DNA of 64,000 nucleotides, from positions 2,356,001 to 2,420,000 of the forward strand of contig NZ_CP018082.1 in the NCBI RefSeq assembly GCF_001886715.1. The letters run 5' to 3'. Origin of the DNA: Nocardia mangyaensis. Lineage in GTDB: Bacteria > Actinomycetota > Actinomycetes > Mycobacteriales > Mycobacteriaceae. Shown here one piece after another: positions 1 through 64,000 of the stretch. Position numbers and translations under genes: made by a program. The notes beneath the pieces were generated by a model. The model saw only the letters and a list, made by a program, of their open reading frames with translations, was not told where the DNA came from and ran no database searches. How positions within the stretch are numbered: position 1 is the stretch's first letter; every line of letters starts with the position of its first letter.

Positions 1-1027
1 TGCCGGTCTTGTCGAAGGCGACCCGTGTGGTCGTGCCGAGCTGTTCCATCACCACCGCGGACTTCACCAGCACGCCGTGGCGGCCCGCGGTGGCGATCGC
101 GGCCAGCAGCGGCGGCATCGTCGCCAAGACCACCGCGCACGGCGATGCCACGATCATGAACGTCATCGCCCGCAACAGTGAATCCCGCAGTGTCTCACCG
201 AAAGCCAGCGGAACCGTGAACACCGCCAGGGTGGCCACGACCATACCGGCGGAATAGCGCTGCTCGATCTTCTCGATGAACAGCTGCGTCTTCGCCTTGG
301 TCCGCGAGGCCTCCTCGACCAGCCCCGCGATACGAGCGACGACCGAGTCCGCCGCGCGCCGATCGACCCGCACCCGCAGCACGCCGGTGCCGTTGAGGGT
401 GCCGGCGAACACCTCGTCACCGGTGCACTTGTCGACCGGCATGGATTCGCCGGTGACGGTGGCCTGGTCGACTTCGCTCGCCCCGCCGAGCACCGTGCCG
501 TCCGCTGCGATTCGCTCACCCGGGCGCACCAGGATCTCCGCGCCGACTTCGAGTCCTGCCGCCTCGACCGCTCGCTCCTCGCCGCCGGTGATCAGTGTCG
601 CCGTGTCGGGTGCGTAGTCCAGGAGCCCGCGCACCGAGTCCTCGGTGCGCGCGGTCGCCACGGCTTCGAGCGCGCCCGACACCGCGAAGATCACGATGAG
701 CAGCCCGCCGTCCATCACCTGCCCGATCGCGGCCGCCCCGATCGCGGCGACGACCATCAGCAGGTCGACATCCAGCGTTTTCGCCCGTAGCGCTCGCAGC
801 CCGGCGAGTCCGGGCTCCCAACCGCCCGCGCCGTAGCAGGCCAGGTACAGCGCAGTCGCCACCCAGGACGGCGCGCCGCCGAGCTGAGCCGTCAGGCCGA
901 GTAGAAAGAGCGCCGATGATGCCGCGGCCCAGCGCATTTCGGGAACCTCGCGCAGGCGGGTCCGACGTATCGAGATCAGCGCGGGCTCGGTGCCGGGACG
1001 CAGGGGTGTGGCGGTGGACGAGGCCAC
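1..1027 (-). CDS. ctpJ: P1B-4 type heavy-metal efflux ATPase (CtpJ/NmtA-like), 3' part beyond window
   Basis: Partial: 342 codons are visible and the frame runs off the left edge. The membrane ATPase should export divalent metal (Co/Ni/Fe/Zn class). In order it shows two N-terminal hydrophobic pairs, an actuator domain with TGES near residues 190-200, a membrane helix carrying S-P-C at 295-297, and the phosphorylation motif F-D-K-T-G at 338-342, exactly at the window edge. SPC in this helix is typical of the P1B-4 class, whereas Cd/Zn pumps usually have CPC. No N-terminal metal-binding domain is seen. The GTG start at 1027 has GGAGG six bases upstream. It is divergent from nmtR, the arrangement of ctpJ and nmtR in Mycobacterium tuberculosis, so NmtR repression is likely. 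The exact metal is not certain. Confidence 0.88.
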   Translation of the reverse strand, partial: MASSTATPLRPGTEPALISIRRTRLREVPEMRWAAASSALFLLGLTAQLGGAPSWVATALYLACYGAGGWEPGLAGLRALRAKTLDVDLLMVVAAIGAAAIGQVMDGGLLIVIFAVSGALEAVATARTEDSVRGLLDYAPDTATLITGGEERAVEAAGLEVGAEILVRPGERIAADGTVLGGASEVDQATVTGESMPVDKCTGDEVFAGTLNGTGVLRVRVDRRAADSVVARIAGLVEEASRTKAKTQLFIEKIEQRYSAGMVVATLAVFTVPLAFGETLRDSLLRAMTFMIVASPCAVVLATMPPLLAAIATAGRHGVLVKSAVVMEQLGTTTRVAFDKTG

Positions 1028-1067
1028 GAGTCACCTCCGGGATCGGGAAAGACCTGAAGATACCAGA

Positions 1068-1091
1068 ACACATGAAGACGTATTCATGTGT
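1068..1091. promoter_or_regulatory. ArsR/SmtB-type operator between the metal ATPase and nmtR
   Basis: A perfect 9-base inverted repeat, ACACATGAA / TTCATGTGT, is separated by six bases. It also fits the 12-2-12 layout of SmtB-family operators, with TGAA and TTCA half-sites. It lies between the ATPase start (1027) and the nmtR start (1115), so one site could control both promoters. Binding by NmtR is inferred. Confidence 0.75.
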
Positions 1092-1114
1092 ACCTGAACG
1101 GTACACTCCGTCGC

Positions 1115-1483
1115 ATGGGACACGGCGTGGACGGTCGCGACCAGCCGGTCGGTCGGTTGGACGCCGATGCCGCCGCGCACGTCGCCACCACCTTGCAGGC
1201 CTTGGCCACCCCCAGCCGGCTGCTCATCCTCGCCGAACTACGCCACGGACCCCTTCCGGTCACCGAACTCGCCGACGCGGTGGGCATGGAACAGTCCGCG
1301 GTCTCCCATCAGCTACGCCTGCTCCGCAACCTGGGCCTGGTCACGGGCACCCGCTCCGGCCGCAGCGTGATCTACACCCTCTACGACAACCACGTGGCCC
1401 AACTCCTGGACGAGGCCATCTACCACAGCGAACACCTTCGCCTTGGCCTGGCCGACCGCCCGAACTCCACTGTCGGTCCATGA
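1115..1483 (+). CDS. nmtR: NmtR-like ArsR/SmtB nickel/cobalt-sensing repressor
   Basis: A 122-residue winged-helix repressor. From memory it matches NmtR of M. tuberculosis closely along its length: an N-terminal MGHG, the QALATPSRL helix, the MEQSAVSHQLR recognition helix and the C-terminal DEAIYHSEHL stretch with conserved acidic and His ligands. Metal binding at the C-terminal helix and the N-terminus should release the operator and de-repress the divergent pump. The start at 1115 is chosen over an in-frame ATG at 1088 because NmtR begins MGHG and the N-terminus helps bind metal; 1088 also lies inside the operator. Confidence 0.9.
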   Translation: MGHGVDGRDQPVGRLDADAAAHVATTLQALATPSRLLILAELRHGPLPVTELADAVGMEQSAVSHQLRLLRNLGLVTGTRSGRSVIYTLYDNHVAQLLDEAIYHSEHLRLGLADRPNSTVGP

Positions 1484-1522
1484 GTCCCAACAGCATTCGG
1501 TGAGCGGACCCCGGCCGGTGTC

Positions 1523-2731
1523 TCACTCCTGGTCGTGCATCGCTCCCACCGTCGGCGTACCGATCGTGATGGCCGCCGCGACCACGATCGCCCCCGTCGC
1601 CACCGCCACCATCGCCGGCCATCCCATCTGCTCGACCGCCCAGGCGCCGAACGCCGTCCCCAGGCTGCCGCCGACGAAGTACACCACCATGTACGCGCTG
1701 TTGAACCGGGCGGGCGCGGTGGGCTCGATCGCCAGCACGGTGCTCTGGTTGGCGACCTGGGCGGCGAACAGACCCGCATCGAAGAGGGCGAGACAGATCA
1801 GTGCGGTGGCGGTGCTGGCGAGGCCGAACCCGAGCGTGATCGCGGCGGCCGCGGCCAGTGTCAGCCCGACCAGCACAACGCGGCGGGCGCCGAGGCGATC
1901 GGTCCACGTGCCGGCCACCCGCGTCGCGACGATGCCGAGCAGTCCGGCGAGGGCGTAGAGCCCGATCCGTTCGGCCGAGTACTCGAACGGTGGAGCCGAC
2001 AGCGCGACCGCCATGCCGGCCCAGACGGCGCAGAACGCGAAGAACCACAGGGCGCCGCGTGTGGCGGCGAGCCGCAGCGTCGCGTACCGGGCGAACAGTC
2101 CCGGAATCGACCGCAGCACAGCGAGATAGCCTCGCTGCCCCGCGCCGGGAGCGGCGGGCAGGATCAGCGGCGCGGTCGCCGCGATCACGACGCAAGCTCC
2201 GGCGAACACCAACAGCGTCCCTCGCCAGCCGATGGTGTCGGTGAGCCGGCCGCCCACGATCCGCCCCGCCAGGATCCCCGCCGAGATCCCCGCGGTCACG
2301 ATGCCGAGCACGGTCGCCCGCCGCGGCGCGGCCGCCAGCCGACCCGCCACCGAACTCAATCCCGCCCCCACCGCGGACCCGGCCCCGACCACGCCGAGGA
2401 CGAGCCCGAGTATCCACACCTGCCCGACGATGGCATTGAGCGCCAAAGCTACTGCGAGACAACCGAACTGCGCCGCGACTACAAGCCTCGGCGGGTATCG
2501 GTCGACCAGCGGAACCAGCAGCACCAGCCCACACAGATACCCCACCGGCCCGCACGCCAGCGCCACCCCCACCGCCGCCGGCGAACTCCCCAGCGACCCA
2601 GCGACCGCGCCGATCGCCGGCTGCAGCGGATACACCGTCGCCGTCCCCAGCGCCGCCGCCAACGACATGTACCAAACAACCGGGTTTCGCAGTCGGCCGG
2701 TTCTGGTCCCTGCGACACGATCAGTCTTCAC
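1523..2731 (-). CDS. MFS transporter
   Basis: A 402-residue integral membrane protein of the major facilitator superfamily with about twelve hydrophobic segments and a cytoplasmic loop rich in DRYPPR-type residues after helix 2-3. Glycine-rich helices and a D-R-L-G-A-R loop in the second half fit the 12-TM drug/metabolite exporter class; the substrate is unknown. The GTG start at 2731 (V-K-T-D) is chosen because the frame upstream is Arg/Pro-rich shadow sequence of the diguanylate cyclase gene. No strong ribosome site is seen, so an ATG at the following helix (MSLAAAL) is a possible alternative. It converges on nmtR. Confidence 0.8.
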   Translation of the reverse strand: MKTDRVAGTRTGRLRNPVVWYMSLAAALGTATVYPLQPAIGAVAGSLGSSPAAVGVALACGPVGYLCGLVLLVPLVDRYPPRLVVAAQFGCLAVALALNAIVGQVWILGLVLGVVGAGSAVGAGLSSVAGRLAAAPRRATVLGIVTAGISAGILAGRIVGGRLTDTIGWRGTLLVFAGACVVIAATAPLILPAAPGAGQRGYLAVLRSIPGLFARYATLRLAATRGALWFFAFCAVWAGMAVALSAPPFEYSAERIGLYALAGLLGIVATRVAGTWTDRLGARRVVLVGLTLAAAAAITLGFGLASTATALICLALFDAGLFAAQVANQSTVLAIEPTAPARFNSAYMVVYFVGGSLGTAFGAWAVEQMGWPAMVAVATGAIVVAAAITIGTPTVGAMHDQE

Positions 2732-2808
2732 TTCCCGAGCGTAGGAATTCGCGAGCTCGGGACGCTGGCAGAAATCGGACGTCAACGGGCCGCGCCGTGA
2801 ACGGAGGA

Positions 2809-4077
2809 TCAGCGGCGGACGGTGTGGGTGCTGCCCCCGGTCTTGGCGGCGTAGAGGGCGCGGTCGGCGCGGTCGAGGACGGCGTCGGCGTCGGCGCCTG
2901 CCATGGGGGCCAGGACCGCGCCGATGCTCACCGCCACGGTGATGCGGGCGCCGTCGACGGTGAAAGGGTGGGCGAGGGCGCGGTGCAGGCCGGTGACGAT
3001 GCTGTCGATGTGGTCGTTGTCGGCCGGTGGGGCGGCCAGGACGATGAATTCGTCGCCGCCGGTGCGGGCCAGCAGGCAGCCGTGCCGGGTGGCGGCGGCC
3101 TCGAGTCGCGCCGAGACCTCGGCCAGCAGCCGGTCGCCGGCGATGTGGCCGAAGGAGTCGTTGACCTCTTTGAAGTTGTTCAGATCGAGGGCGAGCACCC
3201 CGGCGACGGCCTCGGGCGCCGCGTCGGCGATCACGGTGTGCAGGCGGTCGAGCAGGTGTCGGCGGTTGGGCAGCGCGGTGAGCGGATCGTGCATGGCCTG
3301 CCACTGCAGCTGCTCGGTGGCGGTGCGGCGCTCGGTGATGTCCTCGCCGAAACCGAGCAGATAGCGGCGGTCGCCGCCAGTGGAGGAGCACCGGATCACC
3401 GTCCACGCGGTCCATACCATCGAGCCGTCGCTGCGGGGGAAACGGCCCTCGACGTGGAGGGTGCCGGTGGGAGAGGCCTCCAGCGCCGATTCGACCAGCT
3501 CCTGCACCTCGGCGCGACGTTCGGGTGGGAACAGCATGAAGCCGTCGGTGCTGCGCAGTTCGTCGACCGTGCGTCCGACGAGCCGCTCGAAGGCGGGGTT
3601 GGCGTCGAGGATGTGGCCGTGCTCGTCACCGAGCGAGATCCCGATCGAGGCGTGCCGGAACGCCAACTCGAAGCCCTCGGCGTAGGGCGTCGAGGACTGC
3701 AGCGCGCGGGCGAATCCGGCACAGAAACCACCGATCACGGTGTCCGCGGCGGCGGTGTCGCCAGGGCGTGCCGCCTCGGCGAGGGTGCGCAGGATGGGCA
3801 CCGCGGTGCCGAGGGCCGCGGGGGCGGTGATCCCGGCGGCGACGAGCCCGGCACCCGCCTGTTCGGCCACGGCGGGCTCGAACTCGGGACGAGCCAGACC
3901 CGCGCGCAGATGGGCGACCAGATCGACCACCGTCTCGGCCACGACACCGGCGGGCAGCGGACCGAGGTCTGCCAGCTGCTCGAGCCACTGTTGCGCGATG
4001 TCGTCGAAGGTCATGTCGGTGTCGATTTCCGGTTCGACCGCACACCGGGGCGGCGTGGCGGCGATTGCCGTGATCAT
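2809..4077 (-). CDS. Diguanylate cyclase with PAS sensor domain
   Basis: A 422-residue cytoplasmic signalling protein that should make cyclic di-GMP from two GTP. Residues 1-125 are a helical, Ala-rich region of unknown role. A PAS domain follows at about 130-250 (ends GEDITERR) and a GGDEF domain at about 260-418, with the intact active-site loop GGDEF at 340-344 and the N-F-K-x-V-N-D GTP-binding segment near 301. The usual inhibitory RxxD site before the loop reads R-H-G-C, so product inhibition may be lost. No membrane helix is present. A second possible start is ATG at codon 22. It is divergent from desA1. Confidence 0.88.
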   Translation of the reverse strand: MITAIAATPPRCAVEPEIDTDMTFDDIAQQWLEQLADLGPLPAGVVAETVVDLVAHLRAGLARPEFEPAVAEQAGAGLVAAGITAPAALGTAVPILRTLAEAARPGDTAAADTVIGGFCAGFARALQSSTPYAEGFELAFRHASIGISLGDEHGHILDANPAFERLVGRTVDELRSTDGFMLFPPERRAEVQELVESALEASPTGTLHVEGRFPRSDGSMVWTAWTVIRCSSTGGDRRYLLGFGEDITERRTATEQLQWQAMHDPLTALPNRRHLLDRLHTVIADAAPEAVAGVLALDLNNFKEVNDSFGHIAGDRLLAEVSARLEAAATRHGCLLARTGGDEFIVLAAPPADNDHIDSIVTGLHRALAHPFTVDGARITVAVSIGAVLAPMAGADADAVLDRADRALYAAKTGGSTHTVRR

Positions 4078-4152
4078 GCCACGGGTTGCCGGACATTAAC
4101 AGGTCGATCGACCAGACATCGGCGCGTCTGCTGTCCGGGCGTCACGGCATCC

Positions 4153-4172
4153 GACTGTGAATGCACACAGTC
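4153..4172. promoter_or_regulatory. Inverted-repeat operator upstream of desA1
   Basis: A perfect 7-base inverted repeat, GACTGTG / CACAGTC, with a six-base spacer ends about 50 bases before the desA1 start. The core also resembles a CRP half-site (TGTGA). Mycobacterial desaturase genes are controlled by the TetR-family repressor MadR, so a MadR-like protein is the first candidate. The binder is inferred. Confidence 0.55.
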
Positions 4173-4220
4173 TTGCGCGCGACGGCGGCGGCCACGCTCG
4201 CGAGGGCCGAGGGTGGAACG

Positions 4221-5162
4221 ATGAAACACCTTTCCGACCGTGACATCCTGACCGAACTCGCGCCGGTCGCCGAAGCCAATCTCAACGACCACCTCGCCAA
4301 GGCCAAAGCGTGGAATCCGCACGACTACGTGCCGTGGGACGAGGGCCGCAATTTCGCGGCGATGGGCGGCATCGATTGGGAGCCCGAGCAGTCACGACTG
4401 AGCGAGGTCGCTAAGGCGGCGATGATCACCAATCTGCTCACCGAGGACAATCTGCCCTCCTATCACCGTGAGCTCGCCGACACCTTCGGTCTCGACGACG
4501 CCTGGGGCACCTGGGTGGGCCGCTGGACCGCCGAGGAGAACCGCCACGGAATCGTGCTGCGCGACTACCTCGTGGTGACCCGCGCGGTCGATCCGGTCGC
4601 GCTGGAGCAGGCGCGGATGACCCACATGACCGCCGGAATAGCGAAACCGGAAAAGGGCTCGCAATTCCTGCGCTCGGTCGCCTATGTCACCTTCCAGGAA
4701 TTGGCCACCCGAATCAGTCATCGCAATACCGGCGCGCTGTGCGCGGAACCGGTCGCCGAGCGCATGCTGGGGCGCATCGCCGCCGACGAGAACCTGCACA
4801 TGATCTTCTACCGCAAACTCTGCGCCGCCACCCTCGACCTGACCCCCGACGAGAGCATCCGCGCGATCGCCGATGTCGTCCTGCGATTCCAGATGCCCGG
4901 TCTCAACCAGCCGAACTTCCGGCGTAATGCGGTGCTGCTGGCCAAGCACGGCGTCTACGATCTGCGCCAGCATCTCGACGTCGTCCTGAAGCCGGTCCTG
5001 CGGACGTGGAACGTCTTCGAGCGCAATGATTTCACCGCACCGGGCGAGCAAGCGCGCGAGGAATTGCATCAGTACCTCGTCGATCTCGAGACCAAGGCCG
5101 CCCGCTTCGAGGAACAGCGCGAACGGGCGCTCGCGCGCGAACTCGCCCGCGCCGCGAGCTGA
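4221..5162 (+). CDS. desA1: Acyl-ACP desaturase, DesA1-like
   Basis: A 313-residue soluble diiron desaturase thought to insert a double bond into long acyl-ACP chains destined for mycolic acids. Both carboxylate/His metal motifs are intact: EENRHG near residue 107 and DENLHM near 191. Segments such as TEDNLPSYHRE, RDYLVVTR and FQELATRISHRNTG agree with mycobacterial DesA1 as I remember it and not with DesA2, which has a different second motif region. The ATG at 4221 is preceded by a GAGGG stretch; an in-frame ATG at 4161 adds an Ala/Arg-rich leader with no family match. It is monocistronic. A perfect inverted repeat lies in the promoter region. Confidence 0.88.
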   Translation: MKHLSDRDILTELAPVAEANLNDHLAKAKAWNPHDYVPWDEGRNFAAMGGIDWEPEQSRLSEVAKAAMITNLLTEDNLPSYHRELADTFGLDDAWGTWVGRWTAEENRHGIVLRDYLVVTRAVDPVALEQARMTHMTAGIAKPEKGSQFLRSVAYVTFQELATRISHRNTGALCAEPVAERMLGRIAADENLHMIFYRKLCAATLDLTPDESIRAIADVVLRFQMPGLNQPNFRRNAVLLAKHGVYDLRQHLDVVLKPVLRTWNVFERNDFTAPGEQAREELHQYLVDLETKAARFEEQRERALARELARAAS

Positions 5163-5569
5163 CTCCGGGCACGTCGCCGCGCAGCCTTGATCAGTACGCG
5201 CGCCGTCATCTCGTGCCGTGGTCGTTGCCCGGCTCCGGTGGCGGGGCCGGCTCTCTCCCGCGATACGCCCGTTCCCAATGACCGGACCGGCGCACCTGTG
5301 ACAGCGGCCGGTCTCGGCCCGGGGTGATCGCCGGGACCAAGCGTGGACTCGCGCTGCTGTGACTGTGTCCAATATCGGGCCGAGGTGATTGCGGTGGGGC
5401 GCGAAGGGGCCGATGGTGGATACGTGGGAGGTGTAGTCCCACACATCTGGTGGTCGGCAACCGGCATCAGGTCCGGCCACATACCGACACCGTTCCCGAG
5501 GCCGTCCGGCCTCGGGGTGCGGCTCGGCTCTGCTCGAACCTGTTGTGGAGTGTAGACATCGGAGTCTGA
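5163..5569. other. 407-base intergenic region with one strong hairpin
   Basis: I find no convincing gene here: the short open frames are Arg/Pro/Ser-rich and have no ribosome site. The region contains the stem-loop at 5495-5516 and presumably the promoter of the hypothetical gene at 5570. No tRNA-like or riboswitch-like structure was recognised. Confidence 0.5.
5495..5516. terminator. Candidate stem-loop terminator or leader hairpin
   Basis: Perfect 9-base arms, CCCGAGGCC / GGCCTCGGG, flank a four-base loop. There is no T-tract, as is common in high-GC actinobacteria. The hairpin lies 53 bases before the next start codon and more than 330 bases after desA1, so a role in the leader of the downstream gene is as plausible as termination. 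Confidence 0.45.
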
Positions 5570-6091
5570 ATGAACCCCTTGTTCGACTGTCATCGCGTCT
5601 GGGTCGCCGACATCTTCGCCGACGGCTTGCACGGACCCAGCCTCACCGCGCAGCCGGCGGCGATCGCTGCCGTCGACGCGACCCCGCTCACTCCTGCGCT
5701 GCGATGCGCCCGCGAACCCGACGAGGTGATCGGCTGGCGGGCGCTGTGCTCGTGCGGGGGCTGGCACGGGCGCACCTGGTTGCGCGCCGAGAACCCGGTC
5801 GACCACGATCCGGGGCACCGGCGATTGCACTGCCCCAGCGGACGGCTCGACACGAGCGCCACCACCCTGGTTCTCGCCGAATGGGATTACCACCGCGTCG
5901 AGATGCAGGCCCTGATCCCGGTGCGCCTGGCGTACGAGGACTCGGTCTCGGCCCAGCAGCGACTCGTCGAGGCCGTCCGCTTCGTCCGCTCGGCGGGTGC
6001 TTCCTGGGCGGCCATCGGGCAGGTGAGCGGTCTCGGGTCGGCCGAGGACGCCGAACTACGTTTCGGTCCGCAAGCCTGTGACATGTGCTGA
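5570..6091 (+). CDS. Hypothetical actinobacterial protein
   Basis: A 173-residue protein I do not recognise. A central C-S-C-G-G-W-H-G motif, followed about 30 residues later by H-C-P-S-G, might bind a metal. The C-terminal part (residues 125-165) is an amphipathic helix with a W-A-A-I-G-Q-V-S-G-L segment that resembles the helix-turn-helix-like tail found in many small actinobacterial proteins. No signal peptide or membrane helix is seen. The ATG start follows a weak ribosome site. It stands alone between desA1 and the DUF218 gene. Confidence 0.6.
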   Translation: MNPLFDCHRVWVADIFADGLHGPSLTAQPAAIAAVDATPLTPALRCAREPDEVIGWRALCSCGGWHGRTWLRAENPVDHDPGHRRLHCPSGRLDTSATTLVLAEWDYHRVEMQALIPVRLAYEDSVSAQQRLVEAVRFVRSAGASWAAIGQVSGLGSAEDAELRFGPQACDMC

Positions 6092-6194
6092 ATGGCGCAC
6101 ACCAAAGGGTTCTGACCAGGGCTTGTGAGCTGTCGCAGGCCGTTGCCGTAGCGCTGCGCGGCCGCCGCTCGCGGCGCACCGTGATCGTCGAAGG

Positions 6195-6212
6195 CCGGTC
6201 GTCGTCGACCGG
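6195..6212. terminator. Candidate hairpin between hypothetical gene and DUF218 gene
   Basis: Perfect 7-base arms, CCGGTCG / CGACCGG, with a four-base loop lie 22 bases before the ATG at 6234. It could end the upstream transcript or fold in the leader of the next gene. No T-tract follows. Confidence 0.35.
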
Positions 6213-6233
6213 TCCGGACGCGAGGAGACAGCA

Positions 6234-6851
6234 ATGGTTTCGGTGTGGCGAGCGGCGATGGCCGTGGTTGCGATGGCGGGTCTGGTGGGTTCCGCGGCCC
6301 AGACCGGACAGGCGCAGGTTCCGTGGCCGACCGGGGTGCACGTCGAGGTGCCGTCGAGATGGACCCCGGTTGTCCCCGGGGCGTACGGACCCGACACCGC
6401 GGTCGTGATCCTCGGCTACGGGCTCACGCCGGCGGGCACGATGCGCGAAGAACTGGTGCGGCGACTACGCGTCGGTCTGTTGCAGGCGGCCTTGGCGCCG
6501 CTGTCACCGATCATCGTCACCGGTGGAAATCCACGGTCCGGCATCACCGAGGCCGACGCGATGTCGGAGTGGCTGGTGGCCAATGGCGTCGCGCCGGAAC
6601 GGATCCTGCGCGAGGGCCGGGCGGACTCGACGGTGCAGAACGCTCGCCACACCGCCGCACTCATGGCCGAGCGCGGACTGCGCGGGGCGGTCCTGGTGAC
6701 CTCGGACGACCATATCGGTCGCGCGTCGGCGGCCTTCGTCGCCGCCGACATCGCGGTGGTCGGTGAGCTGACTCCCGATCGGGTCCCGTGGTTCGTCCGG
6801 CCCGTCTGGGTGGGGACCTTCGGCGCGAACAGCCCGCACCCCGGTCCCTGA
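6234..6851 (+). CDS. Secreted YdcF/SanA-like DUF218 protein
   Basis: A 205-residue protein with an N-terminal signal sequence (short basic start, hydrophobic residues 8-20, A-x-A-like cleavage near 25-28). The mature part is a DUF218 domain: the V-V-I-L-G-Y-G strand, the I-I-V-T-G-G loop, the E-A-x-A-M motif and the V-L-V-T-S-D-D-H strand-helix are typical. The family is implicated in cell-envelope processes and vancomycin tolerance (SanA), but the reaction is not established. The ATG has GAGGAGA eight bases upstream. It converges on the ArsR gene at 6871. Confidence 0.82.
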   Translation: MVSVWRAAMAVVAMAGLVGSAAQTGQAQVPWPTGVHVEVPSRWTPVVPGAYGPDTAVVILGYGLTPAGTMREELVRRLRVGLLQAALAPLSPIIVTGGNPRSGITEADAMSEWLVANGVAPERILREGRADSTVQNARHTAALMAERGLRGAVLVTSDDHIGRASAAFVAADIAVVGELTPDRVPWFVRPVWVGTFGANSPHPGP

Positions 6852-6858
6852 GCCGGGG
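6839..6858. terminator. Candidate bidirectional hairpin between convergent genes
   Basis: Six-base arms, CCCCGG / CCGGGG, with an eight-base loop span the stop codon of the DUF218 gene, just before the end of the convergent ArsR gene. No T-tract follows. Confidence 0.4.
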
Positions 6859-6870
6859 CGCCCGCTCGGT

Positions 6871-7224
6871 TCAGCCGGTGGTGGCGGGTTCGGCGTGGGT
6901 GGCCCCGATCCAGTGCAGCAGCTGATGGACGGTGTCGTCGGCGAGCCGGTAGCGCACGATGCGTCCGTCCTTGGCGGCGGCGACCCAGCCCTGCTGGCGC
7001 AGCAGCCGCAGGGCCTGGGAGGTCGCGGTGGCCGACATGCCCACCGCGGCGGCCAGATCGCTGACGCTGATGTCGGGCGCGTGGTGCAGGCACAGCAGCA
7101 GGCGCAGCCGGTTGACGTCGGAGAGCAGGTCGAATCGCCCGGCCCAGTGCTCGATGCCGGCGATGTTCAACGCGGACGCGGCACGGCTGGCGTGCTCGGG
7201 ATCCAGGGAGGGACTCACTGCCAC
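6871..7224 (-). CDS. ArsR-family regulator next to nickel importer
   Basis: A 117-residue winged-helix protein: L-L-S-D-V-N-R-L-R-L-L-L helix, D-I-S-V-S-D-L-A-A-A-V-G, recognition helix SATATSQALRLLR, and a wing ending D-G-R-I-V-R-Y-R-L. The C-terminal H-Q-L-L-H-W-I-G-A-T-H segment supplies His residues suited to metal sensing. It is divergent from the Ni/Co importer and hydrogenase island, so a nickel or cobalt sensor controlling uptake is the best guess. It differs clearly from NmtR at 1115 and does not match KmtR as I recall it. The start is GTG at 7224; later GTG codons are possible. Confidence 0.78.
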   Translation of the reverse strand: MAVSPSLDPEHASRAASALNIAGIEHWAGRFDLLSDVNRLRLLLCLHHAPDISVSDLAAAVGMSATATSQALRLLRQQGWVAAAKDGRIVRYRLADDTVHQLLHWIGATHAEPATTG

Positions 7225-7276
7225 GACTCCACTGTGCCTTTCCCGGGCGGAGAGAACCAGTCGGACACCTCAGCAA

Positions 7277-7294
7277 TTCATCTGTTCACATGAG
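7277..7294. promoter_or_regulatory. Weak candidate operator between arsR and nikMN
   Basis: Imperfect dyad TTCAT / ATGAG, eight bases apart, in an A+T-richer stretch of the divergent promoter region. It resembles ArsR-type half-sites but is not strong. Confidence 0.3.
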
Positions 7295-7342
7295 CATATA
7301 TCGGGCGTACCATCATGAGGGGTGAGCCAGATCACCGTGGCA

Positions 7343-8398
7343 ATGCATATGAGCGACGGCATCGTCGATGCGCCGACCTCGTTGCTGTTCGCCGTGATCG
7401 CGGTCGCCGGACTGGGTTTCGCCGCGTGGCGGGCAAGGGCTGATCTCGACGAACGTGCCGCCCCGATGGCCGGTCTGGTCGCCGCGTTCCTCTTCGCGGT
7501 GCAGATGGTGAATTTCCCGATCCTGCCCGGGGTGAGTGGGCACCTCCTCGGCGGGGCATTGGCCGCGATCCTGGTCGGCCCGTATCTCGGGGCGCTGTGC
7601 GTGGCGATCGTGCTGGTCGTCCAGGCATTGCTGTTCGCCGACGGTGGGCTGTCGGCGCTGGGTACCAACATCACGAACATGGCGCTGATCGGCGTCGGCG
7701 CGGGATATCTCGTCGCGCGGCTGGGGGCCGGGCTGCTCGGCAAGCGCTCCGAGGCGGGTATCGGGAGCGTGGCCTTCGTCGCGGCCTTCATCGGAACCGT
7801 GTGCGCCGCCATGGGTTTTGTCGTCGAGTACGCGATCGGCGGCGCCGCGGGCTCGACGGTCGGCGCGGTCGCCGGATACATGCTCCTCACCCACGCGCTG
7901 ATCGGGATCGGCGAGGGGATCATCACCGCGATCACGGTGGTCGCGGTGGCGAGGGCTCGGCCCGACCTCGTCTACCTGTTGCGTGCTGTCGCGGCGGCGC
8001 GGACCGAGACGACCTCGCTGCGCGAGCGAGTCTCGGTGCCGGGTTTCCTGCTGGCCTTCGCCGCGTCGGCGGTGCTCGTCGCCGGGGTGCTGTCCTATGC
8101 GGCGAGCTCGCAACCCGACGGCCTCGACGCCACCACCCAGCGCGGGTGTGTGACGGTAGAGGTCGGCGGTGTCGAGGAGTTGCGCGGGGAGTGCGTCGCG
8201 CAGAACGCTGCCGAACATCGCCTCGCCGATTCCGCGCTGGCCGACTACGCGATCGGCGGGGACGAGGCGTGGGTCGGTCTGGCCGGTGTGCTCGGTGTCG
8301 CTGTCGCGTTCGCGGTGTTGTTCACGGTGGTCAGGGCGATCGGGCGACGGCCGAGCACGGAGGCAGTCGGCACGGGGTCGGATTCGGGGCCGAGGTAG
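7343..8398 (+). CDS. nikM: Ni/Co ECF transporter substrate-binding component (NikM/CbiM fused to PDGLE/NikN domain)
   Basis: A 351-residue membrane protein. The first ~215 residues are the CbiM/NikM core: N-terminal M-H-M-S-D-G and the conserved G-V-S-G-H-L-L-G-G His loop, which with the N-terminal amine and His2 form the square-planar Ni/Co site in this family. Residues ~235-340 are a PDGLE (NikN) domain: a membrane helix, an S-Q-P-D-G-L motif, an external loop and a last helix. I start at the ATG at 7343 because the family needs Met1-His2 at the terminus; an in-frame GTG at 7322 would bury that ligand. The ribosome site is weak for both. It is the first gene of the importer nikMN-Q-O feeding the hydrogenase below. 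Confidence 0.87.
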   Translation: MHMSDGIVDAPTSLLFAVIAVAGLGFAAWRARADLDERAAPMAGLVAAFLFAVQMVNFPILPGVSGHLLGGALAAILVGPYLGALCVAIVLVVQALLFADGGLSALGTNITNMALIGVGAGYLVARLGAGLLGKRSEAGIGSVAFVAAFIGTVCAAMGFVVEYAIGGAAGSTVGAVAGYMLLTHALIGIGEGIITAITVVAVARARPDLVYLLRAVAAARTETTSLRERVSVPGFLLAFAASAVLVAGVLSYAASSQPDGLDATTQRGCVTVEVGGVEELRGECVAQNAAEHRLADSALADYAIGGDEAWVGLAGVLGVAVAFAVLFTVVRAIGRRPSTEAVGTGSDSGPR

Positions 8399-9160
8399 GT
8401 GGGCGGCCCCGGCCGGCTGCTGTACCTGGCAGGGGACTCGCCCGCGCATCGCGCGCCGGCGGAAGTGAAGATCGTGTGCGCGGTGCTCACCGTCTTCGCT
8501 GTCGTCGCCACGCCACGAGAGTTGTTCTGGCCCTACGGTTGCTACGCACTCGGCCTCCTCGTCGTATGGCGCTGGTCCGGCATCGCGCTGCGCTGGATCG
8601 CGCCGCGCCTGCTCATCGAAGCGCCGTTCGTGGTGCTGGCGGTGCTGTTGCCGTTCGCCGCGGGTGACCCACGCGTCGAGTTCCTCGGTCTTTCCCTGTC
8701 GGCCACCGGCCTCTACGCCGCGTGGGGAATCATCGCGAAAGGCACTCTCGGCGTGGGGATCTCGCTGACCCTGGCCGCCACCACGAGCGTGCGTGACCTC
8801 CCCGGCGGGCTCGCCCGGCTGCGCGTGCCCGGCATCATCGTGATGATCGTGGTCCTGATGCTGCGCTACGTCGATGTACTGGTCGTCGAGGCGGGCCGGA
8901 TGCGGCTGGCGCGGATCTCGCGCGGCGACGACCCGCGAACCCTGCGGCAGGCCGGGGCGACGGCGCGCGGCGCGGGCACCCTGTTCCTGCGCTCCTATGA
9001 ACGTGGTGAACGGGTGCACCTGGCGATGCTGTCGCGTGGATTCGACGGTGCCGTACCCGCTGTCGGCCTCGCGCGCGCCAGTCGTCGACACTGGGTGCTC
9101 GGTTGTCTGCCCGCGGTCGCGGCGATCGGCATCTGTCTCGGTGCTTGGATGGTTCGGTGA
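8399..9160 (+). CDS. nikQ: ECF transporter transmembrane coupling component (NikQ/CbiQ)
   Basis: A 253-residue membrane protein with about five hydrophobic helices and the EcfT-type coupling helices: the A-R-I-S-R-G segment near residue 165 and E-R-V-H-L-A-M-L-S-R-G-F-D-G near 205, which dock into the ATPase grooves. GTG start immediately after the nikMN stop; its own stop overlaps the nikO start (GTGA). It transmits ATPase motion to NikM. Confidence 0.88.
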   Translation: MGGPGRLLYLAGDSPAHRAPAEVKIVCAVLTVFAVVATPRELFWPYGCYALGLLVVWRWSGIALRWIAPRLLIEAPFVVLAVLLPFAAGDPRVEFLGLSLSATGLYAAWGIIAKGTLGVGISLTLAATTSVRDLPGGLARLRVPGIIVMIVVLMLRYVDVLVVEAGRMRLARISRGDDPRTLRQAGATARGAGTLFLRSYERGERVHLAMLSRGFDGAVPAVGLARASRRHWVLGCLPAVAAIGICLGAWMVR

Positions 9161-9876
9161 CCGATTCGGCAGCACCCGCTGTGCGCGTGACCGAGCTGAG
9201 CTACGCCTACCCCGACGGCACCTGGGCGCTGCGCGGCGTCGACCTCGAGGTCGCGGCGGGGGAGCGGGTCGCGGTGCTCGGCCCCAACGGCGCCGGAAAA
9301 TCCACCCTCATGCTGCACCTCAACGGGGTACTCACCGCCACCTCGGGGGAGGTGCGCATCGGCGGAACCCGACTGGAACGCGCGACCGTGCGCGCCGTTC
9401 GACAGCGGGTCGGCGTGGTCTTCCAAGACCCTGACGATCAGCTGTTCATGCCCACCGTCCACCAGGACGTCGCCTTCGGTCCCGCCAATTTCGGCGTGCG
9501 CGGCGCACAGCTCGAGGAGAACGTCCGCGAAGCCCTCGCCGCGGTCGGGATGTCGGATCGCGCCGGTCGTTCCCCGGCCCACCTGTCGCTGGGCGAACGC
9601 CGCCGCGCCGCGCTGGCCACCGTTCTGTCGTGTCGACCCGATGTCCTCGTCCTCGACGAACCCGCCGCCAATCTCGACCCGGTGGCCCGCCGCGAACTGG
9701 CCGACATCCTGCTCGCCCTGCCGACGACCCTGCTGGTGGTGACCCACGATCTGCCGTACGCGCAGCGGATCTGTGATCGCGTGGTGATCCTGGACGCGGG
9801 CGAGATCGTCGCCAACGGGCCGGCCGCGCAGATCCTCGCCGACACCGATCTGCTGGCCCGGCATCGGCTGCACTGA
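9157..9876 (+). CDS. nikO: ECF transporter ATP-binding protein (NikO/CbiO)
   Basis: A 239-residue ABC ATPase with Walker A GPNGAGKST near 45-53, a Q-loop followed by D-P-D-D-Q-L (typical of CbiO/NikO), an ABC signature reading LSLGERRRA rather than LSGGE, Walker B L-V-L-D-E-P-A-A-N-L-D-P, and the switch His in V-T-H-D-L. The GTG at 9157 overlaps the nikQ stop. It energises Ni/Co import. Confidence 0.9.
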   Translation: MTDSAAPAVRVTELSYAYPDGTWALRGVDLEVAAGERVAVLGPNGAGKSTLMLHLNGVLTATSGEVRIGGTRLERATVRAVRQRVGVVFQDPDDQLFMPTVHQDVAFGPANFGVRGAQLEENVREALAAVGMSDRAGRSPAHLSLGERRRAALATVLSCRPDVLVLDEPAANLDPVARRELADILLALPTTLLVVTHDLPYAQRICDRVVILDAGEIVANGPAAQILADTDLLARHRLH

Positions 9877-9926
9877 GTGGGAGTAGCCTCGGGGGAGGTT
9901 CTCACCTTCGACGAGCCGAGACCGCG

Positions 9927-10304
9927 ATGCACGAAATGGCCATCACCCAAAGTGTCATCGACGCCGTGTGCGAACACGCGGCGGGTCAGCGGGTGCACAG
10001 CGTGCTGGTCGAAGTGGGTGTGCTGTGCGCGGTGGTGCCCGAGGCCATGCGCTTCTGTTTCGAGCTGGCCGCCGAGGGCACCCTCGCCGAAGGCGCCCGC
10101 CTCGAGATCGACGAGGTGCCCGGCGCCGCGCTCTGCCGGACCTGCGGCGCCGATTTCACCCTGTCCCAGCCGATCGCCCTGTGCGACTGCGGTAGTGCCG
10201 ATGTCGAGATCAGGGCCGGGCACGAACTCCGAATCCGATCTATGGAGGTGAGCCGAGAATGTGCGCAACCTGTGGATGCGGCGACGACGATGCGGCAGCA
10301 GTGA
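9927..10304 (+). CDS. hypA: Hydrogenase nickel-insertion protein HypA
   Basis: A 125-residue maturation factor that helps deliver Ni to the hydrogenase large subunit. It starts M-H-E (His2 is the Ni ligand) and has a zinc loop with C-R-T-C near residue 71 and a second pair read as C-D-C-G near 90, so the second pair is CxC rather than CxxC. The last ~16 residues overlap the hypB start at 10259 and are not conserved in the family. About 50 bases separate it from nikO, so importer and maturation genes may share a transcript. Confidence 0.9.
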   Translation: MHEMAITQSVIDAVCEHAAGQRVHSVLVEVGVLCAVVPEAMRFCFELAAEGTLAEGARLEIDEVPGAALCRTCGADFTLSQPIALCDCGSADVEIRAGHELRIRSMEVSRECAQPVDAATTMRQQ

Positions 10305-11047
10305 TCACCATCCCGCACGAGCACGGTCACTCGCATGACCACGCTCACGGTGCCGACCACGTCCACCTGCCGGTGACCGAGACCATCACTCTCGAACAGA
10401 AGGTCCTGGCCAAGAACGACGAACTGGCCCAGCGCAACCGTGCCTGGCTCGCCGCCCGCGACATCCTGGCACTGAACATGACCAGCTCGCCCGGCGCGGG
10501 CAAGACGACCCTGCTCGAGCGCACGATCCGTGAGTTCGGCGAGGCGCCCATCGCGGTGATCGAAGGCGATCAGGCCACGCTGCTCGACGCCGAACGGATC
10601 GCCGCGACCGGCTGCCGGGTCGTCCAGGTCAACACCGGCGCCGGCTGCCACCTTGACGCCGAGATGACCCGTCGCGCGCTGGAAACCCTCGATCCGGCGC
10701 CGGGCAGCCTGCTGTTCATCGAGAACGTCGGCAATCTGGTGTGTCCGGCGCTGTTCGATCTCGGCGAGCGCGGCAAAGTCGTGGTGATCTCGGTGACCGA
10801 GGGCACCGACAAGCCGCTGAAGTACCCGCACATGTTCGCCGCCGCCTCGCTGGTCCTGGTCAACAAGATCGATCTGCTGCCCTATGTCGACTTCGACCTG
10901 GAGAAATGCCGCGAATACGCGGCCATGATCAATCCGGGAGCCGAGATCGTGCCGATGTCGGTCACCGGCGGTGAGGGCATGGCGCAGTGGTTCGAATGGC
11001 TGCGCAGCCAACGTGTGGCTATTGATGATCACGCGACCGCGCCCTAG
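10259..11047 (+). CDS. hypB: Hydrogenase nickel-insertion GTPase HypB
   Basis: A 262-residue GTPase. The N-terminus carries the high-affinity nickel motif C-x-x-C-G-C and a His-rich stretch (ten His between residues 20 and 36) that may store nickel. The G domain shows S-P-G-A-G-K-T-T, E-G-D, and N-K-I-D-L guanine specificity. A C-A-x-C-pair for the dimer metal site is replaced by the G-C-H-L region typical of HypB. It overlaps hypA by 46 bases. Its stop is five bases before the CRP-type operator of hhyS. Confidence 0.93.
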   Translation: MCATCGCGDDDAAAVITIPHEHGHSHDHAHGADHVHLPVTETITLEQKVLAKNDELAQRNRAWLAARDILALNMTSSPGAGKTTLLERTIREFGEAPIAVIEGDQATLLDAERIAATGCRVVQVNTGAGCHLDAEMTRRALETLDPAPGSLLFIENVGNLVCPALFDLGERGKVVVISVTEGTDKPLKYPHMFAAASLVLVNKIDLLPYVDFDLEKCREYAAMINPGAEIVPMSVTGGEGMAQWFEWLRSQRVAIDDHATAP

Positions 11048-11051
11048 AATG

Positions 11052-11069
11052 TTGTGATCAGGATCACAA
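11052..11069. promoter_or_regulatory. Perfect CRP/FNR-type operator upstream of hhyS
   Basis: TTGTGATC-AG-GATCACAA is a perfect 8+8 inverted repeat containing the full CRP consensus TGTGA-N6-TCACA. It lies between the hypB stop and the hhyS start, centred about 40 bases upstream of the ATG at 11101. Mycobacterial CRP/Cmr and corynebacterial GlxR bind such sites, so carbon- or cAMP-linked control of the hydrogenase structural genes is likely. The start site and the direction of the effect are not visible. Confidence 0.8.
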
Positions 11070-11100
11070 ATCCACATCGCTTCAGAAAGTGGCACAGCCC

Positions 11101-12156
11101 ATGCCCACCAAGGAAGCAATCACAGCGGAACAGACCCTGATCCACGTTTTGTGGATCAACGCCGGTCTCAGTTGCGACGGAGACTCGGTCGCGTTGACCG
11201 CTGCCACGCAGCCCAGTATCGAGGAGATCGCCCTCGGCGCCCTTCCCGGCCTCCCACAGATCGCGGTGCACTGGCCGCTGATCGATTTCGAATGCGGTCC
11301 GACCGGCGGCGCCGACGATTTCCTCGAATGGTTCTTCAAAGCCGATCGCGGCGAACTCGAACCGTTCGTGCTCGTAGTGGAGGGGTCGATTCCCAACGAA
11401 GCACTCCACGACGAGGGCTACTGGTGCGGATTCGGCAACGACCCCGCCACCGGTCAGCCCATGACGACCAGCGAATGGCTCGACCGGCTGGCGCCGAAAG
11501 CCACCGCGGTGGTCGCGGTCGGTACCTGCGCCACCTATGGTGGCATCCACGCCATGGCCGGTAATCCCACCGGCGCGATGGGGGTGCCCGACTATCTGGG
11601 GTGGGGCTGGAAATCCAAGGCCGACATCCCGATCGTCTGCGTGCCCGGCTGCCCGGTCCACCCGGACAACATGTCCGAGACGCTGACCTACCTGCTCTAC
11701 ATGGCCACCGGGCAGGCGCCGATGATCCCCCTCGACGAGGCGCTGCGACCGAAGTGGTTGTTCGGCGCCACCGTGCACGAGGGATGCGATCGCGCGGGCT
11801 ATTACGAGGAAGGTGATTTCGCCGACGAGTACGGCTCCCCGAAATGCATTGTGAAACTGGGCTGTTGGGGTCCGGTGGTCAAATGCAACGTCCCCAAGCG
11901 GGGCTGGATCAACGGCGTCGGTGGCTGCCCGAACGTGGGCGGCATCTGCATCGGCTGCACCATGCCGGGATTCCCGGACAAATTCATGCCGTTCATGGAC
12001 GAACCCCCGGGCGGGAAGATCTCCTCGACGGCATCAGGACTGTACGGGTCGGTGATCCGCAGCCTGCGGCACATCACCGGACGCACCGTCGACAAGGAAC
12101 CGCGCTGGCGGCACAAGGGCGAGAAGCTGGAATCCGGCGCCACCCGCACCTGGTAG
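11101..12156 (+). CDS. hhyS: [NiFe] hydrogenase small subunit, group 1h (HhyS)
   Basis: A 351-residue electron-transfer subunit that passes electrons from H2 through iron-sulfur clusters. Where most small subunits have CxxC for the proximal cluster it reads C25-D-G-D28. A 3Cys-1Asp proximal cluster is characteristic of the oxygen-insensitive actinobacterial-type enzyme (group 1h, formerly 5). Further ligands lie in V-G-T-C-A-T-Y-G-G and P-G-C-P-V-H-P, and in a Cys-rich C-terminal half with H-E-G-C, K-L-G-C-W-G and C-I-G-C motifs. No Tat signal and no C-terminal membrane helix are present, as usual for 1h. ATG 11101 is preferred over GTG 11089, which lacks a ribosome site. Confidence 0.92.
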   Translation: MPTKEAITAEQTLIHVLWINAGLSCDGDSVALTAATQPSIEEIALGALPGLPQIAVHWPLIDFECGPTGGADDFLEWFFKADRGELEPFVLVVEGSIPNEALHDEGYWCGFGNDPATGQPMTTSEWLDRLAPKATAVVAVGTCATYGGIHAMAGNPTGAMGVPDYLGWGWKSKADIPIVCVPGCPVHPDNMSETLTYLLYMATGQAPMIPLDEALRPKWLFGATVHEGCDRAGYYEEGDFADEYGSPKCIVKLGCWGPVVKCNVPKRGWINGVGGCPNVGGICIGCTMPGFPDKFMPFMDEPPGGKISSTASGLYGSVIRSLRHITGRTVDKEPRWRHKGEKLESGATRTW

Positions 12157-12168
12157 GAGGCGATTGGA

Positions 12169-13965
12169 ATGACTGCCATCATCCCCGAGCCGTCGCACAA
12201 GAGGATCGAGCCCGACCGTCTCGTCGAGATGGCGTGGGATCCGATCACCCGAATCGTCGGCAGCCTGGGAATCTATACCAAGATCGACTTCGAGAACCGC
12301 GAAGTGGTCGAGTGCCACAGCACCTCGTCCATCTTCCGCGGCTACTCGATCTTCATGCGGGGCAAGGATCCCCGCGACGCGCACTTCATCACCAGCCGCA
12401 TCTGCGGCATCTGCGGCGACAATCACGCGACCTGTTCGTGCTATGCGCAGAACATGGCCTACGGCGTGAAACCGCCGCACCTGGGTGAGTGGATCGTCAA
12501 TCTCGGCGAGGCCGCAGAATGCATGTTCGATCACAACATCTTCCAGGAGAACCTGGTCGGCGTGGATTTCTGCGAGAAGATGGTCGCCGAGACCAATCCG
12601 GGCGTCCTCGCGCAGGCCGAGAAGACCCTGGCCCCGCATTCGGACGAGCACGGCTACCGCACCATCGCCGACATCATGCGCGCGCTGAATCCGTTCACCG
12701 GCGAGTTCTATCGGGAGGCGCTGCAGGTCAGCCGCTACACCCGGGAGATGTTCTGCCTGATGGAAGGCAGGCACGTACACCCCTCCACGCTGTATCCGGG
12801 CGGCGTGGGAACGGTCGCGACGATCCAGTTGATGACCGACTACATGACGCGCCTGATGCGCTACGTCGAGTTCATGAAGAAGGTCGTGCCGATGCACGAC
12901 GACCTCTTCGACTTCTTCTACGAGGCGCTGCCGGGTTATGAACAGGTCGGATTGCGGCGCACCCTGCTGGGTTGCTGGGGTTCGTTCCAGGATCCCGAGG
13001 TGTGCAATTTCGAGTACAAGGACATGGAGGAGTGGGGTCGGCGGATGTTCGTCACCCCGGGCGTGGTGGTCGACGGGAAATTGGTGACCACCTCCCTGGT
13101 CGACATCAATCTCGGTATCCGAATCCTTCTGGGCAGTTCGTATTACGACGACTGGACCGATCAGGAGATGTTCGTCGAGACCGATCCGCTCGGCAATCCG
13201 GTCGACCGGCGCCACCCCTGGAATCAGCACACCAATCCCAAGCCGCAGAAGCGCGACATGGACGACAAGTACAGCTGGGTGATGTCGCCGCGCTGGTTCG
13301 ACGGCACCGACCATCTGGCTCTGGACACCGGCGGCGGGCCGCTGGCCCGGCTGTGGTCCACGGCGCTGGCCGGGTTGGTCGACATCGGCTACGTCAAGTC
13401 GACCGGGCACAGCGTGCAGATCAACCTGCCCAAGACCGCGCTGAAGGGTCCGGTCAGCTTCGAATGGAAGATCCCGGAGTTCGGCAGCAACACCATCGAA
13501 CGCAATCGCGCCCGCACCTACTTCCAGGCCTACGCCGCGGCCAGTGCACTGCACTTCGCCGAGCAGGCGCTCGTGGAGATCCGGGCGGGCCGAACCAAGA
13601 CCTGGGAGCACTTCGAGGTGCCCGACGAAGGCATCGGCTGCGGATTCACCGAGGCCGTGCGCGGTGTCCTGTCCCATCACATGGTGATCCGGGACGGCAA
13701 GATCGCCAACTACCACCCGTATCCGCCGACGCCGTGGAACGCCAACCCCCGCGACAGTTTCGGTACGCCGGGACCGTACGAGGACGCGGTGCAGGGCCAG
13801 CCGATTTTCGAGGAGAACGACCGCGAGCACTTCAAGGGCATCGACATCATGCGCACCGTGCGCAGCTTCGACCCCTGCCTGCCCTGTGGGGTGCACATGT
13901 ACCTCGGCAACGGCAAGTCGCTGGACAAACTGCACTCGCCGACACAGACCCTCACCGGGGAGTAG
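12169..13965 (+). CDS. hhyL: [NiFe] hydrogenase large subunit, group 1h (HhyL)
   Basis: A 598-residue catalytic subunit. The L1 motif R-I-C79-G-I-C82-G-D-N-H and the L2 motif D-P-C570-L-P-C573-G-V-H supply the four Cys ligands of the NiFe(CN)2CO site. The wording of both motifs (GDNHATC; DPCLPCGVHMY) is that of the high-affinity uptake enzymes that oxidise atmospheric H2 in Mycobacterium, Streptomyces and Ralstonia. About 22 residues follow the L2 His and are expected to be removed by the protease encoded at 17634. Twelve bases separate it from hhyS; its ribosome site is TAGGAGG. Confidence 0.94.
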   Translation: MTAIIPEPSHKRIEPDRLVEMAWDPITRIVGSLGIYTKIDFENREVVECHSTSSIFRGYSIFMRGKDPRDAHFITSRICGICGDNHATCSCYAQNMAYGVKPPHLGEWIVNLGEAAECMFDHNIFQENLVGVDFCEKMVAETNPGVLAQAEKTLAPHSDEHGYRTIADIMRALNPFTGEFYREALQVSRYTREMFCLMEGRHVHPSTLYPGGVGTVATIQLMTDYMTRLMRYVEFMKKVVPMHDDLFDFFYEALPGYEQVGLRRTLLGCWGSFQDPEVCNFEYKDMEEWGRRMFVTPGVVVDGKLVTTSLVDINLGIRILLGSSYYDDWTDQEMFVETDPLGNPVDRRHPWNQHTNPKPQKRDMDDKYSWVMSPRWFDGTDHLALDTGGGPLARLWSTALAGLVDIGYVKSTGHSVQINLPKTALKGPVSFEWKIPEFGSNTIERNRARTYFQAYAAASALHFAEQALVEIRAGRTKTWEHFEVPDEGIGCGFTEAVRGVLSHHMVIRDGKIANYHPYPPTPWNANPRDSFGTPGPYEDAVQGQPIFEENDREHFKGIDIMRTVRSFDPCLPCGVHMYLGNGKSLDKLHSPTQTLTGE

Positions 13966-13970
13966 CGGTG

Positions 13971-14897
13971 ATGCCGGATCGGCTGGGGGAGCACGACGAG
14001 GCAGCGATCGACACGGACCGATGGCGCGGAGCGGGCGACCGGATCGAAACCCTGCTCGACGCGAGTTCGGCCGGTGGCGTCGTCGCCCGGGAGCGCGCCG
14101 AGCAGTTGGTGCGCGAGGTCTCCGACCTCTACGGCGCCGGCCTGGCGCGGATCCTGGAGTTGGTCGATCCGGGTGCGCGCGAACGGCTTGTCGCCGACGA
14201 CCTGATCGCGAGCCTGCTGCTCGTGCACGGATTGCACCCGCACGACGTGGACACCCGCGTGCGCGCGGCCCTCGACAGCGTGCGCCCGTATCTGGGCTCA
14301 CACGGTGGTGATGTGGAGCTGCTCGACGTGCACGACGGTGTGGTGCGCCTCGAACTGTCGGGGAGCTGCCGTACCTGTCCGTCGTCCTCGGTGACCCTGG
14401 AATTGGCCGTGGAGGACGCGGTGCGCGCGGCGGCCCCGGAGATCGAGTCCATCGAAGTGGCTGCCGCGCAGGCGGAGTCGACGGATTCGCTGATCTCCGC
14501 CGACTCGCTGTTCGCCCGGGTGCACGCCGATACCCATCCGGTGGAAGCGCACGGGAGCTGGATTGTCGTCCCGGAGCTGGCGGAACTGGGTGCGGGCGAG
14601 GTCGGTGGCTTCGTCATCGGCGGTCAGACGGTGCTGGCCTGCCGCGTCGGTGACGACCTGTTCGTCTATCGCGACCACTGCCCGTCCTGTGATCACTCGC
14701 TGGCCGGTGCCGCCCTGCAGCGCCGGGTCGGGTTCCCCGTCGGCGATGCGGTGCTGCGCTGCCCGACCTGTCTGGCCCACTATGACGCCGTCCACGCCGG
14801 CGCCAGGGTCGACGGCGAAGGGCATCTGGAACCGCTGCCGGTGCTGGTGCGTGCCGGGGAGTTGTCGGTGGCCGTTCCGATGGAGGTGGCCGGTTGA
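13971..14897 (+). CDS. hhyE: NifU-domain plus Rieske-like iron-sulfur protein (HhyE)
   Basis: A 308-residue protein. Residues ~95-160 are a NifU C-terminal-like domain (S-H-G-G-D-V, then the C-R-T-C-P-S-S pair). Residues ~185-300 hold a Rieske-like centre: C-P-S-C-D-H and C-P-T-C-L-A-H, which embed the CxH and CxxH ligand pairs and add one extra Cys to each. Proteins of this type (HhyE/HucE) are encoded next to mycobacterial high-affinity hydrogenases and are needed for their activity, probably passing electrons toward quinone. Start ATG 13971 has GGGGAG eight bases upstream; GTG 13968 is the alternative. Its stop overlaps the TTG start of the next gene. Confidence 0.82.
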   Translation: MPDRLGEHDEAAIDTDRWRGAGDRIETLLDASSAGGVVARERAEQLVREVSDLYGAGLARILELVDPGARERLVADDLIASLLLVHGLHPHDVDTRVRAALDSVRPYLGSHGGDVELLDVHDGVVRLELSGSCRTCPSSSVTLELAVEDAVRAAAPEIESIEVAAAQAESTDSLISADSLFARVHADTHPVEAHGSWIVVPELAELGAGEVGGFVIGGQTVLACRVGDDLFVYRDHCPSCDHSLAGAALQRRVGFPVGDAVLRCPTCLAHYDAVHAGARVDGEGHLEPLPVLVRAGELSVAVPMEVAG

Positions 14898-15526
14898 GTT
14901 CTCCGCTGGGGGTGCTGCGGCGCCTCACCGTCGATCGCAAGCCCGCCGTTGCGGCGGGCGAGCGGTGTGAGATGTGCGCGGAGACCATCGCCGCCGAGCA
15001 TCAGCACGTGGTGAATGTCGAAGGGCGTCAACTGTTGTGCGTCTGCCGGGGTTGCTACCTGCTGTTCACCGATCAGAACGCCACCCTGCGCTATCGCGCG
15101 GTGCCCGACCGCTACCTGCGGTTCCCCGGCTTCACCATCAGCCACGGTGAATGGGACGCGCTCGAGATCCCCGTCGGTCTGGCGTTCTTCTTCGACAACT
15201 CCGCGCTGGGCCGCACCGTCGCGTTCTATCCGGGACCGATGGGCGCCACCGAATCCGAACTGCCCCTCGACGAGTGGCGCACGGTGCTCGACCGGCACCC
15301 GGAGATCGCTGTGGCCGTTCCCGATGTCGAGGCGCTGATGATCCGGGTCCCCGAGCGCGGCACCGCCGAGGCTGCCTGCCTGCTGCTGCCCATCGATGCC
15401 TGCTACGAATTCGTCGGCCGGATGCGAATGCTGTGGCGCGGCTTCGACGGCGGTCAGGACGTGCACCGATACCTCGACGAGTTCTTCGACGCGGTGTCGG
15501 CACGGGCGCGCCCGGGTGGTGTGTGA
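14894..15526 (+). CDS. DUF5947 family protein, hydrogenase-associated
   Basis: A 210-residue protein beginning at TTG 14894, overlapping the hhyE stop, with a strong GGAGGTGG just upstream. It has a Cys cluster suited to a metal or Fe-S site: C-E-M-C near residue 25 and C-V-C-R-G-C near 49-54, followed by a hydrophobic alpha/beta region. I place it in DUF5947 from memory of its wording and its constant position in group 1h hydrogenase loci. Role unknown; assembly or electron transfer is possible. Confidence 0.72.
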   Translation: MSSPLGVLRRLTVDRKPAVAAGERCEMCAETIAAEHQHVVNVEGRQLLCVCRGCYLLFTDQNATLRYRAVPDRYLRFPGFTISHGEWDALEIPVGLAFFFDNSALGRTVAFYPGPMGATESELPLDEWRTVLDRHPEIAVAVPDVEALMIRVPERGTAEAACLLLPIDACYEFVGRMRMLWRGFDGGQDVHRYLDEFFDAVSARARPGGV

Positions 15527-16164
15527 TGTGCCCGGCCTACTCGACGACCTTCGCCGTGCTGGGAATCCAGCCCGAGCCCTACGCGGCCAGCCCCACGCTG
15601 TCCGCGCGGATCGGCATCGCGATGCTCGGCGAGGAACCCGTGCACGCGATCGCCCTGCGGGCGCAGGTGCGGATCGAACCGCACCGGCGCGGCTACACCG
15701 ACGAGGAGAGCGCGGGCCTGATCGACCTGTTCGGGCCACGCGAACGCTGGCGCGACACCCAGCGCTCCTTCCTCTGGATGCACTGCGCCACCATGGTTCC
15801 CGGCTTCCACGGCGGCGCCCAGGTGGACCTGCCGATGCCGTGCACCTACGACTTCGAGGTGAGCGGGTCCAAATACCTGCACGCCCTGCGCGAGGGCACC
15901 GTGCCGCTGATCTTTCTGTTCAGCGGCACGGTATTCATCAGGGGAACAACGGGTTTCGCGGTACAGCAGATTCCGTGGGACCGCGAGGACAAGTTCGAGA
16001 TGCCGGTCTCGGTCTGGGAGGACCTGATGTCGGCGCATTTCCCCGATGCGGGGTGGCTGCGCCTGCAACGCGACACCGTCGAGGCGCTCGCCGCCTACAA
16101 GTCCGGTCACGGGCTGCTCGGCTTCGACGACGCTGTGCTGCGCCTGCTCGAGGACAGCTCATGA
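15526..16164 (+). CDS. DUF6084 family protein, hydrogenase-associated
   Basis: A 212-residue protein of unknown function recognised by its setting in group 1h loci. It is acidic and beta-strand-rich, with a W-M-H-C-A-T-M-V-P-G-F segment near residue 85, a D-L-P-M-P-C-T-Y-D-F-E-V strand and a W-D-R-E-D-K-F stretch. No metal motif or membrane helix stands out. The ATG at 15526 shares its A with the TGA of the previous gene, so translation is coupled. Confidence 0.7.
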   Translation: MCPAYSTTFAVLGIQPEPYAASPTLSARIGIAMLGEEPVHAIALRAQVRIEPHRRGYTDEESAGLIDLFGPRERWRDTQRSFLWMHCATMVPGFHGGAQVDLPMPCTYDFEVSGSKYLHALREGTVPLIFLFSGTVFIRGTTGFAVQQIPWDREDKFEMPVSVWEDLMSAHFPDAGWLRLQRDTVEALAAYKSGHGLLGFDDAVLRLLEDSS

Positions 16165-17495
16165 CCGCCGAGCCGACGAGGTCGCGGGCCAGGGCACGCG
16201 CGGTCGCCGACGCGGTGCTCTACGAGGGCTACCTGCTGTACCCGTATCGGGCGAACTCGCGAAAGAACCAGTCGCGCTGGCAGTTCGGTGTGCTCGGTCC
16301 CGCCGGGGCGGCTGGCGCGGGGCTCGGTGAGGACTCAGAACTCTCGGCACAATGCCTGCTCGATGCCGGCGGACGTACCGTGCTCACGCTGACCGTTCGG
16401 TTCCTGCAACTGCAACGCCGCACGGTCGAGGATGCCGGGGGAGCGCCGGTCGCCGAGTTCGTCGTCGACGGCAGATCGTGGATCAGCTGGGACGAGGCGG
16501 TGGAATGCGAGCACTCGGTCGGCCCGCTGACCTTGACCGATTCTTCTGCACCACTGTCGATTCCGGGCGGAACAGAGTATGAGGCCATCCCCGGCCCCGA
16601 CGGTTCCGCGGCCGGGCGGGTGGTCCGGCATCGGGAACACCTCGACGGTGAGATCCAGATGAGTGTGGAGCGCGACGAGCGCTTCGTGTGTCTGAGCGTC
16701 ATCCTCCGCAACACCGGCGCCCCCGCGACCGACCAGCACGACGCCATCGCCCGCTCCCTGATCGGTGCGCACGTCATCGCCGAACTCGACGACGGCCAGT
16801 TCGTCTCGCTGCTCGAACCCCCACCCGACGCCGAAGCCGCCGTGGCCCGCTGTGTCCAGCACCGCTGCTTCCCGGTCCTGGCCGGACCGCCCGGTGACCA
16901 CAGCATCGTGCTGGTCTCGCCGATCATCCTCTACGACCATCCCGAGATCGCCGAGCAGAGCGAGGGGCCGCTGTTCGACTCCACCGAAATCGACGAGATC
17001 CTCACCCTGCGGGTCATGACCATGACCGAGGAGGAGAAGGCCCAGGCCCGCGCGACCGACCAGCGGGCCGCGCAGCTCATCGACCGCTGCGACACCATGA
17101 CGCCGGAGGCCTTGCAACGGTTGCACGGCGTCCTGCGCGATCCGCATGCCGACACCGCCGCGCTGATCCCGGAGGTACCCGACGGGGTCGACTGGTGGGA
17201 CCCGCTGGCCGACAACGCTGTTCGGCCGGACACCGACGCGATCCTGGTCGGCGTGGTCCGGGTCGGCAACGGCACCCGCGTGCGCCTGCACCCCTCGCGA
17301 CGCGCCGATGCCCACGATCTGTTCTACGACGGCCGGATCGCACGGGTCGTCACCGTGCACGAGGACGTCGACGGGCAGGCACACGTCGGCGTGGTCATCG
17401 AGGACGACCCCGCCGCCGACCTGCACGAATGGTACGGCCGCTACCTGTACTTCGCCCCGGAGGAGATCGAACCACTCGACAGCCCACGAGAATGA
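16161..17495 (+). CDS. Conserved hydrogenase-cluster protein of unknown function (444 aa)
   Basis: I do not recognise a domain. The start ATG 16161 overlaps the previous stop (ATGA). The N-terminal L-Y-E-G-Y-L-L-Y-P-Y-R-A segment, alternating strands and many acidic residues suggest a soluble beta-rich protein. A helical stretch with E-E-E-K-A-Q-A-R lies near residue 295, and the C-terminal 100 residues hold a small beta-barrel-like region ending in D-L-H-E-W-Y-G-R-Y-L-Y-F. No Cys-pair metal site is apparent. Its fixed place between DUF6084 and the 39-aa peptide suggests a role in hydrogenase assembly or complex formation. Confidence 0.72.
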   Translation: MTAEPTRSRARARAVADAVLYEGYLLYPYRANSRKNQSRWQFGVLGPAGAAGAGLGEDSELSAQCLLDAGGRTVLTLTVRFLQLQRRTVEDAGGAPVAEFVVDGRSWISWDEAVECEHSVGPLTLTDSSAPLSIPGGTEYEAIPGPDGSAAGRVVRHREHLDGEIQMSVERDERFVCLSVILRNTGAPATDQHDAIARSLIGAHVIAELDDGQFVSLLEPPPDAEAAVARCVQHRCFPVLAGPPGDHSIVLVSPIILYDHPEIAEQSEGPLFDSTEIDEILTLRVMTMTEEEKAQARATDQRAAQLIDRCDTMTPEALQRLHGVLRDPHADTAALIPEVPDGVDWWDPLADNAVRPDTDAILVGVVRVGNGTRVRLHPSRRADAHDLFYDGRIARVVTVHEDVDGQAHVGVVIEDDPAADLHEWYGRYLYFAPEEIEPLDSPRE

Positions 17496-17512
17496 GAGAG
17501 AAGGGGTCAATC

Positions 17513-17632
17513 ATGGCCACGATAGGAATGATCGCGGTGGCGTGTGCCGCCGTGGTGGCGTTCGCCGCCGCGATACTCGGCGTCCGGTCGATACCGGACC
17601 TGCAGCGCTACCTGAAGATGCGCCGGATGTGA
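17513..17632 (+). CDS. 39-residue membrane peptide (DUF6893-like)
   Basis: A 39-aa protein with one hydrophobic helix (residues 3-23) and a basic C-terminal tail ending K-M-R-R-M. The ATG at 17513 has AGAGAAGGGG upstream. Small proteins of this form sit next to group 1h hydrogenases; DUF6893 is my recollection. A single-span peptide could tether the otherwise soluble hydrogenase or HhyE to the membrane, which is inference. Confidence 0.72.
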   Translation: MATIGMIAVACAAVVAFAAAILGVRSIPDLQRYLKMRRM

Positions 17633-17633
17633 G

Positions 17634-18155
17634 ATGACGGCGCGGGTGCTCGTCGCCGGGATCGGCAACATCTTCCTCGGCGACGACGGTTTCGGGCCCG
17701 AAGTGGTGCGACGACTCCCGCCGCACGGTGACCCCGTGCGGGTGGTCGACTACGGGATCCGCGGCATGCACCTGGCCTACGACCTCCTCGACCCCTGGGA
17801 CGCCCTGATCCTCGTCGACGCCGTCCCCGACCGCGGCGCCCCCGGCACCCTCGCGGTCTTCCACGCCGAACCGGACCCGGCCGGCGCGGCCCGGCTCGAC
17901 GCCCACGCCATGAACCCCGACGCCGTCTTCGCGAGCGTCCGAGCTTTGGGCGGAACCCTCCCGCCGACCGTTGTGGTCGGCTGCCAGGTCGCCTCGGTGG
18001 ACGAGGGCATTGGTCTGTCCGAACGCGTCACCGCCGCTCTCGACCGGGCGGTCGCCGTCGTGGCCGAGGTCATCGCGCGACTGGCTGCCGACCCGAGCGG
18101 TCCGGTCGACGATGCGCCCGAGCCGTTCGCGCCGTCGTGTCGACCGGAGGAGTGA
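17634..18155 (+). CDS. Hydrogenase maturation protease (HybD/HyaD family, M52)
   Basis: A 173-residue endopeptidase expected to remove the ~22-residue tail of HhyL after nickel insertion. Family features: N-terminal G-I-G-N-I-F-L-G-D-D-G-F-G, in which the second Asp matches the first Ni-sensing acid of HybD, then L-V-D-A-V near residue 62, and H in D-A-H-A-M-N-P near 88. The ATG follows the peptide stop by one base. Confidence 0.88.
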   Translation: MTARVLVAGIGNIFLGDDGFGPEVVRRLPPHGDPVRVVDYGIRGMHLAYDLLDPWDALILVDAVPDRGAPGTLAVFHAEPDPAGAARLDAHAMNPDAVFASVRALGGTLPPTVVVGCQVASVDEGIGLSERVTAALDRAVAVVAEVIARLAADPSGPVDDAPEPFAPSCRPEE

Positions 18156-18158
18156 GCC

Positions 18159-18401
18159 ATGTGCCTCGGTATTCCCGGACAGGTCGTGGAAATTCTCGAC
18201 GGCTATCACGGTCAGCTCGCGCTGGTGACGGTGTCCGGGGAAAACCGGAAGGTGAATATCGGCCTGCTGGACCAGGACCCGGTGGGTCCCGGCGACTGGG
18301 TGATCATCCACATGGGGCTGGCGGTGGAGAAGACCGACGAGGCCGGGGCCGCCGCCGCGCTGGCCGGGCTGAACCTGATGGGGCGAGGTGAGCAGCCGTG
18401 A
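18159..18401 (+). CDS. hypC: Hydrogenase assembly chaperone HypC (copy 1)
   Basis: An 80-residue HypC/HupF chaperone starting M-C-L-G-I-P-G, in which Cys2 binds the Fe(CN)2CO precursor and the large subunit. The central barrel ends G-D-W-V-I-I-H-M-G-L-A. Its stop overlaps the hypF GTG. A second HypC is encoded at 21084. Confidence 0.92.
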   Translation: MCLGIPGQVVEILDGYHGQLALVTVSGENRKVNIGLLDQDPVGPGDWVIIHMGLAVEKTDEAGAAAALAGLNLMGRGEQP

Positions 18402-21067
18402 GTGCCGAGCGGCAGCGTCGTCACCTCGTGGTCCGCGGGGTGGTGCAGGGCGTCGGGTTCCGGCCCTTCGTCTACACCACCGCCGCCGAACTGTCGCTGT
18501 CCGGCTCGGTCGCCAACGACAGCTCCGGGGTGATCATCGACATCGAAGGCACCCCCGCCGATCTGGACGAGTTCATCCGCCGACTCCGCGACCGGCCACC
18601 CCCACTGGCCGTCATCGAATCCATCGACAGGATCACCGTCGCGGTGCGGGGCGGCACCGGCTTCCACATCGTCGACACCACCCGCGCCGACGGTGGCCGC
18701 ACCCTCGCCTCCCCGGATGTCGCGATCTGCGCCGACTGCGCCGCCGAACTCGCCGACCCCACCGATCGCCGCCATCGCCACCCCTTCATCAACTGCACCA
18801 ACTGCGGACCCCGCTTCACCATCATCACCGACCTCCCCTACGACCGCTCTCGCACCTCGATGGCCGACTTCCCGATGTGCTCCCACTGCACCGCCGAATA
18901 CACCGACCCCACCAACCGCCGCTTCCACGCCCAACCCATCGCCTGCCCCGATTGTGGGCCCCGCCTGACCTACACCGCTGTACCGCTGTCCGCCGCGACC
19001 ACCGACGATCGCTCGCGGCTGTCTCGCTCCGGTCGCAGCGAACCCGAGACCGCCGGCGCCACCCACTCGAACGACGGCGTGCAGCCGACCTCCGACGGTC
19101 CCAACCCCTCGCTGCCCGCTGCCCACCGTGCCCCGTCGCCGACCTCCGATGCCGCCGCGGCACTGACCGCCGCACGAGAGCTGTTGCGCGAAGGGGGAAT
19201 CCTCGCGGTCAAGGGCATCGGCGGCTACCACCTTGCCTGCGACGCCACCAACGAAGACGCCGTGGCCACCTTGCGCAGCCGAAAACGCCGTGGCGACAAG
19301 CCGTTCGCCGTCATGGTCGCCGACCTGGCCACCGCGCGCGCTATCGCCGAGGTCGACGACATCGCGGCGGCACTGCTCAGTGGGCCCCAACGACCTATCG
19401 TCCTGCTCGCCCGCAAGGCCCCCATCTCCTACGCGGCCACGTCGCACGCCACGCTCGGGTCCCGAACCCATGCACTCGCATCCCCGGTCGGACGCGGCAT
19501 CGTCGGCCTTGGTGACCTGCTCGAAGGTGATCGGGCCGACTCCAGCCCCTCGGCAGCGCGCGAAGGCCACGGTCAATACGCTCGCGGCACTGCCACACCC
19601 ACCGGTGCGGAAGCACCAGGCCGTCCCGAATCACGAGGGTTGGACCGTGGCGCGATCGCCCTGGCTCCTTCGGTCGCACCCCGCAACCCCGACTTGGGTG
19701 TGCTGCTGGCCTACACCCCGCTGCACCTGCTGCTGTTCGGTCTCCCGGGCGACCCTCCTGGACCGCAGGTGCTGGTGATGACCTCGGGCAATCTCGGTGG
19801 CGAACCGATCTGCTACGACGACGAAGACGCCGGTACTCGTCTGGCCGGCCTCGCCGACGGCTGGCTCTCGCATGACCGCCGCATCCTGACACCGTGCGAT
19901 GACTCGGTCCTACGCGTTGTCGACGGCATCGAACTTCCGTTGCGCCGCTCGCGTGGGTACGCGCCGCTCCCGCTGACCCTGCCCGTTCCGGTTCCACCCA
20001 CCCTGGCCGTCGGCGCGGACCTCAAGAACACCTGCGCGGTCGGTGACGGTCGTTACGCCTGGCTCAGCCAGCACATCGGCGACATGGACGACCTGGCCAC
20101 CCTGCGCGCCTTCGGCTTCGCGGCCGAGCATCTCGCGGAGCTGACCGGAGTAGCGCCGACACAGCTCGTCGTCGACGCGCACCCTGGCTACCGGTCGACC
20201 GCCTGGGCGCGCACACATGCCGAGGGCCGCCTGGTGCGCACCGTGCAGCACCATCACGCGCACATCGCCGCTGTCATGGGCGAACACGGACTCGGCGCAG
20301 CGGAGACCGTCGCCGGAATCGCCTTCGACGGCACCGGATTCGGGCCCGATGGCGCCATCTGGGGCGGCGAGGTGCTGGCGGCCGGATACAAGGGGTATCG
20401 GCGACTCGCGCACCTGCGATATGTGCCGCTGGCGGGCGGCGACACGAGCGTGCACCGCCCCTACCGCATGGCGCTGGCCCACTTGCGATCCGCCGACCTG
20501 CCCTGGTCCGACACCATCGCCTCGGTCGCCGCCTGCCCCGCCGATGAACGTGCTGTGCTGACCCACCAGTTCGACACCGGCCTCGGCTGCACCCCGACCT
20601 CGAGCATGGGCCGTCTCTTCGACGCGGTGGCCTCCCTGGCCGGTGTCCGCCACACCGTCGACTACGAAGCCCAGGCCGCCATCGAACTGGAAGCGATCGC
20701 CCGCGGCGTCGACCCGGGCGCGGGCACCTATCGGTTCGCCCTCGACCACACCGCCGACCCGGCCGTGATCGATCCGGCCCCGGTCGTCGCCGCGGTCGTC
20801 CGCGATGCCGGGCACGGCGTTCCGGCCGCCGTGATCGCGGCCCGCTTCCACCACGCCGTGGCCCGGTTGGTCCTCGACCTCGCCCGGGACTTCGCCCCGC
20901 CCCCGACCACCGTCGCGCTCTCGGGAGGCGTGTTCCAGAACGCGCTGCTGCTCTCGGCGGCACGCACTCTGCTGCGCGACAACGGATTTCCCATCATCAC
21001 GCATCGCAGACTGCCGCCCAACGACGGTGGCCTCGCGTTCGGGCAACTACTCGCTGGCGCGGGTTGA
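18398..21067 (+). CDS. hypF: Carbamoyltransferase HypF with two unusual insertions
   Basis: An 889-residue enzyme that makes the thiocarbamate precursor of the cyanide ligands from carbamoyl phosphate. Order: acylphosphatase domain (1-92; V-V-Q-G-V-G-F-R), two zinc fingers (C-A-D-C/C-T-N-C-G-P-R and C-S-H-C/C-P-D-C-G-P-R; 110-190), YrdC-like domain (from ~250), Kae1-like domain (from ~500; H-H-x-A-H near 614 and G-G-V-F-Q-N near 845). It is about 100-130 residues longer than usual because of two Ser/Ala/Arg/Gly-rich stretches, at ~196-250 and ~347-418; the second interrupts the YrdC-like domain before A-P-S-V-A-P-R-N-P. All catalytic motifs remain, so it is probably functional. Confidence 0.92.
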   Translation: MSAERQRRHLVVRGVVQGVGFRPFVYTTAAELSLSGSVANDSSGVIIDIEGTPADLDEFIRRLRDRPPPLAVIESIDRITVAVRGGTGFHIVDTTRADGGRTLASPDVAICADCAAELADPTDRRHRHPFINCTNCGPRFTIITDLPYDRSRTSMADFPMCSHCTAEYTDPTNRRFHAQPIACPDCGPRLTYTAVPLSAATTDDRSRLSRSGRSEPETAGATHSNDGVQPTSDGPNPSLPAAHRAPSPTSDAAAALTAARELLREGGILAVKGIGGYHLACDATNEDAVATLRSRKRRGDKPFAVMVADLATARAIAEVDDIAAALLSGPQRPIVLLARKAPISYAATSHATLGSRTHALASPVGRGIVGLGDLLEGDRADSSPSAAREGHGQYARGTATPTGAEAPGRPESRGLDRGAIALAPSVAPRNPDLGVLLAYTPLHLLLFGLPGDPPGPQVLVMTSGNLGGEPICYDDEDAGTRLAGLADGWLSHDRRILTPCDDSVLRVVDGIELPLRRSRGYAPLPLTLPVPVPPTLAVGADLKNTCAVGDGRYAWLSQHIGDMDDLATLRAFGFAAEHLAELTGVAPTQLVVDAHPGYRSTAWARTHAEGRLVRTVQHHHAHIAAVMGEHGLGAAETVAGIAFDGTGFGPDGAIWGGEVLAAGYKGYRRLAHLRYVPLAGGDTSVHRPYRMALAHLRSADLPWSDTIASVAACPADERAVLTHQFDTGLGCTPTSSMGRLFDAVASLAGVRHTVDYEAQAAIELEAIARGVDPGAGTYRFALDHTADPAVIDPAPVVAAVVRDAGHGVPAAVIAARFHHAVARLVLDLARDFAPPPTTVALSGGVFQNALLLSAARTLLRDNGFPIITHRRLPPNDGGLAFGQLLAGAG

Positions 21068-21083
21068 GGAAAGGAGAGCAGCG

Positions 21084-21422
21084 ATGTGCCTGGCAGTTCC
21101 GGGAAAGGTGCTCAGCCTGCACGAACGCGACGGCACGGTGATGTCGGTCGTCGACTTCGGCGGCGTGCACAAAGATGTGTGTCTGGAATACATTCCGGAC
21201 GCGGCGGTCGGTGACTACGTGGTGGTCCACGTCGGCTTCGCCATCCAGCGTCTCGACGAGGAATCGGCGCTGCGCACACTGGCCGAGTTCGAGCACCTCG
21301 GGGTGCTCGACGAGGAGTTCGGCGACGGGTTCGCCCTCGCCGCCAAGCAGTCGGGCCTGCCCGATCCCACGGCACGACCGGCAGCGTCCGGCTCCGGCGA
21401 CGACACGGAGGTGACGTCATGA
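21084..21422 (+). CDS. hypC: Hydrogenase assembly chaperone HypC (copy 2)
   Basis: A 112-residue Hyp[10 protein letters not shown] start, V-D-F-G-G-V core, Y-V-V-V-H-V-G-F-A barrel end. A ~35-residue C-terminal extension ([10 protein letters not shown]) is absent from copy 1. The ATG at 21084 has AAAGGAGAG upstream. This copy is adjacent to hypD, its known partner; overlap with hypD is ATGA. Confidence 0.92.
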
Positions 21423-22531
21423 AGTATCTCGACGAATTCAGCGACCCCGACCTGGCCAAGAAGCTGCTCGACCAGATCCACGCGGCCACCTCGCATCGCT
21501 GGGCCATCATGGAAGTGTGTGGCGGACAGACCCATTCGATCATCCGTCACGGCATCGACCAACTGCTCCCGGACGCGATCGAGATGATCCACGGCCCTGG
21601 CTGTCCCGTGTGTGTCACCCCGCTCGAGGTGATCGACAAGGCACTCGAGATCGCCGCGCAGCCCGGGGTGATCTTCTGCTCCTTCGGCGACATGCTGCGG
21701 GTGCCGGGCAGCGAACGCGACCTGTTCCGGGTCAAGAGCGAGGGCGGCGACGTGCGGGTGGTGTACTCGCCGTTGGACGCGCTCACCATCGCCCGCGAGA
21801 ACCCCGACCGGCAGGTGGTGTTCTTCGGCATCGGCTTCGAGACGACCGCGCCGGCCAACGCGATGACCGTCTACCAGGCGAAGAAGCTCGGCATCGAGAA
21901 CTTCTCGCTGCTGGTCTCGCACGTGCTGGTGCCGCCGGCCATCGCCGCGATCATGGAGTCGCCGAGCTGCCGCGTCCAGGGGTTCCTGGCCGCGGGGCAC
22001 GTCTGCAGCGTGATGGGCACCGAGGAGTATCCGCCGCTGGCCGACAAGTACGGGGTGCCGATGGTCGTCACCGGCTTCGAGCCGCTCGACATCCTCGAAG
22101 GCATCCGGCGCACCGTCACCCAGCTCGAGGACGGCAGGCACGAGCTGGAGAACGCCTACCCCCGCGCGGTCCGCGCCGAGGGCAACGCGGTCGCGAAGGC
22201 GATGCTGACCGATGTCTTCGACGTCACCGATCGCGCCTGGCGCGGAATCGGCGTGATCCCCAGCAGCGGCTGGCGGCTCTCGGATCGCTACCGTGCCTAC
22301 GATGCCGAGGACCGGTTCTCGGTGAGCGATCTGCACACCGCCGAATCCTCGATCTGCCGCTCCGGCGAAGTGCTGCAGGGACTGATCAAGCCGCACGAGT
22401 GCGCCGCGTTCGGCAAGCAGTGCACGCCGCGAAACCCGCTGGGCGCCACCATGGTCTCCTCCGAGGGCGCGTGCGCGGCCTACTACCTGTACCGCCGCCT
22501 CGACCTGCCCGCGGAGGTGGCTCATGCGTGA
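21419..22531 (+). CDS. hypD: Hydrogenase Fe-ligand assembly protein HypD
   Basis: A 370-residue Fe-S protein that with HypC carries the Fe(CN)2CO unit. Signatures: M-E-V-C-G-G-Q-T-H near 32, [10 protein letters not shown] near 60, G-F-E-T-T-A-P near 140, G-H-V-C-S-V-M-G near 190, and the C-terminal 4Fe-4S Cys set ([17 protein letters not shown]). Full length, ATG overlapping the preceding stop. Confidence 0.94.
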
Positions 22532-23597
22532 GGACAACGCGGCGGCGACCTTCGACATGGACAGCTGGGTCTGTCCGATGCCGCTGCGTGACTCGCCGAC
22601 CATCGTGATGGGTCACGGCGGTGGCGGCGCGATGTCGGGGGAGCTGATCGAGCACCTGTTCCTGCCCGCGTTCGGCGCCGCCGCCGACGCGGGGATGGGC
22701 GATTCGGCCGTGCTCAGCCTCGGCGGCGTGCGGCTGGCGTTCTCGACGGATTCGTTCGTGGTCAAGCCGCTGGTGTTCCCCGGCGGGTCGATCGGGGATC
22801 TGGCCGTGAACGGCACGGTCAACGACCTGGCCATGTCGGGTGCGCGCCCGATCGCGCTGTCCACGGCGTTCATTCTCGAGGAGGGCACCGCCCTGGCCGA
22901 GATCGCCCGGGTCGCCGAAGCGGTCGGCACCGCCGCGCTCGCGGCCGGGGTCACGCTGGTCACCGGCGACACCAAGGTGGTCGACTCAGGCCACGGTGAC
23001 GGGATCTTCATCAACACCGCGGGCATCGGCGTCGTCGACGACGGCGTCGACATTCGGCCGCAGCGGGCCCGGCCCGGTGACGTGGTCCTGGTCAGCGGCG
23101 ACATCGGGGTGCACGGCGTCGCGGTGATGAGCTGCCGCGAGGGACTCGAATTCGGCACCACCGTGTGCAGCGACACCGCACCGCTCAACGGGCTGGTCGC
23201 GGCGATGCTGGCCACCGGTGCGGACGTGCACGTCCTGCGCGACCCGACCCGCGGTGGCGTGGCGGCCACTCTCAACGAGATCGCCGGTGTCGCCAAAGTC
23301 GGTGTCGCACTGGATGAACGGAAACTCCCGGTGCCCGATGCGGTCCGCGACGCGTGCGGGTTGCTCGGCCTCGACCCGATGTACGTGGCCAACGAGGGCA
23401 AACTGGTCGCCTTCGTCGCACCCGAAGACGCCGACCGCGTGCTTTCCGCCTTGCGCGAGCATCCACTGGGCGTCCGCGCCGAAGCCATCGGCGTCTGCGT
23501 CGAGGAACATCCCGGCATGGTGGTCGCGCGCACGGCACTGGGTGGCACCAGGGTGGTGGATCTGCCTGCCGGGGAACAACTGCCACGGATCTGCTGA
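22524..23597 (+). CDS. hypE: Hydrogenase cyanide-forming protein HypE
   Basis: A 357-residue ATP-dependent dehydratase that converts the HypF thiocarbamate to thiocyanate on its C-terminal Cys. It has the G-H-G-G-G-G glycine loop, [15 protein letters not shown], and ends P-R-I-C, the functional C-terminus. It overlaps hypD by eight bases. Confidence 0.94.
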
Positions 23598-23611
23598 CGG
23601 GAGGCTCGATC

Positions 23612-24394
23612 ATCGACGGGACCGAACTGTTCGCCCGCTACGCCTACGCACCCAACCGCCTCGGCTACTGCGGCCCCCGCGACGCCGAGGCGCTCCGCGG
23701 TGGTTGCGAGGCGCAGATCCGCGCGCTGGCCCGGGAGTTCTCCGGTGCCTGGCCCTACCTGCGGGTCATGGCGAAGTTGACCGGGATCACCGATCCACTC
23801 GACCACCGCCTCGTCGAGTCCTACTGGCTCGGCGGCGGTGTCGGCGCCGACCTCGACTCCACTACCTTCATCACCGAGCTGCTCGCCCTCCTCGGTCCAA
23901 CCGCTGGACAGTACTGGTCGCACCTCACCGCCGACCTCGTCGACGAGGCCGCCGCTCACCACGGCTTCCACGTCTTCGCGATCTACCCGTGGTCCCGCCT
24001 GCTCGACCGCGGGACCGGCGAACACCCGCTGCGCATACTCGACAGCTGCCGCATAACTCCGGCGACCATCGTCGCCAACGACACCACCGGCTCTGTCGTT
24101 CGCTGCCGCCGTCTGATCCGTGACGGTCAACTGCTGGCTCTGTCCGAACCCGAACTCCGCCAGGTCGCCGTCGACGACACCGACCTCGCGGCCGGCCTAC
24201 GCACAGGCGACCGCGTCGCCCTGCACTGGAACCGAGTCTGCGCCCGCCTCACCCCCGCCCGCTTGAACGACCTGGCCACCAGCACCACCCGCCAACTCAC
24301 GGTCACGAACCGCCGCCTGACCCGCCAGCACAGCGCCGCGCACCACCCCCAGGCGACCCGCCCGGCCGGCACGTGGCCTGCACTGCCCTGCTGA
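23612..24394 (+). CDS. DUF6390 family protein, hydrogenase-associated, non-standard start
   Basis: A ~260-residue protein opening with D-G-T-E-L-F-A-R-Y-A-Y and containing L-G-Y-C-G-P, typical of DUF6390 proteins encoded beside actinobacterial hydrogenases. The last ~40 residues are Thr/Arg/His-rich and probably disordered. Start problem: no ATG, GTG or TTG occurs in frame between the hypE stop and the family's conserved start, and none for about 85 codons upstream. A GGGAGG at 23599-23604 lies seven bases before an ATC at 23612, exactly where family members have their Met. Either AUC initiates, CTG at 23594 is used, or a base change has occurred. Role unknown. Confidence 0.7.
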   Translation: MDGTELFARYAYAPNRLGYCGPRDAEALRGGCEAQIRALAREFSGAWPYLRVMAKLTGITDPLDHRLVESYWLGGGVGADLDSTTFITELLALLGPTAGQYWSHLTADLVDEAAAHHGFHVFAIYPWSRLLDRGTGEHPLRILDSCRITPATIVANDTTGSVVRCRRLIRDGQLLALSEPELRQVAVDDTDLAAGLRTGDRVALHWNRVCARLTPARLNDLATSTTRQLTVTNRRLTRQHSAAHHPQATRPAGTWPALPC

Positions 24395-24477
24395 TGCTCG
24401 GCGCACATCGCTCGGCACCGAGTTTCCGACCGGGCTCACCGCGCCCACCGCCTGGATGCGGCGGACCGACCACGCAT

Positions 24478-24493
24478 CGAGCCCTGAGGCTCG
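24478..24493. terminator. Candidate bidirectional hairpin closing the hydrogenase island
   Basis: CGAGCC / GGCTCG arms with a CTGA loop lie between two convergent genes (ends 24394 and 24599). The rest of this 204-base gap shows no gene. No T-tract follows. Confidence 0.4.
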
Positions 24494-24598
24494 GCAAGCA
24501 CCACCGCTACGCGGGCAGCCCGGCGGACTGTGGCCGACAGCGCAGGTAGCTCTGAGGGCTGACCACGCTCGAGTCGCTGCTCGATTGCTGTGTGCCGA

Positions 24599-25990
24599 CT
24601 ATCGCGGGTGGGCTCGATGCGGCACCGCGGGATGGAATCCGCTCTCCCCGGCAACGCGCACCATCCGCTCGTGCAGTTCGTCGACAGCGCGCTCGGCGAG
24701 TGGATGTGTCGAGCGACCCGACGACCAGGACGCGCGCCCGCCTACATAGACCGCGTCGAGATTGCGCAGTGTGCAGGCCAGCACGTAGGTGGCGACGGGG
24801 TTCCAGATCGGGCCGGTGTCGGGGTTGCGGGGGTCCACGACGACGAAGTCGGCGTATTTGCCGACTTCGAGGGAGCCGACCCGATCGTCTACGCCGATTG
24901 CGGCCGCCGCGCCGAGGGTGTGCAGGCCCAGCATGTCCGCCGGGCTCAGCACGGACGCATCGCTGTGTCGGGCGCGCTGGGTGTACAGCCCGGCGCGCAT
25001 GTTCTCGAAGGGGTCGGCGACGTCGGTGCAGGACTGGTCATCGAGGCCGATGCCGACCCGCATTCCCGCGTCCAGGACTCGGGGGATATCGGCGATCCCG
25101 GAACCGAGGCGTCCATTCGAGAGCGGCTGCCACACCATGGAGCACCCCGCCCCGGCGGCCCGCTCGAGCATGCGGTCGGTGGGATGAACGAAATGGCCGA
25201 AGGCGAAATCGGGGCCGAGTGTGCCTGCCTCGTCGTACCAGTCGAACTTGGCCTGCTGGATGTCGAGCTGTTCGGCGGTCTCGACGAAGTGGGCCTGATT
25301 GGTGACGCCGTGGCGGTCCATCATGGCCCGCTCGCGGCGAGCGGTCTTCGCCGAACTCGACCACTGCACGGCGCCGTACACGGATCCACCAAGGTAATGA
25401 TCTGGCGGCACCGTCGTTTTCGCGTAGTCCATCACCTCGCCGAACACCGACAGCGCCTCGTCCTCGGGCAACTGCTCGTCGTCGAGGCGGACGCTGGCGA
25501 CGAAGCGGATGCCCGCGTCGGCGCTCGCGTCGATCTGGCGGGTGAGGAACTCGACCGGCTGGACTGCCGCCGCTTTCATGGTCGAGCTGGTGTAGTCGAA
25601 CAGCGACAGCACCCGGCTCTGGGTGAAGTTGTAGGCCGAGGTGACGCCGTTGGACAGGAAGTCCAGTGACCCTGCCAGGGTCAGCCAGTAGAGGTCCTCG
25701 GCCTGCGCGGTCAGCAGCATCTCGGTATTGCGGGTGACCCACGGATAGAGCGTGCTGTCGGGTGCGACGCCGCGCATGCCGCCGGTGTAGATGTGGCTGT
25801 GCGCGGAGACGAAGCCCGGTGCGACGAATTTGCCTGTCACATCGATGATCTCGCCATCGGACGGTGGCGGCTCGCCCTCGCCGATCCCCGAGATCCGGCC
25901 GTCGGAGTCGACGGTCATCCAGCCGTGCAGCCAGTCGCGCGCACCGGAGACCGGCAGCAGGGTCGCATTGCGCAGGGTCAGCGCGGTCAT
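24599..25990 (-). CDS. Amidohydrolase (AtzA/TrzA/cytosine-deaminase superfamily), complete active site
   Basis: A 463-residue metal-dependent hydrolase or deaminase. All expected ligands are present: H-S-H in V-S-A-H-S-H-I, H-F-V-E (His plus catalytic Glu) near 225, H in F-A-F-G-H-F-V-H near 255, and Asp in G-L-D-D-Q-S near 315. The superfamily acts on ring C-N bonds of pyrimidines, purines and triazines; the substrate here is unknown. The ATG at 25990 overlaps the upstream stop (ATGA) and has TGGAGG upstream. It is the last gene of the minus-strand catabolic operon. Confidence 0.82.
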   Translation of the reverse strand: MTALTLRNATLLPVSGARDWLHGWMTVDSDGRISGIGEGEPPPSDGEIIDVTGKFVAPGFVSAHSHIYTGGMRGVAPDSTLYPWVTRNTEMLLTAQAEDLYWLTLAGSLDFLSNGVTSAYNFTQSRVLSLFDYTSSTMKAAAVQPVEFLTRQIDASADAGIRFVASVRLDDEQLPEDEALSVFGEVMDYAKTTVPPDHYLGGSVYGAVQWSSSAKTARRERAMMDRHGVTNQAHFVETAEQLDIQQAKFDWYDEAGTLGPDFAFGHFVHPTDRMLERAAGAGCSMVWQPLSNGRLGSGIADIPRVLDAGMRVGIGLDDQSCTDVADPFENMRAGLYTQRARHSDASVLSPADMLGLHTLGAAAAIGVDDRVGSLEVGKYADFVVVDPRNPDTGPIWNPVATYVLACTLRNLDAVYVGGRASWSSGRSTHPLAERAVDELHERMVRVAGESGFHPAVPHRAHPR

Positions 25991-26601
25991 CCGGGAAGTA
26001 CCTCCACAGTCCATCGATCATCGGTACGCCGGTAGCGCGTGCGCTGGGACGGCCCGAGCGGATCGCCACGCCAGAACGTCAATTCCCTTGGCTCGAGCGA
26101 GAATCCGAGCCAGTTCGGCGGCGGCTCGAGTTGGGGATGCTCGGCGTCGAACCGCGCCCACGTCGCATGGCGGCGCTCGGGGTCGAGCGCGGCGACCTCG
26201 GGGGTGTTCAACCAGGCGAGCAGCTGTAGGTAGCGTCCGCGCCGCGCGTACACGGTCCGATCGTGCTGCGGCTCGGACGACGAGATGTCGCCGCACACGC
26301 TGACCTGCCGGCCGATCTCCGGCCAGGCCACGGTCACCGCCGCCCGGGGGGTCGCGCGGAGTTCGGCGACCTTGGCCGAGGTGGCATCGGTGTGGAATCG
26401 CACGGCGCCGTCGCGATATTCGCTCAGCAGAACGTGGCGGGCCCGCGGGTAGCCGTCCTCGGCGACCGTGGCCAGCGCCATGAGCGGCGGCGGAGCGGCG
26501 CCGGGAGCGGGAATCCACATCGACAACAGGCGCACCGGGTCGATGTCGGCGTACTCCGCCGGGTCGCAGTCGTGCCCGAAGACCGTGCTGCTCGTGATCA
26601 T
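25987..26601 (-). CDS. PNPOx-like FMN-binding oxidase
   Basis: A 204-residue protein of the pyridoxamine-phosphate-oxidase fold: R-H-V-L-L-S-E-Y near 55, F-H-T-D-A-T-S-A-K-V-A-E-L (FMN phosphate region) near 70, and a C-terminal W-L-G-F-S-L-E-P-R-E-L-T-F-W. The PLP-specific R-L-H-D motif of true PdxH is replaced by G-P-S-Q-R-T-R-Y, so a different flavin-linked reaction is likely. Overlapping starts and stops on both sides show it belongs to the catabolic operon. Confidence 0.75.
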   Translation of the reverse strand: MITSSTVFGHDCDPAEYADIDPVRLLSMWIPAPGAAPPPLMALATVAEDGYPRARHVLLSEYRDGAVRFHTDATSAKVAELRATPRAAVTVAWPEIGRQVSVCGDISSSEPQHDRTVYARRGRYLQLLAWLNTPEVAALDPERRHATWARFDAEHPQLEPPPNWLGFSLEPRELTFWRGDPLGPSQRTRYRRTDDRWTVEVLPG

Positions 26602-27371
26602 CGGCGCACCCGGCCCGGATCGAAGCTCGCGATCTCCGGAATGGCCGCGGTCAACGCGCCGACCTTCTCGGTGAACAGATCGGCGCCGATCTCGGCACTG
26701 GCCCCGGTCGGATCGCCGATCACGCCCGACTCCGCGAAATCGTCGGCGAGCCAGCCGAAGCGGACCGGCTTGCCGAAGCCGACGTGCGAGTGCCCAGCGA
26801 TCGACTGCGGGACAACCGATTTCGCAGCGCTCATGTCCACCAGGTCCGGACGCAGATGCAGCATCATCGACGTCTCCGCCCAGCCGGCGTGGATACCGAA
26901 ACCCGACTCGGTCGGCCCGGGTTTGGCGGGCGCGGCGTAGAGAAAGGTCTGGAGATCGAAGCGGCGACGCAGTTCGCGCAGCGCCACCTCGAGCAGCGCC
27001 GAGTTCCCGCCGTGGCAGTTGACGAACAGCAGCCGCCGCGCCGGTGTCGCGGCGATACTGCGCCCCAGGTCGACCACGGTCCGCAGCATCGTCTCCGCCC
27101 GCAACCACATCGCCCCCGGCAGGTTCGCGTGCTCGTCGGACTTGGTGTAGGCCAGCGCGGGTAGCAGCCACGTGTCCTGTCCCTCGGCGACCGCGCGCTC
27201 GTGGGCCGCGGCGGTGACGGCTTCGGCCATCACCAGATCGGTGCGCAGCGGCAGGTGCGGGCCGTGCGGTTCGATCGCGCCGGTCGGCAGGATCAGGACC
27301 GAGTCGGGATGCAGCGCGTCACCGATTTCCGCTGTGGTGAGGTCGGCGAAATGTCTTGTCGCGATGCTCAT
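26598..27371 (-). CDS. Creatininase-family amidohydrolase
   Basis: A 257-residue member of the creatinine amidohydrolase/MftE superfamily. The metal-site motifs are visible: P-T-G-A-I-E-P-H-G-P-H-L-P-L near residue 30 (Glu, His, His), the S-D-E-H segment near 80, N-C-H-G-G-N near 115, and E near 165 in H-A-G-W-A-E-T-S-M-M. The family opens cyclic or linear amides, including creatinine and FAPy-type pyrimidines. The ATG at 27371 overlaps the preceding stop; GTG at 27380 is an alternative. It probably performs a ring-opening or deformylation step in the operon. Confidence 0.83.
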   Translation of the reverse strand: MSIATRHFADLTTAEIGDALHPDSVLILPTGAIEPHGPHLPLRTDLVMAEAVTAAAHERAVAEGQDTWLLPALAYTKSDEHANLPGAMWLRAETMLRTVVDLGRSIAATPARRLLFVNCHGGNSALLEVALRELRRRFDLQTFLYAAPAKPGPTESGFGIHAGWAETSMMLHLRPDLVDMSAAKSVVPQSIAGHSHVGFGKPVRFGWLADDFAESGVIGDPTGASAEIGADLFTEKVGALTAAIPEIASFDPGRVRR

Positions 27372-28696
27372 TGCTGCCACCGCCCTGGATTCAGCAGCCC
27401 CTTGGGGTCGGTGCTGCCGGCAATGGCCTTGACCCGATCGGCGTCGAGGTCGACATAGGACTGGTGTGGCGAATGCACCCGCACGCCCAGCGCTTCGAGC
27501 GCGGGCACCCCGGCGAAGACCTGCCCGGGATCGTGATAGACCCCGTTGATCATCCCGAACATCGTCTCGTGGCCCACTTCGAGATGCAGCATCCCGCCCT
27601 CGTAGACCTCTTCCACCTCCCGCAGCCGCGTCACCAGCGCGTCACCCTGGCACTCCATGTGAAAGTAGGTGTCGGGTACCGCTTTCTGCAGCCACCAGGT
27701 GGGATGGTTGTAGGACAGGGTGCTCAGCCGTGCGGTCTGGGCCAACCCCGAACGGACCGCCTCGATCCGCCCACCCGCCGCCTCCAGCACCGCCACGGTC
27801 TCGTCGAGCGCGGCCGCGTCGATGATCCCGCGCACATTGGCGCGCCCGCGCACCAGCGCGGGGTCCGACGGCAGCGCGTCGACGATCGTCGCGCAGTCGG
27901 CCGAGATGAGGCGCGGCTTCGGCTCGATCCCGGCCGCGCGGAACGCGGCGGGGAACGCCGCGTAGTGGGAATCGAAACTGGCATAGAGGCACTGCCAGTC
28001 CTGCAGCGGCTCGATGCGCACGGTCGCCGCGACGATGATCCCGGCCACCCCGTAGGTGTGTACCATCGGTTGTGCCGCAGCGCCTTCCAGATGCACGATC
28101 TCGGCATCCTCGTGCGCGAACACCACATCCAGCGATTCGACGAAGCCCATGTGGTTGCGCCCGTGCACGATGGTGCCGGTGCCCGCCGACCCACCGGCGA
28201 GGAATCCGCCGAGGGTCGACTGCACCGTCGAGGGATACATCCACAGCTGCTTCCCGACGTCCCAGGCCGCCTGTTCGAGCGCGATCATCCTGGCGCCCGC
28301 CTGCGCGGTCACGGTCGTGTCGGTGATGGCGGTGACCCGCCCCAGCGAGGTCATGTCCATCACCAGGCCACCGAAGCGGGGCACCACCTGCCCGTAGTTG
28401 CCGGTGCCCTTGCCGCGGGCGGTGATCGGGACGCCGTGGCGTACCGCCGCCCGCACGATCGCGGGCACCTGCTCGGCCGACTTCGGGTAGCAGACGGCAT
28501 CCGGCCTGCCCAGCGGATGCTGCGCCGACAGGATCGGGCTCATCCCGGAGCCGTCCCGGCTTGCCCGGTCCAGTGCCCGGTCCAGGGTGCTCACCCCGCG
28601 TGGGCCGAGCAGCGCGAGCAGGTCGTCGAGGAGCGCGTCGAGCTGATCCGGTCCGAATTCCGGGCGTCCGGCCTCGGTCATCACGGCCCCCGTCAC
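27368..28696 (-). CDS. FAD-linked oxidase (PCMH / vanillyl-alcohol-oxidase fold)
   Basis: A 442-residue flavoprotein. Residues ~65-235 are a PCMH FAD-binding domain: Y-P-K-S-A-E-Q-V, R-G-K-G-T-G-N-Y-G, and S-T-L-G-G-F-L-A-G-G-S-A-G-T-G. The C-terminal region is a substrate cap ending N-P-G-R-W. It should oxidise a small substrate with FAD; no His of the classical covalent-flavin motif is obvious. The GTG at 28696 overlaps the binding-protein stop (GTGA); ATG at 28681 is the alternative. Confidence 0.8.
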   Translation of the reverse strand: MTGAVMTEAGRPEFGPDQLDALLDDLLALLGPRGVSTLDRALDRASRDGSGMSPILSAQHPLGRPDAVCYPKSAEQVPAIVRAAVRHGVPITARGKGTGNYGQVVPRFGGLVMDMTSLGRVTAITDTTVTAQAGARMIALEQAAWDVGKQLWMYPSTVQSTLGGFLAGGSAGTGTIVHGRNHMGFVESLDVVFAHEDAEIVHLEGAAAQPMVHTYGVAGIIVAATVRIEPLQDWQCLYASFDSHYAAFPAAFRAAGIEPKPRLISADCATIVDALPSDPALVRGRANVRGIIDAAALDETVAVLEAAGGRIEAVRSGLAQTARLSTLSYNHPTWWLQKAVPDTYFHMECQGDALVTRLREVEEVYEGGMLHLEVGHETMFGMINGVYHDPGQVFAGVPALEALGVRVHSPHQSYVDLDADRVKAIAGSTDPKGLLNPGRWQQ

Positions 28697-29874
28697 GAGG
28701 TGAAGCCGATGCTGGGGTCGATGAAGCGGTTGGTGGCGAGCTGCTCGGGTGTCAGCCCCGCGGGGATCGAGACCTGCTGGTCGGCGAACACCGGGCCGGT
28801 GATGTCGATGACGCGCTGTACGCGCGCGGTGTCGAAGTCGCCGGCGGTGGCATTGTCGCCGTTGCCCACCACGCCGGTCGACAGCATCGTCTCGGTCGCG
28901 TACTCGGCGTTGCCCGCGTTGTAGACCCAGCCGGTGTCGTACTTCTCGACCGCCTGCAGGATCACCTCGTTGGCGGTGGCCGGGTCGGCGAAGTAGTCGA
29001 CCGCGGCCTGCTGCATCACCGGGACCAGGCGATCGAGGCAGCTCGCGTTGGCCTCCAGCTCACCGGAGCGCACCGCGAGCGCGGACTTGTACACGGGGAA
29101 TCCCGCGTCGTGCAGCAGCTGATAGGCGACCGGCTTCTTCCACTGCGCGATCTCCTCCTGGTAGAGATACGGCTCGGAGCTGGCGAAACCTTGCTGGGCC
29201 TTGCTGCCGCCCGCGGCGACGAAGGTGGCCGGCGAGCCGTCGTAGCTGCCGTCGACCTGGCCCTTGTCCAGGATGCCCGCGCCGGTCAGGTAGTCCATGT
29301 AGGTCGAGCCCTCGAAGTACAGCACCGTGGCGCCGGTGCCCTTGAGATCGGCGATGGTCCGCACGTCCGGGTAGGTGGCCGGGTCCCACATGATCATCTG
29401 CGGATTGATCTCGAGCGAGGCGAACACGGCAGTGGTCGGGTTGGTGCCCGAGGACTGCACGGACTGATCGGTGTCGACATAGCCGAGCAGGATCGAATCG
29501 TCCTGATACATCTGCGAGGTCACCGACTGGAAGCCGATGGCCGGGCCGCCCGCGCGGACCTCGAGGTCGACACCGGTGTACTCGCCCTGGGTGAACAGCG
29601 GTCCGGTGACCTTCTTGCTCCCGGCGTCGTAGACCGGGTCGGGGCCGAGCATCTGGTAGAGGCTGCCGTGCTCGGCTTCGGGGTTCCAGTCGGTCTGCAC
29701 GACGATCTTGGCCGGGCAGACCTCGGCGAGATCGACCGAGCCGATCGGGCCGTCGTAGCCGGAAGAGGCGGTGTCGCCGGAGTCGGCGCACCCGGTGAGG
29801 GCGGCCAGGCTGAGCGCGGTGGCACACGCGCCGACGCGCAGCGTGCGGGAGAAGCGGTGGGGGACAGTGGACAT
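28693..29874 (-). CDS. ABC importer substrate-binding lipoprotein (NMT1/ThiY-like)
   Basis: A 393-residue secreted lipoprotein. The signal peptide ends in a lipobox L-T-G-C near residue 28. The mature part has the V-Q-T-D-W-N-P-E-A-E-H start of the NMT1/ThiY family, which binds aminopyrimidines, thiamine precursors, riboflavin or sulfonates. The ATG at 29874 has GGAGCAA upstream. It lies between permease and oxidase genes, so its ligand is presumably the substrate of the operon. Confidence 0.86.
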   Translation of the reverse strand: MSTVPHRFSRTLRVGACATALSLAALTGCADSGDTASSGYDGPIGSVDLAEVCPAKIVVQTDWNPEAEHGSLYQMLGPDPVYDAGSKKVTGPLFTQGEYTGVDLEVRAGGPAIGFQSVTSQMYQDDSILLGYVDTDQSVQSSGTNPTTAVFASLEINPQMIMWDPATYPDVRTIADLKGTGATVLYFEGSTYMDYLTGAGILDKGQVDGSYDGSPATFVAAGGSKAQQGFASSEPYLYQEEIAQWKKPVAYQLLHDAGFPVYKSALAVRSGELEANASCLDRLVPVMQQAAVDYFADPATANEVILQAVEKYDTGWVYNAGNAEYATETMLSTGVVGNGDNATAGDFDTARVQRVIDITGPVFADQQVSIPAGLTPEQLATNRFIDPSIGFTS

Positions 29875-29911
29875 GATTGCTCCCGAGGGGGTGTAGCGGG
29901 GACGAGACGAT

Positions 29912-30727
29912 TCAGTTGCGCGCGGTGTCGTGCCAGGAGCCGACCATCCGGCGCGAGAGCCAGCTGAAGAACGCGAAGACGACGACACCGAGCGCCGAGG
30001 CCAACAGGATCGAGGCGAACAGCTGCGGCGACTGCAGCCGCGAGCGGTAGTTGTCGATGAGGATGCCGATGCCGGGATCACCCTGCTTGAAGAAGAAGTC
30101 GCCGACGATCGCACCGACCACGGCCAACCCGGCCGAGATCCGGACACCGGCGAAGATCGCGGGCATGGCGGCGGGGAATTCCAGCTTGCGCAGTACCGTC
30201 AGCCGGGGCGTGGCGCGCAGCGCGAACAGTTCGCGCATGCCCTTGTCGACCGACTTCAGCCCGAACAGCGTGTTCGACACGATCGGGAACAGCGCGATCA
30301 GGACACACACGAAAACCCTTGCGGTGAAACCGAACCCGAACCAGAACCCGATCAGCGGCACCAGCGCGAGGATCGGGATGCACTGCAGCACCACCGCGTA
30401 GGGGAACAGTGCGATCTCGGCCCAGCCCGCCTGAGCCATCAGCACCGCCCAGACGATGCCGAGCACCACGGCGATCGCCAGTCCGGTGAAGGCCACGGTC
30501 GCGGTGCGCTGCAACGCTTCCAACATGGCGGGCGCGGACGGACCGAACAGGCCCTCGGTCACCACCTCGTGCGGTGGCGGCATCAGGAACCGGCGGTCGG
30601 GGCTGAGCACGGCGTAGGTGACCATGTACCAGGCGCCGAGGACCACCGCCGCCACCGCCGCTGGGGCGATGAACGTGCTCGGCTTCCAGTTCCGCTTCGG
30701 CGCCGCGACTTTCGTGTCGATGCTCAT
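29912..30727 (-). CDS. ABC importer permease (ThiX/SsuC-like)
   Basis: A 271-residue inner-membrane protein with about six hydrophobic helices and the E-F-P-A-A-M-P-A-I-F-A-G-V-R EAA-loop near residue 185 that contacts the ATPase. The ATG at 30727 overlaps the ATPase stop. Confidence 0.88.
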   Translation of the reverse strand: MSIDTKVAAPKRNWKPSTFIAPAAVAAVVLGAWYMVTYAVLSPDRRFLMPPPHEVVTEGLFGPSAPAMLEALQRTATVAFTGLAIAVVLGIVWAVLMAQAGWAEIALFPYAVVLQCIPILALVPLIGFWFGFGFTARVFVCVLIALFPIVSNTLFGLKSVDKGMRELFALRATPRLTVLRKLEFPAAMPAIFAGVRISAGLAVVGAIVGDFFFKQGDPGIGILIDNYRSRLQSPQLFASILLASALGVVVFAFFSWLSRRMVGSWHDTARN

Positions 30728-31500
30728 GCGTGCGCCTCTCGCAGTGTGCGCGAGACCTCGGCGGCGAGCGCGGTGAACTCGGGGGTGAACCGGATCTCGG
30801 GTCGACGCGGGAAGTCGAACGGGACCTCGAACTCCGCCACCACCCGGCCCGGCCGTCCAGACATGACCCCCACCCGGGTGGACAGGTACACCGCCTCGGC
30901 TACCGAATGGGTGATGAACAGACCCGCGAAGCGCCGGGCGGCGAACAGCTCGGTGATCTCGTCGCCGAGCCGCTGCCGGGTGATCTCGTCGAGCGCGCCG
31001 AACGGCTCGTCGAACAGGAACAGCTCCGGATCGACGGTGAGCGAGCGCGCCAGCGACACCCGCATCCGCATTCCGCCCGACAGCATGCGCGGCAGATGAT
31101 CGGCGAACCCGGTGAGCCCGACCAGCTCGATCGCCTCGTCGGCGCGGCGATACCGTTCGGCCTTGCCGACCCGGTCGAGTTCGGCCAGCAAGGCCACATT
31201 GTCCCGGACGGTGCGCCAGGGCAGCAGGGTCGCGTCCTGGAAGACGTAGCCGATCCGGTTCGCCCCGATCTGGGTGTAGCCGCCGGTCGCCGATTCGAGA
31301 CCGGACGCGATCCGCAGCAGTGTCGATTTGCCGCAGCCGGACGGCCCGACGACGCTGACGAATTCCCCCGCGCGCACCGTCAGGTCGACACCGCGCAGTG
31401 CCACCGTGCCACCCGGATAGGTCAGTTCGGTCGATGCGAAGCCGAGCACCTGGCTGCCGGGCCGCGGTGCCGCTTGCTGCATGGTCGGAGTCGTGGTCAC
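30724..31500 (-). CDS. ABC importer ATPase (ThiZ/SsuB-like)
   Basis: A 258-residue ABC ATPase: Walker A GPSGCGKST near 53, Q-loop V-F-Q-D-A-T-L-L-P-W typical of nitrate/sulfonate/thiamine-precursor importers, signature L-S-G-G-M-R-M-R, Walker B L-F-L-F-D-E-P-F-G-A-L-D, switch I-T-H-S. The GTG at 31500 overlaps the upstream amidohydrolase stop. Confidence 0.9.
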   Translation of the reverse strand: MTTTPTMQQAAPRPGSQVLGFASTELTYPGGTVALRGVDLTVRAGEFVSVVGPSGCGKSTLLRIASGLESATGGYTQIGANRIGYVFQDATLLPWRTVRDNVALLAELDRVGKAERYRRADEAIELVGLTGFADHLPRMLSGGMRMRVSLARSLTVDPELFLFDEPFGALDEITRQRLGDEITELFAARRFAGLFITHSVAEAVYLSTRVGVMSGRPGRVVAEFEVPFDFPRRPEIRFTPEFTALAAEVSRTLREAHA

Positions 31501-32753
31501 AGGACCTCCAATTCAGCGGAATACGCTGTGCGATAGTCGGTTCGGCTGATCGAGACGATCGCGCCGTCGCGGATGACGATGCGGTCGGCCGGGGCATTGG
31601 CGACGATGTCGAGCAGTCCGGTGCCGCGTACGGCGAGCAGTTCGGCGCGGGCGCCCACCCGCACACCGGCCATGGGCAGGCCGAGCACGTCGCGTGCGCC
31701 GTCGGTGACCAGGTGCACGGCCTGTGCGGGCGGCAAGTGCCCCGCGGTGATCAGGAGGGACGCGGTTTCGAGCGCGTCGCTGCGCCCGACCGGATTGAAC
31801 GGGTCGCGCACGTTGTCCGCGCCCGCGGCCACCGGCACCGCCGCGGCGAGCAGCGCCGCGAGCGCGGTGAGTCCGCGCGGCGTGGCGACCGGCCGGTCCC
31901 AACCCTGCAGATACAGATTGGTGATCGGCAGGCTGACGATGCCGAGCCCGCTGCGCGTCACCGTGGGCAGCAACTCGGCCAGCTCCGCGTGGTCCATCGT
32001 GCCCAGCCGACAGCAGTGCCCGGCGGTGCGGGTCAGCGTCGACGGCCACGCCTGCACGCGCTCGGCGAAGCGCGCGATGGTGTGGTGCGCGCCGTCGAGG
32101 AATTCGTCGACGTGCAGGTCGGCGCCGACACCGCGGGTCTCGGCCACTGCGAGCAGGCGCGCGAGTTCGGCGCTCGGGTCCGGCGCGATATGGGGTGCGC
32201 CGCCGACCAGATCGGCGCCCGCGTCGAGTGCGGCATGCAAGAGTGCGGCATCGGCCGAGGGCGGCGTGAGCGCGACGATCTCGATGTCGAGCAGCCCGGC
32301 AAGCTCGCGGCGCACGCGATCGATGGCGCGGATCCCGCGCAGCGGATCGGGGTCGGCGAGGATGTCGGCGTGCGTGCGGATCGCGGTGGTGCCGTTGCGT
32401 AGCAGGGCCAGGGCCGCCGCGGTGGCCCGCTGGTGGAAGGACTCCTCGGTCAGCGCGGCACTGCCGCCGCGCCAGGATTCGATGGCCGCGTCCAAGTCGC
32501 CGAACGGCGGGTTCAGGACGTCCCAGGACAGTGCCTTGTCCAGGTGTGCATGGGGTTCGGCGGGCGCGGTCAGCACGACGAAGCCACGCAGATCGATGAC
32601 CTGGTCGGCGTGTTCGCCGAGCGGGGAGCTCGGGCGTACGGCGGTGACCACGGCATGCCCGCCGTGGCGTCCGATGTCGATGTCGACCACGGCGCCGTCG
32701 GGCAGGGTAGCCCCGCGCAGCCGCGAAACACGGTGCGGCAGTGGATGTTCCAT
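31497..32753 (-). CDS. Cytosine-deaminase-like amidohydrolase
   Basis: A 418-residue amidohydrolase, first gene of the minus-strand operon. It has H-A-H-L-D-K-A near residue 75, H-V-D-E near 200, G-H-C-C-R near 230 and A-D-N-V-R-D-P-F near 290, the full set for a CodA-type deaminase. The H-x-H-L-D-K signature is shared with cytosine deaminase and related N-acyl hydrolases. ATG 32753 is chosen because AAGGATG lies about seven bases upstream; ATG 32759 is the alternative. Confidence 0.82.
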   Translation of the reverse strand: MEHPLPHRVSRLRGATLPDGAVVDIDIGRHGGHAVVTAVRPSSPLGEHADQVIDLRGFVVLTAPAEPHAHLDKALSWDVLNPPFGDLDAAIESWRGGSAALTEESFHQRATAAALALLRNGTTAIRTHADILADPDPLRGIRAIDRVRRELAGLLDIEIVALTPPSADAALLHAALDAGADLVGGAPHIAPDPSAELARLLAVAETRGVGADLHVDEFLDGAHHTIARFAERVQAWPSTLTRTAGHCCRLGTMDHAELAELLPTVTRSGLGIVSLPITNLYLQGWDRPVATPRGLTALAALLAAAVPVAAGADNVRDPFNPVGRSDALETASLLITAGHLPPAQAVHLVTDGARDVLGLPMAGVRVGARAELLAVRGTGLLDIVANAPADRIVIRDGAIVSISRTDYRTAYSAELEVL

Positions 32754-32829
32754 GGTCATCCTTTGGCAGGTGGAGGAAAGGTGATGGCTCGTCCGTGGCT
32801 GGTCGGCGAGGCTGTAGCTGATAGAGTCG

Positions 32830-32848
32830 ATGTTGATGTGATCAACAT
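32830..32848. promoter_or_regulatory. Operator candidate in the divergent promoter of the catabolic island
   Basis: A perfect 7-base inverted repeat, ATGTTGA / TCAACAT, with a five-base spacer sits between the divergent amidohydrolase and regulator genes in an A+T-rich patch. The neighbouring XRE-cupin regulator is the natural binder, which would let one site control both arms. Inferred. Confidence 0.6.
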
Positions 32849-32880
32849 TTGTCACTATTCAGCGACCGTATTTCCGGCAG

Positions 32881-33588
32881 ATGACCGAGTCCGCGTCGGT
32901 CGTGTTAATTCGACGGCGCGGCGCGCCGGTGCAGAAAGTGGGTGGGCCAGTGCCCGACGACGCTCAACTCGCGCTCGGCGCCGAACTCCGCCGCCGCCGC
33001 CGCGAACGGGGGCTCACCCTGGTTGAACTGGCCGGCCAGGCTCAGATCTCCCATCCGTTCCTGAGCCAGCTCGAACGCGGACTGGCCAGGCCGAGCATGC
33101 TGACCCTGGCCAGGCTCGCCGCGGCGCTCGACACCACGCAGGTGGACCTGATGCTGGCCGCCGACACCCGCGACCACGACGCCGCCACCGACGCGGGCGC
33201 GCAGGTGGTGCGCGCCGGCGAGGGCCTGCGGCTGCCGCGCGGCCTGGCCGGGCGCGGCGCGCAGGCGGGCTCGAGCCGACTGCTGGTGCGCGATCGCGCC
33301 GCGTTCTACCCGCAGGAGTTCCAGGAGGTGCACACCGAGTTCGGGCCATATTTCGAGCATGTCGAAGACGAATGGGTCTACGTGGTGGCCGGGTCGATCG
33401 TCGTCGATCTGGCCGAGGGCGGTCTGGCTCGCCTCGCCGAGGGCGACGGCCTCTACTACACTGGCGGCACACCACACCGGTGGCGTGTGGTGGATTGCCC
33501 GCGTGCCAGGCTGATCGTCGTGAAGGCGGCCGGGCGCCAGGCGGATTCCGTGGCTGGGATCGCGGCGGGGCCCGACGAGAGGCCCTGA
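32881..33588 (+). CDS. XRE-family regulator with C-terminal cupin sensor
   Basis: A 235-residue transcription factor. A lambda-repressor-type HTH spans ~30-90 (L-R-R-R-R-R-E-R-G-L-T-L, Q-L-E-R-G-L-A-R-P-S). A cupin follows at ~150-225 (W-V-Y-V-V-A-G-S-I, G-D-G-L-Y-Y-T-G-G-T-P-H-R-W), probably binding the inducer. The start is uncertain: ATG 32881 lacks a ribosome site, and GTG at 32938 or 32950 would begin closer to the conserved HTH. Its stop overlaps the next ATG. It likely controls the island through the inverted repeat at 32830. Confidence 0.85.
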   Translation: MTESASVVLIRRRGAPVQKVGGPVPDDAQLALGAELRRRRRERGLTLVELAGQAQISHPFLSQLERGLARPSMLTLARLAAALDTTQVDLMLAADTRDHDAATDAGAQVVRAGEGLRLPRGLAGRGAQAGSSRLLVRDRAAFYPQEFQEVHTEFGPYFEHVEDEWVYVVAGSIVVDLAEGGLARLAEGDGLYYTGGTPHRWRVVDCPRARLIVVKAAGRQADSVAGIAAGPDERP

Positions 33589-34535
33589 TGCACACCTCCG
33601 ACCTGCTCACCGTGCTCGTGCGGGATCGTCGCCGACTGGCCGACGACATCGACGAGTTCACCCTGGCCCGCCTCGACGGCGCCCCGTTGCCCGCGTGGAC
33701 CCCCGGCGCGCACATCGACCTGCTGCTCGATGAGGCCGTGGTGCGGCAGTACTCCCTGTGCTCGGACCCGGCCGACACCGGCACGTACCGGATCGCAGTC
33801 CTGCGCGAGGCCGCCGGGCGCGGGGGATCGGTGCTCGCGCACGCGCTGGCGATCGGTGCGACCGTGTCGATTCGCCCGCCGCGCAACCACTTTCCGCTCG
33901 TGCGCGCCCTCGGATACGTGCTGATCGCCGGCGGTGTCGGGATCACGCCGATTCTGGCGCTCGCGGCCGAGGCAGCGCGCGGTGGCCGGCCGTGGCGCCT
34001 GATCTACACCGGGCGCGACGAGCCGAGTATGGCCTACGCCGACGAGGTGGCCCAGCGGTATCCCGCGGCGACGATCCAGCGCACCGCGCGCGACGGTCGT
34101 CTCGATCTCGCCGCGGTCCTCGCCGGCCTCGCCCCGGGCACCGCCGTCTATGTCTGTGGCCCACCGGGTTTGATCGAGGCCGCCGAGCGGGCGTGCGCGG
34201 GGCAGCTCGCAGTCGACGTGTTCGCCGAGCGGTTCGTCGCCCGCGAGCTGGACGTGGCCGCCGACGCCGCGCCGTTCGAGGTCTCGCTGGCAGTCTCCGG
34301 GCTCACCATCACTGTCGACCCGGGCAGTTCCATCCTCGCCGCGGTCGAGGCGCAGGGGGTGGCCACGGTGGCCTCGTGCCGGGAAGGTACCTGCGGGACG
34401 TGTGAGACCGAGGTGGTCAGCGGTGAGGTCGACCACCGGGATTCGGTGCTGTCCCCGGCCGAACGCGCCGAGAGCGAGTCGATGATGATCTGTGTCTCGC
34501 GCAGCGCGAGCGCCCGACTGGTGCTGGAGCTGTGA
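33588..34535 (+). CDS. Phthalate-dioxygenase-reductase/VanB-like oxidoreductase
   Basis: A 315-residue reductase with the order FMN-binding barrel (R-Q-Y-S-L-C near 52), NAD-binding domain (A-G-G-V-G-I-T-P near 112; C-G-P-P near 188) and C-terminal plant-type [2Fe-2S] ferredoxin (C-R-E-G-T-C-G-T-C near 265, M-M-I-C-V-S near 303). Such reductases feed electrons to a Rieske oxygenase or P450, but none is encoded nearby. A paralogue lies at 56878. The ATG shares bases with the regulator stop. Confidence 0.88.
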   Translation: MHTSDLLTVLVRDRRRLADDIDEFTLARLDGAPLPAWTPGAHIDLLLDEAVVRQYSLCSDPADTGTYRIAVLREAAGRGGSVLAHALAIGATVSIRPPRNHFPLVRALGYVLIAGGVGITPILALAAEAARGGRPWRLIYTGRDEPSMAYADEVAQRYPAATIQRTARDGRLDLAAVLAGLAPGTAVYVCGPPGLIEAAERACAGQLAVDVFAERFVARELDVAADAAPFEVSLAVSGLTITVDPGSSILAAVEAQGVATVASCREGTCGTCETEVVSGEVDHRDSVLSPAERAESESMMICVSRSASARLVLEL

Positions 34536-34578
34536 TGGGGGTCGGCGTAGGCACCCGGCATCGGGCCGGCTCGTGACA

Positions 34579-35832
34579 ATGCATGTGCGCGGTGCGCGCG
34601 CGATCCTCGGTGCCCCGGTCACTGAAGGGGACTTGGCTGTCGCCGGTCCCGACGACGTCCTCGATGCCGAAGGGTGTGTGGTCACCCCCGGCCTCGTCAA
34701 TGCCCATCACCACCTGCTCCAGTCGGCATTCCGCACGCTGCCCGGCACGCGTGGGGTCGCGATGTCGACCTGGCTGCCGACCATGGCCGCGGCCTATGCC
34801 GAGGCGGGGGTCGACGAGGAACTCGTCTACGCGGCGGCGCGGGTCGGGATGGCCGAGGCCCTGCTGTGCGGCGTGACGACGGTGGCCGACCACCATCTGA
34901 CCTGGCCCGCAACCCTCGCCCCCGAGGACACCGTGCCGCTCGCCCGCGCGACCGAGCGGGCCGCACGCGACCTCGGCGGGCGGCTCGCCTTCGTGCGCGG
35001 ATCGGCCGGGGACGATCCCGAAAGTGCCGCGCACAGTGCGGATCTCATCGCCGAGGCGCTCGCGCCGACCGGGTTGAGCGCCGATGGGATGGTGCAGGTC
35101 GCGGTCGGGCCCGCCGGGGTGCATTCCGACAGCGAAGCGACCTTTCGGCTGATGGCCGAGGTCGCGAGCAGGCGCGGACTGCGGCGGCGCACCCAGGCCA
35201 ACGAGCAGGTCGACGTGGCGATCGCCATGACACGGTACGGTCGGCGTCCGCTGGATCTGCTCGACGAATGGGGTTGGTTGGCACCGGATGTCACCGTGGC
35301 GCACCTGTGCGATGTCACCGCTGCCGAGATCGCGCGGCTCGCCGCCGCGGGCGTCACCGCCACGCACGCGCCTGGCTGCGATCTGCCGATGGGCTGGGGT
35401 ATCGCCCCCGTCGCCGCCTTGCGCGCTGCAGGTATCACCGTCGGACTCGGCACCAGCGGCGGCGGCAGCAACGATGCTGGGCACCTCCTCGCCGACGCTC
35501 GGCTCGCCATGCAGGTGTCGCCCCTGGTCGGACCACCACTCTCGGCCCTCGACGCGCTGACCATGGCCACCGCGGGGTCGGCCATCGGACTCGGCCGACC
35601 GGAACTCGCCTCCGTGACCGGCGGTGACCTGTGCGTCTGGGATGAGACCGGGGTCGCCGACGCCGGGGTCGCCGAGCCGATCGCTGGTCTGCTCTGGGCC
35701 AGTCCTGGACGGCGGCCCCGACACGTCGTCGTCGCGGGCCGGGTCGTCGTCCGCGACGGACACCTGGTCGGCGTGGATGAACGCGAGATCACCTCTGCCC
35801 TGACCCGCAGACTCACCGCATCCGCGCGCTGA
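34579..35832 (+). CDS. 8-oxoguanine-deaminase-like amidohydrolase lacking two metal ligands
   Basis: A 417-residue amidohydrolase fold of the 8-oxoguanine/triazine deaminase branch. It keeps N-A-H-H-H near 40, the His in V-A-H-L-C-D and the G-I-A-P-V segment. Two canonical ligands are changed: the H-L-A-E motif reads Q-A-N-E (His to Gln), and the metal-binding Asp in G-x-D-G-S-x-S-N-D is replaced, reading G-T-S-G-G-G-S-N-D. It may be catalytically altered or a pseudoenzyme. ATG 34579 is used; GTG 34573 is possible. It is 43 bases after the reductase. Confidence 0.75.
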   Translation: MHVRGARAILGAPVTEGDLAVAGPDDVLDAEGCVVTPGLVNAHHHLLQSAFRTLPGTRGVAMSTWLPTMAAAYAEAGVDEELVYAAARVGMAEALLCGVTTVADHHLTWPATLAPEDTVPLARATERAARDLGGRLAFVRGSAGDDPESAAHSADLIAEALAPTGLSADGMVQVAVGPAGVHSDSEATFRLMAEVASRRGLRRRTQANEQVDVAIAMTRYGRRPLDLLDEWGWLAPDVTVAHLCDVTAAEIARLAAAGVTATHAPGCDLPMGWGIAPVAALRAAGITVGLGTSGGGSNDAGHLLADARLAMQVSPLVGPPLSALDALTMATAGSAIGLGRPELASVTGGDLCVWDETGVADAGVAEPIAGLLWASPGRRPRHVVVAGRVVVRDGHLVGVDEREITSALTRRLTASAR

Positions 35833-35910
35833 CCGGTCCCACGGCCAGCGCGCGGCGTACCGCGCACGTTGTCAGCGGTTTCCTCGAGCTGACTGGGTTC
35901 GTGCCGAGTG

Positions 35911-35930
35911 GCCCGGCGTGTGCGCCGGGC
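35911..35930. terminator. Bidirectional hairpin between convergent genes
   Basis: Perfect 8-base arms, GCCCGGCG / CGCCGGGC, with a TGTG loop sit in the 192-base gap between two convergent genes (ends 35832 and 36025). There is no T-tract. Confidence 0.6.
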
Positions 35931-36024
35931 GTCGGTCAGTGTGACCACGCCGACACCGACCATCCCTTCTTCCTCGCGCCGCCCGAGGTCTGTGCGGAAC
36001 CGGCTCGGGCCGAGCCGATTCGCG

Positions 36025-36477
36025 CTAGGCGTTGACCAAGGAGTCGATCGGCAGGCGGGTGGCCCACTCGGCGGCCATGTCCTTGGCCTTGATCTCGGTG
36101 GAGGCGTCGTGGCGGGCGTGTTCGCCGACCTGGACGGCGCCGCGGGCGGCGAGTTTCTCGGCCGCGATCTCGCCGCCGCGGTTGAAAGTGTCGCCGTAGA
36201 CGCTGTCGCCGAGGCCGAAGACGGCGAAGCGCAGGCCGGTCAGGTCGGGGCGGGTGGCGTCGAGTTGCTCGAAGAAGGGTTCGGCGCCGGTGGGGAGGTC
36301 GCCGTCACCGTAGGTGGAGCAGACGATGATGTGGAAGTCGCCCAGCTCGAGGTCGCCCGGATCGAAGTCCATCATGTCGTACACCGATACGTCATGAGCG
36401 CGGAGTTCGTCGGCGAGATGGTCCGCGACCGCCTCGCCCGTGCCGATCTCGGATCCGAACAAGATGATGACGCGCAC
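36025..36477 (-). CDS. Iron-regulated flavodoxin
   Basis: A 150-residue flavodoxin-domain protein (MioC-like). The FMN phosphate loop reads G-S-E-I-G-T-G-E (residues 8-15), with C-S-T-Y-G-D-G-D near 53 and F-G-L-G-D-S-V-Y near 88 for the isoalloxazine loops. Flavodoxins replace ferredoxin when iron is scarce, and an IdeR-type box 21 bases upstream fits that. Confidence 0.88.
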   Translation of the reverse strand: MRVIILFGSEIGTGEAVADHLADELRAHDVSVYDMMDFDPGDLELGDFHIIVCSTYGDGDLPTGAEPFFEQLDATRPDLTGLRFAVFGLGDSVYGDTFNRGGEIAAEKLAARGAVQVGEHARHDASTEIKAKDMAAEWATRLPIDSLVNA

Positions 36478-36497
36478 GCACGACCCCTTTCGTCAGG

Positions 36498-36516
36498 AAA
36501 TGTAAGCCTACCCTAA
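36498..36516 (-). promoter_or_regulatory. IdeR/DmdR-type iron box upstream of flavodoxin
   Basis: On the minus strand the 19 bases TTAGGGTAGGCTTACATTT match the actinobacterial iron-box consensus TTAGGTTAGGCTAACCTAA at 14 of 19 positions by eye. It is placed to block transcription of the flavodoxin gene under iron-replete conditions. Confidence 0.7.
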
Positions 36517-38232
36517 CTCGAGGTGGTCGACTTCGTCTCGCCGTGGCCCGGCCATGGCTCGAAGGGTGGCGGTCGCGGCGTCCAGCGCGGTCGGGTCGGC
36601 GAGGGTCGTGTTGTCCGCGTAGACGACGCCCGGCGGGACATCGTCGCTGCCCACCGGGTCGGCGTCCCAGAAGTTGCGACGGTAGACGACGTTGTCCAGC
36701 GGCGGGAAGACCTGCAGAACCGAACTGCTGTCGGCCCGGCGAACGACGTTGTCCTCCACCGTCACCCAGGCCGCGCCGTAGTCGGTGTAGAGGCCGAAGT
36801 TATAGGGCGTGTGGACGTCTTCGATGACATTGCCGCGGACCAGCGCGCCGTTGTCCGCATCGTCGCCCTGGCTGCCGGAGAGGTAGATGCCGCCGCCGTC
36901 GGCGAGTGCGGTCATGGTGTCGGTGACGAGGTTGTGCAGGATGCGGGTGCCGCGGGCGGACCCGACGACGATGCCGCAGTGCGGGGTGTGGGCGATGTGG
37001 TTGTGCGCCACGGTGCACGCGCTGGTCTCGCTGATCGCGATGCCTGGCGCGCCCGAATAGTCCATGCCGATGTGGTGGATGCGATTGTCCTCGACGACGA
37101 CGTCGCGGCTGTCGGTGGCCGTGATGCCGGAGGCGGCGAGGATGTCGAAATCGCAGTCGCGCACAACGAGATCCGCGCCGCCGGTGAGACCGAGCCCGGT
37201 GGCGCCGAGGTGCGTGAAGCGGCACCCGTCGATGCGCACGCCGGTGCTGTTCTCGATGCGGACGCAGGCCGGGATCACCGATGATTCACCGGGGACGGTG
37301 ACCCAGGATCGATCGGCCTCGATCGTGACGGTTTCGACCTTGCCGCCGGTGTAGTAGTGGCCGCCGTGGTAGTGGAGGAATCCCTCGGCGGCTGGGCGCA
37401 ACCAGGTCGCATCGGCGAAAGTCATTCCGCGGAAGGCGATGTCGGCGACCCCGGTGACGCGCACCAGCATCTCGAGCACGGGCGCGACGACGAGGGTGTG
37501 TTCGGGATCCTCGCCGGGCAGGGGCAGATAGCGCAGGAGGTGACGTCCCAGGCGCGACCGATCGAGGACGAAGGTGCCGGGTTCGGTGAGAAACGTCGGG
37601 TCGTTCTCGATGCGAGTGGGCAGGCCGGGGCCGCGCGAGACGTGACCATCCCAGGCGAAGTGGTACAGCGTGTGGGCGTGGCCGAACGCGGGTTGCGCCA
37701 TGGTGACGGTGGTGGTGCCGTCGGCGTCGACGGTGGTCGATGCCACGGCGCAGCGGGCCTCGGTCCACGGATAGACGCCACGGTGAACGAACTCCACATC
37801 GGCTGGACTGCGCCAATCCACCGTGACGTCTGTGACGTAACCCGTGCCTGTGCACGTCGCGTCGCCCGGAAGCGCCTCGATCGAGGCCCGCTCGACCCGC
37901 CGGCCATCGACCGACAGGTGCCTGGTGTCGAGTTCGCCCACCTCCGCCACCCAACTGCCCTCGTGATGCTGCCAGCCGCTGATCCGGCGGCCGCCGCTGA
38001 CAACTGCCTCCTCCTGCTCGGCCGTAGCGCACCCGTAGGCTTGGAAAGTGATATCGCCCCTGGTGATTTCGAGTGGGTCGGTCAGGATGTGACAGCCGGC
38101 CCTGAGCTGGACGACGACCGCGCCGGTTGTTTCGCTCGCGGCGCGCACGGCCCGGTCGAGCGTGGCGAACGGCTGGGTTTCGCTACCCGGCCAGGAATCG
38201 TCCCCACTCGGATCGACAAAGAACTCCGACAA
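36508..38232 (-). CDS. Right-handed parallel beta-helix protein
   Basis: A 574-residue protein. It opens F-F-V-D-P-S-G-D-D-S-W-P-G-S, the usual front of polysaccharide-lyase-like or alginate-epimerase-like beta-helices. The C-terminal half (~300-540) has repeated strands of the form V-x-I-x-x-C-x-F / V-V-E-D-N-x-I (PbH1 repeats). No signal peptide is found with the chosen start. TTG 38232 is used because GGGG lies seven bases upstream and no ATG or GTG fits better. A carbohydrate-active role is likely but the substrate is unknown. Divergent from the TetR gene. Confidence 0.8.
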   Translation of the reverse strand: MSEFFVDPSGDDSWPGSETQPFATLDRAVRAASETTGAVVVQLRAGCHILTDPLEITRGDITFQAYGCATAEQEEAVVSGGRRISGWQHHEGSWVAEVGELDTRHLSVDGRRVERASIEALPGDATCTGTGYVTDVTVDWRSPADVEFVHRGVYPWTEARCAVASTTVDADGTTTVTMAQPAFGHAHTLYHFAWDGHVSRGPGLPTRIENDPTFLTEPGTFVLDRSRLGRHLLRYLPLPGEDPEHTLVVAPVLEMLVRVTGVADIAFRGMTFADATWLRPAAEGFLHYHGGHYYTGGKVETVTIEADRSWVTVPGESSVIPACVRIENSTGVRIDGCRFTHLGATGLGLTGGADLVVRDCDFDILAASGITATDSRDVVVEDNRIHHIGMDYSGAPGIAISETSACTVAHNHIAHTPHCGIVVGSARGTRILHNLVTDTMTALADGGGIYLSGSQGDDADNGALVRGNVIEDVHTPYNFGLYTDYGAAWVTVEDNVVRRADSSSVLQVFPPLDNVVYRRNFWDADPVGSDDVPPGVVYADNTTLADPTALDAATATLRAMAGPRRDEVDHLELG

Positions 38233-38257
38233 CTGAACGCCCCTTCTTCGTGTCTGC

Positions 38258-38279
38258 GGTGTACACAAGATATAACACC
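38258..38279. promoter_or_regulatory. Operator candidate between beta-helix gene and tetR
   Basis: GGTGT and ACACC form a dyad 12 bases apart, and the left arm lies in a perfect 8-base palindrome GTGTACAC (38259-38266). A TATAAC sequence lies inside the dyad. The TetR protein encoded next is the likely ligand. Confidence 0.5.
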
Positions 38280-38298
38280 ATAGACGGCAGGAGTGGCA

Positions 38299-39141
38299 AT
38301 GGTGAGCAAGGCAGAGGACCCCGACCACGGGGTGGAGTTGTTGTGGGGTGACGGTGCGCGTCAGTCGCGTCCCGGGCTGAGTCCGAACCGCATCGTGGAC
38401 TCCGCCATCGAGCTGGCCGACGCCGAGGGGCTCGACGGACTGTCCATGCGCAAGGTCGCCGAACGCCTCGGCTTCACCACCATGTCCATCTACCGGCACA
38501 TTCCCGGCCGCGACCAGCTGATCGACCTCATGCTCGACGCCGTGCAGGGTCAGAACCCGCTCGCGCCCCTCGGCGGCGGCTGGCGGGCACGCCTGGAATC
38601 ATGTGCCCGCAGCGGCTGGGAACTGCGCAAGCGCCATCCCTGGATGGCCGAGGTGCGTGGCACCAGGCACCTGCCCGGTCCGCACGGCATCGCGGTCTAC
38701 GAGCACATGCTGAGCACCCTCGCCGACACCGGCCTCCCGCCCGCGCAGGTGATCGCCGCGATCACACTGGTCGGCCGCTTCGTCGACGCCGAAGCGCAGA
38801 CTCTGGTCGAAACCGCCCGCCAGGAACGCCGCAGCGGCGTGGGCGAACAGGAATGGTGGGGCGCCCGTGACTCCCTCTATGACCGCCTCGGCTCCTATCC
38901 CACCCTCACCGCGCTCTGGGAGGCCGGCGGCTACGACGCCCCGGAGGACTCCTTCGAATTCGGCCTCGCCCGCCTCCTCGACGGCATCGACGTGCTCATC
39001 ACGCGCTACCGTGACGAAACACGTGATGTAATCTGCCCCGTTTGTGGAACCGCTGTACACCAATCGACCCCGGGCCGCCCCCGCGTCTACTGCTCCCGCG
39101 CCTGCCAGCAGCGCGCCTACCGTCGCCGCCACGACACCTGA
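38299..39141 (+). CDS. TetR-family regulator with C-terminal zinc-knuckle tail
   Basis: A 280-residue regulator. The TetR HTH is at ~25-75 (I-V-D-S-A-I-E-L-A-D-A-E-G, L-G-F-T-T-M-S-I-Y-R-H-I) and the C-terminal ligand domain is of the TetR_C type. Beyond it the last ~35 residues hold C-P-V-C, then Y-C-S-R-A-C-Q-Q-R-A-Y-R-R-R. This CxxC...CxxxC motif is usually found at the ends of actinobacterial nucleic-acid-binding proteins and is unusual on a TetR regulator. ATG 38299 is used; GGCAGGAG lies upstream. ATG 38293 is possible. Confidence 0.83.
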   Translation: MVSKAEDPDHGVELLWGDGARQSRPGLSPNRIVDSAIELADAEGLDGLSMRKVAERLGFTTMSIYRHIPGRDQLIDLMLDAVQGQNPLAPLGGGWRARLESCARSGWELRKRHPWMAEVRGTRHLPGPHGIAVYEHMLSTLADTGLPPAQVIAAITLVGRFVDAEAQTLVETARQERRSGVGEQEWWGARDSLYDRLGSYPTLTALWEAGGYDAPEDSFEFGLARLLDGIDVLITRYRDETRDVICPVCGTAVHQSTPGRPRVYCSRACQQRAYRRRHDT

Positions 39142-39167
39142 CCGCGCGGTCCTCGGGGGCCACCCGC

Positions 39168-40139
39168 TCATTCCGGTGCCGTGGAGCTCCCCGCTCCCAG
39201 CAGGCGCCGGGCCAGTTCGTGGCAGCGGGCGGCGAGTTCCGGTGGGTCCAGTACCTCGAAATCGGGGCCCAGCATGAGCATGTGTAAGAGGACGGCGTCG
39301 AGATCGGCTGCGCCGCTGAGGACTTCGCAGTGGCCGTCCTCGCGGGGGCGGACGACGGCCGCGGCGGCGGGGATCAGGGGACGGATGGTCTCGGCGGAGG
39401 CGAAAACGAGGAAGCGGGCCTGGTGGGGGTAGGCGCGGCTCGCGATGCTCTCCTGCACATAGGCTGCCGCGGCCGGTGCGGGGCGGGGGCGGAAGCGCCA
39501 GGTTCGCGTGGCGACCTCGGTCATCCGGTCGACCCGGAAGTTCCGCCAGTCGTCGCGGTCGAGGTCGTAGGCGAGCAGGTACCAGCGTCGGTCCGAGGCG
39601 ACGAGGCGGTAGGGCTCGACCCGTCGGTGCGGCTGCGTCGCGGACGGATAGTCGAAACCGATCTCGACCTCGTCGCGGCAGGCCCGCGCCAGCGTCATGA
39701 GCGTGTCGGGGTCCAGCGGGAGGTGGCCGGTGCCGAAGGATTCCACCGAGCCCGACAGCGCGCGCACCTCGTGGCGCAGTCGGGTGGGCAGCACCCGGTC
39801 GAGCTTGGTCAGCGCCCGCAGGGCGGCGTCGCCGGAACCGGATGCCGCGCCACCGGCACCGACCAGCAGCGCGACCGCGGTGGCGATGGCCTCCTCGTCG
39901 TCGAGCAGCAGCGGTGGCAGGTCCTGGCCCGGACCGAGCCGGTAGCCGCCACCGACGCCCTGACCCGCCTGCACCGGATAACCGAGGGCGCGCAGCCGTT
40001 CCACATCGCGGCGCACGGTGCGGGTGGTGACGCCGAGCCGATCACCGAGCTCGGGACCGGTCCACACCGCACGCTGCTGCAACAGACCGAGCAGTGTGAG
40101 CACCCGCTCGGTCGTCCCGCGTTCGTCGCTCGCTGTCAC
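39168..40139 (-). CDS. WYL-domain transcriptional regulator (YafY/DeoR type)
   Basis: A 323-residue regulator: an N-terminal winged helix (L-G-V-T-T-R-T-V-R-R-D-V-E-R-L, G-V-G-G-G-Y-R-L) and a WYL sensor domain near 140-230 (Y-R-L-V-A-S-D-R-R-W-Y-L-L-A-Y-D, F-R-V-D-R-M) plus the WCX C-terminal extension. GTG start at 40139. It is divergent from the DinB-VOC pair, which it probably controls. Confidence 0.88.
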   Translation of the reverse strand: MTASDERGTTERVLTLLGLLQQRAVWTGPELGDRLGVTTRTVRRDVERLRALGYPVQAGQGVGGGYRLGPGQDLPPLLLDDEEAIATAVALLVGAGGAASGSGDAALRALTKLDRVLPTRLRHEVRALSGSVESFGTGHLPLDPDTLMTLARACRDEVEIGFDYPSATQPHRRVEPYRLVASDRRWYLLAYDLDRDDWRNFRVDRMTEVATRTWRFRPRPAPAAAAYVQESIASRAYPHQARFLVFASAETIRPLIPAAAAVVRPREDGHCEVLSGAADLDAVLLHMLMLGPDFEVLDPPELAARCHELARRLLGAGSSTAPE

Positions 40140-40158
40140 CCTTTCACCTTGCCAGAGA

Positions 40159-40181
40159 TAGCGGACCGATCCTGTCCGCTA
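40159..40181. promoter_or_regulatory. Operator candidate between WYL regulator and dinB
   Basis: A perfect 8-base inverted repeat, TAGCGGAC / GTCCGCTA, has a seven-base spacer and lies in the 61-base divergent gap. A second pair, TGTCACCC (40134-40141) and GGGTGACA (40183-40190), encloses it off-centre. Autoregulation by the WYL protein is inferred. Confidence 0.6.
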
Positions 40182-40200
40182 GGGGTGACAGGGTGGCGGT

Positions 40201-40788
40201 ATGGACATCGACGAACTCGACTGGAACCAGACGCTGCGCGATCAGTGGGAGTTTCACTGGAATCATCAGATGCGCGCCCGGCTCGACGGACTCACCGACG
40301 ACGAGTACTTCTGGTCAGCGGTGCCGGACGCGTGGAACGTGCGACCACGCGGCACCGCGACCGTCCCCGTGCAGGCCGGAACGGGCGACTTCACCATCGA
40401 CTTCGCCTTCCCCGAGCCGGTTCCCGCGCCGATGACCACCATCGCCTGGCGCCTGGGTCACGTCATCGTCGGCGTGCTGGCCATGCGCAACGCGGCGCAC
40501 TTCGGCGCACCCGCCGCGGACTACCGAACCTGGGAGTACGCGGGCACCGCCAAGATGGCGCTGGAACAACTCGACACCCAACTCGACACCTGGCTGACCG
40601 GCGTGCGCGGTCTCGGCGAGGCCGAGTTGCGGGTCCCGGTCGGGGAGAAGGAACCGTTTCCGGACTTGCCGATGGCGGCGCTGGTGCTGCACATCCACCG
40701 CGAATTGATCCACCATCTGTCGGAGGTCTCGCTGCTGCGGGACCTCTACCAGCACACCCATCCCGCCACGAACGGAGCACCTCGATGA
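40201..40788 (+). CDS. DinB-superfamily protein
   Basis: A 195-residue four-helix-bundle protein of the DinB/YfiT superfamily. His residues typical of the metal site occur at H near 33, G-H-V near 90 and H-x-x-x-L-I-H-H near 165-170. The family includes metal-dependent thiol S-transferases (mycothiol-dependent in actinobacteria). It overlaps the VOC gene (ATGA). Confidence 0.8.
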   Translation: MDIDELDWNQTLRDQWEFHWNHQMRARLDGLTDDEYFWSAVPDAWNVRPRGTATVPVQAGTGDFTIDFAFPEPVPAPMTTIAWRLGHVIVGVLAMRNAAHFGAPAADYRTWEYAGTAKMALEQLDTQLDTWLTGVRGLGEAELRVPVGEKEPFPDLPMAALVLHIHRELIHHLSEVSLLRDLYQHTHPATNGAPR

Positions 40789-41246
40789 GCCGCGAAATCC
40801 AGATCACCTTCGACGCCCGCGATCCACGGGCCCTGTCGACCTTCTGGCGCGACGCACTCGGCTACGTCCACCCCGGCCCACCCGGCGTCGAGGTACCCGA
40901 GGGCGCCGACCCGCTCGCCGCGTGGGACGAGTTCCTCGCCGGGATCGGGGTGCCACCGGAGCAACGCAACACCAACTCGGCCATCGAAGATCCGGACGGG
41001 AACGGCCCGCGCGTGTTCTTCCAGCAAGTGCCCGAGGACAAGGTTGCCAAGAACCGCGTCCACCTCGACGTCCGTGCCGCGCCGGGGCTGCAGGGGGATG
41101 AGCGAATGGCGGCATTGGAAGTCGAGTGCCGGCGTCTGGTCGCACTGGGGGCGACCAGACTCCGCCGGTTCGAGCCCGACCTGCCGATGAGCGCTGGATT
41201 CATCGTGCTCGCGGACCCTGAGGGCAATGAGTTCTGCCTGGACTGA
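40785..41246 (+). CDS. VOC (glyoxalase/bleomycin-resistance fold) protein
   Basis: A 153-residue VOC protein: F-D-A-R-D-P-R-A-L-S-T-F-W start, K-N-R-V-H-L-D-V-R central strand with a metal-ligand-type His, and a final L-A-D-P-E-G-N-E-F-C-L. Only part of the metal set is visible, so substrate binding without catalysis is possible. Translationally coupled to the DinB gene. Confidence 0.85.
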   Translation: MSREIQITFDARDPRALSTFWRDALGYVHPGPPGVEVPEGADPLAAWDEFLAGIGVPPEQRNTNSAIEDPDGNGPRVFFQQVPEDKVAKNRVHLDVRAAPGLQGDERMAALEVECRRLVALGATRLRRFEPDLPMSAGFIVLADPEGNEFCLD

Positions 41247-41298
41247 CCCGCCGCTGACAACGGAACTGGCGGATTTCGTCGACGGTGCGTGGTGAGGT

Positions 41299-42651
41299 TC
41301 AGACAGACTCGGCGGGCGCGGTCGATGAGCCCGTCGTGGTGAGGACGCCGCGCGCGGCGCAGGCGTGCAGGATCTGCTCGACCTCGTTCAGGAAGGGCAG
41401 GACAACGGCGCGCGCCCTCGCTGTGGCCGGATAGCGGACGCGCAGCGCCAGCCCGTCCGCGCTCCGCGAGAACCAGACCTGCACGTCGTCGGCCGTGCTG
41501 GTGTTGGAGACGTGGGTCGCGTTGCGCGCGCGGGCGCCGGGCAGGCGTCGGTAGTCGATATAGGACACCATGAAGATGTCACTTCGCTGTAGGTTCAGCC
41601 CACCCAGCGCGTGCAGCGTATCCGCGAGCGGGACCGCGCCGATCTCGATCGCGGTGCGCACGGCGAACTGGGTGCGGCGCACGGAATCTGTGATCGTGCC
41701 GGACGCGTCGACGGCGACCGGGGCATTGGTGGTGAACCAGCCGATCGCCGTGTCCCACCGTGGTTCGTTCCGCGTGTGCATCGGGAACAGCAGTCGGGTC
41801 CGGTCCCCGCCGCCCGCCGTGCGCACGCCGTGGGCCAGCGCTGTCAACAGACCGGCGAAAAGCCCCGAATCGTTGGTGCGGCACCAGCTTTCGAAGTCCG
41901 CTGTTTCCCCGGCCGAGAGCATCCGGCGCAACTCCACGGCCTGGGGCGCGGACTGTCCCCGCGCGAGGCCCAGATCGAGCGGGAACGACGGCGGGACAAC
42001 TCCCTGGTCGCCGAAGAACTCCCGCCATCCGTCCACACGTGGATCGTCGTCGCGGAACTCGACCGGCTGGGCGCAATAGTCGACGAAATCGCCGACCGGA
42101 GGCAAGGTTTCGGGTTCGGCGCCGTGATAGAGCAGCCGCAGATCCTCGATGACGACGGCGATCGAGTACGCGTCGACGTGCGCGTGATCGAAGGCGCACA
42201 CGATGGTGGCGGTGTCCGGCCGGTCGATCGCGGCGAGGAGATACGCCCGCTCGGCGAACGGCGCGCACCGATCGTTGCAGTGTCGCCAGAGTGTTTCGCG
42301 CAGTGCGGCACCGGAGCGGTGCGCGGTGCCGGGCTGTTCCTCGAGCCGGACCGATGCCGGACGCAGCACTCGGCGCGGACCCGTCGAGGTGGGGACGAAG
42401 GAACTGCGCAGCGTGCCGTGGCGGGCGATCAGCGCCCGGTAGGCGTCGGCCAATGCCGCCCGATCCAGCGGCCCATCGACATCGAATGCCGCTGCCAGCC
42501 AAGTGTTTCCGCTCTCGGCGCCGACCAGATGGACGAGCTGGTTGAACGACGGCGGTACCGGCGACTCGATCGAGGTGCCGTCGTCCCGCACAGTCCAGTG
42601 CACGAAAGTGCCAGGCTCGGGTGCGTAGCGATCAACCGTGGTGACGCGCAA
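41299..42651 (-). CDS. PapA-like acyltransferase 3 (condensation-domain fold)
   Basis: A 450-residue acyltransferase with the catalytic H156-A-H-V-D160 of the HxxxD superfamily. It should transfer an acyl group to a sugar or lipid hydroxyl. The start TTG 42651 is chosen because GGGAGG lies six bases upstream and because the two sister proteins begin with the same pattern (T-x-x-x-x-Y/W-x-x-x-x-G-T/A-x-x-x-W); the ATG at 42708 is a shadow start. The start lies 20 bases inside the upstream acyltransferase gene. Third of three tandem paralogues. Confidence 0.82.
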   Translation of the reverse strand: MRVTTVDRYAPEPGTFVHWTVRDDGTSIESPVPPSFNQLVHLVGAESGNTWLAAAFDVDGPLDRAALADAYRALIARHGTLRSSFVPTSTGPRRVLRPASVRLEEQPGTAHRSGAALRETLWRHCNDRCAPFAERAYLLAAIDRPDTATIVCAFDHAHVDAYSIAVVIEDLRLLYHGAEPETLPPVGDFVDYCAQPVEFRDDDPRVDGWREFFGDQGVVPPSFPLDLGLARGQSAPQAVELRRMLSAGETADFESWCRTNDSGLFAGLLTALAHGVRTAGGGDRTRLLFPMHTRNEPRWDTAIGWFTTNAPVAVDASGTITDSVRRTQFAVRTAIEIGAVPLADTLHALGGLNLQRSDIFMVSYIDYRRLPGARARNATHVSNTSTADDVQVWFSRSADGLALRVRYPATARARAVVLPFLNEVEQILHACAARGVLTTTGSSTAPAESV

Positions 42652-44089
42652 CCGCCACCTCCCGATCGCCGGTCCCGATGAGGTAGTCGCCGTCGGCGGC
42701 AACGGCATCGAACACCCCGCGCAGGTGTGCGTGATAGCGCGCGAGTTGCTGCTGGGCGAACGGTGTCCCCGGACTCTGGCAGCCGAGATAGAGATGCTCG
42801 GCGTCGCGGTTGAACCACATCGACGCGTTCGCCGTCTCGCCTTCCCCGGTGAACAGCATGCCCCGTTCGTACGGCGTGGTCCCGGCGCCGGGGAAGCGAC
42901 GGAAATCCATGTAGGACAGCATGTTCGGGCTCGCTGTCACGGCAGCCGGGTCGGCGCCGGAGGCGAGTAGCGCGCCCAGCACCGCCTGCAAGGGAACCTC
43001 GGACAGCGCGATCGCGCGATCGTAGGCTTCGTTGGCACGGGTGACCAGCTCGGTGAACGAGGTCGCGCCGCGCACGGTGAAGGCCACCGGCGCGAAGTTG
43101 CACAGCCAACCCTGCGCCAGCAGGTACTCACCGGATCCCCTGGTGCTCAGCACCGTCATGCCGTAGTACTCGTCGCGTCCGGCGAGCTCGCGATCGGTGA
43201 TGGCGACCGCGGCGAGCACCCCGGCCACATACCGTCCGCCCGCGGCACGGCAGGCCTCGGCGAACGCCGCGGAACCGGTCCGGTCGAGCACATCGAATTC
43301 GATGCCGTGCATCGGCACGGTGGTCCCGGGTTCGAGACCCAGATCGAGGGGGAAGCGGGGCATCACATGGCCGTGGTGGCGGAAGATGTCGACCCATTCG
43401 GCGATCTCGGGACTCGACGGGGAGAACTGTTGGGCCCGTGCGTGTTCGGTGCGGGCGTAGTCGGGGAATCCGCCGGTCGGCGCGGCGGTGTAGGGACTCA
43501 GCGCGTGCCCGGACTTCTCGTTGTCGTAGAAGTCGAGAATCTCGGTGAGGACAAGCGCCTGGGAAGCGCCGTCGCTCAGCGCATGATCGGTGGCGTAGTA
43601 GAGGGTGAACGAATTCGTGCGGGTGACCGCGCCGAGGAGGAAACCGGGCCAGCTCGTCGCCACGGCCTCCCGGGCGATCCGCGCGAGCGCGTAGTCGCGG
43701 AACTCGTTGTCGCCCAGGGTGTGACCGGTCGTGTGGGCCTCGAACGCGATTCGATCGGCATCGACGCCGTGCCTGGTCACCGTGGCACCGTCGGTGGCGA
43801 ACCAGGTCAGCAGCCCGCTGTGGCGGACGACGAACCGGCGCAGCGCCCGACTCATCGCCTCGGCGTCGAGCGCGCCGTCGACCTCGGTCGTCACCGCGAG
43901 ATACGCGGTGTGCGGTCTCCCGGTCTGGGCGCGGGCATGCACGCCGCGAAGGTGATTGTCCTGCAGGAACGTTCCCGGATCGGGATCAGCGGCAGCCGTG
44001 GAGGCGGCCCGGCGGGCCGCCTCGGTCGGCTGCCATTCCACCAGGGCACCCGCCGCGGGGCGCCAATTGCGCAGTGCGGTGATGATCAT
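42632..44089 (-). CDS. PapA-like acyltransferase 2
   Basis: A 485-residue protein close in layout to mycobacterial PapA1/PapA2: N-W-R-P-A-A-G-A-L-V-E-W at the start, catalytic H169-A-L-S-D173-G, and a C-terminal half with G-M-T-V-L-S-T-R and Q-G-W-L-C-N-F-A-P-V segments like the PapA tunnel region. PapA enzymes acylate trehalose or glycolipid cores in the cytoplasm before export. Six bases separate it from acyltransferase 1. Confidence 0.86.
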   Translation of the reverse strand: MIITALRNWRPAAGALVEWQPTEAARRAASTAAADPDPGTFLQDNHLRGVHARAQTGRPHTAYLAVTTEVDGALDAEAMSRALRRFVVRHSGLLTWFATDGATVTRHGVDADRIAFEAHTTGHTLGDNEFRDYALARIAREAVATSWPGFLLGAVTRTNSFTLYYATDHALSDGASQALVLTEILDFYDNEKSGHALSPYTAAPTGGFPDYARTEHARAQQFSPSSPEIAEWVDIFRHHGHVMPRFPLDLGLEPGTTVPMHGIEFDVLDRTGSAAFAEACRAAGGRYVAGVLAAVAITDRELAGRDEYYGMTVLSTRGSGEYLLAQGWLCNFAPVAFTVRGATSFTELVTRANEAYDRAIALSEVPLQAVLGALLASGADPAAVTASPNMLSYMDFRRFPGAGTTPYERGMLFTGEGETANASMWFNRDAEHLYLGCQSPGTPFAQQQLARYHAHLRGVFDAVAADGDYLIGTGDREVAVARHHG

Positions 44090-44095
44090 CGGCCC

Positions 44096-45529
44096 TCAGC
44101 TCACTCCGGCGGCCGGCGTGACAGCGGTGCGACGGTCGACCAGTTCGCCCACGGCGGTCACCGTCGACAGCATCGCGGTGAAGGTGTTGATGAACCGGTG
44201 CACATTCGCGGCCGCGACCTCATTGCTCGGGAACCGCGCCGAGACCGCCAGTCCACCGGGTGAGCGGGCGATCCAGAAGTACACCTCGTCATCGGACTCT
44301 TCGCCGCTGCGCAGCGGGCGCACGTTCCACTGCTGCCACTGCGCGGCATCGGGGACATGGCGGACATCCACATACGACACGACGAACCGCGGCACCTGGT
44401 CGCAGCCGAGTAGGGCGGCGATGCGCGGAAACGGATGGTGTGCCAGCGGTTTCGCGGTATCGATGGCCGTCGAGGTGCGGGCGAGCAGTTCCTCGAGCGT
44501 GTCGGCGCCCGCGTGGTCGATCTCGAGGGGGAGCAGTCCCACGTACCAGCCCATGGCGTGCACGTGCGCGGCGGTCTGCCTGGTGTGCACCGGCATCGCG
44601 CAGCGCAGCGGTTCCGAGCCGACCAGGATGCGGTGGGTCGCGGCGAGTGCGGCGAACACCGCGGTCTGGACAGAATGCCCGGCCCGGCGGCTGCGAGCCT
44701 GGAGCTGCTCGGCCTGCTCCGCGGTCAGCACCCAGGACGAGAGCCCGCTCTGATGCAACCGGGGCGACGCTTTGGCGCGCGGCGCGATCGGTAGCGGGAA
44801 CGCCGGGAACTGGCCGTCGCGCAGATAGCGTCGCCAGACCGTGACCGCTGGATCGGTCTCGGTCAGTGCCGCGCCGACGGCGCGATCGTGCGCGCCGAAA
44901 TCGATGTAGCTGCCGACCTCGGGGAGTTCGGCGGGCGTCGCGGTGACGACCGAGCGGTAGATGCGCTGGATCTCGCTGATGGCCAACATCATCGAGTAGG
45001 CGTCCATCACGGAGTGGTCGGCGCCGAAGACCAGCAGAAAGCCCGTGCGGTCGCCGGTCAGCTCGGTGTCGCTGACGGTGGCGAGCAGGCAGTGCGGCCA
45101 CTCGGTGGGCGAGAGCCGGGAGCCGAAGAAGTCGGTGAGGTGCTGATACACCCGGGTCCCGGTGCGCAGGTGCCCGACGCGCCGGGCCGCGACGCGGAGG
45201 TCCTCGGCGGGGCAGGTGTAGCGCACGAACCGGTCGGGTGCGGCCGCGTCGGCGGCGGCCGTGGTGCGGAAGGCGTCGTGGCGGGTCATCCACCGCCGCA
45301 ACGTGGTGCGGACCGCGGCCTCGTCGAATGGCAGCGGGATCTCGAAGATCGTGCCGAGCCAGGAGCTTTCGCCACCGGATGATCCGCCCGACCGGACGCA
45401 ATGTTCTTCGTGCAGGTGGCTCAGCGGGCGATCGTCTCGCCGCCACGCACTCGACCGTCCGGTGACCGGCACCCATTCGATGAGTGTCCCCGCCCGAAGC
45501 GGATAGTCGGCTAGCTCTGTGAATTCCAT
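44096..45529 (-). CDS. PapA-like acyltransferase 1
   Basis: A 477-residue HxxxD acyltransferase, first gene of the minus-strand trio. It begins M-E-F-T-E-L-A-D-Y with G-T-L-I-E-W near 14-19, and the catalytic residues are H172-S-V-M-D176. A segment M-P-V-H-T-R-Q and G-W-Y-V-G-L-L-P-L near 330 matches the other two. ATG 45529 is used; the in-frame extension upstream to 45736 has no family match. It is divergent from the ABC exporter genes across 454 bases. Confidence 0.86.
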   Translation of the reverse strand: MEFTELADYPLRAGTLIEWVPVTGRSSAWRRDDRPLSHLHEEHCVRSGGSSGGESSWLGTIFEIPLPFDEAAVRTTLRRWMTRHDAFRTTAAADAAAPDRFVRYTCPAEDLRVAARRVGHLRTGTRVYQHLTDFFGSRLSPTEWPHCLLATVSDTELTGDRTGFLLVFGADHSVMDAYSMMLAISEIQRIYRSVVTATPAELPEVGSYIDFGAHDRAVGAALTETDPAVTVWRRYLRDGQFPAFPLPIAPRAKASPRLHQSGLSSWVLTAEQAEQLQARSRRAGHSVQTAVFAALAATHRILVGSEPLRCAMPVHTRQTAAHVHAMGWYVGLLPLEIDHAGADTLEELLARTSTAIDTAKPLAHHPFPRIAALLGCDQVPRFVVSYVDVRHVPDAAQWQQWNVRPLRSGEESDDEVYFWIARSPGGLAVSARFPSNEVAAANVHRFINTFTAMLSTVTAVGELVDRRTAVTPAAGVS

Positions 45530-45983
45530 ACGAATGCGCCCCAACCATGTTGCTGACCGAAAGCTGAAAACACTGTGAATCCCCATGCTCGCCCGGCGGT
45601 GCCACAACGTCGACGTTGTCTGGACCGATGGCGTCTGCCCGGTGACGGGCATGAAACGAGCGTAGGGGTAACCGGAAGATAGTTCCTGCCGGACGACGGT
45701 GGCCTTCGTCACGATGTTTCCGATTGGATATATCACCTGGCTATGGCGATATTTGAGGTGTGGCAGCCTATTTCGACGTTTCGGTCGGATCAGCGACGGA
45801 TGAACAACACGTTTCCCGGCGATATCTCATCAACAATGTGGCGATCGATACGCGGCCGGCCAACGATGTGGGGTTGCCGCCGTCTTCGCGCAGAACATAA
45901 GCTGCCAGAAGTTCGCAGTGGTGCGACCGCACTCCCGTACGGAATTCGTCGACTATTCGGCGCCGACCGATGAGGAGGTGACG
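45530..45983. other. 454-base divergent intergenic region, A+T-richer, with a 16-base palindrome
   Basis: I see no gene here; the short frames have no ribosome sites. The stretch around 45715-45840 is visibly richer in A+T than its surroundings, with several GATATxT repeats, as in a promoter or recently acquired DNA. It holds the perfect palindrome at 45604-45619. It must contain promoters for the acyltransferase trio and for the exporter. Confidence 0.55.
45604..45619. promoter_or_regulatory. Perfect 16-base palindrome, operator candidate
   Basis: ACAACGTCGACGTTGT is self-complementary over all 16 bases, 75 bases before the first acyltransferase start. Such a site suits a TetR- or LuxR-type dimer. 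No regulator gene is adjacent. Confidence 0.55.
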
Positions 45984-46949
45984 ATGGTCGAATTCGAATC
46001 GGCGATCGAAACCAGGGGATTGACCAAGTCTTTCGGCGCGTTCCGCGCGGTCGACGGCATCGACCTGACCGTGCCCATGGGCACTGTCTGCGCCGTGCTC
46101 GGCCCCAACGGGGCGGGCAAGACGACGACGGTCCGGATGATCGCGACCCTGCTGCGTCCCGACGCGGGCACCGCGCGGGTGTTCGGGTACGACGTGGTGC
46201 GTGACGCCACGGCGGTGCGCTCGCTGATCGGGCTCACCGGCCAGTACGCCTCGGTCGACGAAGATCTCACCGCCACCGAGAACCTGACCATCTTCGCCCG
46301 ATTGCTCGGCTCCTCCGGTGCCCGCGCCGCCCGGCGCGCGGACGAGCTGCTCGAGGAGTTCGGCTTGCAGTCCGCCGCGAGCAGGCCGCTCAAACACTTC
46401 TCCGGCGGTATGCGCCGCCGGCTCGACCTGGCCGCCAGCCTGATCGGACGGCCACCGCTGCTGTTCCTCGACGAACCGACGACCGGCCTCGATCCGCGCA
46501 CGCGCGTGCAGATGTGGACGACGGTGCGCGAACTCGTGCGCACGGGCACCACCGTGCTGCTCACCACCCAATACCTCGACGAGGCCGACGAACTGGCCGA
46601 CCGGGTCGTGGTGATCGACCACGGCCGGGTCGTCGCCGACGGCACCGCCGACGAACTCAAGGCCACCGTCGGTGCCGCCGCGCTGACCCTGCGGGTGGCC
46701 CCGGCCGACCTGCCCACCGCCGCCACGCTCGTGCACCGATACACCGGCGCCGAGGCCGTCCTCACCACCGATGACGGGCACCTCACGGTCGCGGCCGCCG
46801 ACACCTCGGCCCTGCCCGAAATGCTGATCGCCCTGCGTGAGGCCGGGATCGAGGTGCGCGAACTCGGCCTCGCCCAACCCAGCCTGGACGAGGTGTTCTT
46901 CGCGATCACCGGACCAACCGACCCGCTGCGCGTCCCGGAGCCCGCGTGA
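45984..46949 (+). CDS. DrrA-like ABC exporter ATPase
   Basis: A 321-residue ATPase: Walker A GPNGAGKTTT, Q-loop G-L-T-G-Q-Y-A-S-V-D-E typical of DrrA/daunorubicin-type exporters, signature F-S-G-G-M-R-R-R-L-D-L, Walker B L-L-F-L-D-E-P-T-T-G-L-D-P, and a ~100-residue C-terminal domain. ATG 45984 follows TGAGGAGG. It overlaps the permease start. In mycobacteria DrrABC exports complex surface lipids; the neighbours suggest the same here. Confidence 0.88.
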   Translation: MVEFESAIETRGLTKSFGAFRAVDGIDLTVPMGTVCAVLGPNGAGKTTTVRMIATLLRPDAGTARVFGYDVVRDATAVRSLIGLTGQYASVDEDLTATENLTIFARLLGSSGARAARRADELLEEFGLQSAASRPLKHFSGGMRRRLDLAASLIGRPPLLFLDEPTTGLDPRTRVQMWTTVRELVRTGTTVLLTTQYLDEADELADRVVVIDHGRVVADGTADELKATVGAAALTLRVAPADLPTAATLVHRYTGAEAVLTTDDGHLTVAAADTSALPEMLIALREAGIEVRELGLAQPSLDEVFFAITGPTDPLRVPEPA

Positions 46950-47752
46950 GGACCGCAGCCGAGCGGATCGGCACCCCCGAGGCCGTTCGCCGGATCTCGG
47001 TGTCGCAGTCGGTGTATCACGCCTCGACGATGGCGCGGCGCGGCCTGCTCAAGATCAAGCACAATCCGCAGGAGCTGTTCGACGTCGTCGCGCTGCCGGT
47101 GGTGTTCACGGTGATGTTCTCCAGCATCTTCGGCGGCGCCATCGCGGGCACGGTCACCGGCTATTTACCCATCCTCATCCCCGGTGTGCTGGTACAGGTG
47201 GCGGTCGCGGCCTCGGTCAACACCGGGGTGAAGCTGCGTGAGGACATGAACAAGGGTGTGTTCGACCGTTTCCGCGCGCTGCCGATCGCGCGGATCGCGC
47301 CACTGGCCGGCTCGCTGCTGGCCGACATGGTGCGCTACGCCGTCGCCACGGTCATGACGGTGCTGGTCGGCCTGGCGATGGGCTACCGTCCCGCCAGTGC
47401 CCTCGGCCTGTTCATCGCCTGCCTGCTGGTCATGGTCGTGGCCTTCGCCCTGAGCTGGATCTTCGCGCTGATGGGCGTGCTGATGGACAAACCGTCCACC
47501 GTGCAAGGCGTCTCCATGCTGGTCCTGATGCCCCTCACCTTCGTCTCCAACGCCTTGGTGCCGGTCTCGACAATGCCCGGCTGGATGCAGGCCTTCGCCG
47601 AGGTCAATCCCGTGTCCCACCTGGTCACCGCCGTCCGTGAACTGGCCGACGGCCACTACGGCCCCGAAATCGGCATCTCCCTGCTCGGCGCCCTGGCGGT
47701 CATCACCGTCATGGCCCCGCTGACCGTCCGTGTCTACATGCGCCGCACCTGA
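46946..47752 (+). CDS. DrrB-like ABC-2 exporter permease
   Basis: A 268-residue membrane protein with six hydrophobic segments of the ABC-2 type and a D-M-N-K-G-V-F-D-R-F-R loop near residue 100 that is typical of DrrB. GTG start overlaps the ATPase stop (GTGA). No third DrrC-like gene follows, so it probably acts as a homodimer. Confidence 0.87.
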   Translation: MRTAAERIGTPEAVRRISVSQSVYHASTMARRGLLKIKHNPQELFDVVALPVVFTVMFSSIFGGAIAGTVTGYLPILIPGVLVQVAVAASVNTGVKLREDMNKGVFDRFRALPIARIAPLAGSLLADMVRYAVATVMTVLVGLAMGYRPASALGLFIACLLVMVVAFALSWIFALMGVLMDKPSTVQGVSMLVLMPLTFVSNALVPVSTMPGWMQAFAEVNPVSHLVTAVRELADGHYGPEIGISLLGALAVITVMAPLTVRVYMRRT

Positions 47753-47758
47753 ACCGCC

Positions 47759-48619
47759 CTACGGCGCAACGCGTTCGGGTGTCTTGCGGAACAACTCCGT
47801 GGGGGCGAAGCGGCCGGTGCGGGTGTCGTAGGTGCGCAGCAGGACCAGGCGGGCGGCGTGCAGGACGATGATCGGGGGGAGGTAGACGGTGGCGGCGCCG
47901 AGGGCCAGGCCGTAGCGCTTGTGCAGGAGCAGGGTGCGGGGCAGGCAGGACATGTAGCGGGTGAAGGAGACCATCCCGGTCGCCATGCGGCGGGGGGCGA
48001 CGCCGACGGTGATGGTGGGGAGAAAGGCGTTGCGGCCACCGACCTCGGTGACGCAGAGGCCGGTGTCGACGTCTTCGAAGACGTCGCGGCGCATGGCGAC
48101 CCGGTCACGGATCAGTGCCCAGGTGTGCTGTCGCAGGATCATGTTCGAGCCGTAGAGCACGGGAACCTGCTTGACCCGGTGCGCCTTTCGCTCGCGCCAC
48201 CGCTGGCGCAGGGTGCCGACGGTGTCGCCGTAGGGGAGGTCGTAGGCCTGGCCGCGACCGCACGCGGCGGCCCAGTGGCCCGATGTGTCCGCGGCGAAGA
48301 AGTCGACGATCTGGCGGGCCCAGTCCGGGGGGACGAGGGTGTCGGCGTCGATGCGGGCGATCAGATCGCCGACCGCGCTGTCGAGGCCGCGGTTGCGGGC
48401 GTGGACGAGTCCCTGTTCGGCTTCGCCGATCAACCGGATCGCGGGCCAGCGCGCGGCCTGCTCGGCCACGATCTCGGTCGTGCGGTCGGTGGAGTTGTTG
48501 TCCACCACGAGCACTTCGGCGATGTGCTCACGCTGCTCGGCCAGCCGGGTCAGACACTCGCCGATGATCTCCTCCTCGTTGTAGGCGGGGATCACCACGG
48601 ACAGCGAGGGCGGGTTCAT
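47759..48619 (-). CDS. Family 2 glycosyltransferase
   Basis: A 286-residue GT-A-fold transferase: S-V-V-I-P-A-Y-N-E-E-E start, V-V-D-N-N-S-T-D-R-T near 40, metal-binding D-A-D near 95, and an E-D-V-D-T-G-L acceptor-side motif near 195. Hydrophobic segments near the C-terminus suggest membrane association. The acceptor is probably lipid-linked. The ATG at 48619 overlaps the upstream UGT stop. Confidence 0.85.
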   Translation of the reverse strand: MNPPSLSVVIPAYNEEEIIGECLTRLAEQREHIAEVLVVDNNSTDRTTEIVAEQAARWPAIRLIGEAEQGLVHARNRGLDSAVGDLIARIDADTLVPPDWARQIVDFFAADTSGHWAAACGRGQAYDLPYGDTVGTLRQRWRERKAHRVKQVPVLYGSNMILRQHTWALIRDRVAMRRDVFEDVDTGLCVTEVGGRNAFLPTITVGVAPRRMATGMVSFTRYMSCLPRTLLLHKRYGLALGAATVYLPPIIVLHAARLVLLRTYDTRTGRFAPTELFRKTPERVAP

Positions 48620-49926
48620 CGGACTCCTCCACGGGACGGGCGGGACGGGCGGTACGGGCCTGCACCGACAGGCGTGCGGGCCGAGACTTCGACGAGCGCG
48701 GCTGCGGCGCGCACGGCCTCGTGCGGTGCCACCATCGCCGACGCCACGCGCCGCGCGGCGACGGCGCGTTCGGGGCGAAGCAGCTCGCGCACCGCGCGGG
48801 TGAGGGTGACGCGGTCGAGCCGTGTGACCGGGAGACCCACACCGATGCCGAGCGCGTCGAGCCTGCGCCCCCACATCGGCTGATCGGCCCCGATCCAGCA
48901 GACCAGCGCCGGGATTCCGGCGCGCAGTGCGGCGGCGGTCGAGCCCGCGCCACCGTGATGCACGGCCGCGACACAGCGCGGCAGCACCGTCGCGTGATCG
49001 ACGGCGCGCACCACGCGGACCCGGTCACTGGACTCACCCGCCATGAACTCACTCCAGCCCGCGGCGACCAGCAGACGCAGCCCGAGTGCATCGGCGACCT
49101 CGGTGAAGGTGCGGGCCAGCCGGTCCGGGTCGGCGATCGTCATGCTGCCGAAACCGACGTAGAGCGGCGGTGACCCCGCACCGAGCCAGTCATCGAGATC
49201 GGTGCTGTCCTCGCCGATCATGGCGCGGGTCTGCGGGGTGAGGTCCAGGAATCCGACCAGCGGCCGGTCGTGCCCCCACTCCTGCGCCAGCCCGGGGAAC
49301 AGCACGGGGTCGTAGGCCTGGATCTCGGGGACCCCGCGCTGGGCGATCCGCGTGGCGGGCGGGCTCGTCGGCGGTGGGAGCCCGAGGTCGGCGGCGAGTT
49401 CGCGTTCGGCCGAGCGGGTCGCGAGCCAGGTCAGCTGCTCGAGCGCGGTCCAGCTGAGATGGTGCGCGCGGCCCGGCGCCGCGCGCAGCGGCAGCAGCGA
49501 GGCGACGCTGTTGCGGCGCAACGGACAGTAGTGCAGGGGTACGTAGGGAATGCCACGCGCGTCGGCCACGTTCAGCAGTCGTTCCTGACCGACGCTGCCG
49601 CCGATCAGCGCGTCCGCGTGCGCTGTGAGTTCCAGGAGTTCGGTCTGGGTCCGGCGACCGTCGCGCACGGTCAGCCGGGCCAGTGCGCGCAGGCGGGTGA
49701 GCGGGTTGGCCGATTTCAGTTCACTCGACACCAGCGCGGAATCGAGTAATTCTTTCGTGTCGGCGCCGAATTCCCGGGTGGGAATTCCGGCACGTCGACA
49801 GAAATCGGCCAGATTCGGCGGAACGGCCATTGTCACGTCGTGGCCGAGCGCCCGCAATTGCACGCCGAGCGCCAAGCCGGGCTGCACGTCACCGCGGCTG
49901 CCGGTGAACGCGAGTACGAATTCCAT
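48616..49926 (-). CDS. UGT-type (GT1) glycosyltransferase, GPL-rhamnosyltransferase-like
   Basis: A 436-residue GT-B enzyme: L-A-F-T-G-S-R-G-D-V-Q-P at the start and the nucleotide-sugar motif V-H-H-G-G-A-G-S-T near 345. This wording recalls mycobacterial glycopeptidolipid rhamnosyltransferases and Rv1524/Rv1526c. It is transcribed with the GT2 gene and divergent from its paralogue at 50103. Confidence 0.86.
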   Translation of the reverse strand: MEFVLAFTGSRGDVQPGLALGVQLRALGHDVTMAVPPNLADFCRRAGIPTREFGADTKELLDSALVSSELKSANPLTRLRALARLTVRDGRRTQTELLELTAHADALIGGSVGQERLLNVADARGIPYVPLHYCPLRRNSVASLLPLRAAPGRAHHLSWTALEQLTWLATRSAERELAADLGLPPPTSPPATRIAQRGVPEIQAYDPVLFPGLAQEWGHDRPLVGFLDLTPQTRAMIGEDSTDLDDWLGAGSPPLYVGFGSMTIADPDRLARTFTEVADALGLRLLVAAGWSEFMAGESSDRVRVVRAVDHATVLPRCVAAVHHGGAGSTAAALRAGIPALVCWIGADQPMWGRRLDALGIGVGLPVTRLDRVTLTRAVRELLRPERAVAARRVASAMVAPHEAVRAAAALVEVSARTPVGAGPYRPSRPSRGGVR

Positions 49927-50020
49927 CGAGCTCCTCGCAGTACGGCTACCAGGGGGTCGAGAAAATCCACCGTAACCAGATCGGCGGGCAACGCGCGCGG
50001 TGAGCGCGGCGCCGGGTGCT

Positions 50021-50035
50021 CCATCTCACAGATGG
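50021..50035. promoter_or_regulatory. Small hairpin/operator between divergent glycosyltransferases
   Basis: CCATCT-CAC-AGATGG is a perfect 6+6 inverted repeat in the 176-base divergent gap. Function is unassigned. Confidence 0.35.
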
Positions 50036-50102
50036 CGGGGGGATGCTGGTCCATTGCTGCCTGTTTCGCCTACCGTGCTCGTATCTCGAGGCAGGGAGAT
50101 CG

Positions 50103-51380
50103 ATGAGGTTTCTACTCGCGTTCAACGGAACACGCGGAGATGTCCAGCCTGCTGTGGTCGTCGGTTCGGAACTGCAGCGTCGCGGCCACGATGTGCTCGT
50201 CGGGGCGCCGCCGAATCTGTGCGAGTTCGTCGCGTCGGCCGGACTGGCGACCGCGCCGTTCGGCTACGACACCCACGCGCACATGAACTCCGAGGTGGTG
50301 CGCACGAAGCTGCGCACCGGCGGACCGCGTCAGCGGTGGCAGGCCTTCACCGAGGTCCGTGATCTGGGGTGGTCGCAGGCGGTCGCGGACATGGCCGAAC
50401 TGCACACCGGTGCTCAGGCCATCGTCACCGGTTTCGTCACCGAGCAGATCGCGGCGCCCTTCGCCGAGGCCACCGGCGCGGCGTGTATCTCGTTGCACCA
50501 CGCGCCGATCCGGCCCAACGGCTCCGTCTCGCCGGTGCCCGCCGCGCTGTCGGGACTGCCGCCGGTGGCGAACCGTGCGAGCTGGTGGCTCACCGAGAGC
50601 GCGATGTGGCTGCTGACCAAGGACCGGCAGAACGCGCTGCGCCGCGAACTCGGCGTCGCCGGAACGGTGCCGCGTGCGCCGACCGACCGGCTCGAGATCC
50701 AGGCCTACGATCCGCGACTGTGTCCGGAACTGGTGGACGAGTGGTCCGACCTGCGACCCTTCGTGGGATTCCTCGGCCTGGCCGCCGAGCAGCGCGCCCG
50801 CATCGGCGCCGACACCGGCGACACCGACCTGCTGGAGTGGATCGCGGCGGGTACCCCGCCGGTCTACTTCGGATTCGGCAGCATGCCGGTGCCCGATCCG
50901 GCGGCGGTGGTGGACGCGATGGTGCGAGCCTGCGCGCGACTGGGCGTGCGCGCGCTGATCAGCAACGGTTGGGCCGGGCTCGAGGTGACCGAACGCGCCG
51001 ACGTGCGGGTCGTCGGCGCGCTCGATCACGAACGGATCCTGCCGCTGTGCCGGGCGGCGGTGCACCACGGCGGCGCCGGGACAACGGCGGCGGTGCTGCG
51101 CGCCGGGATTCCGAGCCTGGTGTGCTGGGTGGGCTCGGACCAGCCGTACTGGGGTGCCCAGTGCGCGCGCCACGGCATCGGCTCGGCCACCCGGTTGAAG
51201 GGCCTGACCGCCGACACCCTCGTCACCGAGATGACCGCCGTCCTCACCCCGGAACGGGCGCGGACCGCGCGCGAGCTGGCCGCCGAACTGATCACCCCCG
51301 AACAGGCGGTACGCCACTGCGCCGACCTGATCGAAGAACATGCCGAGGAAGGCGGCCCGGCCCGGCGAGGTGATCGCTGA
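50103..51380 (+). CDS. UGT-type (GT1) glycosyltransferase, second paralogue
   Basis: A 425-residue GT-B enzyme paralogous to the previous one: L-A-F-N-G-T-R-G-D-V-Q-P, V-Y-F-G-F-G-S-M-P, and V-H-H-G-G-A-G-T-T near 320. ATG 50103 is preceded by GGCAGGGAGA. Its stop overlaps the next ATG (TGATG), linking it to the two acyltransferases downstream. Confidence 0.87.
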   Translation: MRFLLAFNGTRGDVQPAVVVGSELQRRGHDVLVGAPPNLCEFVASAGLATAPFGYDTHAHMNSEVVRTKLRTGGPRQRWQAFTEVRDLGWSQAVADMAELHTGAQAIVTGFVTEQIAAPFAEATGAACISLHHAPIRPNGSVSPVPAALSGLPPVANRASWWLTESAMWLLTKDRQNALRRELGVAGTVPRAPTDRLEIQAYDPRLCPELVDEWSDLRPFVGFLGLAAEQRARIGADTGDTDLLEWIAAGTPPVYFGFGSMPVPDPAAVVDAMVRACARLGVRALISNGWAGLEVTERADVRVVGALDHERILPLCRAAVHHGGAGTTAAVLRAGIPSLVCWVGSDQPYWGAQCARHGIGSATRLKGLTADTLVTEMTAVLTPERARTARELAAELITPEQAVRHCADLIEEHAEEGGPARRGDR

Positions 51381-52789
51381 TGGCGGCTGTGGCGCGTATG
51401 CAGCCCGAGGACACCACCTATTGGCTGGTGCGCGAGGCCTTCGGCTGGTCGGTGGTCCTGCAGATCCTCTGGCGGTTCCCCGCGGTCCCGCCGCGTGCCG
51501 ACCTCGAGACCTTCGCTGAGCGACTGCGCCACAGCGTGCTCAACCGCCGGCTGATCCGGGCGCGGACACCCTTCGCGAGACACCGTTGGGTACACGCCGA
51601 CTTCGCACCCGAACTGCTCGTCGACCAGGGCGAGATCCTGGTCGATGAAGTCGAATCCTGGTCCGGCACAGAGCTGTACAGCTCGCCTCTCGACCCCGAA
51701 CGTGGGCCGGCGTGGCGCCTGCGCGGAACCCCGATCGCCGACGGTGGCTTCGTCCTGTCGCTGACCGCACTCCATCTGATCGCCGACGGCCGGACCATGG
51801 TCACCGCCGCGGCAGCGGCCCTCACCGGCACCCCCACCGACCCACTGGCCCACTCGCCTGTCGACAGCCCGCCACCCTCCGCCGCTGCGGAGGATGCGGG
51901 CTACCGCCGACCGGTCATCTCCTGGTCGGCCGATCGGCTTGTCGATGCCGTGCGCGACACCGCGTTGGACGCTGTGGACGGTGTCGGCCAGGTCGCCGCC
52001 GCAGGACTCGGAATCGGCCGGGCCGCGGTGGCATTCACACGCCATCGCGGTTCGGACGCTCCCGGCGACGAACGCCCCGCCACACCGCGGGCGCACGTGC
52101 GTTCCCCGCTGGCACGGAATTCCTGGGCCACGGTGAGCGTCGACGCGGCGCATTGGGAGTCGGTCGCGGGGCAGCACGGCGGAACGACCAACACGCTGTT
52201 CATCGCCATCCTGGCCGGTGCCCTGCGCGCCTCCGGGTACAGCACAGCGCTGAAAGTGGGTGTTCCGGTGAGCAGACGCGGCCAGGACGACGACGCCCGC
52301 GGCAACGCCACCGCGGGAGTTTCGGTGCTGCTCACCGAGGACCTGCCGCCCGGCGGTGACCTCGGCCCACTGCGTCGCCAGTGCAAGGAGGCCTTCACCC
52401 GGCTGTCGGCGGGGGAGCGCGCGCCGCATGTCCACCTGTTGCCGCTGGTGTCCCTGCTGCCGACCGGGCTGGTCGTGCGCGCGGCGACCGCGGGTTCGGG
52501 CATGCCCGATGTGGTGGCCTCCAACCTCGGCGACTTCGCCGACGAACTCCGGTGCCTCGGTGGCATTTCCGCGAGCGCGGTCGCCTTCCGCGGCATCGCG
52601 CAGGGCGTCGATCCGGCCGAGCCCTACCGTTTCGGCGACGGCGTGCAGTCCTGGGCGATGCGCACCGGTGACGTGTGGACCTTCTCCGTCGCCGCTTTCG
52701 ACGAGCAGCACTTCCCCCGCCCGGACGACCTGCGCGAACTGCTCGCCGCCGAGCTCGACGGCTGGGGTGTCGAGCACCGGATGTGGTGA
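51380..52789 (+). CDS. HxxxD acyltransferase 4 (condensation/WS-DGAT-like)
   Basis: A 469-residue soluble acyltransferase with catalytic H132-L-I-A-D136-G and, near the C-terminus, the V-V-A-S-N-L-G-D-F-A-D segment of the condensation/WS-DGAT superfamily. It starts with an E-D-T-T-Y-W-L-V-R-E-A-F-G-W pattern shared with acyltransferase 5. Little like the PapA trio outside the active site. Coupled to the upstream UGT, so it probably acylates the sugar that UGT adds. Confidence 0.82.
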   Translation: MAAVARMQPEDTTYWLVREAFGWSVVLQILWRFPAVPPRADLETFAERLRHSVLNRRLIRARTPFARHRWVHADFAPELLVDQGEILVDEVESWSGTELYSSPLDPERGPAWRLRGTPIADGGFVLSLTALHLIADGRTMVTAAAAALTGTPTDPLAHSPVDSPPPSAAAEDAGYRRPVISWSADRLVDAVRDTALDAVDGVGQVAAAGLGIGRAAVAFTRHRGSDAPGDERPATPRAHVRSPLARNSWATVSVDAAHWESVAGQHGGTTNTLFIAILAGALRASGYSTALKVGVPVSRRGQDDDARGNATAGVSVLLTEDLPPGGDLGPLRRQCKEAFTRLSAGERAPHVHLLPLVSLLPTGLVVRAATAGSGMPDVVASNLGDFADELRCLGGISASAVAFRGIAQGVDPAEPYRFGDGVQSWAMRTGDVWTFSVAAFDEQHFPRPDDLRELLAAELDGWGVEHRMW

Positions 52790-52848
52790 AGCTCGCTTTC
52801 GGGCTCCGCCGAGATGCGGGGGCACCCGAGCCTGGTTAGCCTTTCGAA

Positions 52849-54174
52849 ATGAACCGTGTTGCCGGGGCAGACGAGTCATATCTTCTCGCCGAACAGCTCT
52901 TCGGCTGGTCGGCGCCGATCCAGTACGCGTGGGTGTTCGGCACCGAACCCGACCCCACCGAGCTGGCGCGTTTCAGCGACCAGCTCGCCGCCGGATCGCT
53001 GAGCCGCAAGGTGGTGCGCGCGGTCGTGCCGTTCGCGCGCCACCGGTGGGTGCGCTCACCGCATCCGCCGGTGCTGCGGATCGACCCCGACCCGATCGCC
53101 GACGCCGAGATCGGTGCGTGGGCCGACCGCACCCTGCGCGCCGCCGACCTCGACCCCATCGGCGGTCGCGGCTGGCAACTGATCGGGGTGCGCACCACCT
53201 CGGGCAAATTCGCCCTGTCGCTGCTGATCTCACACATGGTCGCCGACGGCCACGGCCTCTACAACGCCCTCGCCGCCGCGAACGCGGGCAGCTCGGCCAG
53301 CATCCTGCCCACCGAAGCCGAGGTCCTGGCCCGCCCACGCTGGCGCGCGGACGCCAAGGACGCGCTCGCCCAGCTCGGCGCGGCGGCTTCGGCCGCCCGT
53401 GTGATCGCCACCGAACTCTGGCGCACCCGCGACAACCGGACTCCCGCCGCGGCCCGCCCGCCCCGCGTGCGCGACCTGGCCACCGACGGCCCGGACACCA
53501 CCCTCGCCATCGTCGACGTCGACCGGGCCCGCTGGACCGAACAGGCCCGCGCGTTCGACGGCACCGGCAACAGCCTGTTCACCGCTCTGCTCGGCGGCAT
53601 CGTGCAGCGATCCGGCGCACCGGTCGGGCCCGAAGGGCTGCGTGTCTGCATCGCGGTGAGCAAACGCGAAGCCGGTGACGAGCGCGCCAATGCCTCCGGT
53701 GGCGTCTGGATCCGGGTGCTGGACCCCATCGCCCCCGACGCGGGCCTCCAGCAGATCAGAACGCTGAGCAAAGAGGCGTTCACTCGCTACGCCGCCGCCG
53801 GACAGGACAAACTCACCGACAACCTGCAACCGCTCGTCCGCCTGCTGCCCGACCGCGTGATCGCCACGATGATGCGTGCGATCGCGGGCCCCGACACCAC
53901 CGTCTCCAATCTGGGCGCCGCTCCCGACAGCGTCATCGAGATCGCCGGTCGACGTGCCGAATCCTTCGCCATCCGCGCCATCATGCAGGGTCGCAGCGCC
54001 GCCGAACGCCGTCGTCAGGGCCCCGCGGTCGCCGCCTGGGCGGTCGAGTACGACGACAAGCTCACCATCACCTTCTTCGGCATCCACCCCGACCACTTCG
54101 GCGACGAGGACAAACTCCGCGCCCACATCGCCGCCGAACTCGAGGCCTGGGGCCTCGGCGGCACCAGCTGGTAG
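52849..54174 (+). CDS. HxxxD acyltransferase 5 (paralogue of acyltransferase 4)
   Basis: A 441-residue paralogue: D-E-S-Y-L-L-A-E-Q-L-F-G-W start, H129-M-V-A-D133-G active site, S-N-L-G-A-A-P-D-S strand near 350. Fifty-nine bases after acyltransferase 4. Acyl donor and acceptor unknown. Confidence 0.82.
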   Translation: MNRVAGADESYLLAEQLFGWSAPIQYAWVFGTEPDPTELARFSDQLAAGSLSRKVVRAVVPFARHRWVRSPHPPVLRIDPDPIADAEIGAWADRTLRAADLDPIGGRGWQLIGVRTTSGKFALSLLISHMVADGHGLYNALAAANAGSSASILPTEAEVLARPRWRADAKDALAQLGAAASAARVIATELWRTRDNRTPAAARPPRVRDLATDGPDTTLAIVDVDRARWTEQARAFDGTGNSLFTALLGGIVQRSGAPVGPEGLRVCIAVSKREAGDERANASGGVWIRVLDPIAPDAGLQQIRTLSKEAFTRYAAAGQDKLTDNLQPLVRLLPDRVIATMMRAIAGPDTTVSNLGAAPDSVIEIAGRRAESFAIRAIMQGRSAAERRRQGPAVAAWAVEYDDKLTITFFGIHPDHFGDEDKLRAHIAAELEAWGLGGTSW

Positions 54175-54301
54175 GTGGCCGTCCCCGCGCTGTTTGAGCG
54201 GTGCGGTCGCGGGTACCGCCCGAGCACCCTCGGGTATCGGCGGCATTGCCCGGTCCGAGGCACCAATGAACCGGGAAGTGCTGTCGCGGAGGAGGATCGG
54301 C

Positions 54302-55411
54302 ATGGGCGGGCAGGTCGAGGTGCCGACCGTCGGCGTCGAAGAGGAGTTCCTGCTCACCGACCCCGCCACTGGTGCGCCGGCGCCGAAGAACACCGAGGTC
54401 GCCGAGACAGCGAAGCGCGCCGGGATCGACCTGCAGCTGGAGTTGACGAGCTGTCAGGTCGAGACCAGCAGCTCGGTGCACTCCGACATCGGCGAACTGC
54501 TGGGGGAGTTGCGCACCGCGCGGCGCCGCGTCGCCGAGTGTGCGGCCGACCACGGCGTCCGCCTCCTGGCCGTGGCGGTGCCGCCCACCGTGCCCGAGGG
54601 CTATCCGGTGACCGATACACCGCGCTACCAGCGGATCGCGCACACCTTCGGCATGCTCGCCCATGAGCAGGGGCTGTGCGGCTGCCATGTGCACGTCGAA
54701 GTACCCGATCGCGAGACCGCCGTCGCGGTCAGCAATCACGTGCGTCCCTGGTTGCCGATGCTGCTGGCCCTGACCGCCAATTCCGCGATCTACCGCGGCA
54801 GCGAGACCGGCTACGCGAGCTGGCGCAGCATTCTGTGGCGGCGCTGGCCCAGTGCCGGTCCGCCGCCGCACTTCAGCTCCGTCGAGGACTACGACCGGAT
54901 CGTGGCGATGATGCGCGCCAGCGGGAACATCCTCGACAACAAGATGGTGTACTGGGACGTCCGCCCCTCGGAGACCTTCCCGACCGTCGAGATCCGCGTC
55001 AGCGACGTTCCCGCGACTGCCGAGGAATCCGCGCTGCTGGCCGCGTTGATCAGGGGCATCGTCATGATGGGTCGCGCGCGGATCGCCCGGGGCGAACCAG
55101 CGCCACCGGTGCCGGGCGAGATCCTGCGTGCCGCCTACTGGAACTCCGCGCACTCAGGTCTGGACGGCGATGGACTCGATCCCGTCGATGGCCGGGTCCT
55201 GCCGCACCGTATGTTGCTGGCCGAGCTCGTCGCCGGAATCGAGCCCGCACTGCGTGCCAGTGGCGACCTCCCGTTCGTCCTCGCCGCGATCGACGCGGTG
55301 AGCGCGCGGGGTAACGGCGCCCGGCGCCAGGTCGAGACGATGCGTGCCCGTCGTGCCGTTGCGGATGTGGTCGAGGAGCTGGCTGGGGCGACCCTCGAAG
55401 GCTGCGACTGA
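54302..55411 (+). CDS. Carboxylate-amine ligase, GCS2/YbdK type
   Basis: A 369-residue ATP-grasp-like glutamate-cysteine-ligase-2 family protein: T-V-G-V-E-E-E-F-L-L start, Q-L-E-L-T-S-C-Q-V-E-T near 45, G-C-H-V-H-V near 128 and V-E-I-R-V-S-D near 230. It has weak gamma-glutamyl-cysteine activity in other bacteria; here the product is unknown. ATG 54302 is chosen for GGAGGAGG eight bases upstream; ATG 54266 is the alternative. It could be part of the surface-lipid block or separate. Confidence 0.84.
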   Translation: MGGQVEVPTVGVEEEFLLTDPATGAPAPKNTEVAETAKRAGIDLQLELTSCQVETSSSVHSDIGELLGELRTARRRVAECAADHGVRLLAVAVPPTVPEGYPVTDTPRYQRIAHTFGMLAHEQGLCGCHVHVEVPDRETAVAVSNHVRPWLPMLLALTANSAIYRGSETGYASWRSILWRRWPSAGPPPHFSSVEDYDRIVAMMRASGNILDNKMVYWDVRPSETFPTVEIRVSDVPATAEESALLAALIRGIVMMGRARIARGEPAPPVPGEILRAAYWNSAHSGLDGDGLDPVDGRVLPHRMLLAELVAGIEPALRASGDLPFVLAAIDAVSARGNGARRQVETMRARRAVADVVEELAGATLEGCD

Positions 55412-55656
55412 CCCGGCGGTCTCGAAAATATCGGCCGCTGAGGCTGCTACCGCGTCCGCGACCGCGCGATGAGGGTGAACGTATTCGTTCGTCAGGGGGG
55501 TCGCATCGCGGCTGAGGACCTCGTTCCGGTGCCGTGCTCTTCGCTGGTCTTCGTCGCGGTTGGAGATCTGGACGCGCCGATCGTGAGTGCCGCCGCTGAT
55601 CCGCGCCCCGTGGATTCGCACAGGTCGAACCGGCGTGCTCGCATTATCGTGGCAGG

Positions 55657-55675
55657 AGAGGTTAGCCTGGCCTAA
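55657..55675 (+). promoter_or_regulatory. IdeR/DmdR-type iron box overlapping the SIP start codon
   Basis: AGAGGTTAGCCTGGCCTAA matches the iron-box consensus at 14 of 19 positions by eye; its last base is the A of the ATG at 55675. Such overlap would suit a leaderless or very short-leader transcript repressed when iron is plentiful. Confidence 0.7.
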
Positions 55676-56550
55676 TGGGAACTGAGACTGTGCGACGTCC
55701 GACCATGGCCTACGTGTCGCTGCGGGTGCGGCGAATGCGGCGGCTGACCCCGCGCATGGTGCGGATCACGCTGCTCGGTGACGACCCCGCCGCGCTCGTC
55801 GATGTGGGGCCCGACCAGTACACGAAGGTGTTCTTTCCGCTGCCGGGCCAGCAACGGCCGGTGGTGCCGCCGCCGCTGGACGCCGACTCGGGGGTGATGA
55901 GCTGGTATCAGCAGTATCTGGCCATGCCCGACGACACCCGTCCGCCGATGCGCACCTATACGGTCCGGGCCGTGCGCCCTGAACTCGGTGAGCTCGACAT
56001 CGACTTCGTCCTGCACCCCGAGCACGCCGGACCCGCTTCGGAATGGGCGTCGCGCGCCGCTGCCGGTGACGAGATCGGGTTCCTGTGCCCGCCGCACGCG
56101 CTCTACAGCCCGCAGGCCGGTGCCGCCTGGCAGCTGCTGGTCGGTGACGAGACGGCGATCCCGGCGATCGGCGCGATCGTCGAACAGCTCGGGTGCGGTA
56201 CCACCCTGCGTGCGTTCGTCGAGGTCGCCGGCGTCGAGGACGAGCAGCGGTTCCAGACCAGCGGTGATGTGCGGATCGAGTGGGTGCCTCGCGGCGACCG
56301 GGCGCGCGGCGAGGCTGTGGTCGACGCCGTGCGCGCCGCCGAATTCCCCGACGGTGCGCCCTACGCCTGGATCTCCGGCGAATCGGACCTGGTGAAGTTC
56401 ACCCGGCGCCACCTCGTCCGAGACCGCGCGATCGACAAGCAGTCGATCACCTTCACCGGCTACTGGCGCAAGGGGCGCACCGAGGAAGACAACGGTCGCG
56501 AGAAGGTGCGCCGCGCCGCCGCGGGCGAGCCGCTCGTCGAGGAGGACTGA
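55675..56550 (+). CDS. Siderophore-interacting protein (ferric-siderophore reductase, SIP/ViuB type)
   Basis: A 291-residue flavoprotein that releases iron from imported ferric siderophores. FAD-binding R-T-Y-T-V-R near 83, G-D-E-T-A-I-P-A-I NAD-domain motif near 160, and a C-terminal W-I-S-G-E and R-R-H-L-V-R-D helix typical of the family. It is controlled by the iron box at its start and followed by a candidate hairpin. Confidence 0.9.
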   Translation: MGTETVRRPTMAYVSLRVRRMRRLTPRMVRITLLGDDPAALVDVGPDQYTKVFFPLPGQQRPVVPPPLDADSGVMSWYQQYLAMPDDTRPPMRTYTVRAVRPELGELDIDFVLHPEHAGPASEWASRAAAGDEIGFLCPPHALYSPQAGAAWQLLVGDETAIPAIGAIVEQLGCGTTLRAFVEVAGVEDEQRFQTSGDVRIEWVPRGDRARGEAVVDAVRAAEFPDGAPYAWISGESDLVKFTRRHLVRDRAIDKQSITFTGYWRKGRTEEDNGREKVRRAAAGEPLVEED

Positions 56551-56566
56551 CCCGACGACCGTCGGG
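56551..56566. terminator. Candidate terminator after the SIP gene
   Basis: CCCGACG / CGTCGGG, two bases apart, form a perfect inverted repeat immediately after the SIP stop; in RNA the inner pairs would open to make a loop. No T-tract follows. Confidence 0.4.
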
Positions 56567-56877
56567 CCACCGCAACGGAACCGACTGCGGGAACCGACGT
56601 GGTCGGCGGCCGTCCCGGCACGTGTGTCGTCGGCTCCGGCCCTGGTACCGGCGGTGTTGGGTGCTTCGACAGCGGCGACATGGCCCTCCTCGATGGATCG
56701 GTGACGGTCGATGCGCACTTACCCGGTCGCAAGTTCCCCAACCACGCCCTGTCCGTCCTCGGCGTCTCGGCGGCGGCAGCATCCGCCGAGAGGCTCGTGA
56801 CGCCGACTTCGTAATCCGGCCATTCGTGGACGAAATCAATCCGCTGTAGGCCGGGTGATCCTGCCAGACTCGTTCGT
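56551..56877. other. 327-base intergenic region
   Basis: Apart from the inverted repeat at its start I see nothing. Short frames on both strands (for example 56599-56814 on +) are Gly/Ser/Pro-rich, lack ribosome sites and resemble no family. It should hold the promoter for the reductase at 56878. Confidence 0.5.
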
Positions 56878-57807
56878 GTGATCAGCGCGATTGTGCGAAT
56901 TCGGTCCATTTCCTACGAGGCAGAAGGCGTGTTGTCTTTTGTGCTCATCGACCCGGCGGGGGCACCGTTGCCGCCCTGGGAACCGGGGGCGCATGTGGAT
57001 GTGGTGCTGCCCGATGGGGTGGTGCGGCAGTACTCCCTGTGTGGTGATCCCGGCGACCGGGACAGCTATCGGATCGCGGTGCTGTTGGAAGAGCAGGGGC
57101 GGGGTGGATCGGCGTGGTTGCACGAGAAGGTGCGCCCGGGCACGCTGCTCGAGATCCGGGAGCCGCGCAACAACTTTCCCCTGGCCGCCGCCGACCGGTA
57201 TGTGCTGATCGCGGGTGGGATCGGGATCACCCCGCTGCTGCCGATGATGCGTGAGCTCGACCGGCGTGGTGCCGCCTGGCAGCTGCACTACGGGGGGCGC
57301 AGTGCAGCGCGGATGGCCTTCGCCGGTGAGTTGGCGGCCTACGGCGAACGGGTGCGCCGCTACCCTCAGGACGAGTGCGGGCTGATCCCGCTGGCCGAGA
57401 TCCTCGATCCGGTGGCGACAGGCACCCTCGTCTACTGCTGTGGTCCCGAGCCGCTGCTCGACGCGGTCGAGAAGTCCTGCGCTCCGGATGTGTTGCGAGT
57501 GGAGCGATTTCACCCCAGGGAGATCGAGACCGGCCCCGACCGTCCGATGACAGTGGTCCTGCGCCGCTCCGGCCGGACCATCGAGGTTCCCGCGGAGGAG
57601 ACGGTCCTCGACGCGCTCGAGCGCGCCGGTGCCGATGTGCTGTGGTCGTGCCGGGAGGGTACCTGCGCGACCTGCGAGACCCCGGTCCTCGAGGGCGAGA
57701 TCGACCACCGCGACTCGATCCTGACCCCGCAGGAGCGGGAATCGGGCGAAACCATGATGATCTGCGTCTCCCGGGCCCGCACGGATCGTCTCGTGCTCGA
57801 CGCCTGA
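56878..57807 (+). CDS. Phthalate-dioxygenase-reductase/VanB-like oxidoreductase (second copy)
   Basis: A 309-residue paralogue of the reductase at 33588: R-Q-Y-S-L-C-G-D-P near 57, A-G-G-I-G-I-T-P near 115, C-C-G-P-E-P near 187, and [2Fe-2S] ligands C-R-E-G-T-C-A-T-C near 260 and M-I-C-V-S near 297. GTG start. It precedes an FAD monooxygenase and an acyl-CoA synthetase, but no Rieske oxygenase is present. Confidence 0.88.
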   Translation: MISAIVRIRSISYEAEGVLSFVLIDPAGAPLPPWEPGAHVDVVLPDGVVRQYSLCGDPGDRDSYRIAVLLEEQGRGGSAWLHEKVRPGTLLEIREPRNNFPLAAADRYVLIAGGIGITPLLPMMRELDRRGAAWQLHYGGRSAARMAFAGELAAYGERVRRYPQDECGLIPLAEILDPVATGTLVYCCGPEPLLDAVEKSCAPDVLRVERFHPREIETGPDRPMTVVLRRSGRTIEVPAEETVLDALERAGADVLWSCREGTCATCETPVLEGEIDHRDSILTPQERESGETMMICVSRARTDRLVLDA

Positions 57808-57837
57808 AAACCCCTGTGCTGCTGAAAGGCCGGAATT

Positions 57838-59046
57838 GTGCACGATGTCATTGTCGTAGGGGCGCGCTGCGCTGGTGCCACGGTCGCGATGCTGCTCGCG
57901 CGGCGCGGCTACCGCGTGCTCTGCGTCGATCAGGCGAGCTTTCCCCGGGATGCCGTCTCGACCCACATGCTGCGCCAAGGCGGTCTCGCGCGATTGCGTG
58001 ACTGGGGCCTGCTCGACCGGCTGATCGCCACCGGCTGTACGCCGATCACCTCGATCACCATGTCCTACGGGGACGCCCGGTTCGCCGGCTTCGCCGACCC
58101 GATCGACGGCATCGCCGAGACCTACGCGCCGCGGCGCATCGTGCTCGACGCGCTGCTCCAGGACGCGGCCCGCGCGGCCGGAGTCGACCTGCGCGAGGGG
58201 ATCACCGTGCTCGACTTGGTGCGCGAGGGCGAGACCGTCACCGGGATCGTCGGGCGCGACCGCGACGGTCACCTCGTCACCGAGCACGCCCGCCTCGTCA
58301 TCGGCGCCGACGGGTACGCCTCGACCGTCGCCAAGCTCACCGGTGCCGAGAAGTACGAGGTGATCGCAGGGGAGACCTTCACCGCGTACTCCTACTGGAC
58401 CGGCCTGGACATCCAGAGCCAGTTGCGCATCGGCGACGAGCAGGCGGTCGGCGGATGGCCGACCCATGACGGCAAGACCCTGATCTGGTGCGTGCAGTAC
58501 GTCGACCGGTTCGCCGAATTCCGCACCGACGTCGAACGCAACTTCCACCTGGCGTTCAAGGAGACCGCCCCCGACCTGGCCGAACTACTCGATTCCGGCG
58601 AACGCGCCGAGCGGTTCACCATCGCCCGCTATCCGGAGAATTTCTACCGTGAATCACATGGCCCCGGTTGGGCGCTGGTCGGCGACGCCGGCTACCACAA
58701 GGACCCGTTCACCGGTCTCGGCATCAGCGACGCGTTCACCTACGCCGACCTGCTCGCCGAGCGGGCACACGAGGGCCTGTCCGGTGCGCGACCACTGAGC
58801 GAAGCGCTCGCCGATTACCAGGCGCAGCGGGACAAGTCGAGCAAGCCGATGTACCGGTTCACCTGTGAGTCCTCGCGATTGGTCCTGCCGGACAAGCACG
58901 TCGAGGTGATGCGGGCGTTGCCCAGCAGCCCGGCACACACCACGCAGTGGTTCCGGATGATGGCCGGTGGGCTCAGCGGTCGCGAGTTCTTCGCCGAGGC
59001 GAACATGCGGGCCCTGTTCGACGCGGCGGGCCGGAAATCGTCGTGA
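57838..59046 (+). CDS. FAD-dependent monooxygenase (PHBH/halogenase fold)
   Basis: A 402-residue flavoprotein: G-A-R-C-A-G-A-T-V-A dinucleotide loop at 8-17, V-I-G-A-D-G-Y-A-S-T near 162, and V-G-D-A-G-Y-H-K-D-P near 285. The G-A-R-C-A-G start and D-P-x-T-G-L-G-I motif resemble the geranylgeranyl-reductase/halogenase-like branch as well as aromatic hydroxylases. GTG start; its stop overlaps the synthetase start. Confidence 0.82.
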   Translation: MHDVIVVGARCAGATVAMLLARRGYRVLCVDQASFPRDAVSTHMLRQGGLARLRDWGLLDRLIATGCTPITSITMSYGDARFAGFADPIDGIAETYAPRRIVLDALLQDAARAAGVDLREGITVLDLVREGETVTGIVGRDRDGHLVTEHARLVIGADGYASTVAKLTGAEKYEVIAGETFTAYSYWTGLDIQSQLRIGDEQAVGGWPTHDGKTLIWCVQYVDRFAEFRTDVERNFHLAFKETAPDLAELLDSGERAERFTIARYPENFYRESHGPGWALVGDAGYHKDPFTGLGISDAFTYADLLAERAHEGLSGARPLSEALADYQAQRDKSSKPMYRFTCESSRLVLPDKHVEVMRALPSSPAHTTQWFRMMAGGLSGREFFAEANMRALFDAAGRKSS

Positions 59047-60554
59047 TCGTCGAGCCGTTCGAGACCGGCGGGATCCACCGCGACGAGCACGGGGTCGCGC
59101 AGTACACGGACCTGCCCGAGTCGCTGATCGCCATGCTGCGCAGCACCGTCGAGAGGTGGCCCGCGCGCGAAGCCGTGGTCGAGGTGGGTGGCGAGCGGCT
59201 GTCGTTCCGGCAGCTGTGGGAGCGTGCGACGCGCGTCGCGGGCGGACTGCGCGACCAGGGTGTCCGGCCGGGAGACCGCGTCGCTTGTCTGCTCGATGCC
59301 GGAACCGATTGGGTGGTGGGCTTTCTCGGTACGATGCTCGCCGGCGCTGTAACGGTGCCGGTCAACACGCGCTTCGCCGAGCCCGAGATCGCCTATGTCC
59401 TCGCGGATTCCGCCGCCACGCTCACCCTGCCTCCGGGCGGCGTGCTGCCGCACGGTGCCCCGTACGTCTATGACGACGCCCACCTCGATGATCTGGCCGC
59501 GATCTTCTACACCAGCGGCACCACCGGACGCCCCAAGGGCGCGATGACCACGCACCGCAACCTGCTCGCCACCGTCGAGAACGTCCGCAGACTGGCCGGG
59601 ATCGCCGCCGACGAGGGCGCGATCCTGCGCAATCTGGTCTCGGTGCCGCTGTTCCATGTCACCGCCTGCAACAGCCAGCTGATCCCCCAGCTGGCGATCG
59701 GCGGTGCCACGATCATCCTGCCGCGCTTCGGAATCCAGGAATTCCTGCGCTCGATCGTCGAGGAGCGGATCACCTCGCTCACCAACACTCCCGCCATCTA
59801 CTACCTGGCCTTCCGGCAACCCAACATCGGCGAATTCGATCTGAGCGGAGTCGACCGCGTTGCCTACGGCGGGGCGCCGGTCGCCCCCGCCCTGGTTCAC
59901 CAGATCGCCGCGCACTTCCCGAACGCCCGCCTGGCCAATGGGTTCGGCCTCACCGAGACCTCGTCCATCTCGACCTATCTGCCGCACGAGTGGGCCCTCG
60001 CGCACGCGGAGTCGGTGGGATTCGCCGCACCGATCGTCGACCTGGCCATCGACGCGCCCGACCCGGTCAGCGGAGTCGGCGAACTACTCATCCGCGGCGC
60101 CAATGTCGTCGCCGGATACTGGAACAACCCGGAGGCGACCGCCGCGAGCTTCGTCGACGGCTGGCTGCGCACCGGTGATCTCGCCCGCCTCGACGATCGG
60201 GGTCTGCTCTCGATCGCCGATCGCGCCAAGGACATGATCAACCGCGGCGGCGAGAACGTGTACTGCGTCGAGGTCGAGAACGCCCTGGCCGGCGCCCCTG
60301 GCATCGGCGAATCCGCGGTCGTCGGAGTCCCCGACGACATGATGGGGGAGAAGGTCGGCGCGGTGGTGGTCCCGCTGCCCGGTGTCGAGTTCGACGAGCG
60401 CGCCGTTCTCGGACACCTGCGTGAACTTCTCGCCGATTTCAAGGTGCCCCAGTATTTCTCGGTGCGTACCGAGCCGCTGCCGCGTAATCCCGGCGGCAAG
60501 ATCGTCAAGTCCGCACTGCGGTCGGCGGCGTTCGCGCCCGTCGCTCGCGGGTGA
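59043..60554 (+). CDS. Acyl-CoA synthetase (AMP-binding)
   Basis: A 503-residue ANL enzyme: P-loop Y-T-S-G-T-T-G-R-P-K-G near 160, Y-G-G-A-P-V near 276, N-G-F-G-L-T-E-T near 302, D-G-W-L-R-T-G-D near 375, and C-terminal P-R-N-P-G-G-K with the adenylation Lys. It should activate a carboxylic acid as acyl-AMP then acyl-CoA. The GTG at 59043 overlaps the monooxygenase stop. Confidence 0.88.
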   Translation: MIVEPFETGGIHRDEHGVAQYTDLPESLIAMLRSTVERWPAREAVVEVGGERLSFRQLWERATRVAGGLRDQGVRPGDRVACLLDAGTDWVVGFLGTMLAGAVTVPVNTRFAEPEIAYVLADSAATLTLPPGGVLPHGAPYVYDDAHLDDLAAIFYTSGTTGRPKGAMTTHRNLLATVENVRRLAGIAADEGAILRNLVSVPLFHVTACNSQLIPQLAIGGATIILPRFGIQEFLRSIVEERITSLTNTPAIYYLAFRQPNIGEFDLSGVDRVAYGGAPVAPALVHQIAAHFPNARLANGFGLTETSSISTYLPHEWALAHAESVGFAAPIVDLAIDAPDPVSGVGELLIRGANVVAGYWNNPEATAASFVDGWLRTGDLARLDDRGLLSIADRAKDMINRGGENVYCVEVENALAGAPGIGESAVVGVPDDMMGEKVGAVVVPLPGVEFDERAVLGHLRELLADFKVPQYFSVRTEPLPRNPGGKIVKSALRSAAFAPVARG

Positions 60555-60592
60555 TCCGCCGACCGTGCGCGAGCACCGGTCGGCAGTGCGGT

Positions 60593-61303
60593 TCAGTCCC
60601 GCCGCACGAGAGTGATGCTGGTGCGCTTGTGCTCGGCGAAGGCGGTGATGTCGTCGTCGGGGGCCAGGTCCTCGAGGCGGTAGCCGATCGAGCTGCGGAT
60701 GATGCCGCGGGCGAGGTCGTAGGTGTCGGTGTAGTACAGGGCGCGGCTGATCCTGGTGTAGGCCGGATCGGCGCCACGGTCGGTGCCGGAGAGATTGACG
60801 TTGGCGGTGAACCAGCCCGTGCGCGCGGCCAGCAGCGTGGCGAGGATCCGGCTGGTGGCATCCGGCACCCAGGTCCAGTCCCAGCCCTCGGGTTCGGCCC
60901 AGGGCCCGCCGAACTCGCGCGAGAACGCGATGCCGGGCACTCCGCGCGCGGCGGCTTCCCGCACGGCCCCATAGGTGCCGCTGACATTCAGGGTGGCGCC
61001 GAGGTTCTCGCCCGCGTTCACTCCGCTCAGGCACAGGTCGACCGGTGCCACCAGGCCCGAGGTCAGCGCGAAGACCACGCACGCCGCGGGGGTCGAATTC
61101 ACCTGGATCGTCGGGATCCCCGCGACCGGTTCGGCCCATGCCCAGTCCGCCGCGACGCCGCTGCGCCGGGACTGCCCGGCCCCCGACATCGGCGCGCTCG
61201 GGGCGACCACGGTCGCGTCCACCCCGAGCGCGCGCGCACTCTCCGCCAACGCCCGGAGCCCGGGCGCGCGGTAGCCGTCATCGTTGGTGATCAGCAGGTG
61301 CAT
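60593..61303 (-). CDS. surE: 5'/3'-nucleotidase SurE
   Basis: A 236-residue metal-dependent phosphatase acting on nucleoside monophosphates: L-I-T-N-D-D-G near the N-terminus (Asp-Asp metal ligands), P-S-A-P-M-S-G-A-G near 35, and S-G-V-N-A-G-E-N-L-G near 92. The ATG at 61303 is fixed by the conserved N-terminus and lies 26 bases inside the ABC ATPase gene, so translation is probably coupled. Confidence 0.9.
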   Translation of the reverse strand: MHLLITNDDGYRAPGLRALAESARALGVDATVVAPSAPMSGAGQSRRSGVAADWAWAEPVAGIPTIQVNSTPAACVVFALTSGLVAPVDLCLSGVNAGENLGATLNVSGTYGAVREAAARGVPGIAFSREFGGPWAEPEGWDWTWVPDATSRILATLLAARTGWFTANVNLSGTDRGADPAYTRISRALYYTDTYDLARGIIRSSIGYRLEDLAPDDDITAFAEHKRTSITLVRRD

Positions 61304-62468
61304 CGGCGGCCTCGACTCGTGCCCCGGTCGCCGGGTCGAACAGGTGCAGTCGGTCCGCGGGGACGTGCACGCGGACCGATTCGCCGACCGCGGGGGCCGG
61401 TCCGTTGGCGGGCACCGTCACTGCCCAGCGGCCCGACGGGCCGGTGCACTGCGCGATCTTGGTGTCGCCGGTGAACTCGACCAGATCGACGACGCCGTGC
61501 ACCGAGAGCCCCGATGGCCTTGTCGCGCTGTCGGATTCGAGGGTGCCGTCCCCAGGTCGCCAGCCGAGTCGAAGCTCGTCGGGCACATCGAGGACCGGTT
61601 CGGCCAGCCACGCGGTCAATCCGGGGCCGGTCAGCGCGTCGTGGGTCTCGTTGAGCGTCACCGTCGCCAAGTTCATCGGCGGACTGCCGAGGAAGGTCGC
61701 GACGAACAGGTCCAGCGGCCGCCGATAGACCTCCGCCGGGCTGCCGACCTGCAGCACCTTGGCATTGTTCATCACCACCAGGTGGGTCGCCATCGACAAC
61801 GCCTCCAGCTGGTCATGGGTGACCAGCACGACCGTGTTGCCCAGCTCGCGGTGCAACCGCACCAGCTCCACTCGCGCCTGCTGGCGCAGCTGAGCGTCCA
61901 ACGCCGAGAGCGGCTCGTCGAGCAGCAGCACCTTCGGTTGCCGCACGATGGCGCGGGCCAGCCCGACGCGCTGGCGCTGACCACCCGAGAGTTGCGCAGG
62001 CCGACGATGGCGCAGCTCGCTGAGTCCGAGGCTGTCGCACGCCTGTGCCACCCGGCGTTCGATCTCGACGCGATCGAGCCCGGACTTTCGATCGTGCTTG
62101 GCCTGCAACCGCAGGCCGAACGAGATGTTGCGCTCGACCGTCATGTGCGGATACAGCGCGAAGTCCTGGAACACCATCGAGACCCCGCGCCGTCCCGGCG
62201 ACACGTCGGTGACGTCGGTGCCGTCGATGAGCACCCGCCCGTCGGTGGGCGGGATCAGGCCGGACACCACGCCCAGTGCCGTCGACTTGCCACACCCGGA
62301 CGGACCGACCAGCACCGTCAGCGATTGCCCCGGAATGTGCAGGCGATCCACGTCCAGCGCCGGGCTGTCGTCGTCGTAGCGTTTGGTGACGCCGTCGAGC
62401 AGCACACCGGCCGACAGGTCGGCCGCGGTGCTCACGGTCGCGGGTTCGGTCACACTGAGACTGGTCAT
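61278..62468 (-). CDS. Sugar/glycerol-phosphate-type ABC ATPase (UgpC/MsmK family)
   Basis: A 396-residue ATPase: Walker A GPSGCGKST near 54, Q-loop V-F-Q-D-F-A-L-Y-P-H-M-T typical of CUT1 importers, signature L-S-G-G-Q-R-Q-R-V, Walker B L-L-L-D-E-P-L-S-A-L-D, and a C-terminal OB-fold regulatory domain. ATG 62468; the annotated frame upstream belongs to the permease gene region. Confidence 0.9.
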   Translation of the reverse strand: MTSLSVTEPATVSTAADLSAGVLLDGVTKRYDDDSPALDVDRLHIPGQSLTVLVGPSGCGKSTALGVVSGLIPPTDGRVLIDGTDVTDVSPGRRGVSMVFQDFALYPHMTVERNISFGLRLQAKHDRKSGLDRVEIERRVAQACDSLGLSELRHRRPAQLSGGQRQRVGLARAIVRQPKVLLLDEPLSALDAQLRQQARVELVRLHRELGNTVVLVTHDQLEALSMATHLVVMNNAKVLQVGSPAEVYRRPLDLFVATFLGSPPMNLATVTLNETHDALTGPGLTAWLAEPVLDVPDELRLGWRPGDGTLESDSATRPSGLSVHGVVDLVEFTGDTKIAQCTGPSGRWAVTVPANGPAPAVGESVRVHVPADRLHLFDPATGARVEAADAPADHQR

Positions 62469-62473
62469 TTCGT

Positions 62474-63289
62474 TTACCGCACCCCTGAGTGAAGGAAGGC
62501 GTCCGCGATGCGTCGCGACGCCAGGACATAGATCGCCACGACCGGCAGCGAGGCCAGCATCGAGGCGGCCAGCATGGGCCCGTACTGGGAGCTCTCCGGG
62601 CCGAGGAACAGCGCCAGACCCGGCTGGATCGTGGTGTCCTCCGGATCGGGCATCACCAGCAGCGGCCACAGGAACTCGTTCCAGGTGCTGATGAACAGCA
62701 GGATCGCCACCGCGCCGAGCGCCGGGCGCAGCAGGCCGAGCACCACGTGCCGCAGGATCTCCCACGACGTCGCGCCTTCGAGTACCGCCGCGCCGATCAG
62801 CGATTGCGGTATCGCGCGAATGTGGTCGCGCAGCAGCAGCAGCGCCAGCGCGCTGACGCCCAGCTGCGGAATGATCACTCCGATCGTGTGGCCCTGCCAA
62901 CCCAGCCGCGTGGTCATCAGGAACTGCGGAATGATCAACGCCTGCGGCGGAATCAGCAGCGAGGCGCCGACGGCGACCAGCACGAGACCGCGCCCGCGGG
63001 CCCGGTCGAAACGCACGAGGGCATACGCCCCCGGCAGCGCGACGAGAATCGTCGTCACGGTCACGCCGATGGCCATCACGAACGTGTTGAACAGCAACCG
63101 GCCGATCGGGAACCGGCCCAGCGCCAGGTCGTAGTTCTCCAGGCTCGCGGGCACCGGGATCGGATTGAGATCGAAGATCGTCGTCACCGGTTTGAACGAC
63201 GTGGCCAGCGCCAGGACCACCGGGAACAACATCGCCACGATCGCGGTGATCACCAGCGCGTGCCGACCTATCGCGTCACCGCGTCGCAC
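62474..63289 (-). CDS. CUT1 ABC permease (UgpE/MalG-like)
   Basis: A 271-residue membrane protein with about six helices and the EAA loop E-G-A-T-S-W-E-I-L-R-H-V-V near residue 180. GTG start, 14 bases inside the upstream permease gene. Confidence 0.9.
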   Translation of the reverse strand: MRRGDAIGRHALVITAIVAMLFPVVLALATSFKPVTTIFDLNPIPVPASLENYDLALGRFPIGRLLFNTFVMAIGVTVTTILVALPGAYALVRFDRARGRGLVLVAVGASLLIPPQALIIPQFLMTTRLGWQGHTIGVIIPQLGVSALALLLLRDHIRAIPQSLIGAAVLEGATSWEILRHVVLGLLRPALGAVAILLFISTWNEFLWPLLVMPDPEDTTIQPGLALFLGPESSQYGPMLAASMLASLPVVAIYVLASRRIADAFLHSGVR

Positions 63290-64000
63290 GGAATCTCCTC
63301 GAGAGCAGGGAACTGAAGGTCAGCAGCAGACCGAAGACGACCGCGATGACGATGGCGGCCGCCGAGGCGGTGCCCGCGTCGAAGAAGGTGAAGCCGTAGG
63401 TGTAGAGCCGGTAGTAGACGTTGTCGGTGGCACCGCTCGGTCCGCCCCTGGTGAGGACGCCGATATTGGTGAACAGCCACGGCCAGACCACCACCATCGA
63501 CAGCAGCCCGAGCAGGATGAACGGGCGCCGCAGCTGGGGCAGGATGATCGCGCGGGTGATCTCGCCCTCGGTGGCGTCGTCGAGGCGCGCGGCATCGACG
63601 GTCCGGCGATCGACGTTGGCCAGGGCGGCGCCGAAGAGCAAGGTGTTGAGCGCCACCACCTTCGGCGCCGTGACCGCGACGATGGTCGGCAGCGCGGTGG
63701 CCGGATCGCCGAGCCAGTTCACCGGCTCGACGCCGAGGATCCCGAGGACCTGGTTCAAGGTGCCGTGCAGTGGGTCGAGAATGAACTGCCAGGACAGCGC
63801 GTTCGCCACCGGCGCGAGGACCACCGGAAGGAACAGCAGCATCCGGTAGAACTCGCTGGTCCGGCCCGGCCGCTTCCACAGGGCGATGGCCAGCGCACAC
63901 GGGACGACGGTCGCGAACGGCAGCACCCACAGCGCGTACTTCACGGTGTTCCAGGCCGCGTTGCCGAATTCCGGCTGGGTGAGCAGGGTGTGGTAGTTGG
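63276..64000 (-). CDS. CUT1 ABC permease (UgpA/MalF-like), 5' part beyond window
   Basis: Partial: 241 codons visible, open at the right edge. About five hydrophobic helices and an EAA loop (D-A-A-R-L-D-D-A-T-E-G-E-I-T-R) near the middle mark it as the partner of the UgpE-like permease. The substrate-binding protein gene is presumably just outside the window. The Met at 63944 lies within a helix and is not the start. Confidence 0.88.
   Translation of the reverse strand, partial: NYHTLLTQPEFGNAAWNTVKYALWVLPFATVVPCALAIALWKRPGRTSEFYRMLLFLPVVLAPVANALSWQFILDPLHGTLNQVLGILGVEPVNWLGDPATALPTIVAVTAPKVVALNTLLFGAALANVDRRTVDAARLDDATEGEITRAIILPQLRRPFILLGLLSMVVVWPWLFTNIGVLTRGGPSGATDNVYYRLYTYGFTFFDAGTASAAAIVIAVVFGLLLTFSSLLSRRFRATR

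Follow-up and report, generated by a model that had tools for sequence, protein, structure and literature searches.

What kind of product would call on five acyltransferases, three glycosyltransferases and an exporter? The question is raised by a block of ten genes in Nocardia mangyaensis, lying within the 64,000-nt stretch of DNA analysed here (the window). A first-pass annotation had described three tandem PapA-like enzymes, a DrrAB-type exporter, a GT2, two UGT-type transferases and two further HxxxD acyltransferases, free of PKS and NRPS and together making an exported acylated glycolipid. From the genes, we propose that the block works as an assembly line without a PKS and that its product is an acylated trehalose-oligosaccharide lipid, in other words a surface glycolipid of the biosurfactant type, and we put the probability of this prediction at roughly 60%.

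Composition of the block

The gene inventory was borne out by open reading frames, Pfam matches and motifs. All ten reading frames are intact, with zero internal stops in the ORF check, and are laid out as follows.

41299..42708, minus strand: PapA_a, PapA-like HxxxD acyltransferase, 469 aa as the longest ATG ORF (PF00668, 51.7 bits; PDB 6aef; HAHVDA motif)
42632..44089, minus strand: PapA_b, PapA-like HxxxD acyltransferase, 485 aa (PF00668, 53.6 bits; PDB 6aef; HALSDG motif)
44096..45526, minus strand: PapA_c, PapA-like HxxxD acyltransferase, 476 aa (PF00668, 69.3 bits; PDB 6aef; HSVMDA motif)
45918..46949, plus strand: DrrA-type ABC exporter ATPase (TIGR01188 drrA, 356.7 bits)
46946..47752, plus strand: DrrB-type ABC-2 permease (PF01061, 97.2 bits; 4-nt overlap with DrrA)
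47759..48622, minus strand: GT2 glycosyltransferase with one C-terminal hydrophobic stretch (PF00535, 103 bits)
48616..49926, minus strand: UGT1, GT1/GT28-type glycosyltransferase (PF06722 and PF03033)
50106..51380, plus strand: UGT2, GT1/GT28-type glycosyltransferase, UGT1 paralogue (PF06722 and PF03033)
51380..52789, plus strand: WSD1, WS/DGAT-like HxxxD acyltransferase (start overlaps the UGT2 stop)
52849..54174, plus strand: WSD2, WS/DGAT-like HxxxD acyltransferase, WSD1 paralogue (HMVADG motif; orthologues in six genera)

A profile search of the window for the ketoacyl-synthase family PF00109 gave zero matches at E<=0.001 and the only PF00668 matches were the three PapA genes, so the description of the locus as free of PKS and NRPS holds. 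Pfam searches of all ten genes identified DrrA/DrrB as the sole transporter, with no MmpL.

The three PapA proteins all exceed the Pfam Condensation family cut-off of 30.6 bits, and the closest solved structure for each is the trehalose-2-sulfate acyltransferase PapA2 (6aef; 63.5, 128.4 and 80.7 bits for PapA_a, PapA_b and PapA_c, respectively). The H and D of the active-site motif are kept in 48/48 aligned sequences for PapA_a and 50/50 for PapA_b, the window included, and in 73/73 for PapA_c, whose alignment comprises the window and fourth-PapA relatives. For WSD1 they are found in 44 of 45 aligned sequences (the remaining one having a gap) and for WSD2 in 49/49, again counting the window; the claim of intact acyltransferase active sites thus extends to all five groups as conservation of HxxxD. 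The longest-ORF start of PapA_a produces a 77-nt overlap with PapA_b, homology begins 13-19 residues downstream in 15 of the 21 relatives having PapA_a, and the real start probably lies ~40-57 nt inside the longest ATG ORF.

UGT1 and UGT2 are both Glyco_transf_28/EryCIII-like_C proteins by Pfam and fall into separate clades of the tree. Their earlier assignment to the glycopeptidolipid-rhamnosyltransferase kind is not established, the best PDB relatives of UGT1 (the only one of the two compared) being GtfA/GtfB-type and sterol glucosyltransferases. D13 of UGT1 is near-invariant in its alignment, as are D92/D94 and E183/D184 of GT2 across 36 aligned sequences, and in three other Nocardia loci UGT1 and GT2 are fused in one stop-free open frame. 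DrrA passes the TIGR01188 cut-off of 312.45 bits and contains ABC_tran and DrrA1-3_C domains; DrrB combines its PF01061 (ABC2_membrane) match with several strongly hydrophobic stretches, and matches the DrrB models TIGR00025 and TIGR01247 only below their cut-offs.

Conservation across genomes

The block recurs in the same order at 20 of the 25 named loci found via UGT1, spanning six genera, with UGT2 absent in six of these 20 and PapA_a in one. Together with three Nocardia stretches chosen for having matches, this gives 23 block loci, in all of which PapA_b, PapA_c, DrrA, DrrB, UGT1, GT2, WSD1 and WSD2 keep an identical order (the stretch of locus L064 stops within PapA_b). UGT2 is in position at 17 of the 23 and PapA_a at 21, missing in L045 and falling beyond the stretch in L064. 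In a survey of 401 family genomes (WSD2 at E<=1e-120, GT2 at E<=1e-99), GT2 was found in 46, and all 37 genomes with a close WSD2 also have GT2 on the same contig, 3.7-5.9 kb apart. WSD2 orthologues of at least 49% identity occur in Nocardia, Rhodococcoides, Williamsia, Gordonia, Millisia and Antrihabitans. Gene order is conserved far beyond chance. By the annotators' own criterion, a lack of shared conservation between acyltransferases and glycosyltransferases would have counted against the first-pass idea; their strong co-conservation, without PKS or NRPS, instead supports one functional unit for an exported acylated glycolipid, with product and export being predicted. Within Nocardia itself the block is rare, as a close WSD1 is present in no more than 6 of the 148 genomes of that genus.

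Predicted pathway and product

In our model, UGT1 would add a first beta-linked hexose onto trehalose, and GT2 and UGT2 a second and third sugar, giving up to a pentasaccharide. The three PapA enzymes would attach primary acyl chains to the sugars, and the most plausible role of the two WS/DGAT-like enzymes would be to acylate the hydroxyls of 3-hydroxyacyl chains, yielding acyloxyacyl esters, before DrrAB exports the finished lipid. Because the block is without a PKS, the acyl chains would be supplied as ready-made acyl-CoAs from fatty-acid synthesis or beta-oxidation. An origin in primary or mycolic metabolism had been suggested; the lack of a PKS agrees with this, but related chemistry makes medium-chain and 3-hydroxy acyl-CoAs more likely donors than mycolates. 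Since all three PapA proteins are nearest to PapA2, the glycosyltransferases more likely extend a trehalose core than rhamnosylate a GPL-like aglycone, and the "three sugars" envisaged previously are more likely three beyond trehalose than the total. From three glycosyltransferases, three PapA, two WSD and DrrAB, the expected product would be a pentasaccharide built on trehalose and bearing three primary acyl chains and two secondary ones.

Gene counts and published lipid structures

The chemistry of this type of sugar lipid was published decades ago, and its genes appear to have gone undescribed. In the literature searched we found no gene cluster assigned to the trehalose-based oligosaccharide biosurfactants reported from 1989 to 2021, and the 2021 paper on Rhodococcus sp. 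I2R calls their genetic basis still poorly understood (PMC8396431; this paper, PMC4365757 and PMC6198247 are cited from the portions of their text available). The annotators' failure to match the arrangement to a characterised pathway is thus upheld for characterised genes, whereas known chemistry orphaned of its genes does match (PMC4365757, PMC8396431).

Eleven of the 17 Rhodococcoides loci fetched carry four PapA, two WSD and one UGT gene, with no DrrAB or GT2 within the stretch, an arrangement we label the fascians type (fourth PapAs cut off by or outside a stretch were looked up separately). The window block shares with them a tandem PapA c-b-a array adjoining WS/DGAT-like and UGT1-clade genes. 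In the tree, both fascians-type WSDs group with WSD1, so the two pairs are not orthologous one to one. The Rhodococcoides fourth PapA (c') adjoins sseA; the best sseA match in N. mangyaensis, at 1.08 Mb, has no PF00668 match nearby, and its block holds three PapA. As none of these 17 Rhodococcoides stretches contains DrrAB, though R. trifolii (L040) does, export there must take another route, or DrrAB is non-essential.

The fullest R. fascians-group lipid is trehalose plus one hexose, with four primary and two secondary acyls (PMC4365757 section 8; PMC8396431 Figure 9). Rhodococcus sp. I2R secretes di- and trisaccharide esters that are succinoylated and contain acyloxyacyl chains (PMC8396431), most of its compounds carrying fewer acyls than the fullest form (PMC8396431 Table 3). 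Its contig 9 papA array resembles the fascians type, three tandem PapA and a fourth at nearly the same spacing; the comparison rests on published papA positions, whose stops (PMC8396431 Table 5) fit the layout at four loci within 20-49 nt, three spacings summed, with papA lengths matching exactly in no locus. Fascians-type loci also have WSD, UGT and WSD genes, and the available part of the I2R account names papA without UGT or WSD neighbours. R. fascians BD8 is reported to produce a trehalose lipid that bears just one acyl chain (PMC6198247).

Genome G152, alone among 37, has the porA primer sites and N-terminus of R. corynebacterioides DSM 20151 (published in PMC9233653), and its block contains UGT1, UGT2 and GT2, three glycosyltransferases. 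From 'Nocardia corynebacteroides' a pentasaccharide lipid is known (PMC4365757 Table 3), an octaester that has no one-to-one fit with the six acyltransferases of G152. Tsukamurella has two glycosyltransferases, a UGT and a GT2 (unlinked in three of four stretches), and makes tri- and tetrasaccharide lipids; a weak WSD-like match adjoins its PapA, and the available text reports no acyloxyacyl groups. In Rhodococcus sensu stricto, for which trehalose esters are reported (PMC4365757 Table 2), none of the four stretches fetched around PapA holds a glycosyltransferase or WSD.

Gene counts parallel published structures in three lineages, with Rhodococcus as a fourth, negative comparison, a match that was noticed post hoc in few lineages, counts glycosyltransferases in block stretches rather than whole genomes, and pairs genera or species rather than identical strains (DSM 20151, for instance, is a different strain from N. 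corynebacteroides SM1). Gordonia blurs the glycosyltransferase count with a further UGT past WSD2 in 8/8 block loci. Tentatively, and with some doubt, we suggest that a counting kit underlies actinobacterial oligosaccharide biosurfactants, in which every glycosyltransferase accounts for one sugar added to trehalose, every PapA for a single primary ester and every WS/DGAT-like enzyme for a single secondary (acyloxyacyl) ester. Cassette gain and loss might then lead from trehalose esters to tri-, tetra- and pentasaccharide lipids across genera, the Nocardia version being transplanted, equipped with an exporter and making a so far undescribed pentasaccharide that bears three primary acyls and two secondary ones. 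The block predicts a Nocardia surface glycolipid of which we found no report in the literature searched. With a conserved block whose counts parallel published structures, the genetic question becomes testable by single deletions; if the link between block and product is true, the sugar and acyl number of a lipid could be predicted from genomes, and the block would be a source of PapA, WS/DGAT-like and glycosyltransferase enzymes for surfactant making.

Known systems and alternative readings

The M. tuberculosis sulfolipid-1 (SL-1) and DAT/PAT loci resemble the window block in their PapA-family acyltransferases and trehalose core, a core that is predicted here. These loci employ PKS, FadD and MmpL, whereas the window block has none of the three and instead combines its PapA-type enzymes with WS/DGAT-like enzymes, three glycosyltransferases and a DrrAB exporter. 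TlsA of Rhodococcus sp. SD-74, compared by description only, is a putative acyl-CoA transferase that also acylates trehalose, but the available account of succinoyl trehalose lipid synthesis mentions no glycosyltransferase or WSD (PMC8396431).

An unlikely alternative is that the block decorates another aglycone, a polyol, diol or lipid made elsewhere in the genome, for example by the PKS lying 22 kb off. The parallel would then be with phenolic glycolipids or glycopeptidolipids, and DrrAB would serve for export. DrrAB-type exporters, UGT-type glycosyltransferases and PapA-type enzymes occur in the PDIM/PGL or glycopeptidolipid loci of mycobacteria, and DrrA/DrrB-type exporters serve phthiocerol lipids. 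Consistent with this, the window has such an exporter, the nearest PF00109 match begins 22.4 kb past WSD2, and the N. mangyaensis genome holds three more PapA-UGT-DrrA-DrrB-WSD modules, one flanked on either side by ketoacyl synthases 27 and 35 kb off. However, phthiocerol PKS genes and a peptide-making NRPS are absent from the window, so no lipid or peptide aglycone is encoded in the block, and the flanking genes tested were not found beside it in 40 related loci, save flavodoxin in 11. Moreover, every PapA is nearest to a trehalose acyltransferase, and the sister Rhodococcoides block fits a trehalose product.

It is rather improbable that WSD1 and WSD2 are storage-lipid (wax or triacylglycerol) enzymes present by chance, leaving a lipid with three acyl groups only. 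Both carry the HxxxDG active-site motif of bacterial wax ester synthase/DGAT, and the predicted fold of WSD1 (the one structure predicted) resembles that family. Nevertheless, WSD1 scores 44.6 bits against the WS/DGAT model TIGR02946, far under its cut-off of 309.95, WSD2 gives no match to that model, neither has a Pfam match at E<=0.001, and both are linked to the glycolipid genes in 23/23 block loci. Least probable of all is a simple acyl-trehalose disaccharide ester with the UGTs and GT2 acting on something unrelated (self-protection or drug inactivation), since, although the best NCBIfam match of the UGTs is the rifamycin glycosyltransferase Rgt (NF000354; 107-112 bits, far below the cut-off of 800) and I2R makes disaccharide esters alongside trisaccharides (PMC8396431), the four Rhodococcus PapA loci lack an adjoining glycosyltransferase, and GT2 and UGT1, in some cases as one frame, accompany the acyltransferases in 23/23 block loci.

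Organization of the block and its flanks

The window lies within a closed Nocardia chromosome of 7.31 Mb, and the ten-gene locus claimed by the first-pass annotation stands, with all ten genes intact and filling positions 41299-54174 in four groups. Its further statement that the locus contains no PKS or NRPS also agrees with our searches, which found none within the window, and a glycopeptidolipid or phenolic glycolipid pathway was set aside on this ground.

Gene groups of the block, in order
Group 1, strand -: PapA_c, PapA_b and PapA_a (PapA-like HxxxD acyltransferases)
Group 2, strand +: DrrA and DrrB (ABC exporter); GTGA overlap
Group 3, strand -: UGT1 (GT1/GT28-type glycosyltransferase) and GT2 (family-2 glycosyltransferase); 7-nt overlap
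Group 4, strand +: UGT2 (paralogue of UGT1), WSD1 and WSD2 (WS/DGAT-like HxxxD acyltransferases); TGATG overlap

The block is flanked by DinB-like and glyoxalase-like genes at one end and by a GCS2-type ligase, without a match in 40 related loci, at the other. An AMP-binding, FadD-like protein is encoded at about 59-60.5 kb of the window beside FAD-dependent enzymes, and its gene was left out of the block. A flavodoxin is the only one of the eleven proteins encoded by the flanking genes to have a relative among the 40 related loci, and the block therefore behaves here as a transplantable unit. The flavodoxin gene (36025-36477, strand -) lies 5 kb from the block, and its product is 60-63% identical to one that directly adjoins the block in 11 loci of an arrangement that we call the fascians type, described below. 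Since the homologue adjoins the block only in these 11 loci, and is absent from the other 29 of the 40 searched, we excluded the flavodoxin from the block; its position may be due to chance, or it may serve as electron donor for a hydroxylation step.

WSD1 has no sequence match in the PDB at E<=1, and comparison of the WSDs with PHROGs gave nothing useful. The only Rfam match in the window, ASdes (4536-4603, strand -, 84.9 bits), is unrelated to the block; it lies antisense within an open reading frame (4161-5162, strand +) that to us reads like an acyl desaturase, and may merely reflect conserved coding sequence.

Linkage and conservation across related genomes

With UGT1 as the query, 25 named loci were found, 20 of which hold the block; three further Nocardia stretches bring the block loci to 23. 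Carriers of the block include N. takedensis NBRC 100417 and N. harenae NBRC 108248. The remaining five, all from Gordonia (L058-L062), are arranged otherwise, four with three PapA genes, a WSD and a UGT and one with a UGT beside DrrA-like neighbors. Co-conservation of the acyltransferases and glycosyltransferases in related genomes, which the first-pass annotation had named as the check on its proposal, is what we observe: eight block genes were found in all 23 block loci (PapA_b being covered only in part in L064), in a constant order in which only GT2 switches strand, lying on that of UGT1 in nine. UGT2 is gone from its place in six loci (L046, L048-L051 and L054), and PapA_a is missing from L045 and falls outside the stretch available for L064.

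The same linkage is seen at the level of genomes. Of 401 genomes drawn from the family, 37 have a WSD2 match at E<=1e-120 and 46 a GT2 match at E<=1e-99 (a threshold that takes in one genome just outside 1e-100). Every one of the 37 WSD2 genomes also belongs to the GT2 set, and in each the two genes share a contig at a distance of 3.7-5.9 kb; the hypergeometric value of this co-occurrence, 4e-44, ignores the kinship of the genomes. In the other nine GT2 genomes, the best WSD2-like match has 38-45% identity. This linkage across related genomes rules out a chance gathering of neighbors. Within Nocardia, a close WSD1 occurs in six of 148 genomes (E<=1.4e-95, the next match being at 3.7e-46). PapA_a, PapA_b and PapA_c fall into separate clades (48, 49 and 69 sequences) that agree with gene position, a test made partly circular by the assignment of clade labels through best match.

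All eight Gordonia block loci (L045, L046, L049, L050 and L052-L055) carry a further UGT beyond WSD2, 36-40% identical to the UGTs of the block, which blurs any prediction of sugar number for this genus. All seven Williamsia block loci carry a fourth PapA beyond PapA_a, and in some a second PapA triplet lies immediately beside the block (L041, 1.6-5.9 kb; L048 and L051, 2.9-7.2 kb).

Block types and reported glycolipids

PapA_b was found at E<=1e-80 in 32 of 37 Rhodococcoides genomes, and seventeen Rhodococcoides loci, picked by their matches, were compared. Eleven are of the fascians type, with two WSD genes, one UGT, PapA_c, PapA_b and PapA_a, a gap and a fourth PapA, which reaches or passes the stretch end in L106, L113 and L115 and is listed for their genomes (G403, G430 and G393). 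The other six, our three-GT type, run WSD2, WSD1, UGT2, UGT1, GT2, PapA_c, PapA_b, PapA_a and fourth PapA. DrrAB is absent from all seventeen stretches; R. trifolii (L040), whose coordinates match those of G426 and so identify the genus, has DrrAB.

Four papA positions are given for Rhodococcus sp. I2R, a glycolipid producer whose 16S sequence is nearest at species level to R. yunnanensis, R. cerastii, R. fascians and R. cercidiphylli (PMC8396431). The stop-codon spacing of these genes fits that of fascians-type loci, the errors summing to 20 (L110), 38 (L111), 42 (L107), 49 (L116), 63 (L109), 82 (L114), 123 (L108) and 309 nt (L112); for L106, L113 and L115 only three genes could be compared, with errors of up to 56 nt. 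The three-GT-type loci are off by at least 391 nt on the PapA strand, and on the opposite strand chance frames approach the I2R spacing to within 179 nt. None of the loci compared reproduces the exact I2R layout.

The I2R products are succinoyl esters of di- and trisaccharides whose 3-hydroxyacyl chains bear secondary hexanoate or phenylacetate (PMC8396431). The lipid of the R. fascians group consists of trehalose extended by one glucose and bears four primary esters, of which two have secondary chains (PMC8396431 Figure 9; PMC4365757 section 8), and most I2R compounds carry fewer acyls (PMC8396431). The one UGT, four PapA and two WSD genes of the fascians type thus correspond to the one extra sugar, four primary and two secondary esters of the fullest lipid.

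The forward porA primer for R. corynebacterioides DSM 20151 (PMC9233653) matched one of the 37 Rhodococcoides genomes, G152, without mismatch; part of the reverse primer matched there too, and the published product length of 540 bp and Edman N-terminus were recovered as well. The block of G152 is of the three-GT type, and 'Nocardia corynebacteroides' SM1 is reported to yield a pentasaccharide octaester (PMC4365757 Table 3).

Tsukamurella (our genus g30, identified through the second contig of G198, which across the 8 kb compared is identical to plasmid NC_014159) produces tri- and tetrasaccharides (PMC4365757). Eight listed genomes have a GT2 relative of 44-47% identity, and all eight have a PapA, which in both fully flanked stretches (L155 and L157) adjoins a UGT and a weak WSD-like match. 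In one genome (L156) GT2 is separated from PapA by 3 kb, and their linkage was not found in three of the four stretches examined.

Rhodococcus sensu stricto (g27, identified through two G302 contigs that agree fully with R. rhodochrous plasmids over 6 kb) gave one PapA_b match (E<=1e-20) in seven of ten genomes and none in three. Four of these seven PapA loci were examined, and all four lack a GT or WSD relative within the 20 kb stretch; WSD2-like genes are present elsewhere in g27 genomes. The literature reports trehalose esters for this genus from other strains than those compared (PMC4365757). An identity of the Rhodococcus PapA with TlsA was considered and not adopted; the Rhodococcus PapA is 47-50% identical to the Rhodococcoides fourth PapA, above the figure of about 30% reported for TlsA in PMC8396431.

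The correlation between gene count and product is post hoc, spans few lineages and different strains, and counts the glycosyltransferases of the block only, leaving the extra UGT of Gordonia uncounted. The product of the ten-gene form is a prediction from sequence.

A proposed assembly mechanism

We propose that UGT1, whose clade holds the single UGT of the fascians-type loci, would add the first hexose, with GT2 and UGT2 acting after it. Sequential action of UGT1 and GT2 is supported by three Nocardia loci in which both share one stop-free open frame (L039, 10001-12145; L042, 10001-12163; L066, 10293-12449), likely encoding a bifunctional two-step glycosyltransferase. In this model, the three PapA proteins would esterify the sugars, the WS/DGAT-like pair would esterify hydroxyacyl chains and DrrAB would export the product. 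The role of the WSD proteins is the weakest step, because Tsukamurella has a WSD-like match and the text consulted gives no acyloxyacyl groups for it, and because the fascians-type WSDs are not one-to-one orthologues of WSD1 and WSD2. A search of the open-license literature did not turn up the block as a described gene cluster.

A common chromosomal home for the lone or fourth PapA

Four Rhodococcus, four Rhodococcoides, two Williamsia and two Tsukamurella loci were compared, with gene names by our own reading. A lone or fourth PapA adjoins sseA in the loci compared (L108, L117, L120, L040, L047, L167-L170 and L155 being listed), and relatives of accD and maf also lie nearby in Rhodococcus, Rhodococcoides and one Williamsia. 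In Rhodococcoides and in Williamsia L047 the block is bordered by accD or maf at one end and by sseA or maf at the other; in Tsukamurella L155, maf and sseA enclose WSD-like and UGT genes. As judged from gene arrangement, the block in Rhodococcoides and Williamsia is apparently a multi-gene cassette inserted at the sseA core locus. This pattern fits a trehalose acyltransferase locus that expanded through the addition of cassettes. The best sseA match of the window genome is 1.3 Mb away, with no PF00668 match near it.

Other arrangements of related genes were also observed. A locus from another genus of the family (L138, G275:C74:68001-88000) has one PapA_b-like gene followed by five tandem WSD-like genes. 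The window genome itself carries three more five-gene modules of PapA, UGT, DrrA, DrrB and WSD (L068 at 3.78 Mb, L069 at 3.80 Mb and L071 at 1.335 Mb), the genes of which are 31-60% identical to those of the block. Two of the modules are separated by about 17 kb, and all three look like a reduced form of the block that recurs in the genome.
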